This document shows positions 1 to 64,000 of a stretch of 64,000 nucleotides of DNA, one piece after another (the stretch's first letter is position 1; every line of letters starts with the position of its first letter). The translations under genes were made by a program, and so were the position numbers. Location of the stretch: contig NZ_CP017157.1 in the NCBI RefSeq assembly GCF_001729485.1, positions 3,038,001 to 3,102,000 of the forward strand, read 5' to 3'. The DNA is from Streptomyces lydicus. GTDB lineage: Bacteria > Actinomycetota > Actinomycetes > Streptomycetales > Streptomycetaceae. Under the pieces are notes generated by a model. That model saw nothing but the letters and a program-made list of their open reading frames with translations. It was not told the DNA's origin and did not search any database.

Positions 1-2
1 AA

Positions 3-656
3 ACGGCCTTCGTGCTGACCGCCGCCGGCCCGGCGACGTCCTCGGCCCCCGCAGGGCCCCGGATCACGGTCGCCGCCACCGCCTTCGCGGCCTCACCGGC
101 GCAGGCCCGGCAGGTGCTCGCGCCGTTCGCCGACTGCCCCTTCGACGACCTCGCGGTCGCCGGCCGGCCGCCCGCGCCGACCTCGTACGCCGCCCTGCAC
201 GAGGGCGCGGCGGCGGTCTGGCCACCCGGCCACCGGTACGCGGCGGACACCCTGTGGTCCCCGGACAGCTACCGGACGCAGCTGACCCGCATCGCCGACG
301 CGGTGGCCCGTGCCCCCTCGCCGGCGTCCCTGGTGCTCGCACCCGTGCAGCCGGTCTCCGAGGACCCGGCGCACCTGCGGTCCATGGCCTTCGCCCCGCT
401 CGGCACGTCCTACCTCGTCTGCTACGCGATCTGGCACGACCCGGCCGAGGACGCGGCCCAGGGCCGCTGGCTGCGGGAGGCGATGACCGCCGTGGACCCG
501 CTGGGCGACGGCCGGCACTACATCGCCGAAACCGACCTGGAGGCAGGCCGGGAGCGGGCCCGGCACAGCTACCCGCCCGCCACCTGGGACCGCCTGCGGG
601 ACGTCCGGGACCGCTGGGACCCGCACCACCTCCTGCACTCCTACCTCACCCCCTGA
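3..656 (+). CDS. FAD-binding (BBE-type) oxidoreductase, C-terminal part
   Basis: The reading frame is open from the first bases of the window, so the gene begins upstream and only about 217 residues are visible. The end of the protein (WDPHHLLHSYL) resembles the berberine-bridge (BBE) C-terminus of FAD-linked oxidases, where a Y-x-P-x-x-x-F/L segment closes the flavin site. The FAD-binding half lies outside the window, so neither the covalent flavin attachment residues nor the substrate can be judged. The gene ends 50 bp before the DNA ligase start, and nothing visible links their functions. The family assignment is reasonable; the reaction is unknown. Confidence 0.7.
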   Translation, partial: TAFVLTAAGPATSSAPAGPRITVAATAFAASPAQARQVLAPFADCPFDDLAVAGRPPAPTSYAALHEGAAAVWPPGHRYAADTLWSPDSYRTQLTRIADAVARAPSPASLVLAPVQPVSEDPAHLRSMAFAPLGTSYLVCYAIWHDPAEDAAQGRWLREAMTAVDPLGDGRHYIAETDLEAGRERARHSYPPATWDRLRDVRDRWDPHHLLHSYLTP

Positions 657-706
657 CCACGGCGGCCGGGTGGGCGGCGACGGCCCCGCCGGGGCACCAT
701 GGCCCT

Positions 707-2255
<1,549 letters not shown>

Positions 2256-2266
<11 letters not shown>

Positions 2267-2729
2267 GCGGAGCGCCGGGCTGCTGCTCCACCGCCGCTCC
2301 GGGGACGGCGTGGAGGTGCTGCTGGCGCACATGGGCGGGCCGCTGTGGGCCCGGCGCGACACCGGGGCGTGGACCGTCCCCAAGGGGGAGTACGTCCCTC
2401 CGGAGGAGGCGCTGGACGCGGCGCGCCGGGAGTTCGAGGAGGAGCTGGGCATGCCGCCGCCCGACGGGCGGTACGTGCCCCTGGGGGACGTCCGTCAGTC
2501 GGGCGGCAAGGTGGTGACCGTCTGGGCCGTCGAGGGCGACCTCGATCCGGAGCGGATCGAGCCCGGCACCTTCGAGATGGAGTGGCCGCGCGGTTCCGGG
2601 GTGCTCCGCAGCTTCCCGGAGATCGACAAGGTGGCGTGGTTCGCCCCGGAGACGGCCGGGGAGCGCCTGATCAAGGGCCAGCGGGCGTTCCTGGAACGGC
2701 TGCTGGACCACGTCTCCGGCGACGGCTGA
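2256..2729 (+). CDS. NUDIX hydrolase
   Basis: This 157-residue protein has a complete NUDIX box from G44 to M66 (G-x5-E-x7-REFEEELG), which binds the metal that hydrolyses nucleoside-diphosphate-linked substrates. The N-terminus (RSAGLLLHRR) forms the usual first strand of the fold, and WTVPKG directly before the box is typical of the family. The start lies inside the last codons of the DNA ligase, so translation is probably coupled; a nucleotide-sanitising or repair-related role is plausible but inferred from context. The C-terminal part (residues 110-150) resembles DUF/NUDIX proteins often annotated as predicted NTP pyrophosphohydrolases. The actual substrate cannot be told. It ends 6 bp from the convergent dehydrogenase gene. 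Confidence 0.9.
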
Positions 2730-2735
2730 GCCGGC

Positions 2736-3728
2736 TCACGGCCGTACCTGGATCTTGCGTCCCTCCCCGGCCCGGAACCGTGTCAGTGCCTCCGCGTAAC
2801 GGTCCAGCGGGAGCCGGTCGCTGATGAAGACCTCCGGGTCCAGAACGCCCGCCGCGAACAGCTCGGCGGCGCGTTCGTAGCTGTGCAGGACGGCCATCGA
2901 ACCGGTGATGGTGATCTCCTGGTTGTAGATGCGGTACGGCTCGATGGTGGCGCGGGCCGCGTAGTCGGCCACGCCGAACTGGAGGAAGGTGCCGCCCTTG
3001 CCGACCCGGCCCAGCGCGTCCTGGATGGCGCGCTCGTTGCCGGTGGCGTCGATGACCACGTCCCAGCCGCGCGGGCGGTCCAGCTCGTCCGCCGAGCCGG
3101 CCGCGTTGCTGCAGCCCAGCGCGCGGGCGGTGGCCAGCCGCCCGGGGTTGATGTCGATGATGTCGACGCCGGCCGCGCCGGTGCGCTTGGCGAGTTCCAG
3201 CATCATCAGGCCCATGGTGCCGGAGCCGTAGATGAGGACCTGGCTGCCCAGTTGCTGGGAGCGCAGGATGTCGTAGCCGCGGACGGCGCAGGACAGCGGC
3301 TCGATCAGTGCCGCGTCCTCGGTGCGTACGTGGTCCGGCAGCTTGACGCAGTTGGCGACGGGGGCGACCGCGAACTCGGCGGCGCCGCCGGCCGTGGTCA
3401 CGCCGATCGCGGCCCAGCGCTCACAGAGGTTGTTGCGGCCGAGGCGGCAGTAGTGGCACTCGTAGCAGTAGAGGGAGGGGTCGACGGCCACCCGGTCGCC
3501 CTCGGCGAGTTCGGTGACCGCGCTGCCGGTGGCGACGACGGTCCCGGCGAACTCGTGGCCCGGCACGACCGGCAGGGTGGGCGCGAACTCGCCCTGGAGG
3601 ATGTGCAGATCGGTGCCGCACAGCCCGCAGGCGGCGACCGAGACCACGACCTCGCGGGGGCCGGGGGTGGGGTCCTCGACGGTGGTGACCTCGACCTTGC
3701 CGGGGGCGCTGATCACTGCGGCTTTCAT
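2736..3728 (-). CDS. Zinc-dependent alcohol/polyol dehydrogenase (MDR family)
   Basis: This 330-residue medium-chain dehydrogenase oxidises an alcohol, most likely a sugar alcohol, with NAD(P). C37, H58 and E59 form the catalytic zinc site in the context GHEFAG. A structural zinc site follows with cysteines spaced C-x2-C-x2-C-x7-C (CYECHYCRLGRNNLC). The Rossmann motif appears as GSGTMG. It is the last gene of a four-gene operon and its ATG overlaps the permease stop (ATGA), so it should act on the imported solute. This layout, importer plus zinc dehydrogenase plus DeoR regulator, is common for polyol or sugar uptake; the substrate itself is not evident. Sorbitol-, threonine- and galactitol-type dehydrogenases are the nearest relatives I can suggest. 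Confidence 0.9.
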   Translation of the reverse strand: MKAAVISAPGKVEVTTVEDPTPGPREVVVSVAACGLCGTDLHILQGEFAPTLPVVPGHEFAGTVVATGSAVTELAEGDRVAVDPSLYCYECHYCRLGRNNLCERWAAIGVTTAGGAAEFAVAPVANCVKLPDHVRTEDAALIEPLSCAVRGYDILRSQQLGSQVLIYGSGTMGLMMLELAKRTGAAGVDIIDINPGRLATARALGCSNAAGSADELDRPRGWDVVIDATGNERAIQDALGRVGKGGTFLQFGVADYAARATIEPYRIYNQEITITGSMAVLHSYERAAELFAAGVLDPEVFISDRLPLDRYAEALTRFRAGEGRKIQVRP

Positions 3729-4573
3729 TTCACGGCTCCAAGCGACAGGCCCTGGACGAGTTTGTCCTGGGCGGCGAACCCGGCGACGATCACCGGGAGG
3801 GAGATGACGGTGGCGGCGGCGCACACCTTGGCCAGGAACAGGCCCTGGCTGGTGACGAGTCCGGTCAGGAACACCGGCGCGGTGCCGGCCACGATCCCGG
3901 TCAGCACCCGGGCGAACAGCAGCTCGTTCCAGCTGAAGATGAAGGAGATCAGGGCGGTGGCGGCGATGCCGGGCATGGCGACCGGCGCCACGATCCGGGT
4001 CAGCGTGGTGGTCAGCCCCGCACCGTCGATCGAGGCGGCCTCCAGCATCTCCACCGGCACCTCGGCGAGGAACGAGCGCATCATCCACACCGCGATCGGC
4101 AGGTTCATCGAGGTGTAGAGGAGGACCAGCAGCCAGATGCTGTCGAGCATCCCGGCGTTCTGGGCGACGAGATAGACCGGCAGCAGCCCGGCCACCAGCG
4201 GCAGCATCTTCGTGGAGAGGAAGAAGAACAACACGTCGCTCCACTTGCGTACCGGCTTGATCGCCAGCGCGTAGGCGGCCGGGACCGCCAGGGCGAGCAC
4301 CAGGAGCGTGGAAACCACCGAGGCGGTCAGCGAGTTGATCAGCGGCGGCCAGGGGCTGATGCCACCGCCCCCGCCGAAGAACTCGCGGTAGCCGTGCAGG
4401 CTCAGTCCGGCGCCGACGCTCGGCGGGTTGGTCGCCGCGTCCGTCTCGCTGTGGAACGACGTCAGCACCATCCAGGCGACGGGCAGGAAGAAGGCGATCC
4501 CGCACAGCCAGGCCACCAGGCCCAGCGCACCGCCGGTCCGCCGCCGGCGCGGAGCCGTGGTCATGACGCTCAT
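3725..4573 (-). CDS. Carbohydrate ABC transporter permease (MalG-type)
   Basis: This 282-residue inner-membrane protein forms half of the sugar import channel. Six hydrophobic segments are visible, starting with one at residues 15-40. The EAA loop that contacts the ATPase appears as EMLEAASIDGAG followed about ten residues later by the downstream Pro. The C-terminus (QDKLVQGLSLGAVK) is the hallmark end of CUT1 MalG-type permeases. Both ends overlap neighbouring genes by 4 bp, indicating tight translational coupling. No ATPase gene is present in the operon; Streptomyces sugar importers often share one MsiK-type ATPase encoded elsewhere, so this absence is expected. Confidence 0.93.
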   Translation of the reverse strand: MSVMTTAPRRRRTGGALGLVAWLCGIAFFLPVAWMVLTSFHSETDAATNPPSVGAGLSLHGYREFFGGGGGISPWPPLINSLTASVVSTLLVLALAVPAAYALAIKPVRKWSDVLFFFLSTKMLPLVAGLLPVYLVAQNAGMLDSIWLLVLLYTSMNLPIAVWMMRSFLAEVPVEMLEAASIDGAGLTTTLTRIVAPVAMPGIAATALISFIFSWNELLFARVLTGIVAGTAPVFLTGLVTSQGLFLAKVCAAATVISLPVIVAGFAAQDKLVQGLSLGAVK

Positions 4574-5547
4574 CGGGTGACCTCCTCGCGCAGCAGGGAC
4601 GACACGGTGCGCAGCGCGAAGGTGGCCACGACCAGTGAGCACAGCACCACGACGACGCCCTGCGCGGACGCCCGTCCGTAGTCGTGGGCCTGGTAGAAGG
4701 TCTGGTAGATGGTGTACGGCAGGTTGGCGGTGCCCAGGCCGCCGGAGGTGATGGTGAACACCGCGTCGAAGTTCTGGACGACGTACACGGTGCCCAGCAG
4801 CGCGGCCAGTTCGAGGTAGCGGCGCAGGTGCGGCAGGGTCAGGTAGCGGAAGACGTCGAAGGCGGAGGCGCCGTCCATCCGCGCCGCCTCGATCGCGTCG
4901 CCGGCCCGGCTCTGCAGACCGGCCAGCAGGATCAGCATCATGAACGGCGTCCACTGCCAGATCAGTGACACCTCGACCGCGGCCAGCGGCGAGTCGGTCA
5001 TCCAGTCCGGCTGCGGCGGGCTGTCGCTGCCGAACAGCCGCCATATCCAGGTCAGTACGCCGTTGAGCAGCCCGTACGAGGCGTTGTACAGGGCGTGCTT
5101 CCACAGCAGCGCGGAGGCGACCGGCACCACCAGGAACGGCGTGATCAGCAGGGTCCGTACGATGCCCCGGCCCCGGAAGCTGCGGTCCAGCAGCAGCGCG
5201 AGGCCCAGTCCCAGCAGCAGGCTGACCAGCACCACGGTCACGGTCAGCAGCACCGTGGTGCCCACCGAGGACCGCATCGCCGGATCGGTGAAGACGGCCC
5301 GGTAGTTGTCGAAGGCGGCGAAGCCGCGGTTGTCGGGGGCCAGCGCGTTCCACCGGGTGAAGGAGATCACCACCGTGGCCACGAACGGCAGTTGGGTGAC
5401 GATGACGAGGAAGACCAGCGCGGGCAGCAGCGGCGCCCGGCGGGCCCAGTCCTTGGCCCGTCCGGTGCGGCGGGCCCGGGCGGCGGGCGCCGGGCCGGCC
5501 GGCCCGGCCGCGGTGCCCCGGGGCGGCTCAGTGGTTTGCGTAGACAT
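4570..5547 (-). CDS. Carbohydrate ABC transporter permease (MalF-type)
   Basis: This 325-residue inner-membrane protein is the partner permease of the MalG-type gene downstream. A 35-residue basic cytoplasmic N-terminus leads into the first membrane segment (LLPALVFLVIVTQLPFV), followed by five more. The coupling loop reads DAIEAARMDGASAFDVFR, a good match to the EAA motif. The start overlaps the last 20 bp of the binding-protein gene and the stop overlaps the next start by 4 bp. It would pair with a shared MsiK-like ATPase, as no ATPase lies nearby. Confidence 0.93.
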   Translation of the reverse strand: MSTQTTEPPRGTAAGPAGPAPAARARRTGRAKDWARRAPLLPALVFLVIVTQLPFVATVVISFTRWNALAPDNRGFAAFDNYRAVFTDPAMRSSVGTTVLLTVTVVLVSLLLGLGLALLLDRSFRGRGIVRTLLITPFLVVPVASALLWKHALYNASYGLLNGVLTWIWRLFGSDSPPQPDWMTDSPLAAVEVSLIWQWTPFMMLILLAGLQSRAGDAIEAARMDGASAFDVFRYLTLPHLRRYLELAALLGTVYVVQNFDAVFTITSGGLGTANLPYTIYQTFYQAHDYGRASAQGVVVVLCSLVVATFALRTVSSLLREEVTR

Positions 5548-6907
5548 CGGACACCTCCTGCGCCAGTCGCCGGCTCTTCGCCAGGGCCTCGGGCACGCTC
5601 TGCTTGCCGGCGATGGCCGCGCTGATCTCGTGGGACACCTTGGTCCCCAGGTCGGAGAACTCCGGGATGCCGACGAACTGGATGCCGGGCGCCGGGCGCG
5701 GCTGCACGCCGGGACTGTCGGGCCGGGCCGAGCTGATCGCGTCCCTGGTGGCGGTGGCGAACGCGCCCGCGGACTTCAGGTACTCCGGGTCGCGGTAGAG
5801 CGACGCCCGCTTGCCGCCGGGCACCCTCGACCAGCCCAGCTCGCGCCCCACCAGCCGCTCGTAGCCCTTGCCGGACGCCCAGCGGATGAACCGCCACGCC
5901 GCGTCCTGGTGCGTGCTGGCCTTCTGCACGCCCCACGCCCAGGTGTACAGCCAGCCCGCGTCGCGGGTCCGCTCGACCGGCGCGGGGGCGTAGCCGACCT
6001 TGCCGGCGACCTTGGACTCACCGCTCTCCAGCGAACCGGCGCCGGCGGTCGCGTCGTACCACATGGCGACGTTGCCCTGCTGCATGTCGTTGAGGCACTC
6101 GGTGTAGCCGGCCTGCGGAGCGCCCGCCTCGCCGTGCTTGCGGACCAGGTCGACGTAGAACCGGGTGGCCCGGGTGAACTCCGGGCTGTCCACCCCGGGC
6201 CGCCAGTCCTTGGTGAACCAGGTGCCGCCGAAGGTGTTGACGACGGTGGTCAGCGGGGCGGCCAGCTGGCCCCAGCCGGGCTGGCCGCGCAGGCAGATGC
6301 CCTTCAGGCCCTTGCGGCTGCCGTCCAACTCGGCCGCCGCCGCGGCGACCTGGTGCCAGGTGGGGTGGGCCGGCATGGTCAGCCCGGCGGCCTTGAGGAG
6401 GTCCTTGCGGTACATCAGGAACGAGGACTCGCCGTAGAACGGCTCGGCGTAGATCTTGCCGTCGGCGGCCGTGAGGGAGGAACGGAGCGGCGGCAGGATG
6501 TCGCCCTGGTCGAACGCGCGGTCCTTGGCGGCGCGCTCACCGAGCGGGGCGAGCCAGCCGTTGCGGGCGTAGATGGGCGTCTCGTAGTTGCTGAGGCTGG
6601 CCACGTCGTACTGCCCGGCCTGGCTGGAGAAGTCCTGGCTCATCTTGTCGCGCAGGTCGTCCTCCGGCAGGACGGTGAAGTGCACCTTGATGCCGGTGTC
6701 CTTGGTGAAGTGCTCGGCGGTCAGCCGTTGCAGGTCCACCATCTGCGGGTTGTTGACCATCAGGACATTGATGCTCCGGCCGTCGTCGTTGCCCGCGTCG
6801 CCGGCGCCGCGGTAGCAGCCGGTGGCGGACAGCGACAGGGCCAGGGCGACGGCGGTCAGCGCGCTCGCGCGGGGGCCGCGGCCCGCTCCGGGGGATCTTG
6901 CTCTCAC
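5528..6907 (-). CDS. Extracellular sugar-binding lipoprotein of ABC importer
   Basis: This 459-residue lipoprotein captures the solute outside the membrane for the two permeases encoded next. I chose the GTG at 6907 because it gives a compact signal peptide: an Arg-rich start, a hydrophobic stretch at residues 16-28, and the lipobox LSATGC with the lipidated cysteine at residue 31. An ATG further upstream would add about 60 residues of no signal character. The mature protein has the SBP family 1 layout, with segments such as INVLMVNNPQMVDLQ and FYGESSFLMYRKD near the start of each lobe. It ends 20 bp inside the next gene. A 194-bp gap separates it from the regulator gene upstream on the same strand. 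Confidence 0.92.
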   Translation of the reverse strand: MRARSPGAGRGPRASALTAVALALSLSATGCYRGAGDAGNDDGRSINVLMVNNPQMVDLQRLTAEHFTKDTGIKVHFTVLPEDDLRDKMSQDFSSQAGQYDVASLSNYETPIYARNGWLAPLGERAAKDRAFDQGDILPPLRSSLTAADGKIYAEPFYGESSFLMYRKDLLKAAGLTMPAHPTWHQVAAAAAELDGSRKGLKGICLRGQPGWGQLAAPLTTVVNTFGGTWFTKDWRPGVDSPEFTRATRFYVDLVRKHGEAGAPQAGYTECLNDMQQGNVAMWYDATAGAGSLESGESKVAGKVGYAPAPVERTRDAGWLYTWAWGVQKASTHQDAAWRFIRWASGKGYERLVGRELGWSRVPGGKRASLYRDPEYLKSAGAFATATRDAISSARPDSPGVQPRPAPGIQFVGIPEFSDLGTKVSHEISAAIAGKQSVPEALAKSRRLAQEVSDVYANH

Positions 6908-7101
6908 GGCTCTTGCCTCTCTGGGGACGGTACGGGTGTCGCGGGATGGGGTGATATCTCGCTCATGGCCGGACATGCGGCGTCGTGCCGCGGGTACGGC
7001 CGGGGACCGCGCGACGGCCGGGGGGGTCGGCCTCGTGCGGCGGCTGTGGAGGTGGCAGGGACGGTCGTACGGGGCCGGTCGTCCGGGCGGCCCCACCCGG
7101 A

Positions 7102-7863
7102 TCAGACCCGGAGCACCTGCGGCCCCAGGAGGGAGTAGCGGTGGGCCTCCGGCGCGGACAGCCCCGCGTCGGTGACGATCGTGTCGAAGTCGCTCACCTC
7201 GGCGAACCGGCAGAAGCTGCTGGCGCCGAACTTGCTGTGCACCCCGACCAGCACCCGTCGCCGCGAGGAGCGGACGGCCTGCTCCTTCACCTCGGCGACC
7301 GCCGGATCGGGGGTGGTCAGACCGTGCTCGCGGGAGACGCCGTTCGCCCCCAGGAACGCCAGGTCGATCACGAACCGGGCGAGCATGTCCCGGGCCCAGG
7401 AGCCCACCGTCGCCTGCGTACCGGAGCGGACCCGCCCGCCGGCGAGCAGGACGGTCGCCGACTCCGACGCCGAGACCAGTGACGCGGTGCGCAGCGACGC
7501 CGTGATCACGGTCAGCGGGCGGTCGGTGGGCAGCAGCATCGCGACCAGCTCCGGGGTGTAGCCCTCGTCGACGAACACCGTCTCGGCCTCGTCCACCAGC
7601 GCGGCCGCCGCCGCGGCGATCCGGCGCTTCTCGGCCACCTGCTGGGTCTCCCGGCGGGCCAGCGTGGTCTCGAAACCGGCGCTCTCGACGGGATACGCCG
7701 CGCCGTGCGTGCGCCGGATCAGGCCCCGGCGCTCCAGCTCGCTCAGATCCCGCCGGACCGTTTCCCGGGCCACTCCGAACTCGGACGCGGCGTCGGCGAC
7801 CTCGACCCGGCCGGACTGCCGGGCGAGTGCGAGGATGCGGTGCTGGCGTTCCTCAGCCCTCAT
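7102..7863 (-). CDS. DeoR/GlpR-family transcriptional regulator
   Basis: This 253-residue protein has the DeoR winged helix-turn-helix at residues 3-58 (VADAASEFGVARETVRRDL) followed by the DeoR sensor domain, which binds a phosphorylated sugar. The sensor shows its typical elements: FVDEGYTPELVAMLL, LLAGGRVRSGT, and near the end KFGASSFCRFAEVSDFDTIVTD. It precedes the importer operon on the same strand, so it is the likely local repressor, releasing DNA when a sugar or polyol phosphate accumulates. The region just upstream of its start holds an unusual series of 10-bp repeats that look like its own operator sites. ATG 7861-7863 is the natural start at the beginning of the helix-turn-helix. 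Confidence 0.93.
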   Translation of the reverse strand: MRAEERQHRILALARQSGRVEVADAASEFGVARETVRRDLSELERRGLIRRTHGAAYPVESAGFETTLARRETQQVAEKRRIAAAAAALVDEAETVFVDEGYTPELVAMLLPTDRPLTVITASLRTASLVSASESATVLLAGGRVRSGTQATVGSWARDMLARFVIDLAFLGANGVSREHGLTTPDPAVAEVKEQAVRSSRRRVLVGVHSKFGASSFCRFAEVSDFDTIVTDAGLSAPEAHRYSLLGPQVLRV

Positions 7864-7873
7864 GCGTTCACTC

Positions 7874-8012
7874 CTGCCCGATTTCTGGGTGTTTCCCGAC
7901 TTCCGTTCGGTCACGGGACTGCCCGTTTCCGCCCGCCTCAGGTTTATAGCAAGCGAGACCCTGCGCACGGCTGCCCGTTACCGCAGAAAAGCTGCCCGTT
8001 TCTGCCCGCTTT
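7874..8012. promoter_or_regulatory. Array of tandem 10-bp repeats, putative DeoR operators
   Basis: The core CTGCCCG(T/A)TT begins at 7874, 7919, 7971 and 7992. At 7919 and 7992 it is followed directly by a second related 10-mer (CCGCCCGCCT and CTGCCCGCTT), giving head-to-tail pairs with a 10-bp period, one helical turn. The array sits between the DeoR gene start (7863) and the divergent STAS gene (8157). Several DeoR-family regulators are known to bind direct repeats, so autoregulation and control of the downstream importer are inferred. No copy was seen directly upstream of the binding-protein gene. Confidence 0.6.
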
Positions 8013-8156
8013 CGGACCGCAATCGCGGGCCCGTGGGCCGCGCGGCCGCCCGTACGGCTCCGTGACCGCGTCCGCGGCCCCCCCAGGAGCCCGCCGCTCG
8101 CCCGCCGACGGGTCACCGCGGTGGTGCGGTGCGCCACGGCGCTTAGTCTGGACGGC

Positions 8157-8564
8157 ATGAGCTCGGAGATGCGGTCGTTGGCGGTCACTGCGATCGTGCA
8201 GGCGGAGGAGTGTGCGGTGCTGCGGGTCAGCGGGGAGCTGGACCTCCGCACCGAACAGGACTTTCTCGCCGAGGCCCGGTCGGTGGTGTCGGCCGGCCAC
8301 CGCTTCCTCGTGCTCGATCTGACCGCCCTGCGCTTCTGCGACTCCCGCGGGCTCAGCTGCCTGCTGGCCCTGGAGTGGCTGTGCCGGCGGCTGGAGGGCC
8401 GGCTGCTGCTGGCGTCGCTCGGCGTGCGGATGCTGCGGCTGCTGATCGGCACCCAGTCCCTGAACGTCTTCTCCTGCTACCCCACCGTCGGGCATGCGCT
8501 GGCCGCCGTCCCCGACGGCAGCCGCCCGACCTGGCCGCCCGCGGCGGAGGACCCGTCCGTGTGA
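8157..8564 (+). CDS. STAS-domain anti-sigma factor antagonist
   Basis: This 135-residue protein is a single STAS domain, the fold of anti-anti-sigma factors that sequester anti-sigma kinases. The phosphorylatable serine is S63 in the motif CDSRGL, which follows the conserved strand LVLDLTALRF. The N-terminal signature VSGELDLRT is also typical. I chose ATG 8157 because the upstream in-frame GTG adds only non-conserved residues. No anti-sigma kinase or sigma gene adjoins it, so it is an orphan. Three SpoIIE phosphatases, the class that dephosphorylates such proteins, lie 12-19 kb downstream, but a functional link is only speculation. Confidence 0.9.
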   Translation: MSSEMRSLAVTAIVQAEECAVLRVSGELDLRTEQDFLAEARSVVSAGHRFLVLDLTALRFCDSRGLSCLLALEWLCRRLEGRLLLASLGVRMLRLLIGTQSLNVFSCYPTVGHALAAVPDGSRPTWPPAAEDPSV

Positions 8565-8672
8565 AGCGCCGGGCCACCCGGATGACGACCGGAACGCGGT
8601 ACTTCCGAGGCGCGGGTACGGTCGGCAGGCGGGAGGACCAGGACGCCGGGCGGCCGGAACACGCCGGATGGA

Positions 8673-9881
8673 TCATGGCCGGGCCGGCCCCCGTCCCGCC
8701 GGACACGCCCTGACCCCCAGCCAGCCGCCGTCGAACCGGGCGAAAGTGAGCTTCCGGTAGGGCCCGGACTCGTAGAGCAGCCCGAACGTGCCGTCCGTGA
8801 GCCGGGTCAGCGTCGAGTAGGCCGCCGCGCCCGGCGTCACGGTCCGGGCGAGCGGCCAGGTCACCCCGTCGTCGCAGGACACCCGCACGGTGAGGTTCTC
8901 CCGCGCGCGGGTGCTCGCCGTGTTGCTGAACAGCAGCCAGTGGGCGCGCGGCAGGCGGGCCGGCGCCGTCGGGTCGTAGCGCAGCAGCGAGGCGTTGTTG
9001 CCCGGGTCGATCAGCGCGTCGTCGACCGCCGGGGCGCTGTAGGTCAGCCCGCCGTCGCGGGAGTGCGCGACCAGCCGTCTGCGGACGCTGCCGGTGCGGC
9101 TGTTGAGCAGGACGCGCCCGTCGGCCAGTTCGACCGTCTTGTTCTCGTCCATCCGCGGCCCCACCGGCCTCCCCAGGTGCCAGCTCGCCCCGTGGTCGTC
9201 GCTGTACGCGCCGGCCGCCCACATGCTGCCGTCGGCCTTGCGGAACGCGTACTGCTGGAGCAGCCGGCCGCCCGCCAGCTGGCTGCCGGCGCCGGACGAG
9301 GCGAAGATGCCGCGCCAGGAAGGGTCCTTGAGGACACGGGTGAGGCGCCGGTGGTGCCAGTGGCGGCCGCCGTCGTCGGAACGGCTGTAGTCGGTGTGCA
9401 GCACGCCGGTGCTGTCGGGTGCGTTGCCCGCCCCGGCGCTGCGGAACCCGACGCCCCTGGGCGCGTACGCGTGGAACAGGAAGACCCGGCCGGTCGTCCG
9501 GTCCACCAGCAGGCTCGGATCGCCGGCGCCCACCCCGCCGTCGTAGTCCACCGCCGCCCGCGGGGCACTCCAGGTACGCCCCTTGTCGGTGCTCCGCCGC
9601 ACCATCACGTCCACGTTCCCCGGCAGATCGGCGGCGCTGTCGTTGCGCCGGTCGTAGGCCGCGAGGAGGGTGCCGTCCGGCAGCGTCGCCAGCGCCGGGA
9701 TGCGGTAGGTGTGCGCGCCCTGCCCCGACACCGCCAGATCGGTGCTCTCGAACAGGGCCGACCGCCCGGCGGCGCGGTGTGCCGCCGGGCGCGGCGCGGC
9801 CGCCGGCACCGGCAGGACGGACCACAGACCGAGGCCGGCGCCGATCAGCGCGGCCAGTGTGCGGGGGCGGACGGCCGTCAC
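8673..9881 (-). CDS. Secreted exo-alpha-sialidase (GH33-like)
   Basis: This 402-residue protein hydrolyses terminal sialic acids from glycans outside the cell. A signal peptide is visible at residues 1-28 (basic VTAVRPR start, hydrophobic core, Ala-rich cleavage region). The YRIP motif at 59-62 carries the first arginine of the catalytic triad, and an Asp-rich RRNDSAADLPGN segment follows. Asp boxes (S-x-D-x-G-x-x-W) are seen as STDKGRTW, SDDGGRHW, SDDHGASW and SCDDGVTW, plus a degenerate SRDGGLTY, consistent with a six-bladed propeller. I chose the GTG at 9881 because a GGAGG lies just upstream. There is no carbohydrate-binding module. No sialic acid uptake genes are nearby. Confidence 0.92.
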   Translation of the reverse strand: MTAVRPRTLAALIGAGLGLWSVLPVPAAAPRPAAHRAAGRSALFESTDLAVSGQGAHTYRIPALATLPDGTLLAAYDRRNDSAADLPGNVDVMVRRSTDKGRTWSAPRAAVDYDGGVGAGDPSLLVDRTTGRVFLFHAYAPRGVGFRSAGAGNAPDSTGVLHTDYSRSDDGGRHWHHRRLTRVLKDPSWRGIFASSGAGSQLAGGRLLQQYAFRKADGSMWAAGAYSDDHGASWHLGRPVGPRMDENKTVELADGRVLLNSRTGSVRRRLVAHSRDGGLTYSAPAVDDALIDPGNNASLLRYDPTAPARLPRAHWLLFSNTASTRARENLTVRVSCDDGVTWPLARTVTPGAAAYSTLTRLTDGTFGLLYESGPYRKLTFARFDGGWLGVRACPAGRGPARP

Positions 9882-9982
9882 CGATACCTCCGGGCGGGAC
9901 GCGATGGGGGCGGCTCCAGGGTGCGCGTCCGGGCCGTGACGGGCCCGCCGGACGGCCCCGTCGGGGTGACCCGCAGCGTCCC

Positions 9983-10903
9983 CTACGGCGTGGCGTCCTC
10001 CCGCAGCGCGTCGATCAGCGCCGCCACCGACGGACGCCGGCGCGCCTCGGCCCCCACCGCCACCACGACGTGCCGGACGACCGGCTCCCGCAGCGGCACC
10101 GCGGCGATGCCCGCCGAGCGCAGCCGCAGCATCAGCTCCGTCAGCGGCGCCACACCCAGCCCCGCACCGACCATCGCCAGCGAGGTCGCGGTGTCGGTCA
10201 CCTCGTGCGCCACCCGCGGCTCGAAACCGGCCCGCCGGCACGCCGCACGGACCGCCTGCCCGTAGTACGAGCCGGCCGCCGGCAGGATCCAGTCGCAGTC
10301 GGCGACCTCCGCGAGCGACACCGGAGCCGCGCCCGCGCACCCGGCCCGCGCGTCCCAGGGCGGCCGGCCGTCCGGCACCGCCAGCGAGAACCGCTCGGAG
10401 CGCAGCCGCACCAACTCCACCGCGCCGTCCCGGACGAGCGGCGCGTCGGGGTAGTCCAGCCCGAGCGCCAGCTCCACCCGCCCGGCACACACCTCCGCAT
10501 ACGCCTGGTCCACCTCCACCTCGCGGCTCTCCACCCGCACCCCCGGGTGCCGGGCGCCCAGCCGCCGCAGCGCCGGCGGCAGCAGCACGGCCGCCGCCGT
10601 ACCGAAGACCCCCAGCCGCAGCCGCGCCCGCAGCTCGCCCCGGCCGCGCTCCAGTGCCGCCACCGCCTCGGCCTGCGCCGCCAGGATCCGCTCCGCGTGC
10701 ACGGCGAGGGTGTGCCCGGCGTCGGTCAGCGCCACCCGCCGCCCGGTCCGCCGCACCAGCTCCGCGCCGGTGGCCCGCTCCAGCGCCGCGATGTGCTGCG
10801 ACACCGCGCCCGGTGTGTAGCCCAGGGCCGCGGCCGCTGCGGTCATCGTGCCGCTGCGGGTCAGCTCCAGCAGCGTCCTGAGCTGCACGGCCGGCAGTTC
10901 CAT
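9983..10903 (-). CDS. LysR-family transcriptional regulator
   Basis: This 306-residue protein has the LysR helix-turn-helix at residues 5-62 (SGTMTAAAAALGYTPGAVSQHI) and a periplasmic-binding-like effector domain from about 90 to 300. It is divergent from the three-gene operon that begins at 11143, with a 239-bp shared upstream region, the usual arrangement for a LysR activator of the opposite genes. Its effector would therefore be an intermediate of the lysine/aminoadipate pathway suggested below, but that is inference from position alone. It is also only 101 bp from the sialidase gene start on the same strand, which could make the sialidase a second target or read-through partner. Confidence 0.92.
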   Translation of the reverse strand: MELPAVQLRTLLELTRSGTMTAAAAALGYTPGAVSQHIAALERATGAELVRRTGRRVALTDAGHTLAVHAERILAAQAEAVAALERGRGELRARLRLGVFGTAAAVLLPPALRRLGARHPGVRVESREVEVDQAYAEVCAGRVELALGLDYPDAPLVRDGAVELVRLRSERFSLAVPDGRPPWDARAGCAGAAPVSLAEVADCDWILPAAGSYYGQAVRAACRRAGFEPRVAHEVTDTATSLAMVGAGLGVAPLTELMLRLRSAGIAAVPLREPVVRHVVVAVGAEARRRPSVAALIDALREDATP

Positions 10904-11142
10904 GGCCGCACCCTACCCACGCGGCGGCGCACCACCCCGCCCCCGTGCGCCTCCTTGCCAAACCCCTCTGACGCCCAGAACCCTTAACAGATCGCGTCCA
11001 GCAACTGTGCATGGACGCGGCCCGTGTCCGCCCGGCAGCATCACCACCGGTGCACGGCGCCGCACCGGAGCCCGCACCACCGCTCGTGTCCCCGCGTCCT
11101 CTCCCACTCCGTCCGGAACAAGCGGACGGGAAGGCGGCCCGG

Positions 11143-12336
11143 ATGACTCCCACCACGGCCCCGGCCGAAGCCCCGGCCCCCCTCCCCGAGCAGGCCGACG
11201 TCGTGATCATCGGCGGCGGCGTCATCGGGGCGAGCATCGCGTTCCACCTCGCCGAGGCGGGCGTCGCCCGCGTCCTCCTGCTGGAGCGCGACCACCCCGC
11301 GTCCGGCTCGTCCGGCAAACCCCTCGGCGGCGTCCGCGCCCAGTTCTCCGACCCGCTCAACATCCGGCTCGGCCTGCGCAGCCTGGACGCCTGGCGGGAC
11401 TTCGCCCGGCGGCCCGGCGCCGACGTCGGCCTCACACCGGTCGGTTACCTCTTCCTCCTCGGCGACGACCGCGAACTGGCCACCTTCACCGAGGGGGTCC
11501 ACACCCAGAACGCCCACGGCGTGCCCAGCCGCCTGCTCACCCCGCGCGCCGCCCACGACCTGTGCCCCTACCTCGACCCGGCCGGCATCGTCGCCGCCGC
11601 CTGGTCACCCACCGACGGCTACGCGCTGCCCGGCGCCGCGGTCACCGGCTACCTGCGCGCCGCCCGCCGGCTCGGCGCGACCGTCCGCAGCCACTGCCCG
11701 GTCACCGCCCTCGACACCGCCGACGGCGCGCTGCGGGCGGTCCGCACCCCGCACGGCACCGTCCGCACCGACACTGTCATCTGCTGCGCCGGCGCCTGGT
11801 CCGGCGCCATCGGCGCGATGGCCGGCGTCGACCTGCCCGTCACCCCGCTGCGCCGGCAGATCGCCTTCACCGGCCCGCTGCACCCGGCCCCGCCCCGCAT
11901 CCCCTTCACCCTCGACTTCGACTCCACCCTCTACTTCCACGACGACGGCGCCGGCGGACTGCTGATGGGCTTCTCCGACCCCCGCCAACAGCCGGGATTC
12001 GGCAGGGACTTCACCCGCGAATGGCTGGACCCGTTCCGCGCCGCCGCGGCCCGCCGGGCGCCGGAGCTGGCCCGCCTCCCGGTCGTCGGCGGCTGGGCCG
12101 GCCTCTACGAGATGACCCCCGACCGCAACGCGCTCATCGGCGAGGCCGCCCGCCCCGGCCGGTTCCTGTACGCCACCGGCTTCTCCGGCCACGGCTTCCT
12201 GCAGGCCCCCGCCGTGGGAGAGCTGGTCCGCGACCTCTACCTCGGCCGCGAACCGTTCCTCGACATCGGTCCGCTCGCCGCCACCCGGTTCGACGGCGAG
12301 GCGCACGCGGCCCGCCCCGAGGCCCACATCATCTGA
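11143..12336 (+). CDS. FAD-dependent amino acid/pipecolate oxidase (DAO family)
   Basis: This 397-residue flavoprotein belongs to the D-amino acid oxidase/sarcosine oxidase family. The dinucleotide-binding motif VVIIGGGVIGASIAFHLAEAG starts near residue 19, and the C-terminal FAD segment reads YATGFSGHGFLQAP. The ATG at 11143 is preceded by a GGGAAGG element and sits just ahead of homology. It is the first gene of an operon with a 2-oxoadipate dioxygenase and an aminoadipate-semialdehyde dehydrogenase. By analogy with Pseudomonas AmaA it may oxidise L-pipecolate to piperideine-6-carboxylate, or it may instead oxidise 2-aminoadipate to 2-oxoadipate. The family is certain; the substrate is inferred from the neighbours. 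Confidence 0.85.
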   Translation: MTPTTAPAEAPAPLPEQADVVIIGGGVIGASIAFHLAEAGVARVLLLERDHPASGSSGKPLGGVRAQFSDPLNIRLGLRSLDAWRDFARRPGADVGLTPVGYLFLLGDDRELATFTEGVHTQNAHGVPSRLLTPRAAHDLCPYLDPAGIVAAAWSPTDGYALPGAAVTGYLRAARRLGATVRSHCPVTALDTADGALRAVRTPHGTVRTDTVICCAGAWSGAIGAMAGVDLPVTPLRRQIAFTGPLHPAPPRIPFTLDFDSTLYFHDDGAGGLLMGFSDPRQQPGFGRDFTREWLDPFRAAAARRAPELARLPVVGGWAGLYEMTPDRNALIGEAARPGRFLYATGFSGHGFLQAPAVGELVRDLYLGREPFLDIGPLAATRFDGEAHAARPEAHII

Positions 12337-12371
12337 CCCCGTCCGCCCACCACCCCGCCCCGGAGCTGCGT

Positions 12372-13847
12372 ATGGTCCCCACCTGGCAACTGCGCGCCGC
12401 GTTCGCCCAGCGGCTGTCCGCCATGTACGGCACCGAAGTCCCCGCGTACACCACGCTGCTGGAGGTCGCCGGACAGGTCAACGACGAGGTCGCCGCCCGC
12501 GACCCGGACGCCGCCCGGTTCGGCAGCATCGACCGGGTCACCGCCGAACGCCACGGCGCCATCCGCGTCGGCACCCCCGAGGAACTGCGCCAGGCCGCCC
12601 AGATCTTCGCCGCGCTCGGCATGCACCCGGTGGGCTTCTACGACCTGCGCGACGGCGAGGGCGCGGTACCCGTCGTCTCCACCGCCTTCCGGCCGACCGA
12701 CCCCGAGGAACTGGACCGCAACCCCTTCCGGGTCTTCACCTCGCTGCTGACCACCGGCGACCGCCGCTTCTTCGACCCGGACCTGGAATCCCGGCTCGAC
12801 GCCTTCCTCGCCCGCCGGCAGCTCTTCCCGCCCGAACTCCTCCGCCTCGCCGCACGCGCCGAGGCGGACGCCGGACTCCCCGCCGAGCAGGCCGAACGCT
12901 TCCTGACCCAGGCGGTCGCCGCGTTCGAACTCTCCGCGGAGCCCGTCGACCGCGCCTGGTACGCGGAACTGGAACGGGTCTCCGCCGTCGCCGCCGACAT
13001 CGGGGGAGTCGCGGCCACCCACATCAACCACCTCACCCCGCGGGTCCTGGACATCGACGCCCTCTACCGCCGCATGGGCGAGCGCGGCATCACCATGATC
13101 GACCGGATCCAGGGGCCACCGCGCTGGGACGGCCCCGACGTCCTGCTGCGCCAGACCTCCTTCCGCGCGCTGGCCGAGCCCCGCGCCTTCCGCGAACCCG
13201 ACGGCGGCGTCACCCCCGGCTCGCTGCGGGTCCGCTTCGGCGAGGTCGAGGCGCGCGGCATCGCCCTGACCCGCGCGGGCCGGGCACGCTACGACCACCT
13301 CATGGCCGAGACGGACCGCCGGACCGCGCTGCGCCCGGACGTCGACCGGCAGGAGACGGCCCGCAGCCTGTGGCAACGGGGCTTCCCCGGCACCGAACAC
13401 CAACTCGCGGTCAGCCACCAGGCGTTCTTCACCTACCGACCGGTGGCCGGGCGGCCCCGGGACGGCCGGTGCCCGCCCGCCGACCTGACGGGGCTGCTCA
13501 CCCATGGATGGCTCACCGCGCACCCCGTCGTCTACGAGGACTTCCTGCCCCGCTCCGCCGCCGGCATCTTCCGCTCCAACCTGACCGGCGAGGGCACCCG
13601 CGACGCCGAACTGGCAGGCACCCCGTTCGACGCGCACCGCCTCGCCGAGGCCCTCGGCCGCCCGGTGCACGACCCGTTCACGCTGTACGCCCGGCAGCAG
13701 GACCGCTCGCTGCGGCAGGCGCTGTTCACCCTCCAGGCGGGCGCGGCGCTCCGCGCCCTGGACCACGGCGAACTGATCGACACCGAACCGGCCGAAACCG
13801 AACCGACCGGTACCGCACCCGGCACCACCACCGCGGACCGCCCGTGA
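12372..13847 (+). CDS. hglS: 2-oxoadipate dioxygenase/decarboxylase (HglS, DUF1338)
   Basis: This 491-residue protein matches the DUF1338/HglS family, Fe(II) enzymes with a VOC-like core that convert 2-oxoadipate to D-2-hydroxyglutarate in lysine catabolism. Candidate metal ligands are H61 (in AERHGAIR), H217 (in THINHLTPR) and E291 or E293 (in FGEVEARG), in the spacing expected from the Pseudomonas enzyme. Residues 10-60 carry the typical N-terminal helix region (AMYGTEVPAYTTLLE). ATG 12372 has a GGAG seven bases upstream and begins 35 bp after the oxidase stop. The final 20 residues are a repetitive Thr/Glu/Pro tail that looks dispensable. The enzyme links the oxidase and dehydrogenase of this operon into one pathway. 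Confidence 0.88.
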   Translation: MVPTWQLRAAFAQRLSAMYGTEVPAYTTLLEVAGQVNDEVAARDPDAARFGSIDRVTAERHGAIRVGTPEELRQAAQIFAALGMHPVGFYDLRDGEGAVPVVSTAFRPTDPEELDRNPFRVFTSLLTTGDRRFFDPDLESRLDAFLARRQLFPPELLRLAARAEADAGLPAEQAERFLTQAVAAFELSAEPVDRAWYAELERVSAVAADIGGVAATHINHLTPRVLDIDALYRRMGERGITMIDRIQGPPRWDGPDVLLRQTSFRALAEPRAFREPDGGVTPGSLRVRFGEVEARGIALTRAGRARYDHLMAETDRRTALRPDVDRQETARSLWQRGFPGTEHQLAVSHQAFFTYRPVAGRPRDGRCPPADLTGLLTHGWLTAHPVVYEDFLPRSAAGIFRSNLTGEGTRDAELAGTPFDAHRLAEALGRPVHDPFTLYARQQDRSLRQALFTLQAGAALRALDHGELIDTEPAETEPTGTAPGTTTADRP

Positions 13848-13940
13848 TCACCGGGCCCTGACCACCCGTCCCCGGCCGCCCCGCCCCCGGACACCCGTCA
13901 TCCGGCACCGTCACCCGCCCACCACCCCGAGGAGCCCGCC

Positions 13941-15497
13941 ATGCCCGCCGCCACCCCCGCCCCCCAGCTCCCCGGCACCGCCGACCTGCGCGCCCGCGCG
14001 GCCGCCGCCCTCGGCCGCTGCGGCGTCGACCTCGACGCGTACCCGGCACCGGCCGACGGGGCCGTGCCCGCCCGTACGCCCCTCACCGGTGGCGTCCTGG
14101 CCCGCCTGGCCGCCACCACCCCCGCACAGGCCGACGCGGCGATCGCCGAGGCGCACCGCACGTTCCAGGACTGGCGCACCGTGCCCGCCCCGCGCCGCGG
14201 CGCACTGGTCAAACGGCTGGGGGAACTCCTCGCCGCCCACCGGGAGGACCTCGCCGACCTCGTGACCATCGAGGCCGGCAAGATCCGCTCCGAGGCGCTC
14301 GGCGAGGTCCAGGAGATGATCGACATCTGCGACTTCGCGGTGGGCCTGTCCCGCCAGCTCTACGGGCGCACCATCGCCGGCGAACGCCCCGGCCACCGGC
14401 TCTCCGAGAGCTGGCACCCGCTGGGCGTGGTCGGGGTGGTCTCCGCCTTCAACTTCCCGGTCGCCGTGTGGTCCTGGAACACCGCCGTCGCCCTGGTCTG
14501 CGGCGACACCGTCGTGTGGAAGCCGTCGGAGCTGACCCCGCTCACCGCCCTGGCCTGCGACGGACTGCTCGCCCGGGCCGCCGCCGAGGTGGCCGCGCCG
14601 GCCGGGGTGCACCGGCTGCTGCTCGGCGCGCGGGAGTGCGGCCGGCAACTGGTCGACGACCCCCGGGTGGCGCTGGTCAGCGCGACCGGCTCGGTCGCCA
14701 TGGGCCGGCAGGTCGCGCCCCGGGTGGCGGCCCGCTTCGGCCGCTGCCTGCTCGAACTCGGCGGCAACAACGCCGCCGTGGTCACCCCCTCCGCCGACCT
14801 CGACCTCACCGTCCGCGGCATCGTCTTCTCCGCCGCCGGCACCGCCGGCCAGCGCTGCACCACGCTGCGCCGGCTGATCGTCCACGAGGACATCGCCGAC
14901 CGCCTCCTGGAACGCGTCGTGCACGCCTACGGGCAGCTGCCGCTGGGCGACCCGTTCGACCCGGCCACGCTCGTCGGCCCGCTCGTCAGCCCGGCCGCCC
15001 ACACGGCGATGTCCGAGGCGCTGGCCGCCGCGCAGCGTGCCGGCGGCAAGCTGCTGACCGGCGGCGAGCGGTGCCTGGCGGACGCCGCGCCGGACGCCGC
15101 CTACGTCCGGCCGGCGGTCGTCCGGATGCCCGAACAGACCGACATCGTCCGCACCGAGACCTTCGCGCCCATCCTGTACGCCCTGACCTACCGCACCCTC
15201 GACGAGGCCGTCGCCCTGAACAACGACGTCCCGCAGGGCCTGTCCTCCAGCATCTTCACCGGTGACCTGCGCGAGGCCGAACGCTTCCTCGCCGCCGACG
15301 GCTCCGACTGCGGTATCACCAACGTCAACATCGGCACGTCGGGCGCGGAGATCGGCGGTGCCTTCGGCGGCGAGAAGGAGACCGGCGGTGGCCGGGAGTC
15401 CGGTTCCGACGCCTGGCGCGCCTACATGCGCCGCGCCACCAACACCGTCAACTACTCCGCCGACCTCCCGCTCGCCCAGGGTGTCAACTTCCTGTGA
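13941..15497 (+). CDS. pcd: Aminoadipate-semialdehyde / piperideine-6-carboxylate dehydrogenase (ALDH7)
   Basis: This 518-residue aldehyde dehydrogenase resembles the ALDH7 (antiquitin, AmaB, Pcd) branch, which oxidises 2-aminoadipate 6-semialdehyde, in equilibrium with piperideine-6-carboxylate, to 2-aminoadipate using NAD. The signature region GEVQEMIDICDFAVGLSRQ and VGVVSAFNFPVAVWSWN is characteristic. The catalytic cysteine is C306 (GQRCTT) and the general base is E272 (LELGGN). The ATG at 13941 follows a GAGGAG ribosome site. In Streptomyces the same enzyme type (pcd) also feeds beta-lactam precursor supply, but here the companion genes point to lysine breakdown. A lysine 6-aminotransferase gene is not present in the window. 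The stop is 7 bp from the convergent gene. Confidence 0.9.
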   Translation: MPAATPAPQLPGTADLRARAAAALGRCGVDLDAYPAPADGAVPARTPLTGGVLARLAATTPAQADAAIAEAHRTFQDWRTVPAPRRGALVKRLGELLAAHREDLADLVTIEAGKIRSEALGEVQEMIDICDFAVGLSRQLYGRTIAGERPGHRLSESWHPLGVVGVVSAFNFPVAVWSWNTAVALVCGDTVVWKPSELTPLTALACDGLLARAAAEVAAPAGVHRLLLGARECGRQLVDDPRVALVSATGSVAMGRQVAPRVAARFGRCLLELGGNNAAVVTPSADLDLTVRGIVFSAAGTAGQRCTTLRRLIVHEDIADRLLERVVHAYGQLPLGDPFDPATLVGPLVSPAAHTAMSEALAAAQRAGGKLLTGGERCLADAAPDAAYVRPAVVRMPEQTDIVRTETFAPILYALTYRTLDEAVALNNDVPQGLSSSIFTGDLREAERFLAADGSDCGITNVNIGTSGAEIGGAFGGEKETGGGRESGSDAWRAYMRRATNTVNYSADLPLAQGVNFL

Positions 15498-15504
15498 GAA
15501 CCGC

Positions 15505-16263
15505 TCAGGTGGGCCGGCCGAGGTCCTGGACGAGGGTGGGGGAGGGGCGCGGGATCTCCCCGAAGTCCTCGTCGTCACTGTCCACCACGAGCCGGTTGAT
15601 CACGTTCTCCAGGGCCGTCGGCAAGGTCGGGGCGAGCCCGCTGTGCCACTGCACGAGGAGGTTGTGCCGGGCCGCGTCCGGCAGCAACTGCCGCTCGTCG
15701 AACGCCGCCGTGGACCGGCGCTCCTCGTCGGGGGCGTGCGCCGCCTGCTCCCGCCAGTAGGCGGCGTCGCGGTACTCGCCGTTGCGGCGGTGCGAGAGGT
15801 ACAGGCAGTAGGCCGCGGTCCGGCTGCCGGCCCCCGCGCCGAAGTGCCACCAGAAGTGCGCCGCGTCGTCGCGCCCGGTGATGTGCAGCAGACAGGCGAA
15901 CACCAGCGCGCCCTCGGGGTCGATGTGGTGGTCGTTGACCAGCCGCTCCAGGCTGGCGGCGGCCGCCGCGGCGTTGACGACCAGCGCACAGGCCAGCTGG
16001 AGTTCATGGGTGGCCTCGTCGCGGGCGCTGGGGTAGGCGCTGGGCGCCCCGCGGTCGGTGCGGGCCGGCAGCACCGCCACCCCCGCTGCCCGGGCTGCCG
16101 CGCCGTCCCGCGCGGGCCCGGCGGGCGCTTCGAGGCCGCCGAGTGCCCCCGTGTCGTCGAGATCGCAGAAACCGGCCAGGCCCTCGATGCCGGACACCGC
16201 GGCGGCGGCGCTGAGCAGCGTCTCGACGGTCTCCCGGCGGCCGGCCGGACGGTGGTGCGCCAT
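15505..16263 (-). CDS. Hypothetical protein encoded after a sigma-like gene
   Basis: This 252-residue protein is not a family I can name. The first 90 residues are Ala/Gly-rich and variable. Residues 90-215 are more structured, with helices such as ALVFACLLHITGRDDAAHFWWHFGAG and YCLYLSHRRNGEYRDAAYW, which look like tetratricopeptide-type helical pairs. The C-terminus is acidic (VDSDDEDFGEIP). It has no signal peptide or membrane segment. Its start is 3 bp after the stop of the sigma-like gene, so the two form an operon, and the protein may be a partner or modulator of that sigma factor. That role is inferred only from adjacency. Confidence 0.75.
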   Translation of the reverse strand: MAHHRPAGRRETVETLLSAAAAVSGIEGLAGFCDLDDTGALGGLEAPAGPARDGAAARAAGVAVLPARTDRGAPSAYPSARDEATHELQLACALVVNAAAAAASLERLVNDHHIDPEGALVFACLLHITGRDDAAHFWWHFGAGAGSRTAAYCLYLSHRRNGEYRDAAYWREQAAHAPDEERRSTAAFDERQLLPDAARHNLLVQWHSGLAPTLPTALENVINRLVVDSDDEDFGEIPRPSPTLVQDLGRPT

Positions 16264-16266
16264 GGT

Positions 16267-16910
16267 TCAGTTCCCCCTGAAGTTTCCCTGATCGATGCCG
16301 AGCGCCGCGGCCAGCTTGCGCTTGCCGCGGCTCGCGTAGGAGCGGACGGAGACCTCGTCGACGCCGAGCAGCGCGCCGATCTGGGCGTCGCTGTAGCCGA
16401 GACGTGCCGCAGCACGATCACGTCGCACTGCCGCTCCGGCAGTCTGGCGATGGCCGCGTAGAGCCCCAACTGGCTTTCCAGCATGGCGAATTGCTGCTGG
16501 CACTCGCGCAGCAGGGCCTGCGTGACGACGGCGAACGCGGCGGTCTCGGTGAGCGCGGTGGGCTGCTGGTGGTCGTAGAGCCACTCCACCACCCGCTCCT
16601 TGAGCACCGACCACGCGTACGCCTCCACCGACGCCTGCCGCAGCGCGTGCGCCCACAGCTGCCCGAGCTGCTCGTAGGCCGCCAGCGTGACCTCGCGGGC
16701 CGCGGCCTCGCTGCCGGTGTGGAGGTAGGCGTAGGTCAGCCACTTGCGGGCGTGCGTGGCGAGGAACGCCTCGAAGGTTATGGACAGCTGGCGGTCGGAC
16801 GAGGCCGGTACGAAGGGCCGGGGTGGGCAGCGGGCGAGTGCGGCTAACTCCGCGCTATCGGCGTGCGCCGGGGCGCACGCCGGCAGAAGTCGGTCCCGGT
16901 CTGCGCTCAC
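16267..16910 (-). pseudogene. Sigma-70-like factor interrupted by a 1-nt frameshift
   Basis: The N-terminal part (from ATG 16910) encodes a region 2-like helical segment and runs to LPERQCDVIVLRH, the start of region 4. At about 16401 the continuing helix-turn-helix (LGYSDAQIGALLGVDEVSVR, then SYASRGKRKLA) is found one frame over and ends at the TGA at 16267. One missing base (CACGTCTCGGC where a CACGTNCTCGGC is expected) accounts for it exactly; the total of 644 bp is one short of a 215-codon gene. As written the protein would lose its -35-recognition helix and run on into the partner gene's antisense-free frame. The cause is either a real mutation or an assembly error. Confidence 0.8.
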
Positions 16911-17286
16911 GAGCAGTCCTCGTTCCGTTTGCCGTGCACCGCTGGCCGGGCCCCGAGGCGCCGGTGGCAGCGGGAGGGCGGTTTGCCCTCACCCTCCAAT
17001 GAACAGGAAAACGGCCCCGTTTGTGGCACGAGGGGCACAAAAATCTTTCGCTCCGTATTCATGTGACTACCCGTGACAATGTCATATGAGGAACCGTGGC
17101 ACCGGGCGGCGTGCGCTGTCACGACGGTTGTCGGACGTGCGCCCCGCATGATCCGGGGCGTATCGGGCAGTGCTTCCCCAGCCGGGCACACCATGGCATG
17201 TTGTGCATCGGGGGCGCACGGTCCCTGAATGTGCGCCCCTTCGTCGGGGCCGCGACCGGAACGCCGTACCGGGGAGGCAGCGGACG
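16911..17286. other. Intergenic region between divergent sigma-like and methyltransferase genes
   Basis: These 376 bp hold no convincing gene. A relatively AT-rich island at about 17035-17095 stands out from the GC-rich surroundings and contains GTGAC at 17063 and again at 17073, a direct repeat with one helical turn between copies. It is the likely shared promoter region. No clear -35/-10 pair could be fixed on either strand. Confidence 0.4.
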
Positions 17287-18105
17287 ATGAGCGAGCACGA
17301 GACCGTGGTGGACCTACAGCTGGACCGGGCCCACTCGTCCCGGATCTACGACTACTTCCTCGGCGGCAAGACCAACTTCCTGGCCGACCGGATGGCCGCC
17401 GGCAGCGTGCTGGGCGTCTTCCCCGCCGCGCTGGTCGCCGCCCGCATCAACCGCGAGTTCATGCACCGCGCCACCCGCTTCCTGGCCGAAACCGGTCTGC
17501 GGCAGTTCCTCGACATCGGCACCGGCATCCCCACCGGCCCCAACCTCCACGACATCGCCCAGGGCGTCGCCCCCGACGCCCGGGTCGTCTACACCGACAA
17601 CGACCCCATCGTCCTCGCGCACGCCGCGGCCCTCCTGCTCAGCACGCCCGAGGGCCGCACCGCCTACGTCCAGGCCGATGTCACCGACCCCGAGGGCATC
17701 CTCGCCGCCCCCCGGCTCCGCGACACCCTCGACCTGACCCGCCCGGTCGCGCTCAGCCTCAACGCCCTGATGCACTTCGTCACCGACGACGGCCGGGACC
17801 GCGCGCACGCCATCGTCGAGACCCTCAAGGACGCACTCCCCAGCGGCTCCGTCCTCGCCATGACCCACGCCACGGCGGACTTCGACCCCGAGGCGATGGG
17901 GAAGATCAACGAGATCTACGCGGACGCCGGGACCGTCCTGCAGTTCCGCTCCCGCGCCGCCTTCCTCCGCTTCTTCGACGGCTGGGAGCTGCTCGACCCG
18001 GGCGTCACCCTCTCCCACCAGTGGCGGCCCGACCGCCCGGAGGACGCCACCCACGTCACCGACGCGGAGGCCGCCTGCTACGCGGGCCTGGCCCGCAAGC
18101 CCTGA
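17287..18105 (+). CDS. SAM-dependent methyltransferase (DUF574 / Methyltransf_19)
   Basis: This 272-residue protein belongs to the DUF574 methyltransferase family that is strongly expanded in Streptomyces. The family's N-terminal signature (HSSRIYDYFLGGKTNF) and the SAM-binding motif LDIGTGIPTGPNLHDIAQ are both clear, as is the acidic YTDNDPIV loop that holds the SAM ribose. The C-terminal half contains the helix LRFFDGWELLDPGV, also typical. The ATG at 17287 precedes this signature by a short leader; an upstream in-frame start would add a non-conserved segment. No function is established for most members; several occur beside regulators. It stands alone here. Confidence 0.9.
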   Translation: MSEHETVVDLQLDRAHSSRIYDYFLGGKTNFLADRMAAGSVLGVFPAALVAARINREFMHRATRFLAETGLRQFLDIGTGIPTGPNLHDIAQGVAPDARVVYTDNDPIVLAHAAALLLSTPEGRTAYVQADVTDPEGILAAPRLRDTLDLTRPVALSLNALMHFVTDDGRDRAHAIVETLKDALPSGSVLAMTHATADFDPEAMGKINEIYADAGTVLQFRSRAAFLRFFDGWELLDPGVTLSHQWRPDRPEDATHVTDAEAACYAGLARKP

Positions 18106-18139
18106 GCGGGGCGGCGCCCGGGGAAGTCGCCCGCCGCGG

Positions 18140-18565
18140 TCACTCCTTCCGGTAGCCGTACGCCTCCCCGGCAGCCGCCGCGACCGCGTCCAGATCCGCC
18201 CCCGTCGAGGCGGTCACCACCGCGGCCACCGCCCCCTCCACGAACGGCGCGTCCACCAGCCGCGAGCCCTCCGGGAGTTCGTCGCCCTCGGCGATCAGCG
18301 CTTTGACGGTCAGCACCGCGCTGCCCAGGTCGACCAGGAGCGCCACCCCGGCGCCGCGGTCCACGCTCCGCGCCGCCTCGGCGATCAGCTCCGAACTCGT
18401 CCCCAGCCCACCGTCCGGCGTGCCGCCCGCGGACGCCACCGGCGCCCCCGCGTCCGCCCCGGCCAGCCCGCGCGCCAGCGCCGCCACCGAGTCGGCGACC
18501 GGGCCGCTGTGCGACACCAGCACCACCCCGACCAGCGACGCGCCGGCCGCGTCCGCCGCGCTCAC
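18140..18565 (-). CDS. dhaM: Dihydroxyacetone kinase phosphotransfer subunit DhaM
   Basis: This 141-residue protein is the EIIA(Man)-like domain that passes phosphate from the PTS protein HPr to ADP bound on DhaL. The acceptor histidine is H19 in the motif VLVSHSGPVA. The segment GVALLVDLGSAVLT matches the conserved second half of the fold. It lacks the extra HPr and EI domains found in the longer E. coli DhaM. Its start overlaps the end of dhaL by 4 bp. The gene makes this system PTS-dependent, unlike single-chain ATP-dependent kinases. Confidence 0.92.
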   Translation of the reverse strand: MSAADAAGASLVGVVLVSHSGPVADSVAALARGLAGADAGAPVASAGGTPDGGLGTSSELIAEAARSVDRGAGVALLVDLGSAVLTVKALIAEGDELPEGSRLVDAPFVEGAVAAVVTASTGADLDAVAAAAGEAYGYRKE

Positions 18566-19173
18566 GCCGCCACCTCCGCGAGCGCCGCGAGCAGCAGCGC
18601 CGACGAGGCCGCGCCCGGGTCCTCGTGCCCGATGCTGCGCTCGCCCAGGTAGCTCGCCCTGCCCTTCCTGGCCTGCAGCGGTACGGTCGCCACCGCACCG
18701 TCCCCCGCCGCCGCGGCCGCCGCCTCGAACGAGGTCTCCAGGGCCGCCACCCCCGGCACCAGCGCGTCGAGCATCGTCTTGTCACCGGGCGCCGAACCGC
18801 CGAGCTGGCCCACCGCGTCCACCCCGGCGCTGAGCCCGGCCCGCAGCTCCTCCGCCGACACCTGCGCGGCGTCGCCCAGCGCCTTCCCGGCCCGCCGCAG
18901 CAGCGTCCCGTACAGCGGCCCGGCCGCTCCGCCCACACTTGAGATCAGCTGCCGCCCGGCCGCGGTCAGCACGGCGCCGGGCGTCGCCGGGGCCTCGCCC
19001 TCGGTCAGGGCCTTCACCACGGCCGCGAAGCCACGCTGCATGTTGGTGCCGTGGTCGGCGTCACCGATGGCCGAGTCGAGCTCGGTGAGCCGCTCCGCCT
19101 CCCGGTCGACGGCGGCGGCCGCGGCCGTCATCCAGCGTACGAAGAACGCGGCATCCAGGGCCGTTTCGGACAC
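18562..19173 (-). CDS. dhaL: Dihydroxyacetone kinase ADP-binding subunit DhaL
   Basis: This 203-residue all-helical subunit holds ADP-Mg permanently and uses it as a cofactor that is rephosphorylated by DhaM. The Mg-binding Asp motif IGDADHGTNM is at residues 36-45, and the nucleotide loop SSVGGAAGPLYGTLL and GDKTMLDALVP follow as in known DhaL. The C-terminal SYLGERSIGHEDPGAASS is the family's second conserved Asp/Ser loop. It lies 94 bp downstream of dhaK, so it may have its own ribosome site in that gap (GAAGGAGAG just upstream of ATG 19173). It works with DhaK to make dihydroxyacetone phosphate for glycolysis. Confidence 0.95.
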   Translation of the reverse strand: MSETALDAAFFVRWMTAAAAAVDREAERLTELDSAIGDADHGTNMQRGFAAVVKALTEGEAPATPGAVLTAAGRQLISSVGGAAGPLYGTLLRRAGKALGDAAQVSAEELRAGLSAGVDAVGQLGGSAPGDKTMLDALVPGVAALETSFEAAAAAAGDGAVATVPLQARKGRASYLGERSIGHEDPGAASSALLLAALAEVAA

Positions 19174-19267
19174 GGGCTACTCTCCTTCGGTCGTTAGCTC
19201 ATTGATCGACGACGCCGGCACTGCTTCCCCGCCGGACACCGGACGAACCCCCGGACGCCGACGGTTC

Positions 19268-20260
19268 TCACCGTCCCCAGCGGAGCCCGGGCGTCTCCAC
19301 CGGTGCGTCCCACAACCGCAGCAGCTCCCCGTCCACCTGGCACAGCGTCACCGAGGCGCCCGCCATGTCCAGCGACGTCACATAGTTCCCGACGAGCGTA
19401 CGGGCCACCGCCACGCCCCGCTCGTCCAGCACCCGGCGCACCTCCGCATTGAACCCGTACAGCTCCAGCAGCGGCGTGGCCCCCATGCCGTTCACCAGCA
19501 CCAGCACCGGCAGCCGCGGATCCAGGTCCTCCAGGACCGCGTCCACCGCGACGTCCGCGATCTCGTGCGACGTCATCATCGCGCGCCGCTCCCGCCCCGG
19601 CTCACCGTGGATCCCCACCCCCAACTCCAGCTCACCGGCCGGAAGATCGAACGTCGGGCTGCCCTTCGCCGGCGTCGAACAGGCGCTGAGCGCCACCCCG
19701 AAGCTGCGCGAGGACTCCACCACCTGTCGCGCCAGCGCCTCCACCCGCTCCAGCGGCATCCCCTCCTCGGCCGCCGCCCCGGCGATCTTCTCCACGAACA
19801 GCGTCGCCCCCGTGCCGCGCCGCCCCGCCGTGAACGTCGAGTCGTTCACCGCCACATCGTCATTGACCAGCACACTGGCGACCTGGATGCCCTCGTCCTC
19901 CGCCAGCTCCGCCGCCATCTGGAAGTTCAGCACGTCGCCCGTGTAGTTCTTCACCACGAACAGCACCCCCTTCCCGCTGTCCACGGCCGCCGCGGCCCGC
20001 ACCATCTGGTCCGGCACCGGCGAGGTGAACACCTCCCCGGGGCACGCCGCGTCCAGCATCCCCGGCCCGACGAACCCCCCGTGCAGCGGCTCGTGCCCGC
20101 TCCCGCCCCCGGACACCAGCGCCACCTTGTCCGCCACCGGCGCGTCCCGCCGTACGATCACCCGGTTCTCGGCATCCACCACCAGTTCCGGGTGCGCCGC
20201 GGCCATCCCGCGCAAGGCGTCGGCGACCACGGTCTCGGCGACGTTGATCAGCATCTTCAT
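19268..20260 (-). CDS. dhaK: Dihydroxyacetone kinase substrate-binding subunit DhaK
   Basis: This 330-residue protein binds dihydroxyacetone covalently and receives phosphate from DhaL. The substrate histidine is H218 in GVGIHGEPG, at exactly the residue number used in E. coli DhaK. The GGGSGHEP loop at 51-58 supplies further active-site residues. ATG 20260 has a strong GGAGGTACTC element directly upstream on its strand. It is the first gene of a dhaK-dhaL-dhaM operon that feeds glycerol or dihydroxyacetone into central metabolism. A 13-bp-period direct repeat lies about 53-75 bp upstream of the start and may be a control site. Confidence 0.95.
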   Translation of the reverse strand: MKMLINVAETVVADALRGMAAAHPELVVDAENRVIVRRDAPVADKVALVSGGGSGHEPLHGGFVGPGMLDAACPGEVFTSPVPDQMVRAAAAVDSGKGVLFVVKNYTGDVLNFQMAAELAEDEGIQVASVLVNDDVAVNDSTFTAGRRGTGATLFVEKIAGAAAEEGMPLERVEALARQVVESSRSFGVALSACSTPAKGSPTFDLPAGELELGVGIHGEPGRERRAMMTSHEIADVAVDAVLEDLDPRLPVLVLVNGMGATPLLELYGFNAEVRRVLDERGVAVARTLVGNYVTSLDMAGASVTLCQVDGELLRLWDAPVETPGLRWGR

Positions 20261-20312
20261 GAGTACCTCCTGGTGAGATGGGCGGTCGAGCCCTGACCTG
20301 TGCCTTCCCAGG

Positions 20313-20335
20313 TCTGGAGCAGGTATCTGGAGCAG
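20313..20335. repeat. Direct repeat upstream of dhaK
   Basis: TCTGGAGCAG occurs at 20313-20322 and again at 20326-20335, separated by GTA, a 13-bp period. It lies upstream of dhaK on the dhaK transcript side and could be an operator. The remaining 200 bp up to the next gene hold nothing recognisable. Confidence 0.4.
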
Positions 20336-20548
20336 ATGTCGGATGTTCTCGGTGGGACGGTCCGCGGCGACCGGGGCGGGCGGGGTACGGCGGGACCGCT
20401 CCCGGCCCGGCGCCGACGCCCTGACGAGCGGTCAGCGCCCGTACCGGACGCGGCGTCACCCCGGAGGCAGTATCTGCGCTCCCGGCTCCAAGGTCACGTG
20501 ACGCGGAGAGCGCGCGCGTCCCGTGGTCTCCGCGCGCGGTGCGGGCGC

Positions 20549-21733
20549 TCAGTGGCGGATGCCGTCCGCGCGCCGGAAGGTCCCGAGGCGGTGGCGGGCC
20601 TGCGGCGCCGGTGTGCGCCGGATCGCGATCAGGGCGGCATCGTCGTCGAGATGACCGTGGCAGTGGGCGAGGAGGTCCAGCCGGAGGTGGTGCAGGAGCG
20701 ACTCCGGATCGCACGACGTCCAGTTGGCGACGCGTTGCGCGAGCGGATAGAAGGCACCGTTGCGGTCCCGGGCCTCGGTGACGCCGTCGGTGTACAGCAG
20801 GAGCATGTCACCGGACGCGAAGGCGATCTCGTCGGTGGTGTACCTGTCCGGCCCGGCCCCGCTCATCCCGCCCATCCCGAGCGGAGGCGCCGGATGGAGG
20901 CTCGGGACGGTCGTGACCCGGTGCCGGCTCAGGAGCAGGGGCGGGGGGTGCCCGCAGTCGGTCATCCGGGCGGCCGGCTCCTCGTGCGGGATCTCCAGCA
21001 GCAGCGCGGTGATGAAGTGTTCCGGGATGTCGCGGTCGGACTCGATGAAGTCGGTCAGGTAGCGGCACACGCTGCGGTCCAGTGCGGCGGCGAGTTCCGG
21101 CAGCGTCGGGTGCCGGTGCGCCGTTTCCCGGAACGCGCCGAGCAGCAGGGCGGACTCACCGATGGCGGCCAGGCCCTTGCCGCGCACGTCCCCGATGATC
21201 AGACGGGTCCCGCTGTCGGTGCGCGTCGCGGTGTACAGGTCGCCGCCGACCTCGGCCTCCTCCTCGGCGGCCAGATACAGCGACGCGATGTGCAGCGGGC
21301 CGATCCGGTGGGGGAGCGGACGCAGCAGCGCCTTCTGCGCCGCCTCGGCCACCGACCGCACCTTCGCCAGCTCCTGCTGGCGCCGCGCCCGCACCACGCA
21401 GAAGAACACGATCATGGCCGAGAGCACCGACAGGGCGAGGATCTGGATCATCACATTGCGCTCGGTGAAGAGCACCCCGAAGTGCAGCCCGATGTACACC
21501 TGCGCCATGACCGCCAGTAGCCCGATCGCCCCCGTGCGCCACGGGCCGGCGAAGGAGGCGGTGAGCGCGGGGGCGACGACGAGCAGGGGGCCCAGATGGA
21601 CGTCGGCGGGGACGTTGAGATCGATGACCGTGATCACCGCGATGAGCGCAACGGGCAGCACCAGCAGTGCATGACTGGGTTGCCACGGCTGCCACAGGCC
21701 GCCAAAGTGCCGCTGGACGCCCACGCCCTCCAC
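20549..21733 (-). CDS. Membrane-anchored SpoIIE-type PP2C phosphatase
   Basis: This protein of about 394 residues has three or four membrane segments at its N-terminus (such as HALLVLPVALIAVITVIDL and IQILALSVLSAMIVFF), a short linker helix, and a C-terminal SpoIIE/PP2C serine phosphatase domain. Metal-binding aspartates appear in VGGDLYTA, IIGDVRGKG and LDDDAALI, and MTDCGHPPPLLL matches the family. It should dephosphorylate a STAS-type anti-anti-sigma factor. It is a paralogue of the gene at 23517, with the same layout. The start is uncertain: GTG 21733 and GTG 21724 are both possible, and the latter best matches the paralogue's N-terminal length. Confidence 0.88.
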   Translation of the reverse strand: MEGVGVQRHFGGLWQPWQPSHALLVLPVALIAVITVIDLNVPADVHLGPLLVVAPALTASFAGPWRTGAIGLLAVMAQVYIGLHFGVLFTERNVMIQILALSVLSAMIVFFCVVRARRQQELAKVRSVAEAAQKALLRPLPHRIGPLHIASLYLAAEEEAEVGGDLYTATRTDSGTRLIIGDVRGKGLAAIGESALLLGAFRETAHRHPTLPELAAALDRSVCRYLTDFIESDRDIPEHFITALLLEIPHEEPAARMTDCGHPPPLLLSRHRVTTVPSLHPAPPLGMGGMSGAGPDRYTTDEIAFASGDMLLLYTDGVTEARDRNGAFYPLAQRVANWTSCDPESLLHHLRLDLLAHCHGHLDDDAALIAIRRTPAPQARHRLGTFRRADGIRH

Positions 21734-21894
21734 TGTGCACCCTGCGGGCCCGCCGGACGAGCCGGTGCCCCGGCCGGACGTCGACGCCGTACGCGGCCCC
21801 GGGCCCGACCGGCCCCCCACCGCCTCCCCGCGCGGCCGGGGCACCGCGCGCCTAGCGTGAGAAGCCGGAACGGCCGGAAGGAGTGAGCCACACC

Positions 21895-22716
21895 ATGACT
21901 GAATTCCCGGAAGGCGCCCCCTGCTGGGCGGACGCCATGTTCAAGGACGTCGAGGGCGCCAAGAGCTTCTACGGCGAGGTGCTCGGCTGGACCTTCGGTG
22001 AGGCGGCCGGCGAGTACGGCAACTACACACAGGCGTACTCCGACGGGAAGGCCGTCGCCGCCGTCGTCCCGCCGATGCCCGGCGGCGACGACGTACCGTC
22101 CGCCTGGTGCCTCTACTTCGCGTCCAAGGACGTGCGGAAGACCGCCGAGAAGATCAAGGAGGCGGGCGGCACCCTGCTCATGGAGCCGATGCAGGTCGGC
22201 ACGTTCGGGTCGATGGTGCTCGCCAGAGAGCCCAGCGGCGCCGTCCTCGGCGTCTGGCAGGCGGGCGCTCACCAGGGGTTCGAGAAGGTGGGGGAGCCCG
22301 GCGCGTACTGCTGGGCCGAGGCGTTCACGCGTGACCCGGAGAGGGCCGACGCGTTCCTCACCCAGGTCTTCCCCTATTCCGCGCGGAAAATGGAGCCCGG
22401 CACGGATCCCGACGCCCAGGGCATCGACTTCAAGGTGTTCAGCATCGGCGGCCCCGACAATCCGGTGCTGGGCCGGATGAAGATGGGTGACGAGTTCCCG
22501 AAGGAGATCCCCTCCTACATCCAGGTCTACTTCAACGTCGCGAACTGCGACGACGCCGTCGCCACGACCGAGAAGCTCGGCGGCCGGCTGCATTTCGGCC
22601 CCATGGACAGCCCGTTCGGCCGGTTCGCCGCGGTCAGCGACCCGCAGGGCGCGGCGTTCGCGGTGATCGACATGAGTACGACGGCCGGCGAGATGCCACG
22701 GATGACCGACGCCTGA
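21895..22716 (+). CDS. Two-domain VOC (glyoxalase-like) protein
   Basis: This 273-residue protein contains two VOC domains in tandem, at about residues 5-118 and 130-262. The first begins APCWADAMFKDVEGAKSFYG and the second GAYCWAEAFTRDPERADAFL, which have the same pattern. This class is often annotated as glyoxalase/bleomycin-resistance protein, but in Streptomyces such proteins are abundant and of unknown substrate. ATG 21895 lies downstream of a GGAAGGAG element. A GTG at 21883 is an alternative start four codons earlier. It stands between two SpoIIE phosphatase genes and a second two-domain VOC protein occurs at 55655. Confidence 0.85.
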   Translation: MTEFPEGAPCWADAMFKDVEGAKSFYGEVLGWTFGEAAGEYGNYTQAYSDGKAVAAVVPPMPGGDDVPSAWCLYFASKDVRKTAEKIKEAGGTLLMEPMQVGTFGSMVLAREPSGAVLGVWQAGAHQGFEKVGEPGAYCWAEAFTRDPERADAFLTQVFPYSARKMEPGTDPDAQGIDFKVFSIGGPDNPVLGRMKMGDEFPKEIPSYIQVYFNVANCDDAVATTEKLGGRLHFGPMDSPFGRFAAVSDPQGAAFAVIDMSTTAGEMPRMTDA

Positions 22717-22783
22717 CCCGACCCCGTCGCGTCGCCCGCCCGCAGCGTGGTGGCCGCCGGCGGGCGAACGGTCGGACCGTGCG

Positions 22784-23110
22784 GTCCACGGTCAGCCGCG
22801 GCGAGGGCGTCCATCTCCTTCCCGCCCGTCATCCCGGGCATCGCCGAGTGGTCCGTCCCGGGCATGGAGGTCATGCCGGAGTGGTCCGCCCGGACGTCTT
22901 CCCGGGCACCGGCTCGCCCCAGGCCGTCAGCCACCCGGACAGCGTGGTGATCTCCGGGTCCTGGGCCTTCATGATCGTGGCGGCGACCTCCTTGACCTGC
23001 GGCGACGCGGCGCGGGTGGCGGCCGCAGCGGCCATCTCCAGCGCCTGCCGGTGGTGCGGGATCATGCCCTTGGCGAACGCCACGTCAGCGGCGTTGTGCG
23101 CACCGGCCGG
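22784..23110 (-). pseudogene. Decayed DUF305 protein gene
   Basis: The first repeat of a DUF305 protein is clear: AHNAADVAFAKGMIPHHRQA at about 23110-23050, then KEVAATIMKAQDPEITTLSGWLTAWGEPVPG. The frame then breaks near 22900, and the continuation, rich in Met and His (DHSGMTSMPGTDHSAMPGM), is found in another frame. The second HH-containing half expected of DUF305 proteins is missing after about 22790, and no lipoprotein signal is found upstream. DUF305 proteins are exported and often associated with copper. The gene appears truncated at both ends and frameshifted. Confidence 0.7.
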
Positions 23111-23149
23111 GGCCGAGGCGCGCGGCGAAGCGGCGGGCCGGGAAGGGGA

Positions 23150-23370
23150 GTTGTGCGGCCCGCCCGCGCCGGCCGCGTGCGGGGGCGTACGGGGCCGAGC
23201 GGGGACGGCGTCAGGGCAGGGGGGACGGTCGGCCCGTCGAGGGCGGCGGACGCACAGGCCGGGTCCGCGTGAGGGACGTGCCCGCTGCCGCCGCGGTCAC
23301 CGGCTCCGGCGCAGTGCGCGTGCGCGGTGACCCCGGCCGCCCGGTGCCCGTGTGCCGTGTCGCCCACGAG
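23150..23370 (-). pseudogene. Possible DUF6153 relic upstream of DUF305
   Basis: Directly upstream of the DUF305 remnant, a His-rich segment (GHVPHADPACASAALDGP) resembles the exposed part of DUF6153 proteins, small membrane proteins that precede DUF305 genes in many Streptomyces. The N-terminal membrane helix that should precede it is not found in any frame. With the broken DUF305 gene this suggests the decay of a two-gene unit. The assignment is from memory of the family and is tentative. Nothing else is seen between 22717 and 23516. Confidence 0.35.
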
Positions 23371-23516
23371 CCGGGCAGCGGCGTGACGGTGCGAACCTCG
23401 CCCCCCATCAGTCCGTTTCCTCCCGTCGGCCGCGACGGCAGGGCCGCGACACCGCGGCGGTCGCCGGGGCGGAGGTCCGCGCGGCGCGACGGACGTCCCA
23501 GGTGTAGAGAGGAGAT

Positions 23517-24623
23517 ATGAGCGTCCGGCGCGGTCTCACCCGGTTCGGCGGGTCCTGGCGGCCGAGCCACGGCCTGCTGGTCATACCGCTGGCGATCATC
23601 GTGCTGGTGACGGTGCTCGACATCAATGCCCCGACGACCATCCATCTCGGCCCGTTCCTGGTCGCCGCGCCGGCGATCACCGCCTCCTTCGCCGGGCCGC
23701 GCCTCACCGGGGTCGTCGGCGCCCTCGCCGTGGCCGCCCAGATCCTCATCGGGTACCTGCACGGCGGCCTGATGACCGCGAACCACCAGGCGCAGATCGC
23801 CGCGCTCGTCGTGCTCTCCGTGCTCGTCACGCTGCTGCGGTACGTACGCGAGCGGCGCGAGCGGCGGCTCACCCAGGTGCAGTCGGTGGCCGTCGCGGCA
23901 CAGCAGGTGCTGATGCGGCCGCTGCCCGAGCGGATCGGGCCGCTGCGGATCGCCTCCTCGTACCTCGCGGCCGACGCCGAGGCCCAGATCGGCGGCGACC
24001 TGTACGCGGTGGCGCCCGCCGCCGGCGCGACACGGCTGGTCATCGGGGACGTACGGGGCAAGGGCCTGGCCGCCATCGGGGAGGCCGCGGTGCTGATCGG
24101 GGCCTTCCACGGCTCCGCGTACCGCAACCTCTCGCTGCCCGCCCTCATGGCGCACCTCGGGAACTCGGTGTACTGGAACACGGTCCACCAGGCCGACGGC
24201 GACCCCGAGTCCGCGGAGTCGTTCGTGACCGCGCTGCTCCTGGACGTCCACCACGACGCGCCCGGCCTCTCGATGATCAACTGCGGTCATCCGCCGCCCC
24301 TGCTGATCACCGCCGACGGCGTACGGACCCTGGAGGTGCGGGAGCCGGCGCTTCCGCTGGGCCTCACCGCGCCGTCGGAGAGCGACTACGAGGTCGAGGC
24401 CGCCGGCTTCGGGCCCGGCGAGCTGCTGCTCCTCTACACCGACGGGGTGATCGAGGCCCGCGGACCCGGCGGCGCCTTCTACCCGCTGGCCGACCGGCTC
24501 ACCGCCTGGGCCGAGACCGATCCGCCGTCCCTCGTCGCACGCCTGCACGACGATCTGCTCCGGCACGCCGGCGGCAACCTGGACGACGACGTGGCCGTCA
24601 TCGCGCTCGCCCGCGCGCCGTAG
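23517..24623 (+). CDS. Membrane-anchored SpoIIE-type PP2C phosphatase
   Basis: This 368-residue protein has four hydrophobic segments at residues 20-110, a linker, then a PP2C phosphatase domain (about 130-365). Metal-binding aspartates lie in IGGDLYAV, VIGDVRGKG and LDDDVAVI. It is a close paralogue of the minus-strand gene at 20549; the N-terminus (RPSHGLLVIPLAIIVLVTVL) aligns residue by residue with QPSHALLVLPVALIAVITVI. ATG 23517 follows GAGAGGAGAT. A sensory role for the membrane part and a STAS-type substrate are inferred. The pair frames the VOC gene and the decayed DUF305 region, which suggests an inverted duplication followed by decay in between. Confidence 0.9.
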   Translation: MSVRRGLTRFGGSWRPSHGLLVIPLAIIVLVTVLDINAPTTIHLGPFLVAAPAITASFAGPRLTGVVGALAVAAQILIGYLHGGLMTANHQAQIAALVVLSVLVTLLRYVRERRERRLTQVQSVAVAAQQVLMRPLPERIGPLRIASSYLAADAEAQIGGDLYAVAPAAGATRLVIGDVRGKGLAAIGEAAVLIGAFHGSAYRNLSLPALMAHLGNSVYWNTVHQADGDPESAESFVTALLLDVHHDAPGLSMINCGHPPPLLITADGVRTLEVREPALPLGLTAPSESDYEVEAAGFGPGELLLLYTDGVIEARGPGGAFYPLADRLTAWAETDPPSLVARLHDDLLRHAGGNLDDDVAVIALARAP

Positions 24624-24720
24624 CCGGTGCGGCAGGACGGACCGCGCTCGCCTCCGCTCCCCGTGCGGCGCACCCTGGAGAGGTGACCCGGTAGCCACGA
24701 GCCGAGCTGTGAGGTGCCTG

Positions 24721-25149
24721 ATGAGCACGCTCGAAGAACACATCGACATCGGCGTCCCCCTCGAAACGGCCTGGGAATGCCTGCACCGCGCGGAGTCCTA
24801 TCCGCAGTTCGTGGACGGCGTGCGCGAGGCCCGCGCGGAGGGCGAGGTGACGCACCTCGACGTCGACGCGGGCGGCCGCGCCCAGGAGTACGAGATCGAG
24901 ATCCTCGACCGCCCCCAGGACAAGGTGATGCGGTGGCGGACCACGAGCGGCCCCGAGCTGGCCGGGACCTTCTCGCTGCTGCCGATCGACGGCGAGCACA
25001 CCCGGATCCAGGCCCGGTTCGAGTACCGGCCGGGCACCATCACGGAGGCGTTCGGCGGCCCGAAGGGCTTCGCCCAGGCGTCCGCGATCGAGCGGGGCGT
25101 CCGCAGCGACCTGGAGCAGTTCAAGGAGCTGGTGGAACAGGGGCGGTGA
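24721..25149 (+). CDS. SRPBCC (START/polyketide-cyclase-like) protein
   Basis: This 142-residue protein has the SRPBCC fold signature: MSTLEEHIDIGVPLETAWEC (first strand and helix), SYPQFVDGVREAR, and the C-terminal long helix SAIERGVRSDLEQFKELVEQ. Such domains bind hydrophobic ligands. Comparable proteins are often called cyclase/dehydrase, but no biosynthetic cluster is present here. It shares the pattern PLETAWEC...YPQF with the gvpZ-like protein at 31819 (PLRTAYDHWTRYDKF), which is of interest because this gene lies just outside the gas vesicle cluster. ATG 24721 follows a GAGGTG element; an in-frame GTG at 24709 is less likely. Confidence 0.85.
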   Translation: MSTLEEHIDIGVPLETAWECLHRAESYPQFVDGVREARAEGEVTHLDVDAGGRAQEYEIEILDRPQDKVMRWRTTSGPELAGTFSLLPIDGEHTRIQARFEYRPGTITEAFGGPKGFAQASAIERGVRSDLEQFKELVEQGR

Positions 25150-25227
25150 GGGGGCCGGCGTCCTGACGGTTCGTCAAGTCAGCGCACCGCGGGGTGCCGT
25201 GGCCGCGGTGGCGCGCTCCGTCCCCGG

Positions 25228-27354
25228 TCACGCCGCCCGCGTCCGGCCGGGCGGCCGGGAGGCCAGCAGCATCAGGGCCACGTCGTCCTGCCGCGCCGCG
25301 TCGGCGTGCAGGTGCGCCAGCAGGGCGTCGGCGAGGCGGTCGGGGCTCTGCGCCGGTCCGCCGTCGAGACGGGCGGCGAGCGCGGCGACGGCGCTGTCCA
25401 GATCGACGCCCGGCGTCTCGATCAGGCCGTCGGTGTAGAGGGCGAGCAGGGAGTCCGGGGGGAGGCCGATCTGGGTGGCCTCGTACCGGGCGTCGGGCTC
25501 GATGCCCAGCAGCAGGCCCGGCGGAACCCGCAGCACCTCGGTGTGCCCGTCGGGGTGGCGGAGGATCGGCGGCGGATGGCCCGCGCTGGCCAGGCACGCG
25601 ACCCGGGTCCGCAGGTCGATGTGGACGTACAGGCAGCTGGTGAACAGCTCCGGGTCGAGGTCCGTCAGCAGCCGGTTCGTCCGGGCCAGCACCTCGCCCG
25701 GTGACGCGCCGGCGGTGGCGTGGGCGTGCACGGCGGTACGCGCCTGTCCCATGAGGGCGGCGGCCGCGGCGTTGTGCCCCTGGACGTCGCCGATGACGGC
25801 GGCGACGTGGTGCTCGTCGAGGCGGATCAGGTCGTAGAAGTCACCGCCGATGTCCATGCCGCGGGCCGACGGCAGATAGCGGGCGGCGACGGCCAGCCCG
25901 GGCACCGAGGGCAGGCTGTGCGGCAGCAGCCCGGCCTGCAGGTCGTGCGCCAGCTGCTGCTTGGCGTCGTACAGCCGGGCACGGTCCAGCGCCTGGGCGA
26001 TCAGCCCGGCGAGGGACGTGAGGACCTGGCGTTCCTCGGTGCTGAAGGTGCGGGGCCGGGCGTACGACAGGATGCAGCAGCCGACCGGACGGCCGGAGAC
26101 GATCAGCGGCAGTACCGCCCGGGCCGCCTTTCCCGTCAGGTGCGGCAGTCCCGGGTAGTCGCTCTCGATCTCGTCGGGGGAGGAGTAGAAGCTGGGCTCC
26201 CCGGTGGACAGGACGTGCACGGCCGGGCTGTTGGCGGCGCCGAGGGCGACGCCCTCGAAGGTGGCGACGACCTCGGCGGAGTACCCGCGGTGGCCGATCG
26301 TGCGCAGCCGGCCGCCCTCCGCCGCGTACATGATCATGCCCTGGGCGCCGAAGGCCGGGACGATCTGGTCGGCGACGAGATGGACGACGTCCTGGACCCC
26401 CACCGCCTCGGTGAGCGCCGCCGCCAGGTGCAGTACGTGGTAGATCTGCCCGGCCCGTACGGGCACCGGCTCGCCCTCGGCCGGAAAGGGCGCCACCGGG
26501 CCGTGGTCCTTGCCCGACGGGCTGATCCAGACGCTCAGGCCCCGGCCGTCCGGGAAGAGCCGGAAGGTCAGCCACTGGTGCGAGGGGTGGCGGGCGGTGA
26601 AGGACACCGGCCGGCGGCTGAGCACCGCGGCGCGGTAGCGGTCCTCGAAGACCGGGTCGCGCATCCACGGCAGCGCCTCCCAGGGCCGCTCGCCGATCAG
26701 CCGCGACTCCTGCTCGCCGAGCAGCTCCACGGCGCCGGTCGAGACCAGGGTGATGCGGCCGTCCAGGTCCAGGGCGCACGCGCCGCCCGGCAGCCGCTCC
26801 AGGTAGTCGACCGCCGCCAGCGCCTGCTCCGTGCCGACCGTCCGCGCCGGCGGCGGCGCCAGCACCCGCGGCGCCTCGGGCGGCGGGGTGCGGCCGTCAG
26901 GGCGGGGACCGGCCGCCAGGAGGGCCGCCAGCCGCCCGCAGGCGGCCTCCACCGCCGCCTTCTCCTCCGCCGACAGCTGCGGCGGATGGCCCGCGGGCCA
27001 CAGCAGCAGCAGTGCGCCCAGCCGGACGGTGGCCTCGGTGACCGGCGCCGCGGCCAGCGAGAAGTCGTAGGGGACCGCCACCGCCGTACGGGGGAAGTCG
27101 CGCGCCAGCTGCTGATGGCCGCCGGCCCACACCAGCCGCTGCCGGCGGGTGGCGACGGCGACCGGGATCGGGGCCGCCAGGGCCACCCGGCACCAGGGGG
27201 TCAGGAACGGCGCCGGGAGGCCACTCATGACCGTCAGCTGGAGCACCGGCTCGTTACGCGTCAGCTCGTACAGCCCGGCCATGGAAGCGCCCGTCTCCCG
27301 CATCGCCCGGAGCAGTGCCCGGTCCACCGGACCGGAACCGGTCCCGCCGCTCAT
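25228..27354 (-). CDS. Multi-sensor SpoIIE phosphatase (GAF-PAS-GAF-PP2C)
   Basis: This 708-residue protein reads as an N-terminal GAF-like domain (about 10-150), a PAS domain (about 185-285, with GGACALDLDGRITLVSTGAV), a second GAF domain (about 315-465) and a C-terminal SpoIIE/PP2C phosphatase (about 480-695). Metal aspartates appear in IGGDFYDLI, VIGDVQGHN and RQDDVALMLL. It has no membrane segment, so it senses a cytoplasmic signal. Substrate would be a phosphorylated STAS protein. It is the third SpoIIE phosphatase within 7 kb, and is divergent from the gas vesicle operon with a 257-bp shared region that contains a 16-bp palindrome. Confidence 0.92.
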   Translation of the reverse strand: MSGGTGSGPVDRALLRAMRETGASMAGLYELTRNEPVLQLTVMSGLPAPFLTPWCRVALAAPIPVAVATRRQRLVWAGGHQQLARDFPRTAVAVPYDFSLAAAPVTEATVRLGALLLLWPAGHPPQLSAEEKAAVEAACGRLAALLAAGPRPDGRTPPPEAPRVLAPPPARTVGTEQALAAVDYLERLPGGACALDLDGRITLVSTGAVELLGEQESRLIGERPWEALPWMRDPVFEDRYRAAVLSRRPVSFTARHPSHQWLTFRLFPDGRGLSVWISPSGKDHGPVAPFPAEGEPVPVRAGQIYHVLHLAAALTEAVGVQDVVHLVADQIVPAFGAQGMIMYAAEGGRLRTIGHRGYSAEVVATFEGVALGAANSPAVHVLSTGEPSFYSSPDEIESDYPGLPHLTGKAARAVLPLIVSGRPVGCCILSYARPRTFSTEERQVLTSLAGLIAQALDRARLYDAKQQLAHDLQAGLLPHSLPSVPGLAVAARYLPSARGMDIGGDFYDLIRLDEHHVAAVIGDVQGHNAAAAALMGQARTAVHAHATAGASPGEVLARTNRLLTDLDPELFTSCLYVHIDLRTRVACLASAGHPPPILRHPDGHTEVLRVPPGLLLGIEPDARYEATQIGLPPDSLLALYTDGLIETPGVDLDSAVAALAARLDGGPAQSPDRLADALLAHLHADAARQDDVALMLLASRPPGRTRAA

Positions 27355-27485
27355 CTCGCACCTTCACACCGCTGTCGTCGTGACCTCGCGACCATTCCGG
27401 TCCGGCCGGCCGTCCCGCCGCCGGACAGTGCCGACGTTACGCCGCCCGAAGGGCCCCGGCATGCGGGTGCCCGCCCCGACCGCCG

Positions 27486-27501
27486 CTCCGCATGTGCGGA
27501 G
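27486..27501. promoter_or_regulatory. 16-bp palindrome between phosphatase and gvp operon
   Basis: CTCCGCATGTGCGGAG is a perfect inverted repeat with seven-base arms around TG. It sits about midway between the divergent starts at 27354 and 27612. A dimeric regulator site controlling one or both operons is a reasonable inference. Confidence 0.45.
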
Positions 27502-27531
27502 GGTTGATGGTGGTATGGCGAGAGGTGGGAT

Positions 27532-27566
27532 AAGGCGCGACGTATATCATGTAATGGCGCCTTTTT
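27532..27566 (+). terminator. Hairpin with T-run in the gvp leader
   Basis: AAGGCGC at 27532-27538 pairs with GCGCCTT at 27557-27563 around an 18-base loop, and five T residues follow on the plus strand. It lies 46 bp ahead of gvpO. It could terminate read-through or act as an attenuator in the gas vesicle leader; the long loop makes the stem weak. Confidence 0.4.
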
Positions 27567-27611
27567 CCGTAGGCGCGGGCAGCATGTCGTCTCCGACACC
27601 GGAGAGGGAAC

Positions 27612-28052
27612 ATGGCCGCAGAAGACGACGAAACAGCGCGCGTCCGGCGCCCGACCAGCCGGAAGACCGCGGCGAAGACCGCCAGGAAGACCAGCGGCGT
27701 GAAGACCGCGGGGAAGTCCGGCGAAAGCCGGGACGGCAGCCGGACGAGCGAGGACACCACGAGCCAGGACACCACGCACCGCGCGGGCCGCCGCGTCTCG
27801 GCACCGCGGGCCATGCGGAGGGCGGCCGAACAGCTCCAGGAGCTGCTGGGCCGGGCCCCCGAGTCCGTCTCCGCGGTCAAACCGACCGACAACGGCTGGC
27901 AGGCGGACGTGGAAGTCCTGGAGCTGGAACGCGTCCCGGGGACCACCAGCGTGATGGCGAGTTACCGGGTGACGCTGGACGAGGAGGGCGAACTGCTGGC
28001 GTACGAGCGCATCCGCCGCTACACCCGGGGGCAGATCGACCCGCGGGGCTGA
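27612..28052 (+). CDS. gvpO: Gas vesicle protein GvpO
   Basis: This 146-residue protein carries the GvpO domain in its C-terminal half (residues 65-142), ending in the conserved ELLAYERIRRYTRGQ. The N-terminal 55 residues are a basic, Lys/Thr/Ser-rich low-complexity tail. GvpO is a small accessory or regulatory protein found at the head of actinobacterial gas vesicle clusters. ATG 27612 follows GGAGAGGG. It is the first gene of the gvpO-A-F-G-J-L-S-K series, all on the same strand. Confidence 0.9.
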   Translation: MAAEDDETARVRRPTSRKTAAKTARKTSGVKTAGKSGESRDGSRTSEDTTSQDTTHRAGRRVSAPRAMRRAAEQLQELLGRAPESVSAVKPTDNGWQADVEVLELERVPGTTSVMASYRVTLDEEGELLAYERIRRYTRGQIDPRG

Positions 28053-28136
28053 ACCGGGGATGCCGCGCCGGCACTGTTCGGCCGACGAACGAAACGGCCG
28101 CTCCGCGACCGGGGCGGGCCGGTGAAGGGAGGCACC

Positions 28137-28595
28137 GTGACTGTGGTGCCGCAAGGCCAAGGAACCATGTCCCGGGGCGGTGGAGCCAGCTCCGGAAACC
28201 TCTACGACATCCTCGATCTGATCCTGGACCGCGGGCTGGTCATCGACGTCTTCGCACGGGTGTCGCTGGTCGGCATCGAGATCCTCAAGATCGACGCCCG
28301 CATCGTCGTGGCGAGCGTCGACACCTATCTGCGGTTCGCGGAGGCATGCAACCGCCTCGACCTCGAGGCCGGCAACAAGAAGCCCCAGGACCTGACGGAT
28401 CTGGTCGGCGAGATGACCGAGAGCGGGTCCCACGGCAAGGCCAAGGGGGCCCTGAGCGGAGCCGCGGATGCGGTGGCCAACGCCCTCAAGGGAGGGAGCG
28501 ACGAGGACGAGGAGGAGCCCGAGGAACGGCAGAAGGAGCCGGCGGGCAAGCGCGAGCGGCCGGCTCGCCGACCGGTACGGCACCGAAAGGAATGA
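28137..28595 (+). CDS. gvpA: Gas vesicle structural protein GvpA (extended C-terminus)
   Basis: This 152-residue protein has the GvpA core at about residues 20-85: [20 protein letters not shown], ending in [19 protein letters not shown]. GvpA monomers assemble into the ribbed shell of the vesicle. The C-terminal 65 residues are a charged Glu/Lys/Arg tail, longer than classical GvpA, as seen in Streptomyces gvp proteins. I chose GTG 28137 because GGGAGG lies six bases upstream. The stop is 4 bp before gvpF. Whether this protein builds true gas-filled vesicles in Streptomyces is doubtful; no gas vesicles have generally been seen there. Confidence 0.92.
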
Positions 28596-28598
28596 GCC

Positions 28599-29312
28599 AT
28601 GGCCGTTTATGTCTACTCCATCGTCGCGACCTCACATCCGCACCGCCTGGACGACCTGAAGGGTGTGGGCGATCCGCCCACCGCGCTGCGCACCGTGAAG
28701 GACGGGGAGCTGACCGCGGTCGTCAGTGACGCCCCCGAGGAGCTCCGTGCCAAACGCCGCGACCTCGCCGCCCACCAGGCGGTCCAGGAGCGGCTGATGG
28801 CCGACGGCACGGTCCTGCCGCTGCAGTTCGGGTTCGTCACCGACGACGACGCCGCCGTACGGACGGTGCTGGAGGAGCGCGCGGAGCAGTACACCGAACG
28901 GCTGGCGGCGCTGGAGGGCAGCACGGAGTACCACCTGAAGGCCGCCCAGGACGAGGACGCCCTGCTGCGCCAGATCCTGCTGGAGAACGACCGGGCCCGC
29001 GAACTCAACGAGCAGATCAGAAGCGGCCAGGGCAGCCCGGACCTGCCGCTCGCCCTCGGTGAACTCGTCTCCCAGGAGGTCCAGGCCCGCCAGGCCCACC
29101 TCGCCGACTCGGTCATCGACGCGCTGCGCGGCCTGGCCCAGGAAGTACGGGTGTCGGAGCCGACCGGCGACGACTTCGTGAACGTGTCCTTCCTGGTGCA
29201 CCGGGACGGCGAAGACGCCTTCCGCACCGCCGAGAAGGAACTCGCCGACGAACTCGGCGGCGACTTCGACCTGCGGCTGCGCGGCCCGCTGCCCGCGTAC
29301 AGCTTCGTGTGA
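28599..29312 (+). CDS. gvpF: Gas vesicle protein GvpF/GvpL
   Basis: This 237-residue protein has the two-lobed GvpF/L fold: an N-terminal alpha/beta lobe (MAVYVYSIVATSHPHRLDDL) and a C-terminal ferredoxin-like lobe ending in GPLPAYSFV, the family's characteristic final segment. GvpF is thought to prevent or template GvpA assembly. Ribosome site AAAGGA precedes ATG 28599, and gvpG starts 10 bp after the stop. The related gvpL occurs at 30234. Confidence 0.93.
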   Translation: MAVYVYSIVATSHPHRLDDLKGVGDPPTALRTVKDGELTAVVSDAPEELRAKRRDLAAHQAVQERLMADGTVLPLQFGFVTDDDAAVRTVLEERAEQYTERLAALEGSTEYHLKAAQDEDALLRQILLENDRARELNEQIRSGQGSPDLPLALGELVSQEVQARQAHLADSVIDALRGLAQEVRVSEPTGDDFVNVSFLVHRDGEDAFRTAEKELADELGGDFDLRLRGPLPAYSFV

Positions 29313-29322
29313 GGAGGACGTC

Positions 29323-29577
29323 ATGGCAGGGCTGCTGACCCATCTCGCGACCCTCCCGCTGGCACCGGTGCGCGGCGTCGCCTGGGTCATGGAGCGGGTC
29401 GTCGAGGCCGCGGAGGACGAGGCGTACGACCCGGCGCCCGTCGAGCAGGAACTCGCCCGGCTGGAGGAGAAGCTGCTGGCGGGCGAGATCGACGAGGAGA
29501 CGTTCGACCGGCGCGAGGACGAACTGCTGGACCAACTGGAGGAGATCAGGGCCCACCGCCGCATCACCGGCCCCTGA
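29323..29577 (+). CDS. gvpG: Gas vesicle protein GvpG
   Basis: This 84-residue protein opens with MAGLLTHLATLPLAPVRGVA, the amphipathic start typical of GvpG, and continues as a charged coiled-coil-like helix (LARLEEKLLAGEIDEETFD and EDELLDQLEEIRAH). GvpG is a minor assembly factor. A GAGGAGG ribosome site lies just upstream. A tract of 15-bp repeats begins 24 bp after its stop, and in one shifted frame it would add an acidic tail to this protein. Confidence 0.92.
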   Translation: MAGLLTHLATLPLAPVRGVAWVMERVVEAAEDEAYDPAPVEQELARLEEKLLAGEIDEETFDRREDELLDQLEEIRAHRRITGP

Positions 29578-29600
29578 CCGGCGGCGGACGGCGACGCACC

Positions 29601-29722
29601 GACAGCGAGGAACCCGACGACAAGGCATCCGACAGCGAGGGATCTGACGGCAAGGAATCCGACAGCGAAGCACCTGACCGCGACGCAACTGACCGCGACC
29701 GACAGCTGACGGCGACCGACAT
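29601..29722 (+). repeat. Tandem 15-bp repeats between gvpG and gvpJ
   Basis: Six consecutive 15-bp units (29601-29690) each begin with GAC, followed by a 17-bp unit and a last 15-bp unit to 29722. Units include GACAGCGAGGAACCC, GACAGCGAGGGATCT and GACGGCAAGGAATCC. Read in the frame of 29601 they encode acidic pentapeptides (DSEEP, DDKAS, DSEGS, DGKES, DSEAP, DRDAT). That frame belongs to neither gvpG nor gvpJ, so the tract is untranslated as it stands. Confidence 0.75.
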
Positions 29723-29736
29723 CGGAGGGAGCGGCC

Positions 29737-30237
29737 GTGACCGAACCCGTCGCCAGGAGGACCGGCGACTACCCGTCCCGAGCAACCCCGTACGGCCAGC
29801 AGGGCTCCTCGGCCAACCTCGCCGACATCCTCGAACGGGTCCTGGACAAGGGCATCGTGATCGCCGGTGACATCCAGATCAACCTCCTGGACATCGAACT
29901 GCTCACCATCAAGCTGCGGCTGCTGGTCGCCTCGGTCGACAAGGCGAAGGAGATGGGCATCGACTGGTGGGAGCACGACCCCGCCCTGTCGTCCCGGGCC
30001 GCCGACGGCAACCGCTCGCTCACCGAGGAGAACCGGCGGCTGCGCGCCGAGATCGAGGAACTGCGCGCGGGCGCCGAGCTGCCGGCGGCCGAGGAGAGCC
30101 CCCGCGCGTCGGCCGAGGAGAGCCCCCGGGCCTCGGCGGAAGAGAGTTCCCGCCCCGCGCGTGCCTCGAACCCTTCGCGCACCACCAGGGGGAAGAAGGC
30201 GGCGGCCCGCCCCCGTAAGAAGCGGGACACACCATGA
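29737..30237 (+). CDS. gvpJ: Gas vesicle protein GvpJ (GvpA-family, extended)
   Basis: This 166-residue GvpA paralogue has the core SANLADILERVLDKGIVIAG through KLRLLVASVDKAKEMGIDWW at residues 25-80, the version with WW after the core that marks GvpJ. A C-terminal tail includes a short repeat (EESPRASA twice, then EESSRPARA) and ends in a Lys/Arg-rich stretch. GTG 29737 follows GGAGGG. The stop overlaps gvpL by 4 bp (ATGA). GvpJ is a minor shell or conical-tip protein. Confidence 0.88.
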   Translation: MTEPVARRTGDYPSRATPYGQQGSSANLADILERVLDKGIVIAGDIQINLLDIELLTIKLRLLVASVDKAKEMGIDWWEHDPALSSRAADGNRSLTEENRRLRAEIEELRAGAELPAAEESPRASAEESPRASAEESSRPARASNPSRTTRGKKAAARPRKKRDTP

Positions 30238-31046
30238 CCGGGACCGTCGCGTACGCCTACGCGGTGGCGCGGGACCCCGACGGCTCGCTGGAGGAGGCGC
30301 TCGGCGGGCTGCCCGGGGTCGCGGACGCCCCGGTCCGGCTGGTGCGCACCGGCGGCCGGGGGGACGTGGTGGTCGCGGTGAGCCAGGTGCCCGAGCGGGA
30401 CTTCGAGGAGGGCGCGCTCCGGGCCCACCTGGAAGACCTGGACTGGCTGGAGGGCGTCGCCCGCGCCCACCACCGGGTGATCGAGGCGCTGGCGGCACGC
30501 ACCACCGTCCTGCCGCTCCGCCTCGCCACCGTCTATCTCGACGAGGAACGCGTGCGGCTGATGCTCGAAGAGCGCCTGGCGGCGTTCGCCGACCGGCTGT
30601 CCGCCCTGGACGCCCATGTGGAGTGGGGCGTCAAGCTGTACGTCGAGGCCCCCGCCGAGGCCGCCCCGCAGGCCGGGGCGCCGGAACCGGACCTCAGCCC
30701 CGGGAGGGCCTACCTCAGGCGTCGCGGCGCGCAGCGGCACGCCCGCGAGGACGCCTACCGCGATGCCGAGGAGGCGGCCCGGCGCATCGACGCCGCCGTC
30801 CGTCCGTACGCGGTCGACCGGGTCCAGCACCGCCCGCAGCAGGGCGAACTCGCCCGTGGACCCGGCGAGAACGTCGTCAACGACGCCTATCTCGTGTCGC
30901 AGGAGCACGCCGAGAGCTTCCGCGCGGACGTGCTGCGGGCCGCCGAGGGACTGCCCGGCGTACGTGTCGAGGTCACCGGCCCCTGGGCCCCGTACTCCTT
31001 CGCCACGCCCACCGAGGCCGAACCGCTGAGGAGAGCCGCGCAGTGA
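30234..31046 (+). CDS. gvpL: Gas vesicle protein GvpL
   Basis: This 270-residue protein is a second GvpF/L member: N-terminal TVAYAYAVARDPDG and a C-terminal lobe ending WAPYSFATP. It is more diverged from gvpF than the structural proteins are from each other. Its start overlaps the gvpJ stop by 4 bp, and its own stop overlaps the GTG of the next gene by 4 bp. It is an assembly accessory protein. Confidence 0.92.
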   Translation: MTGTVAYAYAVARDPDGSLEEALGGLPGVADAPVRLVRTGGRGDVVVAVSQVPERDFEEGALRAHLEDLDWLEGVARAHHRVIEALAARTTVLPLRLATVYLDEERVRLMLEERLAAFADRLSALDAHVEWGVKLYVEAPAEAAPQAGAPEPDLSPGRAYLRRRGAQRHAREDAYRDAEEAARRIDAAVRPYAVDRVQHRPQQGELARGPGENVVNDAYLVSQEHAESFRADVLRAAEGLPGVRVEVTGPWAPYSFATPTEAEPLRRAAQ

Positions 31047-31291
31047 GAGCCGCGGGCGGGCCGCCGGCCAGGGCGGACGAGCCGCTGCCGGACCGGCAGA
31101 TCGCACTGATCGACCTGCTGGACCGGCTGCTCAGCGGAGGTGTGGTGCTCACCGGCGACCTCGTGCTGTCCATCGCCGACATCGACCTGGTGCGCATCTC
31201 GCTGCGCGCGCTGATCGTCTCCATCAGCGAGCAGAATCCGGGCCCCTGGCCCTCCGTCACCGCTGCCCTGCGAGACGACGATGACCGCTGA
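31043..31291 (+). CDS. gvpS: Gas vesicle protein GvpS (short GvpA-family)
   Basis: This 82-residue protein is the third GvpA-family member. The core is IALIDLLDRLLSGGVVLTGD, followed by ISLRALIVSISEQ. It is the shortest, with no tail. It starts at GTG 31043, overlapping the gvpL stop by 4 bp, and its end overlaps the gvpK start by 11 bp. In Streptomyces clusters this position is occupied by gvpS. Confidence 0.85.
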   Translation: MRAAGGPPARADEPLPDRQIALIDLLDRLLSGGVVLTGDLVLSIADIDLVRISLRALIVSISEQNPGPWPSVTAALRDDDDR

Positions 31292-31694
31292 GGGCGACGG
31301 CCGCCCGGCCGGCAACCGCTTCGACGACATCGCCGACGCGGCGGCTCGCGCCTTCCGCCTGCTGCCCGCCGCGCCCCAGGACATCCAGCCCCCGGCCGGC
31401 GGGGCACCGCGCGGCCCCGCACACCGGGTCACCGCCGACCCCGACACCGTGGAGCGGGACCTGATCAAGCTCGTGCTCACCCTCGTCGAGCTGCTGCGGC
31501 AGCTCATGGAACGCCAGGCCCTCCAGCGGGTCGAGGCCGGGGGCCTCACCGAGGAACAGGAGGAACGGCTGGGCGCGACGCTGATGATCCTGCACAGCCG
31601 GATGGTGGAGCTGTGCGAGCAGTACGACCTGACCCTGCAGGACCTCAATCTCGACCTCGGGCCTCTCGGGACCTTGCTGCCGCCCGCCGAGTGA
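31281..31694 (+). CDS. gvpK: Gas vesicle protein GvpK
   Basis: This 137-residue protein carries the GvpK domain from about residue 50: VERDLIKLVLTLVELLRQLM, then GLTEEQEERLGATLMIL and the end LNLDLGPLGTLL. The first 50 residues are variable. GvpK is a conserved minor accessory protein. It is the last plus-strand gene of the cluster; a strong hairpin follows at 31762 before the convergent genes. Confidence 0.93.
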   Translation: MTAEGDGRPAGNRFDDIADAAARAFRLLPAAPQDIQPPAGGAPRGPAHRVTADPDTVERDLIKLVLTLVELLRQLMERQALQRVEAGGLTEEQEERLGATLMILHSRMVELCEQYDLTLQDLNLDLGPLGTLLPPAE

Positions 31695-31761
31695 CAAACA
31701 CACTGACAGCGAACAGCGAACTTCGTTCACACACCGGGAGCGAGCACGGAGAGCCCGGCGG

Positions 31762-31791
31762 GCGTCACCGGCCGGAGGAGGCCGGTGACGC
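31762..31791. terminator. Bidirectional hairpin between gvpK and gvpZ-like gene
   Basis: GCGTCACCGGCC (31762-31773) and GGCCGGTGACGC (31780-31791) form a perfect 12-bp stem with loop GGAGGA, extended by further pairing with a bulge. No T-run follows. It lies between convergent genes and is the likely shared terminator. Confidence 0.65.
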
Positions 31792-31818
31792 CGCCCGCTG
31801 CCGGCGGCGCCGCCCGCC

Positions 31819-32856
31819 TCACTCCTCCTCTTCCTCCTCCGCGTACCCCTCTTCGTCCTCGTCCCATTCACCCTCGCCCTCTTCCTCCTCCGCGCCTTCT
31901 CCCTCTTCTCCCTCTTCCCCCTCTTCTTCTTCCTCCGGGACTTCCTCGTCGCCCTCGTAGCCCTCTTCGGCGTCCGCGTATTCCTCGCGGCCCTCGCCGT
32001 TCTCCTCGCCTTCCTCGGCTTCTTCGTTCGCTTCGCTTTCCTCTTCCTCGACGGCTTCCTCGTGGGTCTTCACGACCTCGCCGTCCCGCACCTCGCCGCG
32101 CCAGCCCTCCGGGTCCTTGTCGGTGAGGGTCACGTAGCGCTGGAAGTGCTTGAAGTCCAGCCGCAGCCGGCGGCCCTGGGCGCGCCAGATGTTTCCGGTC
32201 TTCTCGAAGAATCCCGAGGGGTAGTATTCGACGACCAGCACGATGCGGGTCAGATTCGGTGCCAGTTCATGGAAGCTGACCGCACCACGGGTCGATCCCT
32301 TGGCGCCGTCGGACGTCCAGACGATGCGGTCGTCGGGTATCTGCTCCTGCACCGTGGCCTTCCAGCCCCGGGTCGAGGGCCCGACCTTGACCTTCCAGTC
32401 GCTGGCCGTCTCGTCGCTGGACGAGACGCTGCGGACACCCTTCGTGAAGCTGCTGAACTTGTCGTACCGCGTCCAGTGGTCATAGGCGGTCCGCAGCGGC
32501 ACGCCGACGTCCAGCACCTCGATGATGTTGGTGACCTTGGTGGTTCCCGACGAGCGTCCCTTGCCCTTGCCGCCGCCGAAGACCTCCTTGGCCTTCTCCA
32601 CGACGTTTTCCTTGACGTCCTTCGCCTTGCCGGTCACCAGCGCCTTGAGGGGCGACTGACCGCTCAGCAGGCCGGAGGCGACCTTGCCCAGCGAGCCGCC
32701 GTTGCTGACGACGTCGGTGAGCTGCTCGGTGACGTCCCCCAGCTTGTCGCCGGCGCGTTCCGCCATGTTCCCGACCCACGCCGTCGCGTATTCGCCGAGC
32801 TCCTCACGCAGCCGATCGAGCCCCGAGTCCCCGCTGCCCTGTCCTGTCTTGGCCAT
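31819..32856 (-). CDS. gvpZ: GvpZ-like SRPBCC protein with acidic tail
   Basis: This 345-residue protein contains an SRPBCC domain at about residues 105-260: VTNIIEVLDVGVPLRTAYDH, FHELAPNLTRIVLVVEY, and the closing helix QGRRLRLDFKHFQRYV. The first 100 residues are helical and charged. From about residue 270 the protein is an almost pure Glu/Asp/Gly tail of some 75 residues. It is translated 6 bp after the gvpY-like gene with a GGAGGTGACC site. In the Streptomyces gas vesicle clusters I know, a gvpY-gvpZ pair lies between gvpG and gvpJ; here it is convergent to the cluster. The name rests on that similarity. Confidence 0.7.
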   Translation of the reverse strand: MAKTGQGSGDSGLDRLREELGEYATAWVGNMAERAGDKLGDVTEQLTDVVSNGGSLGKVASGLLSGQSPLKALVTGKAKDVKENVVEKAKEVFGGGKGKGRSSGTTKVTNIIEVLDVGVPLRTAYDHWTRYDKFSSFTKGVRSVSSSDETASDWKVKVGPSTRGWKATVQEQIPDDRIVWTSDGAKGSTRGAVSFHELAPNLTRIVLVVEYYPSGFFEKTGNIWRAQGRRLRLDFKHFQRYVTLTDKDPEGWRGEVRDGEVVKTHEEAVEEEESEANEEAEEGEENGEGREEYADAEEGYEGDEEVPEEEEEGEEGEEGEGAEEEEGEGEWDEDEEGYAEEEEEE

Positions 32857-32862
32857 GCCCGG

Positions 32863-33900
32863 TCACCTCCGGCCCTTGACGCGCGACGACGTCTTCTTCG
32901 CGCTCTGCTTCGTGGTTTTCTGCGCGGATTTCTGCGGAGATTTCTTCGCCGGCGGTCGGGCCGTCTTCTTCGCGGCCTTCTTCGCGGGCGCCTTCTTGGC
33001 CGGAGCCTTCTTCGCCGTCTTCTTCGCCGCGGTCTTCTTCGCTGCGGGCCGCTGCGCCGTGGCCTTCTTGGCCGGCGTCTTCTCAGCCGTGGCCTTCTTG
33101 GCGGCGGCCTTTTTGGCCGGGGCTTTTTTTGCGGGGGCCGCCTTCTTCCCCGTGGTCTTCTTCGCGGCGGCCTTCTTGGCCGGGGCCTTCTCCGCTGCGG
33201 GCCGCTTCGCAGCCGCCTTCTTCGCGGGTGCCTGCTTCGCCGCGGCCTTCTTCGCGGGGGCCTTCTCGGCCGGTGCCTTGCGCGCAGCGGGCCGCCTTCC
33301 GGGCCGCTTTGCCGGGGCCTTGCGCCCCGTGGGCCGTGCGCGGCGGGGCCGCTCGGGCTCCTCCTCCGGCTCCTCTTCTTCCTCCTCCTCTTCTTCCTCC
33401 TCAGGCTCTTCCTCAGGCTCTTCCTCTTCCTCCTCGGGCTCTTCCTCCTCGCCCTCGTACTCCTCCTCCGGCTCTTCCTCGCCCTCTTCCTCCTCGCCTT
33501 CCTCGTACTCCTCCTCTTCCTCCTCGGGCTCGCCCTCCTCGTACTCCTCCTCTTCCTCCTCTTCCCGTCCCGGCTTCAGCCCCACACCGCTTTCGAGCAG
33601 GCGGGTACGGTCGTGGAGCGTGTCGGCGAGATCGGCCAGCTTGCGGTTGGCGGCGCTCGTCAGCGCCTGCCGCCCGACATTCATGACCTCCCCGCGCAGC
33701 TGGTCGCCGAGCTCGGCGACCTGGGGGATCTCCCCGAGTCTGCGGACGCCCTCGGCGACCAGCTGGCGCGGCTCCAGACCGAACTGCTTCCCGGCGAGGT
33801 AGGACGCCGCGGTGAGAGCGAGCCGGCCCTTCTTCGTGCGGCCCAGTACGTACCCGCCGGCCACGGCCGCGGCGAGCATGATCTTGGTTCTCTCGTTCAT
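32863..33900 (-). CDS. gvpY: GvpY-like protein with acidic and histone H1-like tails
   Basis: This 345-residue protein has three parts. Residues 1-112 form a small folded region ([40 protein letters not shown]) that matches gvpY proteins as I recall them. Residues 113-186 are an almost uninterrupted poly-Glu stretch with Tyr/Gly/Pro. Residues 187-345 are Lys/Ala/Pro repeats ([12 protein letters not shown] type), like histone H1 or HU-type tails. Such a polyampholyte may self-associate or bind nucleic acid. ATG 33900 follows AAGGGG. The gene leads the gvpY-gvpZ pair. Confidence 0.65.
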
Positions 33901-34165
33901 GGATGCGTCCCCTTTTCCTGGGCGTGCTGCCGATCGGCGCCATAATTCAAGAGTGATCCGTGTGCCGGGCTACGCATCTCGAGCGGGCCGGAGGGGACGC
34001 TCCAAGACCCCGTTTCCCGCGGCCAACGGCCTGGTGAAAGGGGGTGCGCGCGCTTCGCCGGGGCGGTTTGAATCCCCGTCGGCGCGGGCCGTCGCGCCCT
34101 TTGCGCCGCGGCCGCGCGGGGAGCGCAGTCGTGCGGAGAAGGTGCGACGGACCTAGGCTCGGAAT

Positions 34166-35821
34166 ATGCCGGGAACACGCCGTGCACCGTTTCGTGTGGG
34201 AGTAGGGGAAGCACGGTGTGTTCGCCGGCGCACGGCGTGGATCCGGCCGTTCGCGGTGGCCGCGGTCGTGGCGCTGCTCGGCGCCCTGATGGGAACTCCG
34301 GCCGCGGTGGCCGCCGATGACCCGCACCTGACGCGCTTCTACCAGCAGCGGCTCGCCTGGGAGCCGTGCCCGCAGAACATGGGGGCCGGCACGCAGAGCC
34401 CGGACGTCACCCCGCCGCCGGGCCACCAGGAGCGGCTGGAGTGCGCCCGCATGGAGGTGCCGCGCGACTACACCGCCCCCGGGAACCGCACGCTGCAGGT
34501 CCAGCTGATCCGGCTGCGGGCCACCGGGCCCGGCAAGCGGCTCGGTTCACTGGTGCTCAATCCCGGCGGGCCGGGTGCCTCCGGCGTCAACTACCTCATC
34601 GCCAGCGGTAGCGCCTTCGCCCGGCTGGGGCAGCAGTACGACATCGTCAGCTTCGACCCGCGCGGCACCGGCCACACCGAACCGGTCTCCTGCGGGGACA
34701 AGCTGGCCCCGCCGCCCGGCAACCCCTCCGACGACACCCTCGCCGCGAAGGAGAAGCGCATCAACGACGCCTGCGGGCGCTACTCCGGCGGGCTGCTGGA
34801 GTGGGTCGGCACCCCTGACGTGGCACGGGACATGGACGTCCTGCGCGCCGCGGTGCACGACGACAAGCTCAACTACCTGGGGTTCTCGTACGGCACCAAG
34901 CTCGGCGCCGTCTACGCCCACGAATTCCCGGACAAGGTCGGCCGGATGGTCCTCGACAGCGTCGAGGACCCGACCAAGAACAACTGGCAGACCGCGCTGG
35001 CCCAGGCCCGGGGCTTCCAGCGGGCGCTGGACGACTTCGCCGACGACTGCATCCACGCCACGGACTGTCCGCTGGGCACCGACGGGCGGCACGCCCAGGA
35101 CCAGCTGCGCACCTGGTACCAGCAGTTGAGCGAGCGGCCGATGAAGGTGAACGGGCAGACGGTGGACGAGACGACGTACGTCTATGCGCTACGCGAGGCG
35201 CTGTACAGCAGGAGCGACTGGCCGGCGCTGCGGCAGGCGCTGGCACAGCTGCGGCGCGGCGACGGGTCCGGGATCCTCCGGATGAGCAACAGCGGCGGCA
35301 GCCGGGCCGGTCTGCCGCACCGGGCGCCCGCCCGCACGGCCGGCCACCCCGCCGGTGGGCAGCGGACGCCGGCACGGCAGACCGGGCAGGACGACCTGCC
35401 GTCGCAGGACCAGCTGGCGCTGCGGGCGATCTCCTGCCGGGACACCTCCGAGCGGTACGGCGCCGGTGACTACCCCCGCGCCGAGCGCGAACTGACCCGC
35501 GCCTCGCCGCTGTTCGGGCCGGACATCGCACCGACCCTGCTGGACTGCTACGACTGGCCGGTCGCCGGCGACGACGCGTCCCGCGACGTCTCGGCCCCCG
35601 GCGCGCCGCCCATGCTGCTGGTGGCGACCACCAACGACCCGGCCACGCCGTACGAGGGTGCCGCGCACATGGCCCGGGCGCTGGGCAACGGCAGCACCGT
35701 GCTCACCTACCGCGGGGAGGGCCACGCCGCGTACACCACCGGCGACCCGTGCGTACAAGGCCATGTCGACGACTTCCTGCTCAACGGCGCGCTGCCGAAG
35801 CCCGGTACGACCTGCGGCTGA
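34166..35821 (+). CDS. Secreted alpha/beta-hydrolase peptidase (TAP-like)
   Basis: This 551-residue protein is an alpha/beta hydrolase of the tripeptidyl-aminopeptidase (SlpD/SlpE) type. A signal peptide runs to about residue 50 (basic CVRRR, hydrophobic AVAAVVALLGALMG, cleavage near AVA-ADD). The oxyanion region LVLNPGGPGASG, the nucleophile S241 in GFSYGT, an aspartate in TNDPATPY and the histidine in GEGHAAY complete the triad. The TAP-like C-terminal domain is recognisable. Insertion of a Gly/Ser/Arg/Pro-rich loop near residues 375-415 is a lineage-specific oddity. The ATG at 34166 has a weak ribosome site, so GTG 34196 is an alternative. The enzyme likely trims peptides outside the cell. 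Confidence 0.88.
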   Translation: MPGTRRAPFRVGVGEARCVRRRTAWIRPFAVAAVVALLGALMGTPAAVAADDPHLTRFYQQRLAWEPCPQNMGAGTQSPDVTPPPGHQERLECARMEVPRDYTAPGNRTLQVQLIRLRATGPGKRLGSLVLNPGGPGASGVNYLIASGSAFARLGQQYDIVSFDPRGTGHTEPVSCGDKLAPPPGNPSDDTLAAKEKRINDACGRYSGGLLEWVGTPDVARDMDVLRAAVHDDKLNYLGFSYGTKLGAVYAHEFPDKVGRMVLDSVEDPTKNNWQTALAQARGFQRALDDFADDCIHATDCPLGTDGRHAQDQLRTWYQQLSERPMKVNGQTVDETTYVYALREALYSRSDWPALRQALAQLRRGDGSGILRMSNSGGSRAGLPHRAPARTAGHPAGGQRTPARQTGQDDLPSQDQLALRAISCRDTSERYGAGDYPRAERELTRASPLFGPDIAPTLLDCYDWPVAGDDASRDVSAPGAPPMLLVATTNDPATPYEGAAHMARALGNGSTVLTYRGEGHAAYTTGDPCVQGHVDDFLLNGALPKPGTTCG

Positions 35822-35853
35822 CCCCGGCGCCGTCAACGGGGCGTGCACCCGCC

Positions 35854-36081
35854 TCACTTGTAGTAGCGGTTGTCCTCGACGTCGACCACCGGCGCGCCGG
35901 GGGACGGCGGCTGCGTGCGCCGCCGCTTGAGGATGCTCACGTACGTCGCGAGGCCGATGATGCCGACGATCATCATGATGATCCCCACGAGGTCGAGATT
36001 GACGCCGGCCATGTGCCAGTCCGTGGCGAAGGTGAGGATCGCCCCCACCGCGAGCAGACCGATGCACCCACCGATACCCAT
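35854..36081 (-). CDS. Small membrane protein (DUF6458 type)
   Basis: This 75-residue protein begins MGIGGCIGLLAVGAILTFAT and contains two membrane helices (residues 3-20 and 30-50), followed by a basic-to-acidic tail ending NRYYK. The pattern matches the DUF6458 family of actinobacterial membrane proteins, of unknown function. The start at 36081 is preferred because a GGAGG lies eight bases upstream; another in-frame ATG at 36096 is less good. A 13-bp tandem repeat lies just upstream. Confidence 0.82.
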   Translation of the reverse strand: MGIGGCIGLLAVGAILTFATDWHMAGVNLDLVGIIMMIVGIIGLATYVSILKRRRTQPPSPGAPVVDVEDNRYYK

Positions 36082-36111
36082 GGTGTCAGCCTCCATAACT
36101 GTGGTGAAAGG

Positions 36112-36138
36112 AAGTCCTGTTGACCAAGTCCTGTTGAC
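36112..36138. repeat. Tandem 13-bp repeat upstream of the DUF6458-type gene
   Basis: AAGTCCTGTTGAC occurs at 36112-36124 and again at 36126-36138, an exact 13-bp copy with a 14-bp period. It lies 31-57 bp upstream of the minus-strand start at 36081. It may be an operator or a recent local duplication. Confidence 0.45.
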
Positions 36139-36199
36139 GTGCGGGTACCCGGGTGCGGGCGACTCATGTCGTGTCGTGTCGCGCTGCGGGCGGCCGGTC

Positions 36200-37252
36200 T
36201 CAGCCGGCCCGCCGGGCGCCGCGGCTCGCCGTCTTCTTCGCGGCGGACTTTCCGGCCGTCTTCTTGGCGGTGGACTTCGCAGCGGTGGACTTCGCCGCGG
36301 TGGACTGCGCGGACTTCTTCGCGGCGGCGCCGGAGGCCGTCTTCGTGCCGGACTTCGCGCCGGACCCGGTCCCGGACTTCGTGCCGGAGGCGGTGGAGGT
36401 CTTCGCCGCCGCCTTCTTCGCCGGGCGCTTCGCCGCGGCGCGGCCGGTGTCCCCCTCGTCCTCGCCGCGGGACCGCTTGGCGGCGCGGACGCTGTCCTGC
36501 AGCGCCGCCATCAGGTCCATCACCTGGCCGCCGGAGGGCTGCTCCTCGCCGGTGCCGAACTCCGGCTCACGGTGGGCGAGCTTCGCCGCCACGAGCTCGT
36601 CGAGCGCCTCGCGGTAGTGGTCGTGCAGGTCGTCCTCCGACAGTTCGCCGAAGGAGTCCATCAGCGTCTCGGCCGCCGCCACCTCATTGGGGTGGACCTC
36701 CACCTCCCGCTCGGGCAGCACCCCGTCCATCGACCGGATCTGGTGCGGCCACAGCAGCACCTGCATCACCAGCGCGTCCCCCATGGGCCGGATCATGGCC
36801 AGCGTCTCCCGCCCGTGCAGGGCGATCTTGCCGAGCCCGACGCGCTCGTGCCGCTCCATGGCTTCGCGCAGCAGGACGTACGGCTTGGCCGCGGCGGGGC
36901 TGTCGGTGGCCAGGTAGTAGCCCTTGCCCATCTGCAGCGGGTCGATGTCACCGCCGGCGACGAAGGCCAGGATCGTCAGCGTCCTGGCGGTCGGCAGCGG
37001 CAGGGCCTCCAGGTCCTCGTCGCTCAGCGGGACGACGACGTCGGCGTCGTGCGGCCGGTAGCCGCGGCCGATCTCGTCCGGGGAGACCTCGGTGCCCTCC
37101 AGCGAGCACACGGGCTGGTTGCGCACCCGCCCGCCGTCGGCCGTGTGGATGCGGACGAAGCTGACCGACGCGGAGGTGTCCGTGGCGTTGTACGCGGCGA
37201 CCGGGATGGTGACCAGGCCGAAGCTGATGCTGAACTTCGCCGTGGGACGCAT
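36200..37252 (-). CDS. ku: Non-homologous end-joining protein Ku
   Basis: This 350-residue protein is bacterial Ku, which forms a homodimeric ring on broken DNA ends and recruits the ligase/polymerase. The core (residues 1-255) begins AKFSISFGLVTIPVAAYNAT and shows YKNQ-region equivalents such as GYYLATDSPAAAKPYVLLREA. The C-terminal ~90 residues are a Lys/Ala/Ser/Thr-rich tail (AAKKSAQSTAAKSTAAKSTA), as seen in long actinobacterial Ku proteins, which adds DNA binding. A perfect 20-bp palindrome lies upstream. The LigD-type polymerase gene at 38611 is divergent and likely acts with it. Confidence 0.95.
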   Translation of the reverse strand: MRPTAKFSISFGLVTIPVAAYNATDTSASVSFVRIHTADGGRVRNQPVCSLEGTEVSPDEIGRGYRPHDADVVVPLSDEDLEALPLPTARTLTILAFVAGGDIDPLQMGKGYYLATDSPAAAKPYVLLREAMERHERVGLGKIALHGRETLAMIRPMGDALVMQVLLWPHQIRSMDGVLPEREVEVHPNEVAAAETLMDSFGELSEDDLHDHYREALDELVAAKLAHREPEFGTGEEQPSGGQVMDLMAALQDSVRAAKRSRGEDEGDTGRAAAKRPAKKAAAKTSTASGTKSGTGSGAKSGTKTASGAAAKKSAQSTAAKSTAAKSTAKKTAGKSAAKKTASRGARRAG

Positions 37253-37309
37253 GGGGGGCCGCCTTCGTCGCTGCCGCGTTCGGCTCCATGCTAGGCGGGG
37301 CGGACGAAG

Positions 37310-37329
37310 GGTACATCTGGTGATGTACC
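37310..37329. promoter_or_regulatory. Perfect 20-bp palindrome upstream of ku
   Basis: GGTACATC-TGGT-GATGTACC is a perfect inverted repeat with eight-base arms. It lies 58-77 bp upstream of the ku start and overlaps the expected -35 region of a possible -10 (TAGCAT, complement of 37288-37293). A dimeric repressor site is inferred. Confidence 0.55.
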
Positions 37330-37398
37330 GGACGGGTTAACCGGGCTCTGCCCGGGCCGCGGGGCGTACCCCACGGCCCGGGCAGGTGCCGAGGCCGG

Positions 37399-37797
37399 TC
37401 AGGTCGTCGCGTGCCGGTGGTCTCCGGCGCACAGGGCCCAGATGATGAAGATGTCGATGGCGATCAGCACCAGGGCCCAGAACGGGTAGTGCGGGATCCA
37501 CAGGAAGTTCGCGAGCGCGCCGAGGCCGGCGAGGATCACGCCGACCACGCGCGCCCACATCGCCCCGGTGGCCAGCAGCGCGACGCCCGCGAGGAGGATC
37601 ACGATGCCCAGGATGAGATGGATCCATCCCCAGCCGGTGAGGTTGAAGGAGAAGACGTAGTTCTGCGTCGTGACGATGAGGTTGTCCCGTGCGATGGCGG
37701 AGATGCCCTCCAGGAGGGTCATCGCGCCACCGAAGATCATCAGGACTCCGGCGAATGCCGTCCATCCGCCCACGACGGTCTGCTTGCGCGCAGCCAT
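37399..37797 (-). CDS. Four-helix membrane protein (DUF7144 type)
   Basis: This 132-residue protein has four membrane helices: WTAFAGVLMIFGGAMTLLEG, WGWIHLILGIVILLAGVALL, VVGVILAGLGALANFLWI, and ALVLIAIDIFIIWALC, ending in a short HRHATT tail. The pattern matches the DUF7144 family common in Streptomyces, of unknown function. A GAGGAGTGACCC site precedes ATG 37797. A well-spaced promoter is found about 70-100 bp upstream. Confidence 0.85.
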   Translation of the reverse strand: MAARKQTVVGGWTAFAGVLMIFGGAMTLLEGISAIARDNLIVTTQNYVFSFNLTGWGWIHLILGIVILLAGVALLATGAMWARVVGVILAGLGALANFLWIPHYPFWALVLIAIDIFIIWALCAGDHRHATT

Positions 37798-37867
37798 GGG
37801 TCACTCCTCACTTGAGAAACCTGGCCGCGGCACGATCCTGACCGTGGCCATGCCCTGACTACACGTT

Positions 37868-37896
37868 TACATACGTCCAGTTTGTCCGCATGTCAG
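37868..37896 (-). promoter_or_regulatory. Sigma-70-type promoter of the DUF7144-type gene
   Basis: On the minus strand CTGACA (37896-37891) is followed after exactly 17 bases by TATGTA (37873-37868). Both hexamers match the vegetative consensus in four or more positions. It points to the gene starting at 37797, giving a leader of about 65 bases. Confidence 0.55.
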
Positions 37897-37899
37897 GAA

Positions 37900-38158
37900 C
37901 GGGCGGAGGCCGTGCGTTGGGCGCGAGGCAGGTCCGTCCCGGAGTGACGGTGCAACAGTGGCGGAACGCGTCACGCGCGTCGCGGTCGTGGCGCAGGTTC
38001 GGTGCACGCCGCGCGGTCCGGCGGCGGAACGGGACGGCGGCCGGGGCGCTCATCAGGCGGCTGCGCGGCGGCGACCCCTGCCGGTCTGTCCCGTGGGGCC
38101 GCCGTGCCGCCCGGGCGGGGTACGCGTGCCCTCGCCGCCCGGGCGGGGTTCCGGTGTC
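37900..38158. other. Intergenic, nothing recognised
   Basis: This GC-rich stretch, part of a 361-bp gap between the DUF7144-type gene and the Pro-rich small gene, shows no ribosome sites, hairpins or coding signal I could support. Confidence 0.4.
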
Positions 38159-38428
38159 TCACGCCGCCCTGGTCGAAGTGCCCGGCAACGGGACCGGGTC
38201 GGGGGCGGGGCCCGGCTCGGGACCGGGCGTCGGCGGGGCCGGGTTCGGCGGCAACGGGTCCGGCTCGGGGCCCGGTACCGGCGGCGGGATCGGATCGGGG
38301 CCGGGCGCGGGGACCGGGCCGGGCCCCGGACCTGGCGTGGGTCCTGGTGGTCCGGGGCCCGGGCCCGGAGTGGGGGGCACCGGGTCTCGCTGGGTGCGCC
38401 CGTACGGGGCGCCGGCTTCGTAAGGCAT
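38159..38428 (-). CDS. Small Pro/Gly-rich protein
   Basis: This 89-residue protein begins MPYEAGAPYGRTQRDP and then consists of Pro-Gly-Pro runs (PTPGPGPGPPGPTPGPGPGP) to a short TSTRAA end. It has no membrane or signal segment. The ATG at 38428 has an AAGGAG six bases upstream, which is strong support for translation. The repeat is too low in complexity to suggest a function; a disordered spacer or surface peptide is possible. A second Pro-rich small protein occurs at 48946. Confidence 0.6.
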   Translation of the reverse strand: MPYEAGAPYGRTQRDPVPPTPGPGPGPPGPTPGPGPGPVPAPGPDPIPPPVPGPEPDPLPPNPAPPTPGPEPGPAPDPVPLPGTSTRAA

Positions 38429-38610
38429 GTGGTTCTCCTTGCCGCTCCGGCGCCGCTCATGCGGCGGGGCGGGGACGAACTGCCCGGCGGGCGGTCCCTC
38501 CTCACTCTGCGACGGCGCCCGCGGCACGGCGAGGGGGACGGTCCACCCGCGGGTCGGCCGCCACCCGGACGCCGGAGCGTAGGGCGGCGCGCAACGGGTA
38601 CCCCGCCCGC

Positions 38611-39564
38611 ATGGACGACTCGGACGACGGCACGCACGACGAGGGCGGGGACGGCGCGACGCGCACCGTCCGCGCCGGACGCCGTACGGTGCGGATCCAC
38701 CGGCCGGACAAGGTGCTCTTCCCCGACGACGGGCTGACCAAGGCCGAGGTCGTCGACTACTACGGCCGGGTGGCCGCCGCCATGGTCCCGCAGCTCCGCG
38801 GGCGCCCCCTGATGCTGGAGCGGCTCCCCGAAGGGCTGGGCGGCCCGCACTTCATGCAGAAGGAGACCCCGGACCACTACCCCGACTGGATCCGGCGGGC
38901 CGAGGTCGCCAAGGAGGGCGGCACTGTCACCCACCCCCTCTGCGACGACAAGGCCACCCTGCTCTTCCTCGCCGACCAGGCGTGCCTCACCCTGCACCGC
39001 TGGCTGTCCCGGGCCGACCGGCCCGACCACCCGGACCGGCTGGTCTTCGACCTGGACCCGCCCGGCACCGACTTCGAAGCGGTGCGCGAGGCCGCCCGGG
39101 CGCTCCTCGGCCTGCTCGACGAACTCGGGTTGCCGGCCGCCCTGATGACGACGGGCTCGAAGGGGCTGCACGTCATCGTCCCCCTCGACGGCAAGAGCGA
39201 CTTCGACACCGTGCGCGGCTTCGCCCAGGACACGGCGGAGGTGCTGGCACGGCGTCACCCGGACCGGCTCACCACGGCCGTACGCAAGAAGGCGCGCGGT
39301 GACCGGCTCTACCTCGACGTGCAGCGCAACGCCTACGCGCAGACCGCCGTCGCCCCCTGGTCGCTGCGCGCCGTACCGGGCGGCCCGGTCGCCGCGCCGA
39401 TCAGCCACGACCAGCTCGACGACCCCGGACTGGGCGCACAGAGCTGGTCGTTGCGGGACGTCGACGGTGTGCTGGCGCAGCTGCGGTCGGCGCCGTGGTC
39501 CGCGGTGCCGGGCCGCGGACGGTCACTGACCGCCGCCCGCAAGCGGCTCGACGCGCTGCGCTGA
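38611..39564 (+). CDS. LigD-type polymerase/primase domain protein
   Basis: This 317-residue protein is the LigD polymerase (PolDom, AEP superfamily) as a stand-alone unit. The metal-binding aspartates are D147 and D149 in LVFDLDPPG. The N-terminal TVRIHRPDKVLFPDDGLTKA and the segment FMQKETPDHYPDWIRR are typical. It fills gaps or adds nucleotides, including ribonucleotides, at ends held by Ku. I chose ATG 38611 because it precedes the homologous region by about 20 residues. No ligase or nuclease domain is fused; the ATP-dependent ligase at 707 or another ligase would complete the repair. Confidence 0.92.
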   Translation: MDDSDDGTHDEGGDGATRTVRAGRRTVRIHRPDKVLFPDDGLTKAEVVDYYGRVAAAMVPQLRGRPLMLERLPEGLGGPHFMQKETPDHYPDWIRRAEVAKEGGTVTHPLCDDKATLLFLADQACLTLHRWLSRADRPDHPDRLVFDLDPPGTDFEAVREAARALLGLLDELGLPAALMTTGSKGLHVIVPLDGKSDFDTVRGFAQDTAEVLARRHPDRLTTAVRKKARGDRLYLDVQRNAYAQTAVAPWSLRAVPGGPVAAPISHDQLDDPGLGAQSWSLRDVDGVLAQLRSAPWSAVPGRGRSLTAARKRLDALR

Positions 39565-39574
39565 GCGGGGCGGC

Positions 39575-40609
39575 TCAGTCGTCCCGCCGCCCCTCCGCGC
39601 GCCGCCGCTCGGCGACCACCGTCTCGTCGAGCTCCCGGCGCTCCCGCCGGGCCCGCGCCCGGTCCCCCGGCGACGCCTCGGTGACGTCCAGGAAGATCTG
39701 GTCGGCGGTCGGCCACTCCTCCCGCATCCCCCTCTTGACCCGCACCAGCACCTCCTCGACCTCCTCGCTGTCCAGCCCGCCGCAGAGGTCGATCCGGGCC
39801 GCGACCAGCATCGAGCCGGGGCCCAGCCGCATCGTCAGCAGGCCCGTCACCGTGTCGATCTCCGGCTGCCGGTCGAGGTATTCGTGCATCGCCTGGCGCA
39901 GTGCCGGATCGACCGCCTCACCGATGAGCGCCCCGCGCGACGCCTCGGCGAGTTGATAGGCGACGAACATCAGCAGCGCCCCGATGACCAGCGACGCCCC
40001 GGCCTCCCACTGCGCCGCGCCGGTGACCAGGTGCAGCCCCATGCCGGCCATGGCCACCAGCACCCCGAAGCAGGCGGTGGCGTCCTCGGCCAGCACCGTC
40101 CGCAGCGCGGGATCGTCGCCGGTACGGATCGCCGTCAGCATGCCGGTCCCGGCCGCCCGCGCCTGCCCGTGGACCTGGGCCAGGGCGCGCAGCAGCGAGG
40201 CGCCCTCGGCGAGCAGCGCCACGGCCAGCACGATCAGCCCGGCCGTGTAGCCCGCCCGGCTCTCCGCGTGGCCCGAGCGCAGCGCCTCGATGCCCTGGAA
40301 GAAGGAGAAGCAGCCGCCCATGACGAAAATTCCGACGGCGGCGAGCAAGGACCAGAAATAGCGCTCCTTGCCGTAGCCGAAGGGGTGCTCGGCATCCGGT
40401 TTCCGTGCGCTGCGTTTCAGGGAGGCCAGCAGAAACAGCTCGTTGAGACTGTCCGCGACCGAATGCGCGGCCTCGGAAAGCAGCGCGGGGGACCCGGCGA
40501 AAAGCCCGCCGATCAGTTTTGCCAGGGCAATCACCAGATTGGCGCCGAGCGCCACGAAAACCGTGACCGCGGTCCGGGCGTCCGCCCCGCTCTCTTCGTC
40601 GTCCGTCAA
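39575..40609 (-). CDS. Cation diffusion facilitator family transporter
   Basis: This 344-residue protein exports divalent metal ions in exchange for protons. Six membrane segments are visible, and the metal-binding HxxxD of helix 2 appears as SEAAHSVADSLNE; the helix 5 site is AEDATACFG. A cytoplasmic C-terminal domain (residues 225-310) is of the CDF dimerisation type. TTG at 40609 is preferred because GGGAGG lies five bases upstream; an upstream ATG would add a non-conserved proline-rich stretch. The replacement in the helix 5 motif (EDATA instead of HxxxD) hints at a Zn-versus-Mn or Fe specificity change. It is convergent to the LigD polymerase gene. Confidence 0.9.
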   Translation of the reverse strand: MTDDEESGADARTAVTVFVALGANLVIALAKLIGGLFAGSPALLSEAAHSVADSLNELFLLASLKRSARKPDAEHPFGYGKERYFWSLLAAVGIFVMGGCFSFFQGIEALRSGHAESRAGYTAGLIVLAVALLAEGASLLRALAQVHGQARAAGTGMLTAIRTGDDPALRTVLAEDATACFGVLVAMAGMGLHLVTGAAQWEAGASLVIGALLMFVAYQLAEASRGALIGEAVDPALRQAMHEYLDRQPEIDTVTGLLTMRLGPGSMLVAARIDLCGGLDSEEVEEVLVRVKRGMREEWPTADQIFLDVTEASPGDRARARRERRELDETVVAERRRAEGRRDD

Positions 40610-40838
40610 GCGCGCCTCCCGCTGCCCGGTCGGACCGCCGAGGCGAGCGTATGCGCCGGGGCCGGGGCGCGCACGCGGTACGGGCGGCATTGCGCCCCAC
40701 GGAGCAGCGGCTGTTTTCCGCCCGGCGGACCGGGGAGGGGTCACAGCGGAAACATCGCCGGGAATTCCCGAACGACGGAGGACGCGTCATGGCCACGCCT
40801 GGCCTTTTCTCTTCCGCGGACACCTGCGGAGGTGCCTC

Positions 40839-41498
40839 ATGACACCCCGGGGCGGGCAGCGGGGCATTGCCCGGACTCTCCTGGAGAGGCACGGCAAGAC
40901 CTTTGCGGAAGAGGCCGGAATCCGCCTGAAGGACACCCCGCAGCCGCTGTACCAGACGCTGGTGCTGGCTGCCCTGCTCAGTGCGCGGATCCGGGCGTCG
41001 GTGGCCGTGGCGGCCGCCCGCGCCCTGTTCGACGCGGGCCTGCGCACCCCGCGGCGGATGACCGGCGCGACCTGGCAGCAGCGGGTCGACGCCCTGGGCG
41101 AGGGCGGCTACCGGCGCTACGACGAGCGCACCGCCACCCAGCTCGGTGACGGTGCCCGGCTGCTGCTGGACCGCTACGGCGGTGATCTGCGGCGGATGCG
41201 GGACGCGGCGGACGGTACCGCCGACGCGCTGCGCGCCGCCCTCCAGGAGGTGCCCGGCATCGGGCCCGCCGGCGCCGGCATCTTCCTGCGCGAGGTACAG
41301 GCCGTCTGGACCGGTCTCGCCCCCTGCCTCGACCCCAAGGCCCTGCAGGGCGCCGAGCGGCTCGGCCTGCCCGGGGAGGCCGGCAAGCTGGCGCGGCTGG
41401 TCGGCAAGGACGAGAGCGCCGCCTTCGCCTCGGCACTGGTGCGCGCGGCGCTGGACGCGTCCGTCGTGGACGACGTACTGAGGGCGGCGGACGCCTGA
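40839..41498 (+). CDS. Helix-hairpin-helix DNA glycosylase/endonuclease III-like
   Basis: This 219-residue protein is related to the endonuclease III (HhH-GPD) superfamily. The helix-hairpin-helix is LQEVPGIGPAGAGIFLREVQ, residues about 135-154. Earlier segments (PLYQTLVLAALLSARIRASV) match the substrate-facing helix region. The usual catalytic lysine and a C-terminal 4Fe-4S cysteine set are not evident, so it is closer to the non-Fe-S members often annotated as endonuclease. ATG 40839 follows a strong GGAGGTG. It neighbours other DNA repair genes. Confidence 0.85.
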   Translation: MTPRGGQRGIARTLLERHGKTFAEEAGIRLKDTPQPLYQTLVLAALLSARIRASVAVAAARALFDAGLRTPRRMTGATWQQRVDALGEGGYRRYDERTATQLGDGARLLLDRYGGDLRRMRDAADGTADALRAALQEVPGIGPAGAGIFLREVQAVWTGLAPCLDPKALQGAERLGLPGEAGKLARLVGKDESAAFASALVRAALDASVVDDVLRAADA

Positions 41499-41519
41499 GA
41501 CCGCCGCCCGCCGCGGTCG

Positions 41520-43322
41520 TCAGACGAGCAGCGCCGCCAGCAGGGTGACGCCGGCCAGGAACCAGGCGACGTAGTCACCCACGTGCCCCGAGTGCAGCCG
41601 GCGCAGCGGGACCGTCCAGCGGACCGGTTCCCCGGCCACCGGCCGCTGGACGGCCAGCAGCGCCAGCACCACGGCCAGGACGGAGGCCAGCAGGCCCCAC
41701 ACCACGCCGGGTGTCGTCCAGTGCGGTGCGGGCGTCGGCGCGGGCTCGGTGGCCCGGCCGTCCAGCACGGCCGCGAGGTAGCCGGCGTGGTCGGTGAAGG
41801 CGTCGGCGGCCCCGCCGACGGCGGAGCGCAGCCCCGGGACCAGCCCCACCGCCAGGGCGCAGGCCAGCAGCACGGTCGGCGCCAGGAGCATCGAGTCCGG
41901 GATCCGCGCGAGCAGCCGCCGGGTCTCCGGCTCCTCGCCCTCCCCGGTCGTCTCCTCCGGACTGCCGGGCGGGCGGCTGCCGAGACCCAGGAACACCCGG
42001 GCGCCGGCCCGGAGCACCGCGCCGCCGGTGACCGCGGAGACCACCACGAACAGCGCGGTGGCCCAGCCGCCCGCCGCCTCCTCGGTGACCGCCTTGCCCA
42101 GCGCGGTGCCGAACGGCGGCAGCCCGGCGAGGGCCAGCCCGCCGGTCCCGAACATCCCCGCCAGCCAGGGGAGTTCCCGCCCCTTGCCGTGCAGCTCGTA
42201 CTCGTCGACGCTGCCGAACCGGTCCAGCAGGACCCCCACACAGGCGAACAGCGCCGCCTTCACCCCGGCGTGCGCGAGCACGTACAGCGCGACACCGCCG
42301 ATGCCCTCCGGCGTGAGCACCGCCAGCCCGATCAGGAACAGTCCGGTGTGCGCGACCGTGGAGTAGGCGAGCAGCCGCTTGAGGTGGCGCTGCTGCCAGC
42401 ACATCGCCGCGCCCAGTACGGCCGTCAGCACCCCCAGGGCCAGCAGCGCCCGGTGCGCGTCGGGCGCGGGGATGCCGCCCGGGCCGGCGAAGGCCGTCCA
42501 GTAGACGCGAGCCGTGCCGTACACGCCCAGCTCCACCATCACCCCCGACAGCAGCATGCACACCGGTGTCGGGGCGACCGCGTGCGCGTCGGCGAGCCAG
42601 AAGTGGAACGGCACCGCGGCGGCCTTGACCAGCAGGCCGGTGGCGACCAGGACGAACGCGGCGATCACCAGGGCGTCCGGGCCGCCGGGGCGGGCGTCGA
42701 GCGCCCGGCCGATCTGGGCCAGGCCCAGCTCCCCCGTCCGGGCGTAGAGCAGGCCGATGCCCAGCAAGGTGGTGTAGCCGCCGAGGGAGTTGACGACCCC
42801 GAAGACCAGGCCGCCCTGGACGGCGCGGGCCTCCTCGACGCGGTAGCCGGTCAGCGCGTACGCGACGACACCCATCAGCTCGAAGAAGACGAACGCGTTG
42901 AACAGGTCGCCGGTGAGCGCGAAGCCGCACATGCCCGCCTGGAAGAGCAGCACCAGGGCCGGGAAGGAGCCGGCGTGCCGGCGCGGTGGCTCGTCGAAGT
43001 ACCGCCAGGCGTAGGCGAGTGCGGCCGGCACCAGCAGCGAGACCAGCGTGGCGAGGCCGAGACCGGTCCGGTCGCCGACCAGCACGATCCCCACGCTCAC
43101 CCCGCCGTGCGGCCGCCAGCCGCCCAGCCACTCGACGGGCCGCGCGGTGGCCGACGGCAGGGCGGCGGACGCGGCCAGCGCGAGCGCCGCGGTGCCCGCG
43201 GCGAACACCAGGCCCAGCACCTCGGCGGCCGGGCGCGGCAGCCGCCGGCCCGCCCCGACGAGCACCGCGGCGCCGAACAGGGGCACGGCCACGATCAGCG
43301 GCAGCATCCGGGCGACGGTCAC
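41520..43322 (-). CDS. mrpD: Mrp antiporter subunit D (complex I NuoM/N-like)
   Basis: This 600-residue protein has about 14 membrane helices and the proton-translocating antiporter signature. The conserved lysine-bearing helix VATGLLVKAAAVPFHFWLAD and the second HAGVKAALFACVGV are clear, as is the helix 5 region LFNAFVFFELMGVVAYALTG. Mrp antiporters exchange sodium or potassium for protons. It is the last gene of the operon, starting at GTG 43322 with a 4-bp overlap to mrpC. Only one large antiporter subunit is present; MrpA's N-terminal half is missing. Confidence 0.9.
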   Translation of the reverse strand: MTVARMLPLIVAVPLFGAAVLVGAGRRLPRPAAEVLGLVFAAGTAALALAASAALPSATARPVEWLGGWRPHGGVSVGIVLVGDRTGLGLATLVSLLVPAALAYAWRYFDEPPRRHAGSFPALVLLFQAGMCGFALTGDLFNAFVFFELMGVVAYALTGYRVEEARAVQGGLVFGVVNSLGGYTTLLGIGLLYARTGELGLAQIGRALDARPGGPDALVIAAFVLVATGLLVKAAAVPFHFWLADAHAVAPTPVCMLLSGVMVELGVYGTARVYWTAFAGPGGIPAPDAHRALLALGVLTAVLGAAMCWQQRHLKRLLAYSTVAHTGLFLIGLAVLTPEGIGGVALYVLAHAGVKAALFACVGVLLDRFGSVDEYELHGKGRELPWLAGMFGTGGLALAGLPPFGTALGKAVTEEAAGGWATALFVVVSAVTGGAVLRAGARVFLGLGSRPPGSPEETTGEGEEPETRRLLARIPDSMLLAPTVLLACALAVGLVPGLRSAVGGAADAFTDHAGYLAAVLDGRATEPAPTPAPHWTTPGVVWGLLASVLAVVLALLAVQRPVAGEPVRWTVPLRRLHSGHVGDYVAWFLAGVTLLAALLV

Positions 43323-43666
43323 CCCCGCAGCTCCGAGAGCTCATCGGGATCCACCGTCCGGTGCCGCTTGGCGATCTGGATGACCAGGGCGAGCAGCAGC
43401 GCGGTGACGGTCGCCCCGATGACGATGTCGGTGAGGGTCAGGGCCTGCACGACGGGGTCGACGACGGGCCGGGAGCCCGGCGCGATGTCGGAGAAGACCG
43501 GAGCGGTGCCGCCGTGCCGGTAGCCGACGGCGAGCAGCAGCACGTACGTGGCGGACTGGCAGACCGCGAGGCAGCCCACCGCGTGGATGAGGTTGCGGCT
43601 GGTCGCCAGCCCGTAGCAGCCGATCAGGAACAGCCAGCCCGCGCACAGATACGGCAGCACACTCAT
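43319..43666 (-). CDS. mrpC: Mrp antiporter subunit C (NuoK-like)
   Basis: This 115-residue protein has three membrane helices and resembles NuoK: SVLPYLCAGWLFLIGCYGLA, HAVGCLAVCQSATYVLLLAV and DPVVQALTLTDIVIGATVTA, the last being the strongest family marker. Its ATG overlaps the mrpB stop, and its stop overlaps the mrpD start (GTGA). Confidence 0.92.
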   Translation of the reverse strand: MSVLPYLCAGWLFLIGCYGLATSRNLIHAVGCLAVCQSATYVLLLAVGYRHGGTAPVFSDIAPGSRPVVDPVVQALTLTDIVIGATVTALLLALVIQIAKRHRTVDPDELSELRG

Positions 43667-44418
43667 GTCCCGTCCTCCGCCTCGTCGTCCGGTCCGCTCA
43701 CGATCTCCACGGCCTGGTCCAGGAAGCGGGCCAGCAGCACCACGATCCCGGCCGCGACCTCCACGCCGATGGCGGCGTTGAGCAGCGGCACGGTGCCGCC
43801 GGAGGAGAGGGTGTTGAAGGTGCCGTAGGGCAGGAAGTTCGTCAGGAACGCCGCCCCGGTCAGCAGTGCCGCCGCACCGAGCAGGAGGTACCCGGCCTCG
43901 CCCGCGGCGTCCGCCACCTCGTACAGGCCGACCGGTCTGATCCGCTCCAGCGCCCGGTAGTCGATGGCGATGTACAGCAGGTGCAGCGACGTCGCCACCA
44001 CCACACCGCCCTGGAAGCCGCCGCCGGGGCTGAGCTGGCCGTGGGCGACGACGTACAGCCCGATGAGCAGGGTGACGGGCAGCGCGATCAGCGCGTAGCG
44101 GCGCACCGGCGGGGCGACCCGGGCCGGCTCCGGGGGCAGCCGCTGCTCGTCGCGGGTCTGTCGGAGCAGCACGACGGTGCCGAGGACCGAGCCGAAGAGG
44201 ATCGATTCCTCGCCGAGGGTGTCCAGCGCCCGCTGGTCGAAGTTGACCGAGGCGATGGTGTTGGCGGTGTGCCGGGCGAGCGCGGCGTGCACCGCCCGGT
44301 CGCCGTACGGGTGCCAGGTGCCGCCGAACACCGGCAGTTCGACGCAGGCGAGGACGAACAGCGTGGCCGTCCCCAGCATCCCGGCGGCCAGCACCCACAG
44401 TCGCAGCCGCATGCTCAC
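43663..44418 (-). CDS. mrpB: Mrp antiporter subunit B (MnhB domain)
   Basis: This 251-residue protein contains the MnhB domain in its C-terminal half (VVAHGQLSPGGGFQGGVVVA, the conserved core, and YGTFNTLSSGGTVPLLNAAI). The N-terminal ~100 residues, with two helices and the segment NTIASVNFDQRALDTLGEES, correspond to the end of MrpA, so part of the large subunit is carried here. GTG 44418 has GAGGGGG upstream; ATG 44412 is an alternative. Confidence 0.9.
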   Translation of the reverse strand: MSMRLRLWVLAAGMLGTATLFVLACVELPVFGGTWHPYGDRAVHAALARHTANTIASVNFDQRALDTLGEESILFGSVLGTVVLLRQTRDEQRLPPEPARVAPPVRRYALIALPVTLLIGLYVVAHGQLSPGGGFQGGVVVATSLHLLYIAIDYRALERIRPVGLYEVADAAGEAGYLLLGAAALLTGAAFLTNFLPYGTFNTLSSGGTVPLLNAAIGVEVAAGIVVLLARFLDQAVEIVSGPDDEAEDGT

Positions 44419-44428
44419 GCCGACCCCC

Positions 44429-44698
44429 TCACTCGTGTTCCTCCCGGCGCTCGCTGCGGGCCTTGCGGCGCACCTTGCGCACGGACAGCAGCACCATCAG
44501 CGGGGTCAGTGCGGAGCCGACCGCCAGTTGGGAGAGCGCCACATCGGGCGCCTGCAGCAGCAGGAACAGGGCGGCGAGGGCCAGGCCGAGCAGCGACAGC
44601 ACGAAGGACTGACGGACCGGGTCACGCACCAGGACGGCGCCGGTCCCGGCGATGGCCACCAGCACCAGACCGATCAGCACCGGCACGCTCTCAGCCAT
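44429..44698 (-). CDS. DUF4040 subunit (MrpA C-terminal-like)
   Basis: This 89-residue protein has two or three helices and matches the DUF4040 (MbhE-like) segment found in the middle of MrpA: ALAALFLLLQAPDVALSQLA followed by VGSALTPLMVLL. Ending in a charged KVRRKARSERREEHE. In full MrpA it is fused to the large N-terminal antiporter domain; here it stands alone. It overlaps the upstream gene by 8 bp. Confidence 0.88.
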   Translation of the reverse strand: MAESVPVLIGLVLVAIAGTGAVLVRDPVRQSFVLSLLGLALAALFLLLQAPDVALSQLAVGSALTPLMVLLSVRKVRRKARSERREEHE

Positions 44699-45182
44699 CG
44701 GACATCCCCTCCGCGGAGCCGGAGAGCCCGTGCCCCGCCGTGACGGCCGCGGTCACCGCGCGGGACGCGGTACGGCTGCCCAGCACCAACAGCCCGCCGA
44801 TCACCAGGAGTTTCAGCAGCGCCCTGCCGGGCCCGGTGACGCAGCACAGCGGCACCACCACCGCCGGCACCGCGACGTAGTTCAGCGCCGTCGTCGCCAG
44901 CAGCGACCGCGGGCGCGGCGGGCGGGCCGCCATCCGGTCGGCCAGCAGCCGCACGTAGAGCAGGGTGCCGGCCGGTCCGAGGACCGCGAGCACCAGTGCC
45001 GTGTCGACGTACGCCGTGCGGCCGAAGCCCTGGGCCAGCAGCAGGAACACCAGACTGAGCAGCGTCGTCGTCAGATTCTGCGCGGGCACCCGGCGCGAGA
45101 CCGGGCCGGTGGCCGTGGCGCAGGCGGCCGGCGCCACCCCGCACAGCAGCAGCGCCGTTCCCGCGGCCGTCCAGCCGTTCAC
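44691..45182 (-). CDS. mrpFG: Fused Mrp antiporter subunits F and G (G shortened)
   Basis: This 163-residue protein starts with an MrpF-like part (residues 1-85: QGFGRTAYVDTALVLAVLGP as the core helix pair). It continues with a second hydrophobic part ending LLKLLVIGGLLVLGSRTASR, which resembles the end of MrpG. The MrpG segment RLPDVYTRLHAA is missing, so G appears truncated. The GTG at 45182 overlaps the mrpE stop (GTGA). Confidence 0.7.
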   Translation of the reverse strand: MNGWTAAGTALLLCGVAPAACATATGPVSRRVPAQNLTTTLLSLVFLLLAQGFGRTAYVDTALVLAVLGPAGTLLYVRLLADRMAARPPRPRSLLATTALNYVAVPAVVVPLCCVTGPGRALLKLLVIGGLLVLGSRTASRAVTAAVTAGHGLSGSAEGMSDG

Positions 45183-45355
45183 CGGCCGCCGGCCGCGCGT
45201 CGCGCCCCGACGGCGGCCGCCGCGGCGACCAGCCCGGCGCCGGCGCCGACCGCCCACTCCAGGGTGTCCACCGGGCCGATCAGCACGATCCACAGCAGGG
45301 TCAACGCCGCCCACCAGCCGATGAGTTCGGCGCTCGTCGTCAGCCGTCCGGCCAC
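45179..45355 (-). CDS. mrpE: Short MrpE-like subunit
   Basis: This 58-residue protein reads VAGRLTTSAELIGWWAALTL then LLWIVLIGPVDTLEWAVGAG, and ends with a small Arg-rich segment (GARRAAGGR). It has two helices and resembles the N-terminal half of MrpE; the C-terminal ferredoxin-like half is absent. GTG 45355 follows a GGGAGGTG element, and it is the first gene of the Mrp operon. Confidence 0.65.
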   Translation of the reverse strand: MAGRLTTSAELIGWWAALTLLWIVLIGPVDTLEWAVGAGAGLVAAAAAVGARRAAGGR

Positions 45356-45478
45356 CTGTACGCACCTCCCGCCGACCGGTTACCCGGCCCACAGGCTCAC
45401 ATGCGGGGCCCGGGCCGACCCGTCACCGCGCCGCGCGTTACTCCGTCGGAGCGCGGGCGGCGCGGCGGTCGGGGGCGG

Positions 45479-47899
45479 TCAGCCGGACCAGGTCCAGTCG
45501 GCGACCTCGGGCAGGTCCACGCCGTGCTCCCGGATCCAGGCGTGGTGGCGGGTACGGACGTCGGCCATCGCCTGGCGCACCGCCACGGCGCGGACGCCGA
45601 GGCCGGGCACCCGGTCCACCACGTCCATCACCAGCCGGTAGCGGTCGAGGTCGTTGCGCACGACCATGTCGAAGGGCGTGGTGGTGGTGCCCTCCTCCTT
45701 GTAGCCGCGCACATGGAGGTTGCGGTGGCCGGCGCGGCGGTAGCCGAGCCGGTGGATCAGCCACGGGTAGCCGTGATAGGCGAAGATGACCGGCTTGTCG
45801 CGGGTGAACAGCGCGTCGTACTCGGAGTCCGGCATGCCGTGCGGGTGTTCGCCGGCCGGCAGCAGCCGGGCCATGTCGACGACATTGACCACCCGCACCG
45901 CCAGCTCCGGCAGGTGCCGGCGCAGCAGATCGGCCGCGGCCAGCGTCTCCAGGGTGGGGACGTCCCCGGCGCAGGCCAGCACCACGTCCGGGTCGCGGCT
46001 GCCGTCCTCGGTGCCCGCCCACTCCCAGGTGCCGACGCCGCGTGCGCAGTGGGCGCGGGCCTCGTCGAGGGTGAGCCAGTCGAAGCTCGGCTGCTTGCCG
46101 GCCACGATCACATTGACGTAGTCCCGGGTGTGCAGCACGTGTTCGGCCACCGACAGCAGGGTGTTGGCGTCCGGCGGCAGATAGACCCGCACGCACTCCG
46201 GGCTCTTGTTGAGGACGTGGTCGACGAAGCCGGGGTCCTGGTGCGAGAAGCCGTTGTGGTCCTGCCGCCAGACGTGCGAGGTGAGCAGGTAGTTCAGCGA
46301 GGCGATCGGGCGCCGCCAGGGCAGCCGGCGGGCCGTCCGCAGCCACTTGAGGTGCTGGTTGACCATCGAGTCGACGATGTGCGCGAACGCCTCGTAGCTG
46401 GAGAACAGTCCGTGCCGGCCGGTCAGCAGATAGCCCTCCAGCCACCCCTGGCACAGGTGCTCCGAGAGCACCTCCATGACCCGGCCGCCGCGGGCCAAGT
46501 GCTCGTCGGTGTCCAGCGTCTCGGCCTCCCACGCCTTGGAGGTGGCGCCGTAGAGCGCGCCCAGCCGGTTGGACTCGGTCTCGTCGGGGCCCACGACGCG
46601 GAAGTCGCGGCGCTCGGCGGTGGCCTCCATGACCGCGGCCAGCAGGCCGCCGAGCACCCGGGTCGGCTCGTGCACCGCGCTGCCGCGCTTGTCCACCTCC
46701 ACCGCGTGCCGCTCCAGCGGCGGGGTCGGCAGATCGCGCAGCAGCAGCCCGCCGTTGGCGTGCGGCGAGGCGCCCAGCCGGCGCGTCCCCCCGGGCACGC
46801 AGGCGAGCACCTCGGGCCGCGGCCGCCCGTCGCCGCCGAACAGTTCCGCGGGCCGGTAGGAACGCAGCCAGTCCTCCAGCTGCCGCAGGTGCTCGGGGTT
46901 GTCGCGCACGCCGGCCAGCGGGACCTGGTGGGAGCGCCAGGTGCCCTCGACGGGTTTGCCGTCGACCTCGCGGGGGCCGGTCCAGCCCTTGGGCGTGCGC
47001 AGCACGATCATCGGCCAGCGGGGGCGCCCGGTCGCCCCGTCGACCCGGGCCCGGCGCTGGATGTCGGAGATCCGGTCCAGGCAGTGGTCCATCGCGGCGG
47101 CGAACTCCTGGTGCACCGCCGCCGCATCGTCGCCGGTGACGTGCACCGGCTCGTGGCCGACGCCGCGCAGCAGGTGGTCCAGCTCCTCCCGGGGCAGCCG
47201 GGCCAGCACCGTCGGGTTGGCGATCTTGTAGCCGTTGAGGTGCAGGACCGGCAGCACGGCGCCGTCGTGCACCGGGTCGAGGAACTTGGTGCTGTGCCAG
47301 GACGCGGCGAGCGGACCGGTCTCCGCCTCCCCGTCGCCCACCACGCACGCGACCACCAGCTCCGGGTTGTCGAAGGCCGCGCCGTAGGCATGGGTGAGGG
47401 AGTAGCCCAGCTCACCGCCCTCGTGGATCGAGCCCGGGACCTGCGGTGCGACATGGCTCGGGATGCCGCCGGGGAACGAGAACTGCCGGAACAGCCGGGC
47501 CATGCCCGCCGCGTCCCGGCTGACGTCGGGGTAGATCTCGGAGAACGTGCCGTCCAGCCAGGAGTTGGCCACCACGGCCGGTCCGCCGTGCCCCGGCCCC
47601 CAGATGCACAGCGCGTCCAGGTCGCGGGCCTTGATGACGCGGTTGAGGTGGGTGTGGACGAGGTTGAGCCCGGGCGAGGTGCCCCAGTGGCCCAGCAGCC
47701 GCGGTTTGATGTGCTCGGGGCGCAGCGGCTCCGCCAGCAGCGGATTGGCCATCAGGTAGATCTGCCCCACGGCCAGGTAGTTGGCGGCTCGCCAGTGGGC
47801 GTCCAGTGCCCGCAGTTCGTCGGCGCCGAGCGGCCCCTGCGCCGAGGGGGCAGGGACCGTTCCCGCGGCCGCCGGGGCGTGCGCATCGGGCATGCTCAT
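45479..47899 (-). CDS. xfp: Xylulose 5-phosphate/fructose 6-phosphate phosphoketolase
   Basis: This 806-residue thiamine diphosphate enzyme splits xylulose 5-phosphate or fructose 6-phosphate with phosphate to acetyl-phosphate. The N-terminal motif [18 protein letters not shown], the ThDP-binding [11 protein letters not shown] (a GDGxxE type) and the later [20 protein letters not shown] are diagnostic. Lengths of about 790-825 are usual. It gives the cell a shortcut to acetyl-phosphate and acetyl-CoA. The start at 47899 is supported by GGTGAGGAG upstream. It follows the F420 oxidoreductase gene by 30 bp on the same strand and probably shares its transcript. Confidence 0.97.
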
Positions 47900-47929
47900 C
47901 TCCTCACCGAGAGGGTGTGCAGGGGGTGT

Positions 47930-48895
47930 TCACAGGGTGCGCAGCGCGGGCAGCAGCTTGGTCTCCGCCCAGTCCAGGAACGGTTCCTGGTGCTCGCCGC
48001 CGATCTGGACCAGCGCGACCTCGGTGAAACCCGCGTCGACGTACGGGCGCACCGCCTCGACGAACCGGCCGACGTCGTCGCCGCACGGCACGGCCTCGGC
48101 GACGTCCTCGGGGCGTACGTACCGGGTGGCGCCCTCGAACCCGGCGGGCCCCGGCAGCTCGGCGTTGACCCGCCAGCCGCCGGTCATCCAGCGGAACTGG
48201 TCGTGCGCCCGGGCGATCGCCGCGTCCCGGTCCCGGTCGTGGCAGACGGGCAGCTGGCCGACGCGTGGTTTGCCCCGGCCGCCGTACCGGTCGAAGGCCG
48301 CCAGCAGCTCGCTCTCGGGTTCGGTGGCGATCACCAGGTCGCCGAGCCGGCCGGCGATCTCGCAGGAGCGGTCGCCCGAGACGGCCACCCCGATGGGCGG
48401 CGTCACGTCGGGCAGATCCCACAGCTTGGCGTGCACCACGTCGAAGTGGGTGCCGTGGTGGGTGACCTCGCCGCCCTCGAACAGCGCGCGGATGATCTCG
48501 ATCGCCTCGGCGAGCTTGTCCAGCCGTACGGGCGCGGCCGGCCAGCCGGCGCCCACCACGTGCTCGTTGAGGTTCTCGCCGGAGCCGAGCCCCAGCCGGA
48601 ACCGGCCCTCCGACAGCAGCTGCACGGTCGCCGCCTTCTGGGCGACGACGGCGGGGTGGTAGCGGGTGGTCGGGCAGGTCACATAGGTCATCAGGGGGAT
48701 GCGGCTGGTCGCCTGCGCGGCGGCGCCCAGCACGCTCCAGGCGTACGAGGAGTGGCCCTGGGAGGCCAGCCACGGGAAGTAGTGGTCGGAGGTCACCGAG
48801 AAGTCGAATCCGGCGCGCTCGGCGCCCACCACATGCTCGACCAGCGCCCGCGGCCCGGCCTGCTCGGTCATCATCGTGTATCCGATATCCACCAT
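47930..48895 (-). CDS. F420-dependent LLM-class oxidoreductase
   Basis: This 321-residue TIM-barrel protein belongs to the luciferase-like F420 family. Early markers are VDIGYTMMTEQAGPRALVEH, the SDHYFPW loop near residue 36 and the glycine-rich GRFRLGLGSGENLNEHV at about residue 96. It is closest in pattern to the F420-dependent glucose-6-phosphate dehydrogenase-related group (TIGR03557), which is predicted to oxidise a sugar or related alcohol. A link to phosphoketolase-based sugar use is possible, since the two genes are adjacent in the same direction. Confidence 0.9.
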   Translation of the reverse strand: MVDIGYTMMTEQAGPRALVEHVVGAERAGFDFSVTSDHYFPWLASQGHSSYAWSVLGAAAQATSRIPLMTYVTCPTTRYHPAVVAQKAATVQLLSEGRFRLGLGSGENLNEHVVGAGWPAAPVRLDKLAEAIEIIRALFEGGEVTHHGTHFDVVHAKLWDLPDVTPPIGVAVSGDRSCEIAGRLGDLVIATEPESELLAAFDRYGGRGKPRVGQLPVCHDRDRDAAIARAHDQFRWMTGGWRVNAELPGPAGFEGATRYVRPEDVAEAVPCGDDVGRFVEAVRPYVDAGFTEVALVQIGGEHQEPFLDWAETKLLPALRTL

Positions 48896-48945
48896 TTAAT
48901 ACACCTTGGGTTGGTTACACTGCGCAGGCAACCGGACCGTCCGGT

Positions 48946-49125
48946 TCAGTCGGGCGGCTCGGGGGACGGGTGCTCGTCCGGCTCCGCGCCGGGCGGCTCC
49001 TTCGGTTCCGGTCCCGGCTCCTCCGGCTCCGGCTCGGCCGGTACGGGGTCGCGGGGCAGCGGCTCCGGGTCGCTGGGCACCGCGCCCGGGCCCTTGGGTG
49101 GCGGTTCCGTGGTCATCGCGTTCAT
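48946..49125 (-). CDS. Small Pro/Glu-rich protein
   Basis: This 59-residue protein begins MNAMTTEPPPKGPGAVPSDP and continues as Pro/Glu repeats (EPEPEEPGPEPKEPPG) to PSPEPPD. A strong AAGGAG lies eight bases upstream of ATG 49125. It has no membrane or signal features. It resembles the Pro-rich protein at 38159 in style, though more acidic. The function is unknown. Confidence 0.55.
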   Translation of the reverse strand: MNAMTTEPPPKGPGAVPSDPEPLPRDPVPAEPEPEEPGPEPKEPPGAEPDEHPSPEPPD

Positions 49126-49328
49126 GGCGCTTCTCCTTCCTCTCCATCGTGCGTCCAATGCCCCCGGACGGCCCTTTCACGAAAAAAGCCCCGGTCGCGC
49201 TCACGAAGAGTCACGTTCGGGGCATGGCTGGGCGCACTCGTGACGGCGGCGGCGCAAGCGTTCGCCCGGGAGGGCTCGTTGGTCCCCGTCCGGTCGCTTC
49301 CCGCCCCGCCGCCCGCCGGGGCGGGCGG

Positions 49329-52300
49329 TCAGTAGACGTCGCGGACGTAGCGCTTGTCGGCGGCGAGCTGTTTGACGTACCCGGCGGCGGCGTCCGGCGT
49401 CAGGCCGCCGTGGGCCACCGCGATCTCACGCAGGGCGCGGTCGACGTCCCCGGCCATCCGGGAGGCGTCGCCGCACACGTAGAAGTGGGCCCCGTCCTGG
49501 AGCCAGGACCACAGCTGGGCGCCGTGCTCGCGCATCCGGTCCTGCACATAGACCTTGGCCCGCTGGTCGCGGGAGAAGGCGGTGTCCAGCCGGGTCAGCA
49601 GCCCGTCGTCGCGCATCCGGCCGAGTTCGTCCTCGTAGTAGAAGTCCGTGGCGCGGCGCTGCTCCCCGAAGAAGAGCCAGTTGGGGCCGCGGTGGCCGCG
49701 GGCGCGTCGCTCGTCGAGGAAGCCGAGGAAGGGCGCGACGCCGGTGCCGGGCCCGACCATCACCATCGGGGTCGCCGGATCGGCCGGCGGCCGGAAGTGC
49801 GGGTTCTGCCGTACGAACACCGGCACCGGGCTGCCGGGCCCGGCGTCCGCCAGGAAGGCCGAGGCCACGCCCTTGCGCGGGTGGCCGTGGCGGTTCTCGT
49901 AGCGGACCACGGAGACCGTCAGGCCGATCTGCCCGGGGTCGGCCAGTGGGCTGGACGAGATGGAGTACAGCCGGGGCTGCAGCCGTCCGAGGACCCCGGC
50001 CCACTCCGCGGCGTCGGCCCCCACCGGGTGCTCGGCGAGCACGTCGACGGCCTGCCGGCCCCAGGCCCATCGGGCGAATTCGCCCTTGTTGTCGGGCCGC
50101 AGCAGCTTCTTGAGCCCCCGGTCACCGGTGCGATCGGCGAGCAGCCGGAGGAGGTCGGGGGTGATCCTGGTGATGTCCAGATGGCGGCTGAGCGCCTCGC
50201 CGAGCGGCACGTCCTCCAGCCCGGTGAGTCCGACGGGCGTGGCGGGGTCGAGGCCGGTGACGGCCAGCCACTCCGCCACCAGCTCGGGGCAGTTCAGCGG
50301 CCGCACCCCCAGCGCGTCGCCGGCCTCGTACGCCAGCGGTCCGTCCGCGGCGTCCCGGGTGTCGAGGGTGAACCGGCGCACCTCCTTGGTGGCGCCGGGC
50401 CGGCTCAGCAGCTGGTTGCCGGTGAGGCGGGCGGTGGCCGGCGCGGCCTTGGAGGGGCGGCGGGGCCCGGCGGGCGCGGCCGGTGCCGCCGCGGCGGGCC
50501 CCGGCTCCGCTGCGCTGCCGACGGTGTCGCCGGCCGGTTCCGTACCGTCCTCCAGCGCGGAGAGCACCTGCTCCAGCCACTGCCCGGCCGGCTGCTCGTA
50601 GTCCGGCTCGCAGTCCGTACGGGGCGCCAGCCGCACCGCGCCCAGCTCCGCGAGGCGCGCGTCGAGCCGGCGACCGTGGCCGCAGAAGTCGTCGTACGAG
50701 GAGTCGCCCAGTGCCAGCACCGAGTAGCGCACCCCGTCCAGCCGTGGGGTGTCCGGCGCGTTGAGCGTCTCCCAGAATCCCGACCCGTTGTCGGGGGCGT
50801 CGCCGTCGCCGAAGGTGCTGGTGACGATCAGCAGGTCGGCGGTGCGCGGCAACGCGGCGGGCGCGCTGTCGGCCATGCTCAGCAGGGTCGCCTCCCGGCC
50901 GCTGCCCGCCAGCCGCTGCGCCGCGGCCGCCGCGACCTCCTCGGCGTTACCGGTCTGGGAGGCCCACAGGACGAGGACCGTGCGGGCGGGGGAGTCGGCC
51001 GACGGGGCGCCGGCGGGGTCCGCCGCGGCCGGCTCCGGGGCCGGCCGGACCTGCGGGGCCCGGGAGAACATCCCGGCCAGCACGCCGTTCACCCACAGTG
51101 CGCTCTCCGGGTCGAAGGGCGCCTGCGCCGGCAGCACGGGCGTGCCGACGGCCGGCGCGGAGCGCAGCCCGTCCAGGAATCCGGAGAGGTAGCGGCGCTC
51201 GTGCGGAGACAGCACCGGCGGGCCGGTGTCGGGCAGGCGGAACACCTCGGTCAGCGTCGCCACCGGGTCCCGCGCCCCGTCGCCGCGCCCCGCGGCCGGA
51301 TCCGCGGGGCCGTCCGCGCGGGCCGGTGCCGCCTCGCTCCCGGGGCCGCCCGCCTCTCCCGCGACCTTGGCCAGCGACACCGCGCAATTCTTGAACCCGG
51401 GCTGGAAGGAGAGCGGATCGACCGCGTCATGGGTGACCGCGTTGACGCTGAGGTACTCGCCGAACAGGTCGTTCCAGTGGAACGGCGCGAAGCAGTTCCC
51501 GGGCCGTACCCGGTCGGTCACCACCGCGGGCAGCACCGCCCGCCCGCGCCGGGAGGCGACCTCCACCGCGTCACCCCCGGCGATCCCCAGCGCCGCGGCG
51601 TCCTCCGGGTGGATCTCCACGAACGGCCCGGAGTCCAGCCGGTTCAGCTTGCCGACCTTGCCGGTCTTGGTGAGGGTGTGCCACTGGTGCGGCAGCCGGC
51701 CGGTGTTGAGCACGTACGGGAAGTCGTCGTCGGGCAGTTCGGCGGACGGGAGGTGCGGGCGGGCGAAGAACGCGGCGCGGCCGGAGGCGGTGGGGAAGGC
51801 CAGCCGCGGCCGGGAGCCGTCCGGCCGCACCACCGGGTCCTGGCTGACCCCGTCGTTGAGGTAGCGCACCGGGTTGCGGTCGGGGCCGTCCGCGTCGGCG
51901 CTGGGCCACTGCACCGGGGTGCCGCGCAGCCGCTCGTACGACACCCCCCGCAGGTCATAGCCGGTCCGCGGGTTCCGGGCCCGTTTGATCTCCTCGAATA
52001 TCTCCTCCGCGCTCTGGTAGCCGAAGGCGTCCTCGTACCCCATCTCGCAGGCGATCCGCGCGATGATCCGCCAGTCCGGCCAGGACTCGCCCGGCGGGTC
52101 GGCGGCCCGGCGCGCCAGCGTCAGGTTGCGCTCCGAATTGACCATCACGCCCTCGGACTCGGCCCACATCGCGGCCGGCAGCACCACATCGGCGTACGCG
52201 TTGGTCTCGGTCTCCGCGAAGACGTCCTGTGCCACCACGAACTCGGCGGCCTCCAGCCCCTCGATGACCGTCCGGCGGTTGGCGACCGAGGCGACCGGGT

Positions 52301-53552
52301 TGGTGCAGATGATCCAGCAGGCCCTGATGCCCCCGTCGGCCATCTGCCGGAACATCTCGACGGTCCCCTTGCCGCCGTCGTCCGCGCGCAGCGTCCCCGG
52401 CGCGAGGTCCCACAGCTCCTCGACGAACGCCCGGTCCTCGGCCACCAGCGCCGACCGCTGCCCGGGCAGGCCCGGCCCCATGTACCCCATCTCGCGGCCG
52501 CCCATCGCGTTGGGCTGGCCGGTGAGCGAGAACGGCCCGCTGCCCGGGCGGCAGATCGCGCCGGTCGCCAGATGCAGGTTGATCAGCGCATTGGTGTTCC
52601 AGGTGCCGTGGACGCTCTGGTTCAGCCCCATCGTCCAGCAGCTCATCCAGTCGCCCGCCGCACCGATCCACTCGGCGGCCCGGCGCAGGTCGGCCTCCGC
52701 GAGCCCGGTGATCCCGGCGACCACGGCCGGCGGATAGTCCTTGAGGAAGTCCGGCATCGCCTCCCAGCCCTCGGTGTGCCCGGCGATGAACTCCGTGTCG
52801 ATCCGGCCGTTCTCCACCAGAAGGTGCAGCAGCCCGTTCAGCAGCGCCAGATCCGTCCCCGGCGTGACCTGGAGGAACAAATCCGCCTTCGCCGCGGTGG
52901 CGGTCCGCCGCGGGTCGACCACGATCAGCTTGGCGCCCGCCTTGACCCGCTCCATCATCCGCAGGAAGAGGATCGGATGGCAGTCGGCCATGTTGGAGCC
53001 GATGACCAGGAAGACGTCGGCCCGCTCGAAGTCCTGGTACGAGCCGGGCGGGCCGTCCGCGCCCAGCGACAGCTTGTAGCCGCTGCCCGCGCTCGCCATG
53101 CACAGCCGGGAGTTGGACTCGATGTGCCGGGTGCGGACGAAGCCCTTGGCCAGCTTGTTGGCCAGGTACTGCGCCTCCAGCGTCAGCTGCCCGGAGACGT
53201 ACAGCGCGAGGGCGTCCGGCCCGTGGGTGTCGACGATCTCGCGCAGTCGCCGGGCGGTCTCCTTCACGGCGGTGTCCATCGCGGTGGCCGCCGGCGCGTC
53301 GCCGCGGTCCGCGCGCACCAGGGGGTGGGTCAGCCGCCCGGGCGCGGTGAGCAGCTCGGCGCTGGTCGCCCCCTTGGTGCACAGCCGGCCGGCGTTCGAG
53401 GGGTGCGCCTTGTCGCCGTACGCCTTGCGGACCGTGCGCCGTCCGGCCGGGTCCGTCGCGACGTCCAGCACGATCCCGCAGCCGACACCGCAGTACGAGC
53501 ACGCGGTCCGCACCTGCGTGGTGCTCTCTGCCGGCGGTTCCGGTGCGGTCAC
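49329..53552 (-). CDS. nasC: Assimilatory nitrate reductase fused to NADPH-flavoprotein reductase
   Basis: This 1407-residue protein combines two enzymes. Residues 1-700 form a molybdopterin nitrate reductase: the N-terminal [4Fe-4S] cysteines are C18, C21, C25 and C58, and the Mo-binding segment includes [20 protein letters not shown]. Residues about 860-1000 are a flavodoxin domain ([20 protein letters not shown]). The rest is a CysJ/cytochrome P450 reductase-like FAD/NADPH module ([24 protein letters not shown]). The fusion lets NADPH reduce nitrate to nitrite within one chain. This two-module form occurs in actinobacteria. A possible GlnR-type site lies upstream. Confidence 0.95.
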
Positions 53553-53602
53553 GGGCGGTCCCCTTCGTGGTCGGATGCTCGGTCCGACCCTACGAACGGC
53601 CC

Positions 53603-53618
53603 GTTAACCAGGTGTCAC
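53603..53618 (-). promoter_or_regulatory. Candidate GlnR-like half-box before nitrate reductase
   Basis: On the minus strand GTGAC (53618-53614) is followed after six bases by TTAAC (53607-53603). This approximates the GTnAC-n6-GaAAC half of the Streptomyces GlnR box. It lies about 50-66 bp upstream of the nitrate reductase start. The second half-box is not clear, so the call is weak. Confidence 0.3.
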
Positions 53619-53711
53619 GTCAAGCGATCATCCGCCGTTACGGCGACCACACAGCCGCCCCGGACTGCTCGTGAGGAAGCGGATGCGCCGCCGACATGGT
53701 TGAGCGACTTC

Positions 53712-53734
53712 GAAAGTGTAGTGATTGCACTTTC
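53712..53734. promoter_or_regulatory. Palindromic operator before the TetX-like gene
   Basis: GAAAGTG (53712-53718) and CACTTTC (53728-53734) form a perfect inverted repeat around a 9-base centre, in an AT-rich island just before the start at 53760. It contains a TAGTGA that could serve as -10. The adjacent TetR-family gene at 54914 is the natural ligand-responsive repressor. Confidence 0.65.
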
Positions 53735-53759
53735 TGATTCGCTGTGCTTTTCTGCTGTC

Positions 53760-54917
53760 ATGAACCCCACCCCTCTCCGCATCGCGATCATCGGTGCCGG
53801 CCCCGGCGGGCTGACCTGCGCCCGGGTCCTCCAGCGGCACGGCGTCGCGGTCACCGTCTTCGACCATGAGGCGTCCGCCGACGCCCGCCCGCAAGGCGGC
53901 ACGCTGGACCTGCACCTGACGACCGGCCAGGCGGCGCTGCGCGCGGCCGGCCTCCACGACGAGTTCACCGCGCTCGCCCGCCCCGAGGGGCAGGAGACGC
54001 GGCTGCTCGACCACACCGCCACCGTGCTCTTCCGGCACACCCCGGCCCCCGACGACAACGCCCGCCCGGAGATCGACCGGGGCGAGCTGCGCCGCCTGCT
54101 GCTGTCGTCCCTGGCCCCGGGGTCCGTGTACTGGGGGCACTACCTGCGGACCCTGCACCCGCTCGGCGACGGGCGCCACCACGCCGAGTTCGACGACGGT
54201 CACACCGAGACCTTCGACCTGGTCATCGGCGCCGACGGCGCCTGGTCCCGGGTGCGGCCGATGCTCTCCGACGCCGACCCGCACTACTCCGGCGTCACCT
54301 TCGTCGAGTTCGGCTTCGACGCCGCGGACACCCGGCACCCGGAGATCGCGGGCCTCGTCGGCGACGGCAGCATGATGGCCTCCGCCCCCAACCGGGCGCT
54401 GATCGTCCAGCGCAACGCGCACGGCCACCTCCGCGGCTACGCCGCCTTCCGCGGCTCGCAGGACTGGGCCCTGGAGGCCGGGGTGCGGATGGCGGACACC
54501 GAGGCGGTGCGGGCCGTGCTGCTCGAAGGGTTCGCCGGGTGGGACGAGCGGCTGCTGGCACTGCTGCGGGAGAACGACGGCGGGTTCGCCAACCGGCCGC
54601 TGTTCGCGCTGCCGGTGCCGCACACCTGGACGCACACCCCGGGCCTGACCCTGCTCGGCGACGCCGCGCACCTGATGACGCCGTTCTCCGGCATGGGCGC
54701 CAATTTGGCCATGCTCGACGGCAGCGAACTCGCCGAGGCCCTCGCCGGGGCCGATGACCCGGACGCCGCGGTCCGCGCCTACGAGGAGGTCATGCTGCCC
54801 CGCTCCGCCCAGGCCGCCGAGGGGGCCGCCCGCGGCCTGGCCAACGCCATCGCACCCGACGCCCCCCAGGGCTCCCTGCGCCATCTGCGCCGGATGGCCG
54901 GGCAGGAAGGACCGTGA
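53760..54917 (+). CDS. FAD-dependent monooxygenase (TetX-like)
   Basis: This 385-residue flavoprotein is a class A monooxygenase. The FAD motif IGAGPGGLTCARVLQRHG is at residues 11-28, and the GD motif region is GDAAHLMTPFSGMGANLAML near residue 300. RPQGGTLDLHLTTGQAALRA and RPEIDRGELRRLLL closely follow the pattern of TetX tetracycline destructases. Many Streptomyces flavin hydroxylases of this type act on natural products, so tetracycline inactivation is only one possibility. It forms an operon with a TetR regulator. Confidence 0.85.
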   Translation: MNPTPLRIAIIGAGPGGLTCARVLQRHGVAVTVFDHEASADARPQGGTLDLHLTTGQAALRAAGLHDEFTALARPEGQETRLLDHTATVLFRHTPAPDDNARPEIDRGELRRLLLSSLAPGSVYWGHYLRTLHPLGDGRHHAEFDDGHTETFDLVIGADGAWSRVRPMLSDADPHYSGVTFVEFGFDAADTRHPEIAGLVGDGSMMASAPNRALIVQRNAHGHLRGYAAFRGSQDWALEAGVRMADTEAVRAVLLEGFAGWDERLLALLRENDGGFANRPLFALPVPHTWTHTPGLTLLGDAAHLMTPFSGMGANLAMLDGSELAEALAGADDPDAAVRAYEEVMLPRSAQAAEGAARGLANAIAPDAPQGSLRHLRRMAGQEGP

Positions 54918-55504
54918 CCGCCGAGGACGGGCCCACGCCCGGGCGCCGCGAGCGCAAGAAGGCCCGGACCCGCCAGGCGCTGGCCGACGCCGCCCTCCGG
55001 CTCTTCCTGGAACGCGGCTACGACCAGGTCGGCGTCAAGGACGTGGCCGACGCCGCGGACGTCTCGGTGACCACCCTGTTCAAGCACTTCTCCGGCAAGG
55101 AAGCCCTGGTCTTCGACCAGGACGCCGAGCAGCGCGCGGCCCTGGTCGCCGCCGTCCGCGAGCGCCGGCCGGGCACCACCGTGCTGGACGCGCTGCGGGC
55201 GCACCTCCGCGGCCTGCTGGTGTGCGCCCACGAGACGCCCGGCTTCCGGGACTTCCGGGAACTGGTCGAGAACACCCCGGCGCTCGCCGAGTACGCCCAC
55301 CGGATGTGGCTGCGCCACGAGACGGCCCTGGCCGAGGCGCTCGCCGCGGAACTCGGCACCCCGCCGGACGCCCCGTCGGTGCGCGCGCTGGCCCACTACG
55401 TGCTGGCCGCCCGGCAACTGGCCGGCGGGTCCACCGACCCCGGCCCCGCCCTGGACGAGATCTTCGCGCGGATCGGGAAGGGCTGGGCCGACCTGGTGGA
55501 CTGA
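54914..55504 (+). CDS. TetR-family transcriptional regulator
   Basis: This 196-residue protein has the TetR helix-turn-helix at residues about 15-62 (TRQALADAALRLFLERGYDQ, then VSVTTLFKHFSGKEALVFDQ) and a helical ligand-binding domain. The start overlaps the monooxygenase stop by 4 bp (GTGA), so the two are co-translated. It probably represses its own operon through the palindrome at 53712-53734, released by the monooxygenase substrate or an antibiotic. Confidence 0.93.
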   Translation: MTAEDGPTPGRRERKKARTRQALADAALRLFLERGYDQVGVKDVADAADVSVTTLFKHFSGKEALVFDQDAEQRAALVAAVRERRPGTTVLDALRAHLRGLLVCAHETPGFRDFRELVENTPALAEYAHRMWLRHETALAEALAAELGTPPDAPSVRALAHYVLAARQLAGGSTDPGPALDEIFARIGKGWADLVD

Positions 55505-55654
55505 CCACGGCCGGCCTCCCTGTGGTGGCCCGCCTCCGGTTGCGGCCCCCGCCCGCCCGTCGCACGATCGGCAGCGTACGGACTGCCGGGCGCGGCGAAC
55601 GGACGCCACCGCGAGACGGCTCGGCCACGGCCCGGCGCAGAGGGACGGAACACC

Positions 55655-56419
55655 GTGAAGATCACTGAGCCCACGCCCGGCGCGCCCTGCTGGGTGGAGC
55701 TGGGCACCTCGGACGTCGACGCCGCCGCCGTGTACTACCGGCAGGTCTTCGGCTGGCACGGCGCGGCCGGCCCGGGTGACGGGACCGGCGGCTCCGTCCT
55801 GTTCCGCCTGGACGGCGCCCCGGTCGCCGGGGCGGCCGCGCTGCAGGCCCCCGGGCAGCCGACCGCCTGGACCGTCTCGTTCGCCACGCCGGACGCCGAC
55901 GCGCTGGCCGCCGCGGTCACCGAGGTCGGCGGGCGGCAACTGGTGGCCCCCGCGGACGTCCTCGACCGGGGCCGCTTCGCGGTGCTGGCCGACCCGGAAG
56001 GGGCCGTCTTCTCGGTGTGGCAGGCCCGCTCCTTCGCCGGGGCCGGGCTGCTCAACGCGCCGGGCTCGCTGGGCTGGGTCGAGCTCGCCACCCGGGACGA
56101 GGAGGCCGCGAAGCACTTCTACACCCGTGTCTTCGGCTGGAGCGTCGGCACCCACGAGGACTATCCGCAGTTCGGCCTCGACGGCGCCGACTTCGGCGGC
56201 ATGAGCGCGCTGGACGAGTTCTACCCGGATGACGTCCGGGCCCACTGGCTGCCGTACTTCGCGGTCGCCGACGTCGACGGGACGGCCGCCCGGGCCGCCG
56301 ACTCCGGCGGGATGCTGCTGGTGCCGCCCACGGACGTCCCCGACGGGCCGCGGGTCGCGGTGGTCCGGGACCCGCAGGGGGCCCACTTCGGGATCCACCT
56401 CGTCGGCACGGAGGGCTGA
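55655..56419 (+). CDS. Two-domain VOC (glyoxalase-like) protein
   Basis: This 254-residue protein has two VOC domains: GAPCWVELGTSDVDAAAVYY and, from about residue 133, LGWVELATRDEEAAKHFYTR. It resembles the 21895 protein in overall design but is a separate lineage. Members are often linked to antibiotic sequestration or aldehyde detoxification, with unknown ligand. GTG 55655 has GAGGGAC upstream. It lies 150 bp after the tetR gene and may be independently transcribed. Confidence 0.85.
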   Translation: MKITEPTPGAPCWVELGTSDVDAAAVYYRQVFGWHGAAGPGDGTGGSVLFRLDGAPVAGAAALQAPGQPTAWTVSFATPDADALAAAVTEVGGRQLVAPADVLDRGRFAVLADPEGAVFSVWQARSFAGAGLLNAPGSLGWVELATRDEEAAKHFYTRVFGWSVGTHEDYPQFGLDGADFGGMSALDEFYPDDVRAHWLPYFAVADVDGTAARAADSGGMLLVPPTDVPDGPRVAVVRDPQGAHFGIHLVGTEG

Positions 56420-56559
56420 GCCCGGGGACACCCGCCGCCGGTCCACCGTCACACAATCGGCGGCCTGTTCGTCGTTTCACCACATTCTTGGGGCCCCCTG
56501 GGCGTAATGTCCGCTTCGCGGCAATGGGTGGCATTGCGCGTCAAGAACAGGAGACCCCT

Positions 56560-57000
56560 ATGTCCACGACCGAAGTCCTCGTGGCCCGAGGTAGAAGGCT
56601 CGCGGCCGGCGCGGGCGCGCTGACCGCGGCAGTCGCCCTGGGTGCGACGCTGTCCATCGCGGCCCCCGCGCAGGCGACCCCCGGCCCGAACGTCGGCAGC
56701 ACCGCGAAGCCGTTCGGCACGGTCACCACGAAGATGGGCCTGAGTGCGCGTCAGTACCCCAGCACGGACTCCGCCGTGAAGGGCTACTACCGGCACCACA
56801 CCCAGGTCGGCCTGATGTGCAAGGTCCGCACCCAGAGCGTCGGCGGCAACACCGTCTGGTACCTGACCCGCGAGGAGCGGCCGGCCTGGGTCGCCGCCAA
56901 GTACGTGACCAACAACGGGTACGTCAAGTACTGCAAGGACGTGCAGCGCAACCGGGTGCAGCCGGGGAACAACAACGCGGCGAAGCACGCCGTGGGCTGA
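56560..57000 (+). CDS. Small secreted SH3-like protein
   Basis: This 146-residue protein carries a signal peptide (basic VARGRRLAAG start, hydrophobic core, cleavage near AQA-TPG at residue 42). The mature part, about 100 residues, includes GLSARQYPSTDSAVKGYYRH and VWYLTREERPAWVAAKYVTN, a pattern like bacterial SH3 domains that bind cell wall peptides. ATG 56560 follows AGGAG six bases upstream. It has only two cysteines, which may form one disulphide. A role at the cell wall is inferred. Confidence 0.85.
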   Translation: MSTTEVLVARGRRLAAGAGALTAAVALGATLSIAAPAQATPGPNVGSTAKPFGTVTTKMGLSARQYPSTDSAVKGYYRHHTQVGLMCKVRTQSVGGNTVWYLTREERPAWVAAKYVTNNGYVKYCKDVQRNRVQPGNNNAAKHAVG

Positions 57001-57104
57001 TGGGGCGCGGGCGAGGCCCGGTTCGGTACCCGACAGGTGCCGGGCCGGGCCTTCGTGCGCGCTGACGGCGCACCCCGGTCCACGGCGGGCCCCTTCCGTA
57101 TTAA

Positions 57105-57118
57105 TGGAACAAGTTCTA
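57105..57118. promoter_or_regulatory. KstR-type box before the acyl-CoA dehydrogenase
   Basis: TGGAACAAGTTCTA matches the KstR consensus TnnAACnnGTTnnA at every fixed position and is nearly palindromic. It lies about 90 bp upstream of the acyl-CoA dehydrogenase start. KstR is a TetR regulator of steroid and fatty acid catabolism in actinobacteria. Confidence 0.65.
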
Positions 57119-57206
57119 CTGTGCCCCCGACCGGTGTCCGACGGGTCGTCAGATGGAGGACGGCACCCTCGGGCCGGACGACCGGACCGGATGAACTGGA
57201 GGGGCC

Positions 57207-58397
57207 GTGCACCTCGAATACACCCCCGAGCAACGGCAGTTGCGCACCGAGCTGCGCACCTACTTCGCCGCACTGGTGCCGGACAACGCCTACGCCCGGT
57301 ATGCCGACCCCGCCGCCCGGAAGCGCTTCTACCGCGAGACGGTACGCCGCCTCGGCGCCGACGGCTGGCTCGGCGTCGGCTGGCCCCAGGAGTTCGGCGG
57401 GCGCGGCCTGACACCGATGGAACAGTTCATCTTCTTCGACGAGGCCGCCCAGGCCGGGGTGCCGCTGCCGCTGATGGCGCTGAACACCGTCGGCCCGACG
57501 ATCATGCAGTTCGGCACCGACGAACAGAAGGCGTACTTCCTGCCCCGGATCCTCTCCGGCGAGATCGACTTCGCGATCGGCTACAGCGAACCGGACGCCG
57601 GGACCGACCTGGCCGCCCTCAAGACCCGCGCCGTGCGCAAGGGCGACGAGGAGACCGGCCACTACCTCGTCAACGGCCAGAAGATCTGGACGACCAACGG
57701 CGACACCGCGGACTGGGTGTGGCTCGCCGTACGGACCGACCCGGACGCTCCGCCCCACAAGGGCATCACCATGCTCCTGGTCCCCACCAGCGACCCCGGC
57801 TACTCCTGCACCCTGATCAATACGCTTGCCTCACACGACACCACCGCCAGCTACTACGAGAACATCACCGTCCCGGCCACCCGCCGCGTCGGCCAGGAGA
57901 ACAAGGGCTGGCGGATCATCACCAACCAGCTCAACCACGAACGCGTCACCCTCGCCGCCCACGGCACCATGGCCATCCGCGCCCTGCACGACGTCCGGCG
58001 CTGGGCCGCGGAGACCACCCTCGCCGACGGCCGCCGCGTCATCGACCTGGGCTGGGTGCGCGGACGGCTGGCCCGCACCCACACCCGGCTGGACGCCATG
58101 AAGCTGCTGAACTGGCAGATGGTCGACGCCCTCCAGCAGGGCACGCTGACCCCCCAGGACGCCTCCGCCGTCAAGGTCTACGGCTCCGAGGCCCGCCGCG
58201 ACGCCTACGCCTGGCTGATGGAGATCGTCGGCGCCGCCGGCCCCCTCAAGGAGGGCTCGGCCGGCGCGGTACTGCACGGCGAACTCGAACGCGGCTACCG
58301 CTCCGCCGTCATCTTCACCTTCGGCGGCGGCAACAACGAGATCCAGCGCGAGATCATCTCCTGGATCGGCCTCGGAATGCCGCGGGTACGCCGCTGA
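57207..58397 (+). CDS. Acyl-CoA dehydrogenase (FadE family)
   Basis: This 396-residue flavoprotein introduces a double bond into an acyl-CoA. The FAD/substrate signature GYSEPDAGTDLAALK, the segment GQKIWTTNGDTADWVWLAVR and the C-terminal GGGNNEIQREIISWIG are typical. The N-terminal MHLEYTPEQRQLRTELRTYF is also in pattern. Nearest relatives by look are the FadE17/26/27 types of steroid or branched acyl degradation. The upstream KstR-type box supports a catabolic role in that area. GTG 57207 follows GGAGGGGCC. Confidence 0.93.
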   Translation: MHLEYTPEQRQLRTELRTYFAALVPDNAYARYADPAARKRFYRETVRRLGADGWLGVGWPQEFGGRGLTPMEQFIFFDEAAQAGVPLPLMALNTVGPTIMQFGTDEQKAYFLPRILSGEIDFAIGYSEPDAGTDLAALKTRAVRKGDEETGHYLVNGQKIWTTNGDTADWVWLAVRTDPDAPPHKGITMLLVPTSDPGYSCTLINTLASHDTTASYYENITVPATRRVGQENKGWRIITNQLNHERVTLAAHGTMAIRALHDVRRWAAETTLADGRRVIDLGWVRGRLARTHTRLDAMKLLNWQMVDALQQGTLTPQDASAVKVYGSEARRDAYAWLMEIVGAAGPLKEGSAGAVLHGELERGYRSAVIFTFGGGNNEIQREIISWIGLGMPRVRR

Positions 58398-58400
58398 GGT

Positions 58401-59369
58401 TCAGGGCAGCGTCCAGATCTGGGTCGTCACGAAGTAGAAGACGACGGCCCAGAAGGCCATCACCGCGGCGACGAGACCGAGGCCGGCGAGGTTGGTCCTG
58501 GTCCGCGGTGCGTCCGGTGGCGGCCGCAGCCATCGCCTGAGCAGCCGGTTCACGTAGTAGGGCATGGTCAGGAAGCTCATGATGAAGCTCGACAGCAGGT
58601 TGCCCACGAGCAGCCCGGCCCAGAGCGGCAGCCCCAGCGGGGCCAGCGCGAGCGTCAGCAGCACCACGGTCGGGTACAGGCCGACCCAGACCGCGACCGC
58701 GGACTTGGTCTCGGAGGGCGGCCGCGCCTGCCTGCCGTTCTCGTCGAAGGCGAACCAGCTGCCGAACGAGTTGTCGATCGTGCGCAGCTGGAAGTCGTTG
58801 AACTTCCGCCCCTCGGCGAGCACCTCCTGCCGCTTGGCCGACGTCAGCCAGGCATCGAGGTGCTCGGCGCTGTCGAAGCGGTAGAGCGTGGTCCATTCGT
58901 CCTGGAGCCCCTCGACCGGACGGAAGAGCTCGGTGCCGCGGTAGCCGTCGAAGGTGCTCTCCTCCTGGCTCATGCGACGCTGCCAGTCGAGGAAGTCCTC
59001 GACGTGGTCGGGGTGGACGCGGTGGGTCACCACGACGGTCACCAGGGGGTCCGCGGGCCGGCTGCCGCCGCTGAGGACCTGCTGCGTCGCGGGGCCGTCG
59101 AAGTACGTCCTGCCGTTGTCGAGGAAGCGCTGCCTGGTGGCGCTGTTGATCCACGCCTGCAGATGCGCGATCGAGTCGAAGCGGTAGACGACGGTCCAGT
59201 CGGGCTGCCGGGCCGTGGGCCGGGAGAACTCGGCGCCGAGGAAGCCGGGGTAGTGGGCGGCCGCGGCGTTGACGTCCTCCTGCCACGCCTCGTACTCCTG
59301 CTCCCGGCCGGGCAGCACCTTCTGGCCGACGATGGCGGTCGCGGCGTCGTCGAGCTTTTCCGTGGTCAT
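58401..59369 (-). CDS. Membrane-anchored double ABM-domain protein
   Basis: This 322-residue protein has two antibiotic biosynthesis monooxygenase (ABM) domains (residues about 10-95 and 107-197), each with a PxHxxx-type strand (VGQKVLPGREQEYEAWQEDV and VTHRVHPDHVEDFLDWQRRM), then three membrane helices in residues 225-320 (VGLYPTVVLLTLALAPLGLP; FIMSFLTMPYYVNRLL; VMAFWAVVFYFVTTQIW). The ABM part usually forms a dimer that oxidises or degrades small quinones; here both halves are in one chain and tied to the membrane. The design matches a DUF-type family of actinobacteria and proteobacteria. The function is unknown. Confidence 0.85.
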   Translation of the reverse strand: MTTEKLDDAATAIVGQKVLPGREQEYEAWQEDVNAAAAHYPGFLGAEFSRPTARQPDWTVVYRFDSIAHLQAWINSATRQRFLDNGRTYFDGPATQQVLSGGSRPADPLVTVVVTHRVHPDHVEDFLDWQRRMSQEESTFDGYRGTELFRPVEGLQDEWTTLYRFDSAEHLDAWLTSAKRQEVLAEGRKFNDFQLRTIDNSFGSWFAFDENGRQARPPSETKSAVAVWVGLYPTVVLLTLALAPLGLPLWAGLLVGNLLSSFIMSFLTMPYYVNRLLRRWLRPPPDAPRTRTNLAGLGLVAAVMAFWAVVFYFVTTQIWTLP

Positions 59370-59390
59370 CTGCTCAGCCCGTCCACGTGC

Positions 59391-62108
59391 TCACGCCGTC
59401 GGCACCGACCGGCTCTCGTTGAGCCGTCGATAGATGCGTTCCGGAGTCAGCGGCAGCGCACGGAAACGGATGCCCGTGGCGTCGTGCAGCGCATTCGCCA
59501 ACGCCGGGGCCACCGGGTTGATACAGCATTCCGCCATCCCCTTCGACCGCAGCGGCCCCACCGAATCCGACGACTCCACCAGCAGCACCTCCGTGCGGGG
59601 GACATCGGCGTAAGTGGGGATGCGGTAGTTGCGGAAATTCGGATTGACCATGACGCCGTCGGCGTCGACATGGTGGTTCTCGGTCAGCGTGAAGCCGATG
59701 CCCTGGGCGACGCCGCCCTCCACCTGGCCGCGGACCTGCGCGGGATTGATGACCACGGCGGCGTCGGTCGCCTGGACGCTGTAAAGGATCCGGATCTCAC
59801 CCGTCACCCGATGGACGGCGATACGGAATCCCTGCGTGTTGGACGTCACGCTCCGCGGCGATCCGTACGCCTTGCGGGCGGCGGTGAACCGGATACCGCG
59901 CGCCCGGGCCAGCGCGACGAGTTCGGCCAGCGACACCCGCCGGTCGCCGCAGACCACACCCTCGTCGTGCAGGGAGCACATCACGAGGTGGACGCCCGTG
60001 TGCGCGGCGGCGAACTCCAGGATGCGGTCGCGGACCGCGTTGGCCGCCCGCAGGACCGCGTTGCCCGCCACGAAGAGTCCCGCACTCGCGAAGGCGCCGG
60101 TGTCGAACCCGGTGCGGTCGGTGTCGGACTGCACCAGGCGGATCCGCGACGGGGTGGTGCCCAGCTGGTTGGCCGCGATCTGGACGTGCGCGGTCGACGT
60201 GCCCTCACCGAACTCGACGGTGCCGACAGCCAGTTCGTACACGAGGTCGTCGCCCAGCGTGACCCATGCCTCGGAGACGTGCTCCGTCGGCGGCGCGGTC
60301 TCGTGCAGGGAACTCGCGACACCGGTCCCGACCAACCACCCCGGTCCGGGGGAGGGCTCGCCGGCCGTACGGGCCAGCGCCTCGTCCACCAGGTCGATGC
60401 ACTTCGCGAGGCCGTCCTCGGTGAACGACACGTCGTCCGGGCCGTCGCTCATCGCGACGAGCGGATCCCCGGCGCGCACGATGTTGCGCCGCCGCAGGGC
60501 GAGCGGATCGATGTGCAGGGCACGGGCCAGTTCGTCCATCGCCGCCTCCACCGCGTACGCCGGCTGCGTCATCCCGTAGCCGCGCAGCGCCCCGCTCGGG
60601 ACGGTGTTCGTGTAAACGGAGTAGGCGTCGTACTTCTTGTTGGGACAGCGGTAGATCATGACGGCCGCGCCGCCGGCGTAGAGCGTCTCGCCGCCGTGGT
60701 TGCCGTACGCGCCCGTGTTGGACACATTGCGGACCTGGAGCGCCGTGAGCGTGCCGTCCGCCTTCGCGCCGAGCTTGACCGTCAACGACATCGGGTGCCG
60801 CGGGGACGCCGTGGTGAACTCCTCCTCGCGGGTGAACTCGAGACTGACGGGCCGCCCGGTGTCCAGGGTCGCGAGCGCGACCAGATCCTCCGAGATCACT
60901 TCCTGTTTGCCGCCGAAGCCGCCGCCCACGCGGGTGCAGAACACGCGGAGCTGGTCCGGGCGCAGCGCGAACAGGTACCCCAGTTTGACCTTCGCGATGG
61001 ACGGCGACTGCGAGCTGGTGCGGACGTTCAGCCGGCCGTCCGCCATCCAGGCGATCGAGCCGTGGGTCTCCAGATGCGCGTGCTGCACCCGGGGGGAGTC
61101 GTAGGTGCCCTCGTGGATCACGTCGGCCTCGGCGAACCCGGCGTCGACATCGCCGACGTGCCCGTGCAGCTCCAGCAGGATGTTGTGGACGGGGTCGCGG
61201 ACGAAGGGGTCGTGCGAGCCGTGCAGTTGGGGCGCGCCCTCGGCCATGGCCTCCTCGGGGTCGAGGACCGCCGGCAGTTCCTCGTAGGTGACGGCGACCT
61301 TCCGGCAGCCCTCCTCGGCCGCCGCGACGGTGTCGGCCAGCACCGCGGCGACACGCTGGCCGACGAAGCGGACCGTGCTGTCGAGGATCCGGGTGTCGTC
61401 CGGATCGACGAGATGGTCGGTGTGGATCGCCGTGGTGAAGCGCCTGTCCGGCACGTCCTCCCAGGTGTAGACCCGGTGCACACCGGGGACGGCGAGCGCG
61501 GCGGTCCGGTCGATCGACACGATCCGGGCGTGCGCGTGCGGCGAGTGCAGCACCTTGAGGTGCAGCATGCCGTCGAGGTGGGTGTCCATCGTGAACTCGG
61601 TGCGTCCGGTCACCACTTCGTCGGCCGCCGGCGCCCCGACACTCGTCCCGACTGCCCTTCCCGGCGCGGCCGTCTCGATGCCGGTGACGCCCCGCACGGC
61701 GTCCTCGATCCCCCGGTAGCCGGTGCAGCGGCACAGATTGCCCTTCAACGCCCGTGGCAGGTCCGCCTTCTGGGCCTCGGTGAAGGTGGCCGACGTCATG
61801 ATCATCCCGGCGGTGCAGAACCCGCACTGGAAGCCGGGGGCGTCGCGGAACTGGCGCTGCACCGGATGCAGGTTGCCGGGCGAGCCGAGACCCTCGATCG
61901 TCGTCACCGCCCGGCCGTCCGCGCGGAACGCCGGGGTGATGCAGCTGTGCACCGGATCGCCGTCCAGCCACACCGTGCACGCACCGCAATCACCGGCGTC
62001 GCAGCCCTTCTTGACGCCGTAGTGGCCCAGGGAGCGGAGAAACGTGCGCAGGCACTGGCCGGGGGCCGGTTCCTCGTCGAAGCGTCTGCCGTTCACGGTG
62101 TACGTCAT
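59391..62108 (-). CDS. Xanthine dehydrogenase-family oxidoreductase, fused Fe-S and Mo subunits
   Basis: This 905-residue molybdenum hydroxylase has its two [2Fe-2S] clusters in residues 1-155 (GCDAGDCGACTVWLDGD; FQCGFCTAGMIM and GNLCRCTGYRGIEDAV). The Mo-binding large subunit follows in residues about 175-900 (FVGQRVAAVLADTVAAAEEG; FCTRVGGGFGGKQEVISEDL). The C-terminal catalytic loop, normally GVGEPP, reads SKGMAECCINPVAPALANAL. The substrate is a purine, aldehyde or N-heterocycle and cannot be fixed. The ATG overlaps the FAD-subunit stop. Confidence 0.9.
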   Translation of the reverse strand: MTYTVNGRRFDEEPAPGQCLRTFLRSLGHYGVKKGCDAGDCGACTVWLDGDPVHSCITPAFRADGRAVTTIEGLGSPGNLHPVQRQFRDAPGFQCGFCTAGMIMTSATFTEAQKADLPRALKGNLCRCTGYRGIEDAVRGVTGIETAAPGRAVGTSVGAPAADEVVTGRTEFTMDTHLDGMLHLKVLHSPHAHARIVSIDRTAALAVPGVHRVYTWEDVPDRRFTTAIHTDHLVDPDDTRILDSTVRFVGQRVAAVLADTVAAAEEGCRKVAVTYEELPAVLDPEEAMAEGAPQLHGSHDPFVRDPVHNILLELHGHVGDVDAGFAEADVIHEGTYDSPRVQHAHLETHGSIAWMADGRLNVRTSSQSPSIAKVKLGYLFALRPDQLRVFCTRVGGGFGGKQEVISEDLVALATLDTGRPVSLEFTREEEFTTASPRHPMSLTVKLGAKADGTLTALQVRNVSNTGAYGNHGGETLYAGGAAVMIYRCPNKKYDAYSVYTNTVPSGALRGYGMTQPAYAVEAAMDELARALHIDPLALRRRNIVRAGDPLVAMSDGPDDVSFTEDGLAKCIDLVDEALARTAGEPSPGPGWLVGTGVASSLHETAPPTEHVSEAWVTLGDDLVYELAVGTVEFGEGTSTAHVQIAANQLGTTPSRIRLVQSDTDRTGFDTGAFASAGLFVAGNAVLRAANAVRDRILEFAAAHTGVHLVMCSLHDEGVVCGDRRVSLAELVALARARGIRFTAARKAYGSPRSVTSNTQGFRIAVHRVTGEIRILYSVQATDAAVVINPAQVRGQVEGGVAQGIGFTLTENHHVDADGVMVNPNFRNYRIPTYADVPRTEVLLVESSDSVGPLRSKGMAECCINPVAPALANALHDATGIRFRALPLTPERIYRRLNESRSVPTA

Positions 62109-62932
62109 GCCGGGCCCCCAGCCAGGAGTTCGCGGCGTATTTCCTCGGCGAAGTACCGCGTCAGGTGGCGGCGGTGGTCGGGGGTCCCGTTCGGATCGGC
62201 GAACCAGACGTCGGCGGGTATGACGTCGATGCTCTCCTGCAGCGTCCGGGCATCGGGCATCGTGTCGAACGCCAACCGCACCGGCCGGGTGGTGCCGGCC
62301 GTGACGGTGAGCAGCAGGTCGCGCGTCCCGGGCGTTTGGGTACCGATCAGAAACACCGTCGAACGGCCGAGACGGGTCAGGGTGAAGCGGCGGTGCGTGG
62401 CGCGTTTGCGCAGGGCGTGCGACGGAACGCTGATCCGCCGCAGGATCTCCCCGGGGGCGAGGACGTTGTGGTGGTCGCCGGTCACGAAGTCGAGGGCATC
62501 GACGGTCCGCACGGACCCGTCGGGAGCCCACAGTTCGTACCGCGCCTCCAGGGCGACCGTCAGCGTGATCATCGGGCCGGCGGGCAGCGACATGCAGATG
62601 TTGCCGCCGACCGTCGCCGCGCTCCAGACCTTGAACGAGGACAGGAACGCCTCGCAGCTCGTCGCGAGGAGGCTGCCCGCCGGCCAATCGTCCGGCGGCG
62701 CAAAGGCGTACAGCTCGCGGATGGTGCACGTGGCGCCGATGTCGAGGCCCGCCTCGCCCGCGACGAGAGGGTCCCAGCGCAACGCCGTCAGGTCGACCAG
62801 GCGGCGCAGCTCCGGCTGCTCCACGGAGAACAGCCATGTTCCGCCGGCGAGCCAGGCATCACCTTCGTGCCAGTCCACGCCGGGCCGGTCGGACGGCCGC
62901 CGGACGACTTCGGTGATGGTGTTGAGGTCCAT
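62105..62932 (-). CDS. FAD-binding subunit of xanthine dehydrogenase-family enzyme
   Basis: This 275-residue protein has the FAD-binding PCMH fold of XdhB/CoxM-type subunits: DLNTITEVVRRPSDRPGVDW at the start, WLAGGTWLFSVEQPELRRLV as the first FAD loop, and the second FAD loop SAATVGGNICMSLPAGPMIT. It delivers electrons from the molybdenum subunit to its acceptor. The ATG 62932 has GGAGGT eight bases upstream, and its stop overlaps the next gene by 4 bp. Confidence 0.92.
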   Translation of the reverse strand: MDLNTITEVVRRPSDRPGVDWHEGDAWLAGGTWLFSVEQPELRRLVDLTALRWDPLVAGEAGLDIGATCTIRELYAFAPPDDWPAGSLLATSCEAFLSSFKVWSAATVGGNICMSLPAGPMITLTVALEARYELWAPDGSVRTVDALDFVTGDHHNVLAPGEILRRISVPSHALRKRATHRRFTLTRLGRSTVFLIGTQTPGTRDLLLTVTAGTTRPVRLAFDTMPDARTLQESIDVIPADVWFADPNGTPDHRRHLTRYFAEEIRRELLAGGPA

Positions 62933-63020
62933 GCGCACTGACCTCCGTCGAATGTCGACGGGCCACGATGCGCGCCAGGGCGAGACGAACTCGCGGCCGC
63001 ACCGTCGAAGGGTGACCGCC

Positions 63021-63093
63021 GAGGCCGAACCGCTGAGGCAAGTCCGGCGGGCACGGAAATCCCTTACAAGGATATGCAGGACGGTTCGGCCTC
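63021..63093. promoter_or_regulatory. Inverted-repeat region upstream of the xdh operon
   Basis: GAGGCCGAACCG (63021-63032) and CGGTTCGGCCTC (63082-63093) are a perfect 12-bp inverted repeat 49 bp apart. A smaller palindrome-like ATCCCTTACAAGGAT lies at 63059-63073 in between. The block is AT-enriched and lies between the divergent xdh operon (start 62932) and the MpaB gene (63235). It is the likely control region, with no other feature in the 302-bp gap. Confidence 0.45.
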
Positions 63094-63234
63094 GCCACGC
63101 CAGACCATCCGGGGCAGGGGCGCCCGGACGTCTTCTCCCGCCGGGCGCGGTATGAGCAAATGGAGGGGTGCGGCCGGCGGCCCGGCCGGGTGACGGGCAC
63201 TCCGGGGGCCGCACCGGGCGCGGGAGGTGCGGTG

Positions 63235-64000
63235 ATGGCAGGCGACCCCGGGCTCTTCGGGCCCCGCTCGGTGACCTGGCAGCTGCACGGCGACCCGATG
63301 ATGTGGATCGCCGGCGTGCGGGCGCTGTACCTCCAGGCGCTGCACCCGCGCGCGGTACGCGGCGTGGTGCAGAACTCCGCCGCCTTCCAGCGGAACGAGC
63401 AGGGCCGGCGCGACGCCTGGGGCCGCCTGATGCGGACCGCCGACTTCGTCGGCACCCTCAGCTACGGCACCACCGACGCCGCCGAGCGGGCCGGCGCCGC
63501 GGTCCGACGCATCCACCGCGCACTGTCCGCCACCGACCCGGCCACCGGCGAGCGCTACGGCGTCGACGACCCGGCCCTGCTGCTGTGGGTGCACTGCGCC
63601 GAGGTGGACTCCTACCTGCACGTGCTGCGCCGCTCCGGCTACCCCGTCGGCGCCGCCCAGGCCGACCGCTACCTCGACGAACAGCGCGAGAGCGCCCGGC
63701 TCGTCGGCCTCGACCCGGACACCGTCCCCGGCGACCGGGCCGCGCTCGCCGCCTACTTCGACCGGGTACGCCCCGAACTGGCACTGACTCCCGAGGCCCG
63801 CGGGGTGGACGACTTCCTGCGGCGGCCACCGGCCCCCGCCCCGCTCGTCCCGGCCCGTGCCGTGCTCTGGGGGTGGGTGGCCCGGCTCGCGTACGGCGCG
63901 CTCCCCGCGTACGCGCACGAGCTCTACGGGCGCCCCGCACCCCCGCCGCGCGCCGTCACCCGCCGACTACGCGCCACCGGCCGCCTCCTTCGCGCCATTC
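63235..64000 (+). CDS. MpaB-family oxygenase (DUF2236), partial at window end
   Basis: At least 255 residues are visible and no stop is reached before 64000, so the gene continues outside. The start reads MAGDPGLFGPRSVTWQLHGD, followed by the heme-linked family pattern ALYLQALHPRAVRGVVQNSA and LLWVHCAEVDSYLHVLRRSG, typical of DUF2236/MpaB proteins. This is the family of latex-clearing protein Lcp and fungal MpaB; their heme oxygenase activity is the reference function, and its substrate here is unknown. ATG 63235 follows GGGAGGT seven bases upstream; GTG 63190 is an alternative. Confidence 0.85.
   Translation, partial: MAGDPGLFGPRSVTWQLHGDPMMWIAGVRALYLQALHPRAVRGVVQNSAAFQRNEQGRRDAWGRLMRTADFVGTLSYGTTDAAERAGAAVRRIHRALSATDPATGERYGVDDPALLLWVHCAEVDSYLHVLRRSGYPVGAAQADRYLDEQRESARLVGLDPDTVPGDRAALAAYFDRVRPELALTPEARGVDDFLRRPPAPAPLVPARAVLWGWVARLAYGALPAYAHELYGRPAPPPRAVTRRLRATGRLLRAI

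Follow-up and report, generated by a model that had tools for sequence, protein, structure and literature searches.

The window, meaning the whole 64,000-nucleotide stretch of Streptomyces lydicus DNA analysed here, carries on its plus strand a gas-vesicle cluster whose genes, as assigned with Pfam, follow the order O-A-F-G-J-L-S-K: gvpO (27612..28052; GvpO), gvpA with a charged C-terminal tail (28122..28595; Gas_vesicle, and above the cut-off of NCBIfam PRK09368), gvpF (28599..29312; GvpL_GvpF), gvpG (29323..29577; GvpG), gvpJ (29737..30237; Gas_vesicle), gvpL (30234..31046; GvpL_GvpF), a gvpS-like gene of the Gas_vesicle family (31043..31291) and gvpK (31281..31694; GvpK, 2.3e-33). The next gvp gene after gvpG is gvpJ, with no gvpY or gvpZ in between. 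Candidates for both lie beyond gvpK on the minus strand, a gvpY-like gene at 32863-33900 and, directly 3' of it, a gvpZ-like gene at 31819-32856 that is convergent to gvpK, as the initial annotation of this DNA had described; each encodes 345 amino acids. Only six bases separate the gvpY stop from the gvpZ ATG, and a GGAGGTGA site, read by eye, lies immediately 5' of that ATG and overlaps the gvpY stop. It is very likely that GvpZ and GvpY are translated from one message. An antisense open reading frame of 627 amino acids (32062-33945, plus strand) spans gvpY and most of gvpZ.

GvpY begins with an N-domain (residues 1-104; 33589..33900, minus strand) that was delimited by a 20-sequence alignment, AlphaFold2 and hydropathy. 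G16, Y17, L19, G20, R21 and K24 are invariant in that alignment, the first helix is hydrophobic, and AlphaFold2 places four helices at residues 3-21, 23-40, 44-57 and 59-103 (ten-residue mean pLDDT 62-89), predicting no structure for anything beyond, acidic and basic blocks alike. Against Pfam, the N-domain drew 13 scattered weak families, none of them in more than two of the 20 members; YtxH, a suspected kinship, was not among them, and a sequence search of solved structures returned four chance-level matches and no meaningful one. A Glu-rich acidic block, defined by composition and charge order, follows at about residues 105-182 (33355..33588, minus strand), with Glu at 57 of the 76 positions from 112 to 187. 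A block of about 75 residues had been claimed as nearly pure Glu, and its presence and length hold, but its purity does not, as Glu makes up about 75% and the rest is mostly Pro, Gly and Tyr. From about residue 183 to 345 (32866..33354, minus strand) the protein turns into a basic block of Lys, Ala and Pro with PAKK and AAKK repeats, recognised by composition and by Pfam HC2 (PF07382; residues 197-339, 1.6e-13, 51.6 bits against a cut-off of 40, a low-complexity match). The stretch of about 160 such residues that had been described is seen here as 46 Lys, 12 Arg, 52 Ala and 18 Pro in the C-terminal 158, and the acidic-then-basic order of the whole tail stands 14.9 standard deviations above shuffled versions. 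GvpZ consists of an N-terminal extension, an SRPBCC domain (residues 117-238; 32143..32508, minus strand; Pfam Polyketide_cyc, 7.4e-18) and, as also annotated, a separate acidic tail, which by composition occupies the last 91 residues (31822..32094, minus strand; 53 acidic, 3 basic). Its AlphaFold model is poor (mean pLDDT 45.5), and a sequence search of solved structures gave nothing at 0.001.

The feature is a known gene pair. The source assembly, a single contig of 8.2 Mb, holds three gas-vesicle clusters, and the second of these (locus L010) has the textbook order with gvpY and gvpZ between gvpG and gvpJ; the window GvpY N-domain is 43% identical to its counterpart there (2.0e-18) and the window GvpZ 46%, although GvpY is 345 amino acids long in the window versus 209 in L010. 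These identities and the genus survey below establish the globular parts as GvpY and GvpZ homologues, which was the kinship first proposed. Near the third cluster (L009) neither gene was found, and a distant third GvpZ-like match (G000:C1:4175303-4175809, L013; 28% identity, one internal TGA) lies away from all three. According to PMC5839063, from which names and order are taken, both S. coelicolor clusters read gvpG-gvpY-gvpZ-gvpJ, with SCO6503/SCO6504 and SCO0653/SCO0654 in the gvpY/gvpZ places. The window pair shares with such canonical pairs the succession of Y and Z on one strand and the linkage to gas-vesicle genes, with homology measured against the genome's own canonical cluster, but differs in lying outside the operon, 3' of gvpK and inverted. 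The nearest public GvpZ proteins are from S. lydicus (96-97% identity over the matched part). Among the 120 public proteins listed for GvpY, the window GvpY and any copy above 82% identity are absent, which suggests that automatic annotation may overlook such gvpY genes; relatives in public records are labelled 'histone protein'. In open-licence literature we found no functional study of the Streptomyces pair, and several matches for gvpY and gvpZ concern Serratia genes, which share the names and a place in gas-vesicle clusters, are likened by name only, and are treated here as homonyms.

Arrangement of the pair in Streptomyces and beyond

A single-sequence search with the GvpY N-domain, scoring up to 16 candidates in each genome, matched at least 220 of 295 Streptomyces genomes, the source genome included. 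From the matches listed, 120 were taken, comprising most matches with at least 50% identity and part of the weaker ones, and up to 14 kb was fetched around each; at least nine matches at 50% or above were left out, most of them on short contigs, and one of these nine or more (genome G028) was later examined as L257. With the window, L009 and L010 the survey set came to 123 loci, in which gene order was read by tblastn. The pair follows gvpG inside the operon at 61 of these loci (counting L097, where it sits behind a lone gvpG and ahead of a full cluster), lies divergently upstream of the cluster at 36, converges on the 3' side of gvpK at three (the window, L046 and L047), lies upstream on the same strand at two and is otherwise arranged at two (L009 and L127). 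No gvp gene was in view at the remaining 19, three of which have Y only; L148 and L155 end near a contig end, and the others were viewed within fetched flanks of 5-7 kb. Through all this the two genes stay together: of 124 Y genes, 119 have Z directly behind them in the same orientation, and a locus end truncates three of the other five.

In a GvpZ tree of 116 loci, arrangements group by clade, with 11 changes where shuffles average 48. The window's own six-member clade (support 100/98) mixes convergent, upstream and stand-alone forms. Y-Z is thus a unit that has been relocated repeatedly, and the window is one such case. The initial annotation had given the usual place of gvpY and gvpZ in Streptomyces as between gvpG and gvpJ, which is right for both S. 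coelicolor clusters but is one arrangement of several in the genus, and the position is a poor defining feature of Streptomyces GvpY. Nor do the data support the view that the window locus is special, since pairs outside the operon are common and its GvpY tail is long without being exceptional. Class-wide, the N-domain was matched in 88 of 394 genomes and 21 of 137 genera, and at 19 of 20 loci taken from other families of the class the pair accompanies gvp genes, frequently leading the cluster. In Actinomadura (L242, L246 and L247), two consecutive GvpZ-like matches occur with no GvpY detected.

Relocated beyond gvpK and inverted, the window pair would need a promoter of its own. A scan for sigma-70-type promoters between 31600 and 34250 returned none. 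Eight terminator-like sites were found there against 3.7 expected, seven of them in the gvpY repeats and one between gvpK and gvpZ. The sigma-B-like consensus used, G-N2-T-N14-16-GGGTAY, was found within about 300 bases upstream of 0 of 124 Y matches and 4 of 103 O matches, so that control of Y-Z by sigma-B directly is not supported.

Several further genes recur in these neighbourhoods. A fatty-acid desaturase gene lies near the stand-alone pairs L068, L079, L081, L144 and L145 and near none of the other 104 loci. The window gene divergent from gvpO (25228-27354, minus strand) encodes a protein similar to a GAF/PAS-SpoIIE protein of L081, and relatives occur at 18 of 123 loci, including the window and three stand-alone pairs. 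An envelope-related gene of the Asp23 family is found repeatedly just 3' of gvpK (L050, L052, L053, L055, L057 and nine others) or beside gvpYZ (L131:6679-7074 and 8952-9395; L123:6429-6767).

Charge order in the GvpY tails

Of 124 GvpY sequences, three without a stop, one with masked bases and L059, whose tail has six residues, were set aside, and the remaining 119 gave complete tails. The acidic-then-basic order lies more than two standard deviations above shuffles in 118 of them, the sole exception being L142 (z 1.9), and the reverse order occurs in none. The same order was found in 19 of 20 GvpY tails from other families, the twentieth at z 2.0, and in all 30 of the 33 named loci that have a GvpY match, although some of those genomes had already been counted. 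The sequences that carry this order are unlike one another, with acidic units such as DEGGDEQ or EEEP and basic units such as KKAPAKK or mixtures of Arg and Ser. Acidic and basic counts covary among 106 tails (r 0.80, uncorrected for ancestry or tail length), and single tails are not neutral, the number of basic minus acidic residues running from -25 to +14 between the 5th and 95th percentiles.

A constant charge order built from unlike repeats, together with the covariation of acidic and basic residues, argues that selection acts on the charge pattern of the tail more than on its sequence, as judged from these comparisons. One might instead regard the tails as slippage products without function, and they are indeed built of imperfect tandem repeats, with lengths in the set of 106 running from 63 to 373 residues; 14 of them, the window's included, reach the window's 242. 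However, neutral expansion of this kind would have to accommodate a charge order that is kept by 118 of 119 tails and is almost as constant in other families, whose repeat units differ, as well as acid and base numbers that track each other, and we consider it very improbable. One tail-less case was seen, L059 in genome G202, where GvpY ends after the N-domain at 106 amino acids in an otherwise canonical cluster, as a natural allele or through a sequence error. That the long tails might be a repeat expansion confined to this locus had been raised with the annotation; long bipartite tails are present across relatives, which speaks against a purely local origin.

For S. coelicolor, PMC5839063 suggests that Gvp proteins, controlled by ArgR, store nitrogen, and the charged proteins here could be imagined to serve the same end. 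The GvpY tail has 0.415 side-chain nitrogens per residue, however, which lies inside the range of four other window proteins (0.372-0.459), and the GvpZ tail has only 0.108, leaving this the least credible of the explanations considered.

The pair in genomes without detected gas-vesicle genes

GvpK was matched in 239 of the 295 Streptomyces genomes and both GvpK and GvpY in 214 (Fisher p 7e-31, relatedness ignored). The 25 GvpK-bearing genomes without a GvpY match, together with the third cluster of the source genome, indicate that gas-vesicle clusters can dispense with GvpY. The converse was found in six genomes that have GvpY without GvpK. One is a fragmented assembly that has GvpF/L and GvpA; the other five (G037, G044, G100, G137 and G270) are also without a GvpF/L or GvpA match. 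The G044 and G100 assemblies consist of one and two contigs at 99-100% completeness, and Streptomyces sp. ADI96-02, a 100% match to G100, likewise gave no GvpF/L match. Y and Z are adjacent in four of the five (L123, L131, L139 and L140) and lie on two contigs in G270 (Y at L148, Z at L258). The charged tails are kept in such genomes (78 acidic and 53 basic residues at L123, 47 and 25 at L131). In rough NG86 estimates for the N-domain and GvpZ in 13 chosen locus pairs, dN was below dS in 26 of 26 comparisons, although dS was almost saturated for the most distant pairs; L123-L131 is the only compared pair in which both genomes lack detected gas-vesicle genes, and dN is below dS there too. The stand-alone loci L222, L223 and L225 are of another kind, as their genomes carry GvpF/L elsewhere.

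These five genomes bear directly on the possibility that the pair chaperones or loads GvpA and GvpJ through its charged tails, in the manner of the acidic blocks of histone chaperones, and has no role outside gas vesicles. Such an assembly factor would fit the presence of GvpK in 214 of the 220 GvpY genomes and the tendency of the pair to sit with gvp genes, as it does at 19 of the 20 loci sampled outside its own family, but it sits badly with a pair found where GvpK, GvpF/L and GvpA were not matched and with dN below dS between L123 and L131, and we hold it to be unlikely. The pair is thus not strictly tied to shell building, in keeping with the suggestion of the initial annotation that it is something other than a shell part, and it may have a job of its own apart from gas vesicles. 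Two findings are new here. The charge architecture is conserved, and the pair turns up in genomes that gave no match to gas-vesicle genes, an occurrence that separates the two functions and supplies natural shell-free cases of the pair.

Near Y-Z in all five of these genomes, as well as in G088 and G028, there is also an unnamed family, c3, with a core of about 92 residues and no convincing Pfam or NCBIfam match (L140:8519-9010, plus strand; L131:5298-6482; L123 near 5241-5633; L139:9672-10658; L143 near 3998-4402; L257:2873-3550; L258:1030-1506). The thought that c3 might be a hidden GvpA relative was ruled out by an hhalign probability of 1.4. A broader and rather doubtful proposal is that GvpY-GvpZ is a portable, charge-patterned surface-to-nucleoid adaptor of actinomycetes and not a gas-vesicle part, with gas vesicles as its commonest client and, in some Streptomyces, another compartment (membrane, lipid body or other) that would involve c3 and Asp23-type proteins.

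A tentative adaptor and its likeness to nucleoid tethers

The reading that we prefer, still tentatively, is that GvpY bridges a surface and the nucleoid as a two-ended adaptor comparable to PhaF or AlgP, that it brings an acidic counter-block of its own, and that gas vesicles are its main user, from which it can be separated. The N-domain, with its hydrophobic first helix and its GYxLGR turn followed by Lys, would dock on a protein or lipid surface, which may be the gas vesicle or the place of its assembly in genomes that have gvp genes and another surface elsewhere. The disordered Lys/Ala/Pro tail would bind DNA non-specifically, in the way reported for PhaF, PhaM and AlgP. The acidic block could act as counter-charge and spacer, stopping the basic tail from sticking everywhere and keeping it open to competing partners, whether DNA, the acidic tail of GvpZ or another chain. 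With its SRPBCC domain and acidic tail, GvpZ could pair with GvpY. We infer the surface and DNA binding of GvpY, the contact between Y and Z, the placement of a compartment and the role of GvpZ. Counting against the adaptor are the scattered and weak N-domain matches, the almost tail-less GvpY of L059 and the gas-vesicle clusters in which no GvpY was matched.

The GvpZ tails bear on this contact. They have medians of 57 acidic and 7 basic residues among 111 tails, 85 of which shift from acidic towards basic along their length (z above 2), while the window copy does not. A more acidic GvpZ tail accompanies a more acidic GvpY tail and not a more basic one (Spearman -0.35, n=72), a correlation that gives no support to charge pairing between Y and Z. 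Acidic-then-basic tails at z 2 or above also occur in 42 of 105 GvpA and 16 of 104 GvpJ sequences, and the window copies of both (28356-28592, z 3.1, and 29953-30234, z 2.7) have them as well.

Ranking close behind the tether reading, if itself somewhat unlikely, is the idea, raised in outline with the annotation, that GvpY self-associates through its opposite blocks and the GvpZ tail and that a charge-driven droplet gathers gas-vesicle assembly factors, with DNA not among its partners. The presence of opposite charge blocks on one chain, the strongly acidic tail of the partner and the charged GvpA tails of the same clusters are all in line with such a condensate scaffold. It is weakened by the composition of the basic block, which is rich in Lys, Ala and Pro as in DNA-binding tails, and by the same Spearman correlation.

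The tether reading draws on the plan described for known proteins. AlgP has a 124-residue helical domain and a 195-residue disordered part with KPAA repeats (PMC9239181). Its C-terminal part is required for the spacing of polyphosphate granules, and its tail shares homology with the PhaF tail (PMC9239181 and PMC13052382). PhaM, PhaF and PhaH are described as binding granules with the N-terminal end and DNA with the C-terminal end (PMC13052382). The basic tail of GvpY also exceeds the curated cut-off of the HC2 or histone H1-like family (PF07382), but the tail alone matches and does so mainly by composition. To our knowledge, no HC2 protein has a GvpY-type N-domain or an acidic block. McdB, a carboxysome-positioning protein, can be named among the closest known systems as well. 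GvpY, by sequence and prediction, resembles AlgP of P. aeruginosa, PhaF of P. putida and PhaM of C. necator in its helical N-domain and long disordered Lys/Ala/Pro tail, a likeness of described plan, and differs from them in the long acidic block that separates domain and basic tail, as well as in the partner gene gvpZ. An AlgP-type layout with these two additions favours a tether that carries its own counter-charge, a testable idea for how an organelle might be held to the nucleoid.
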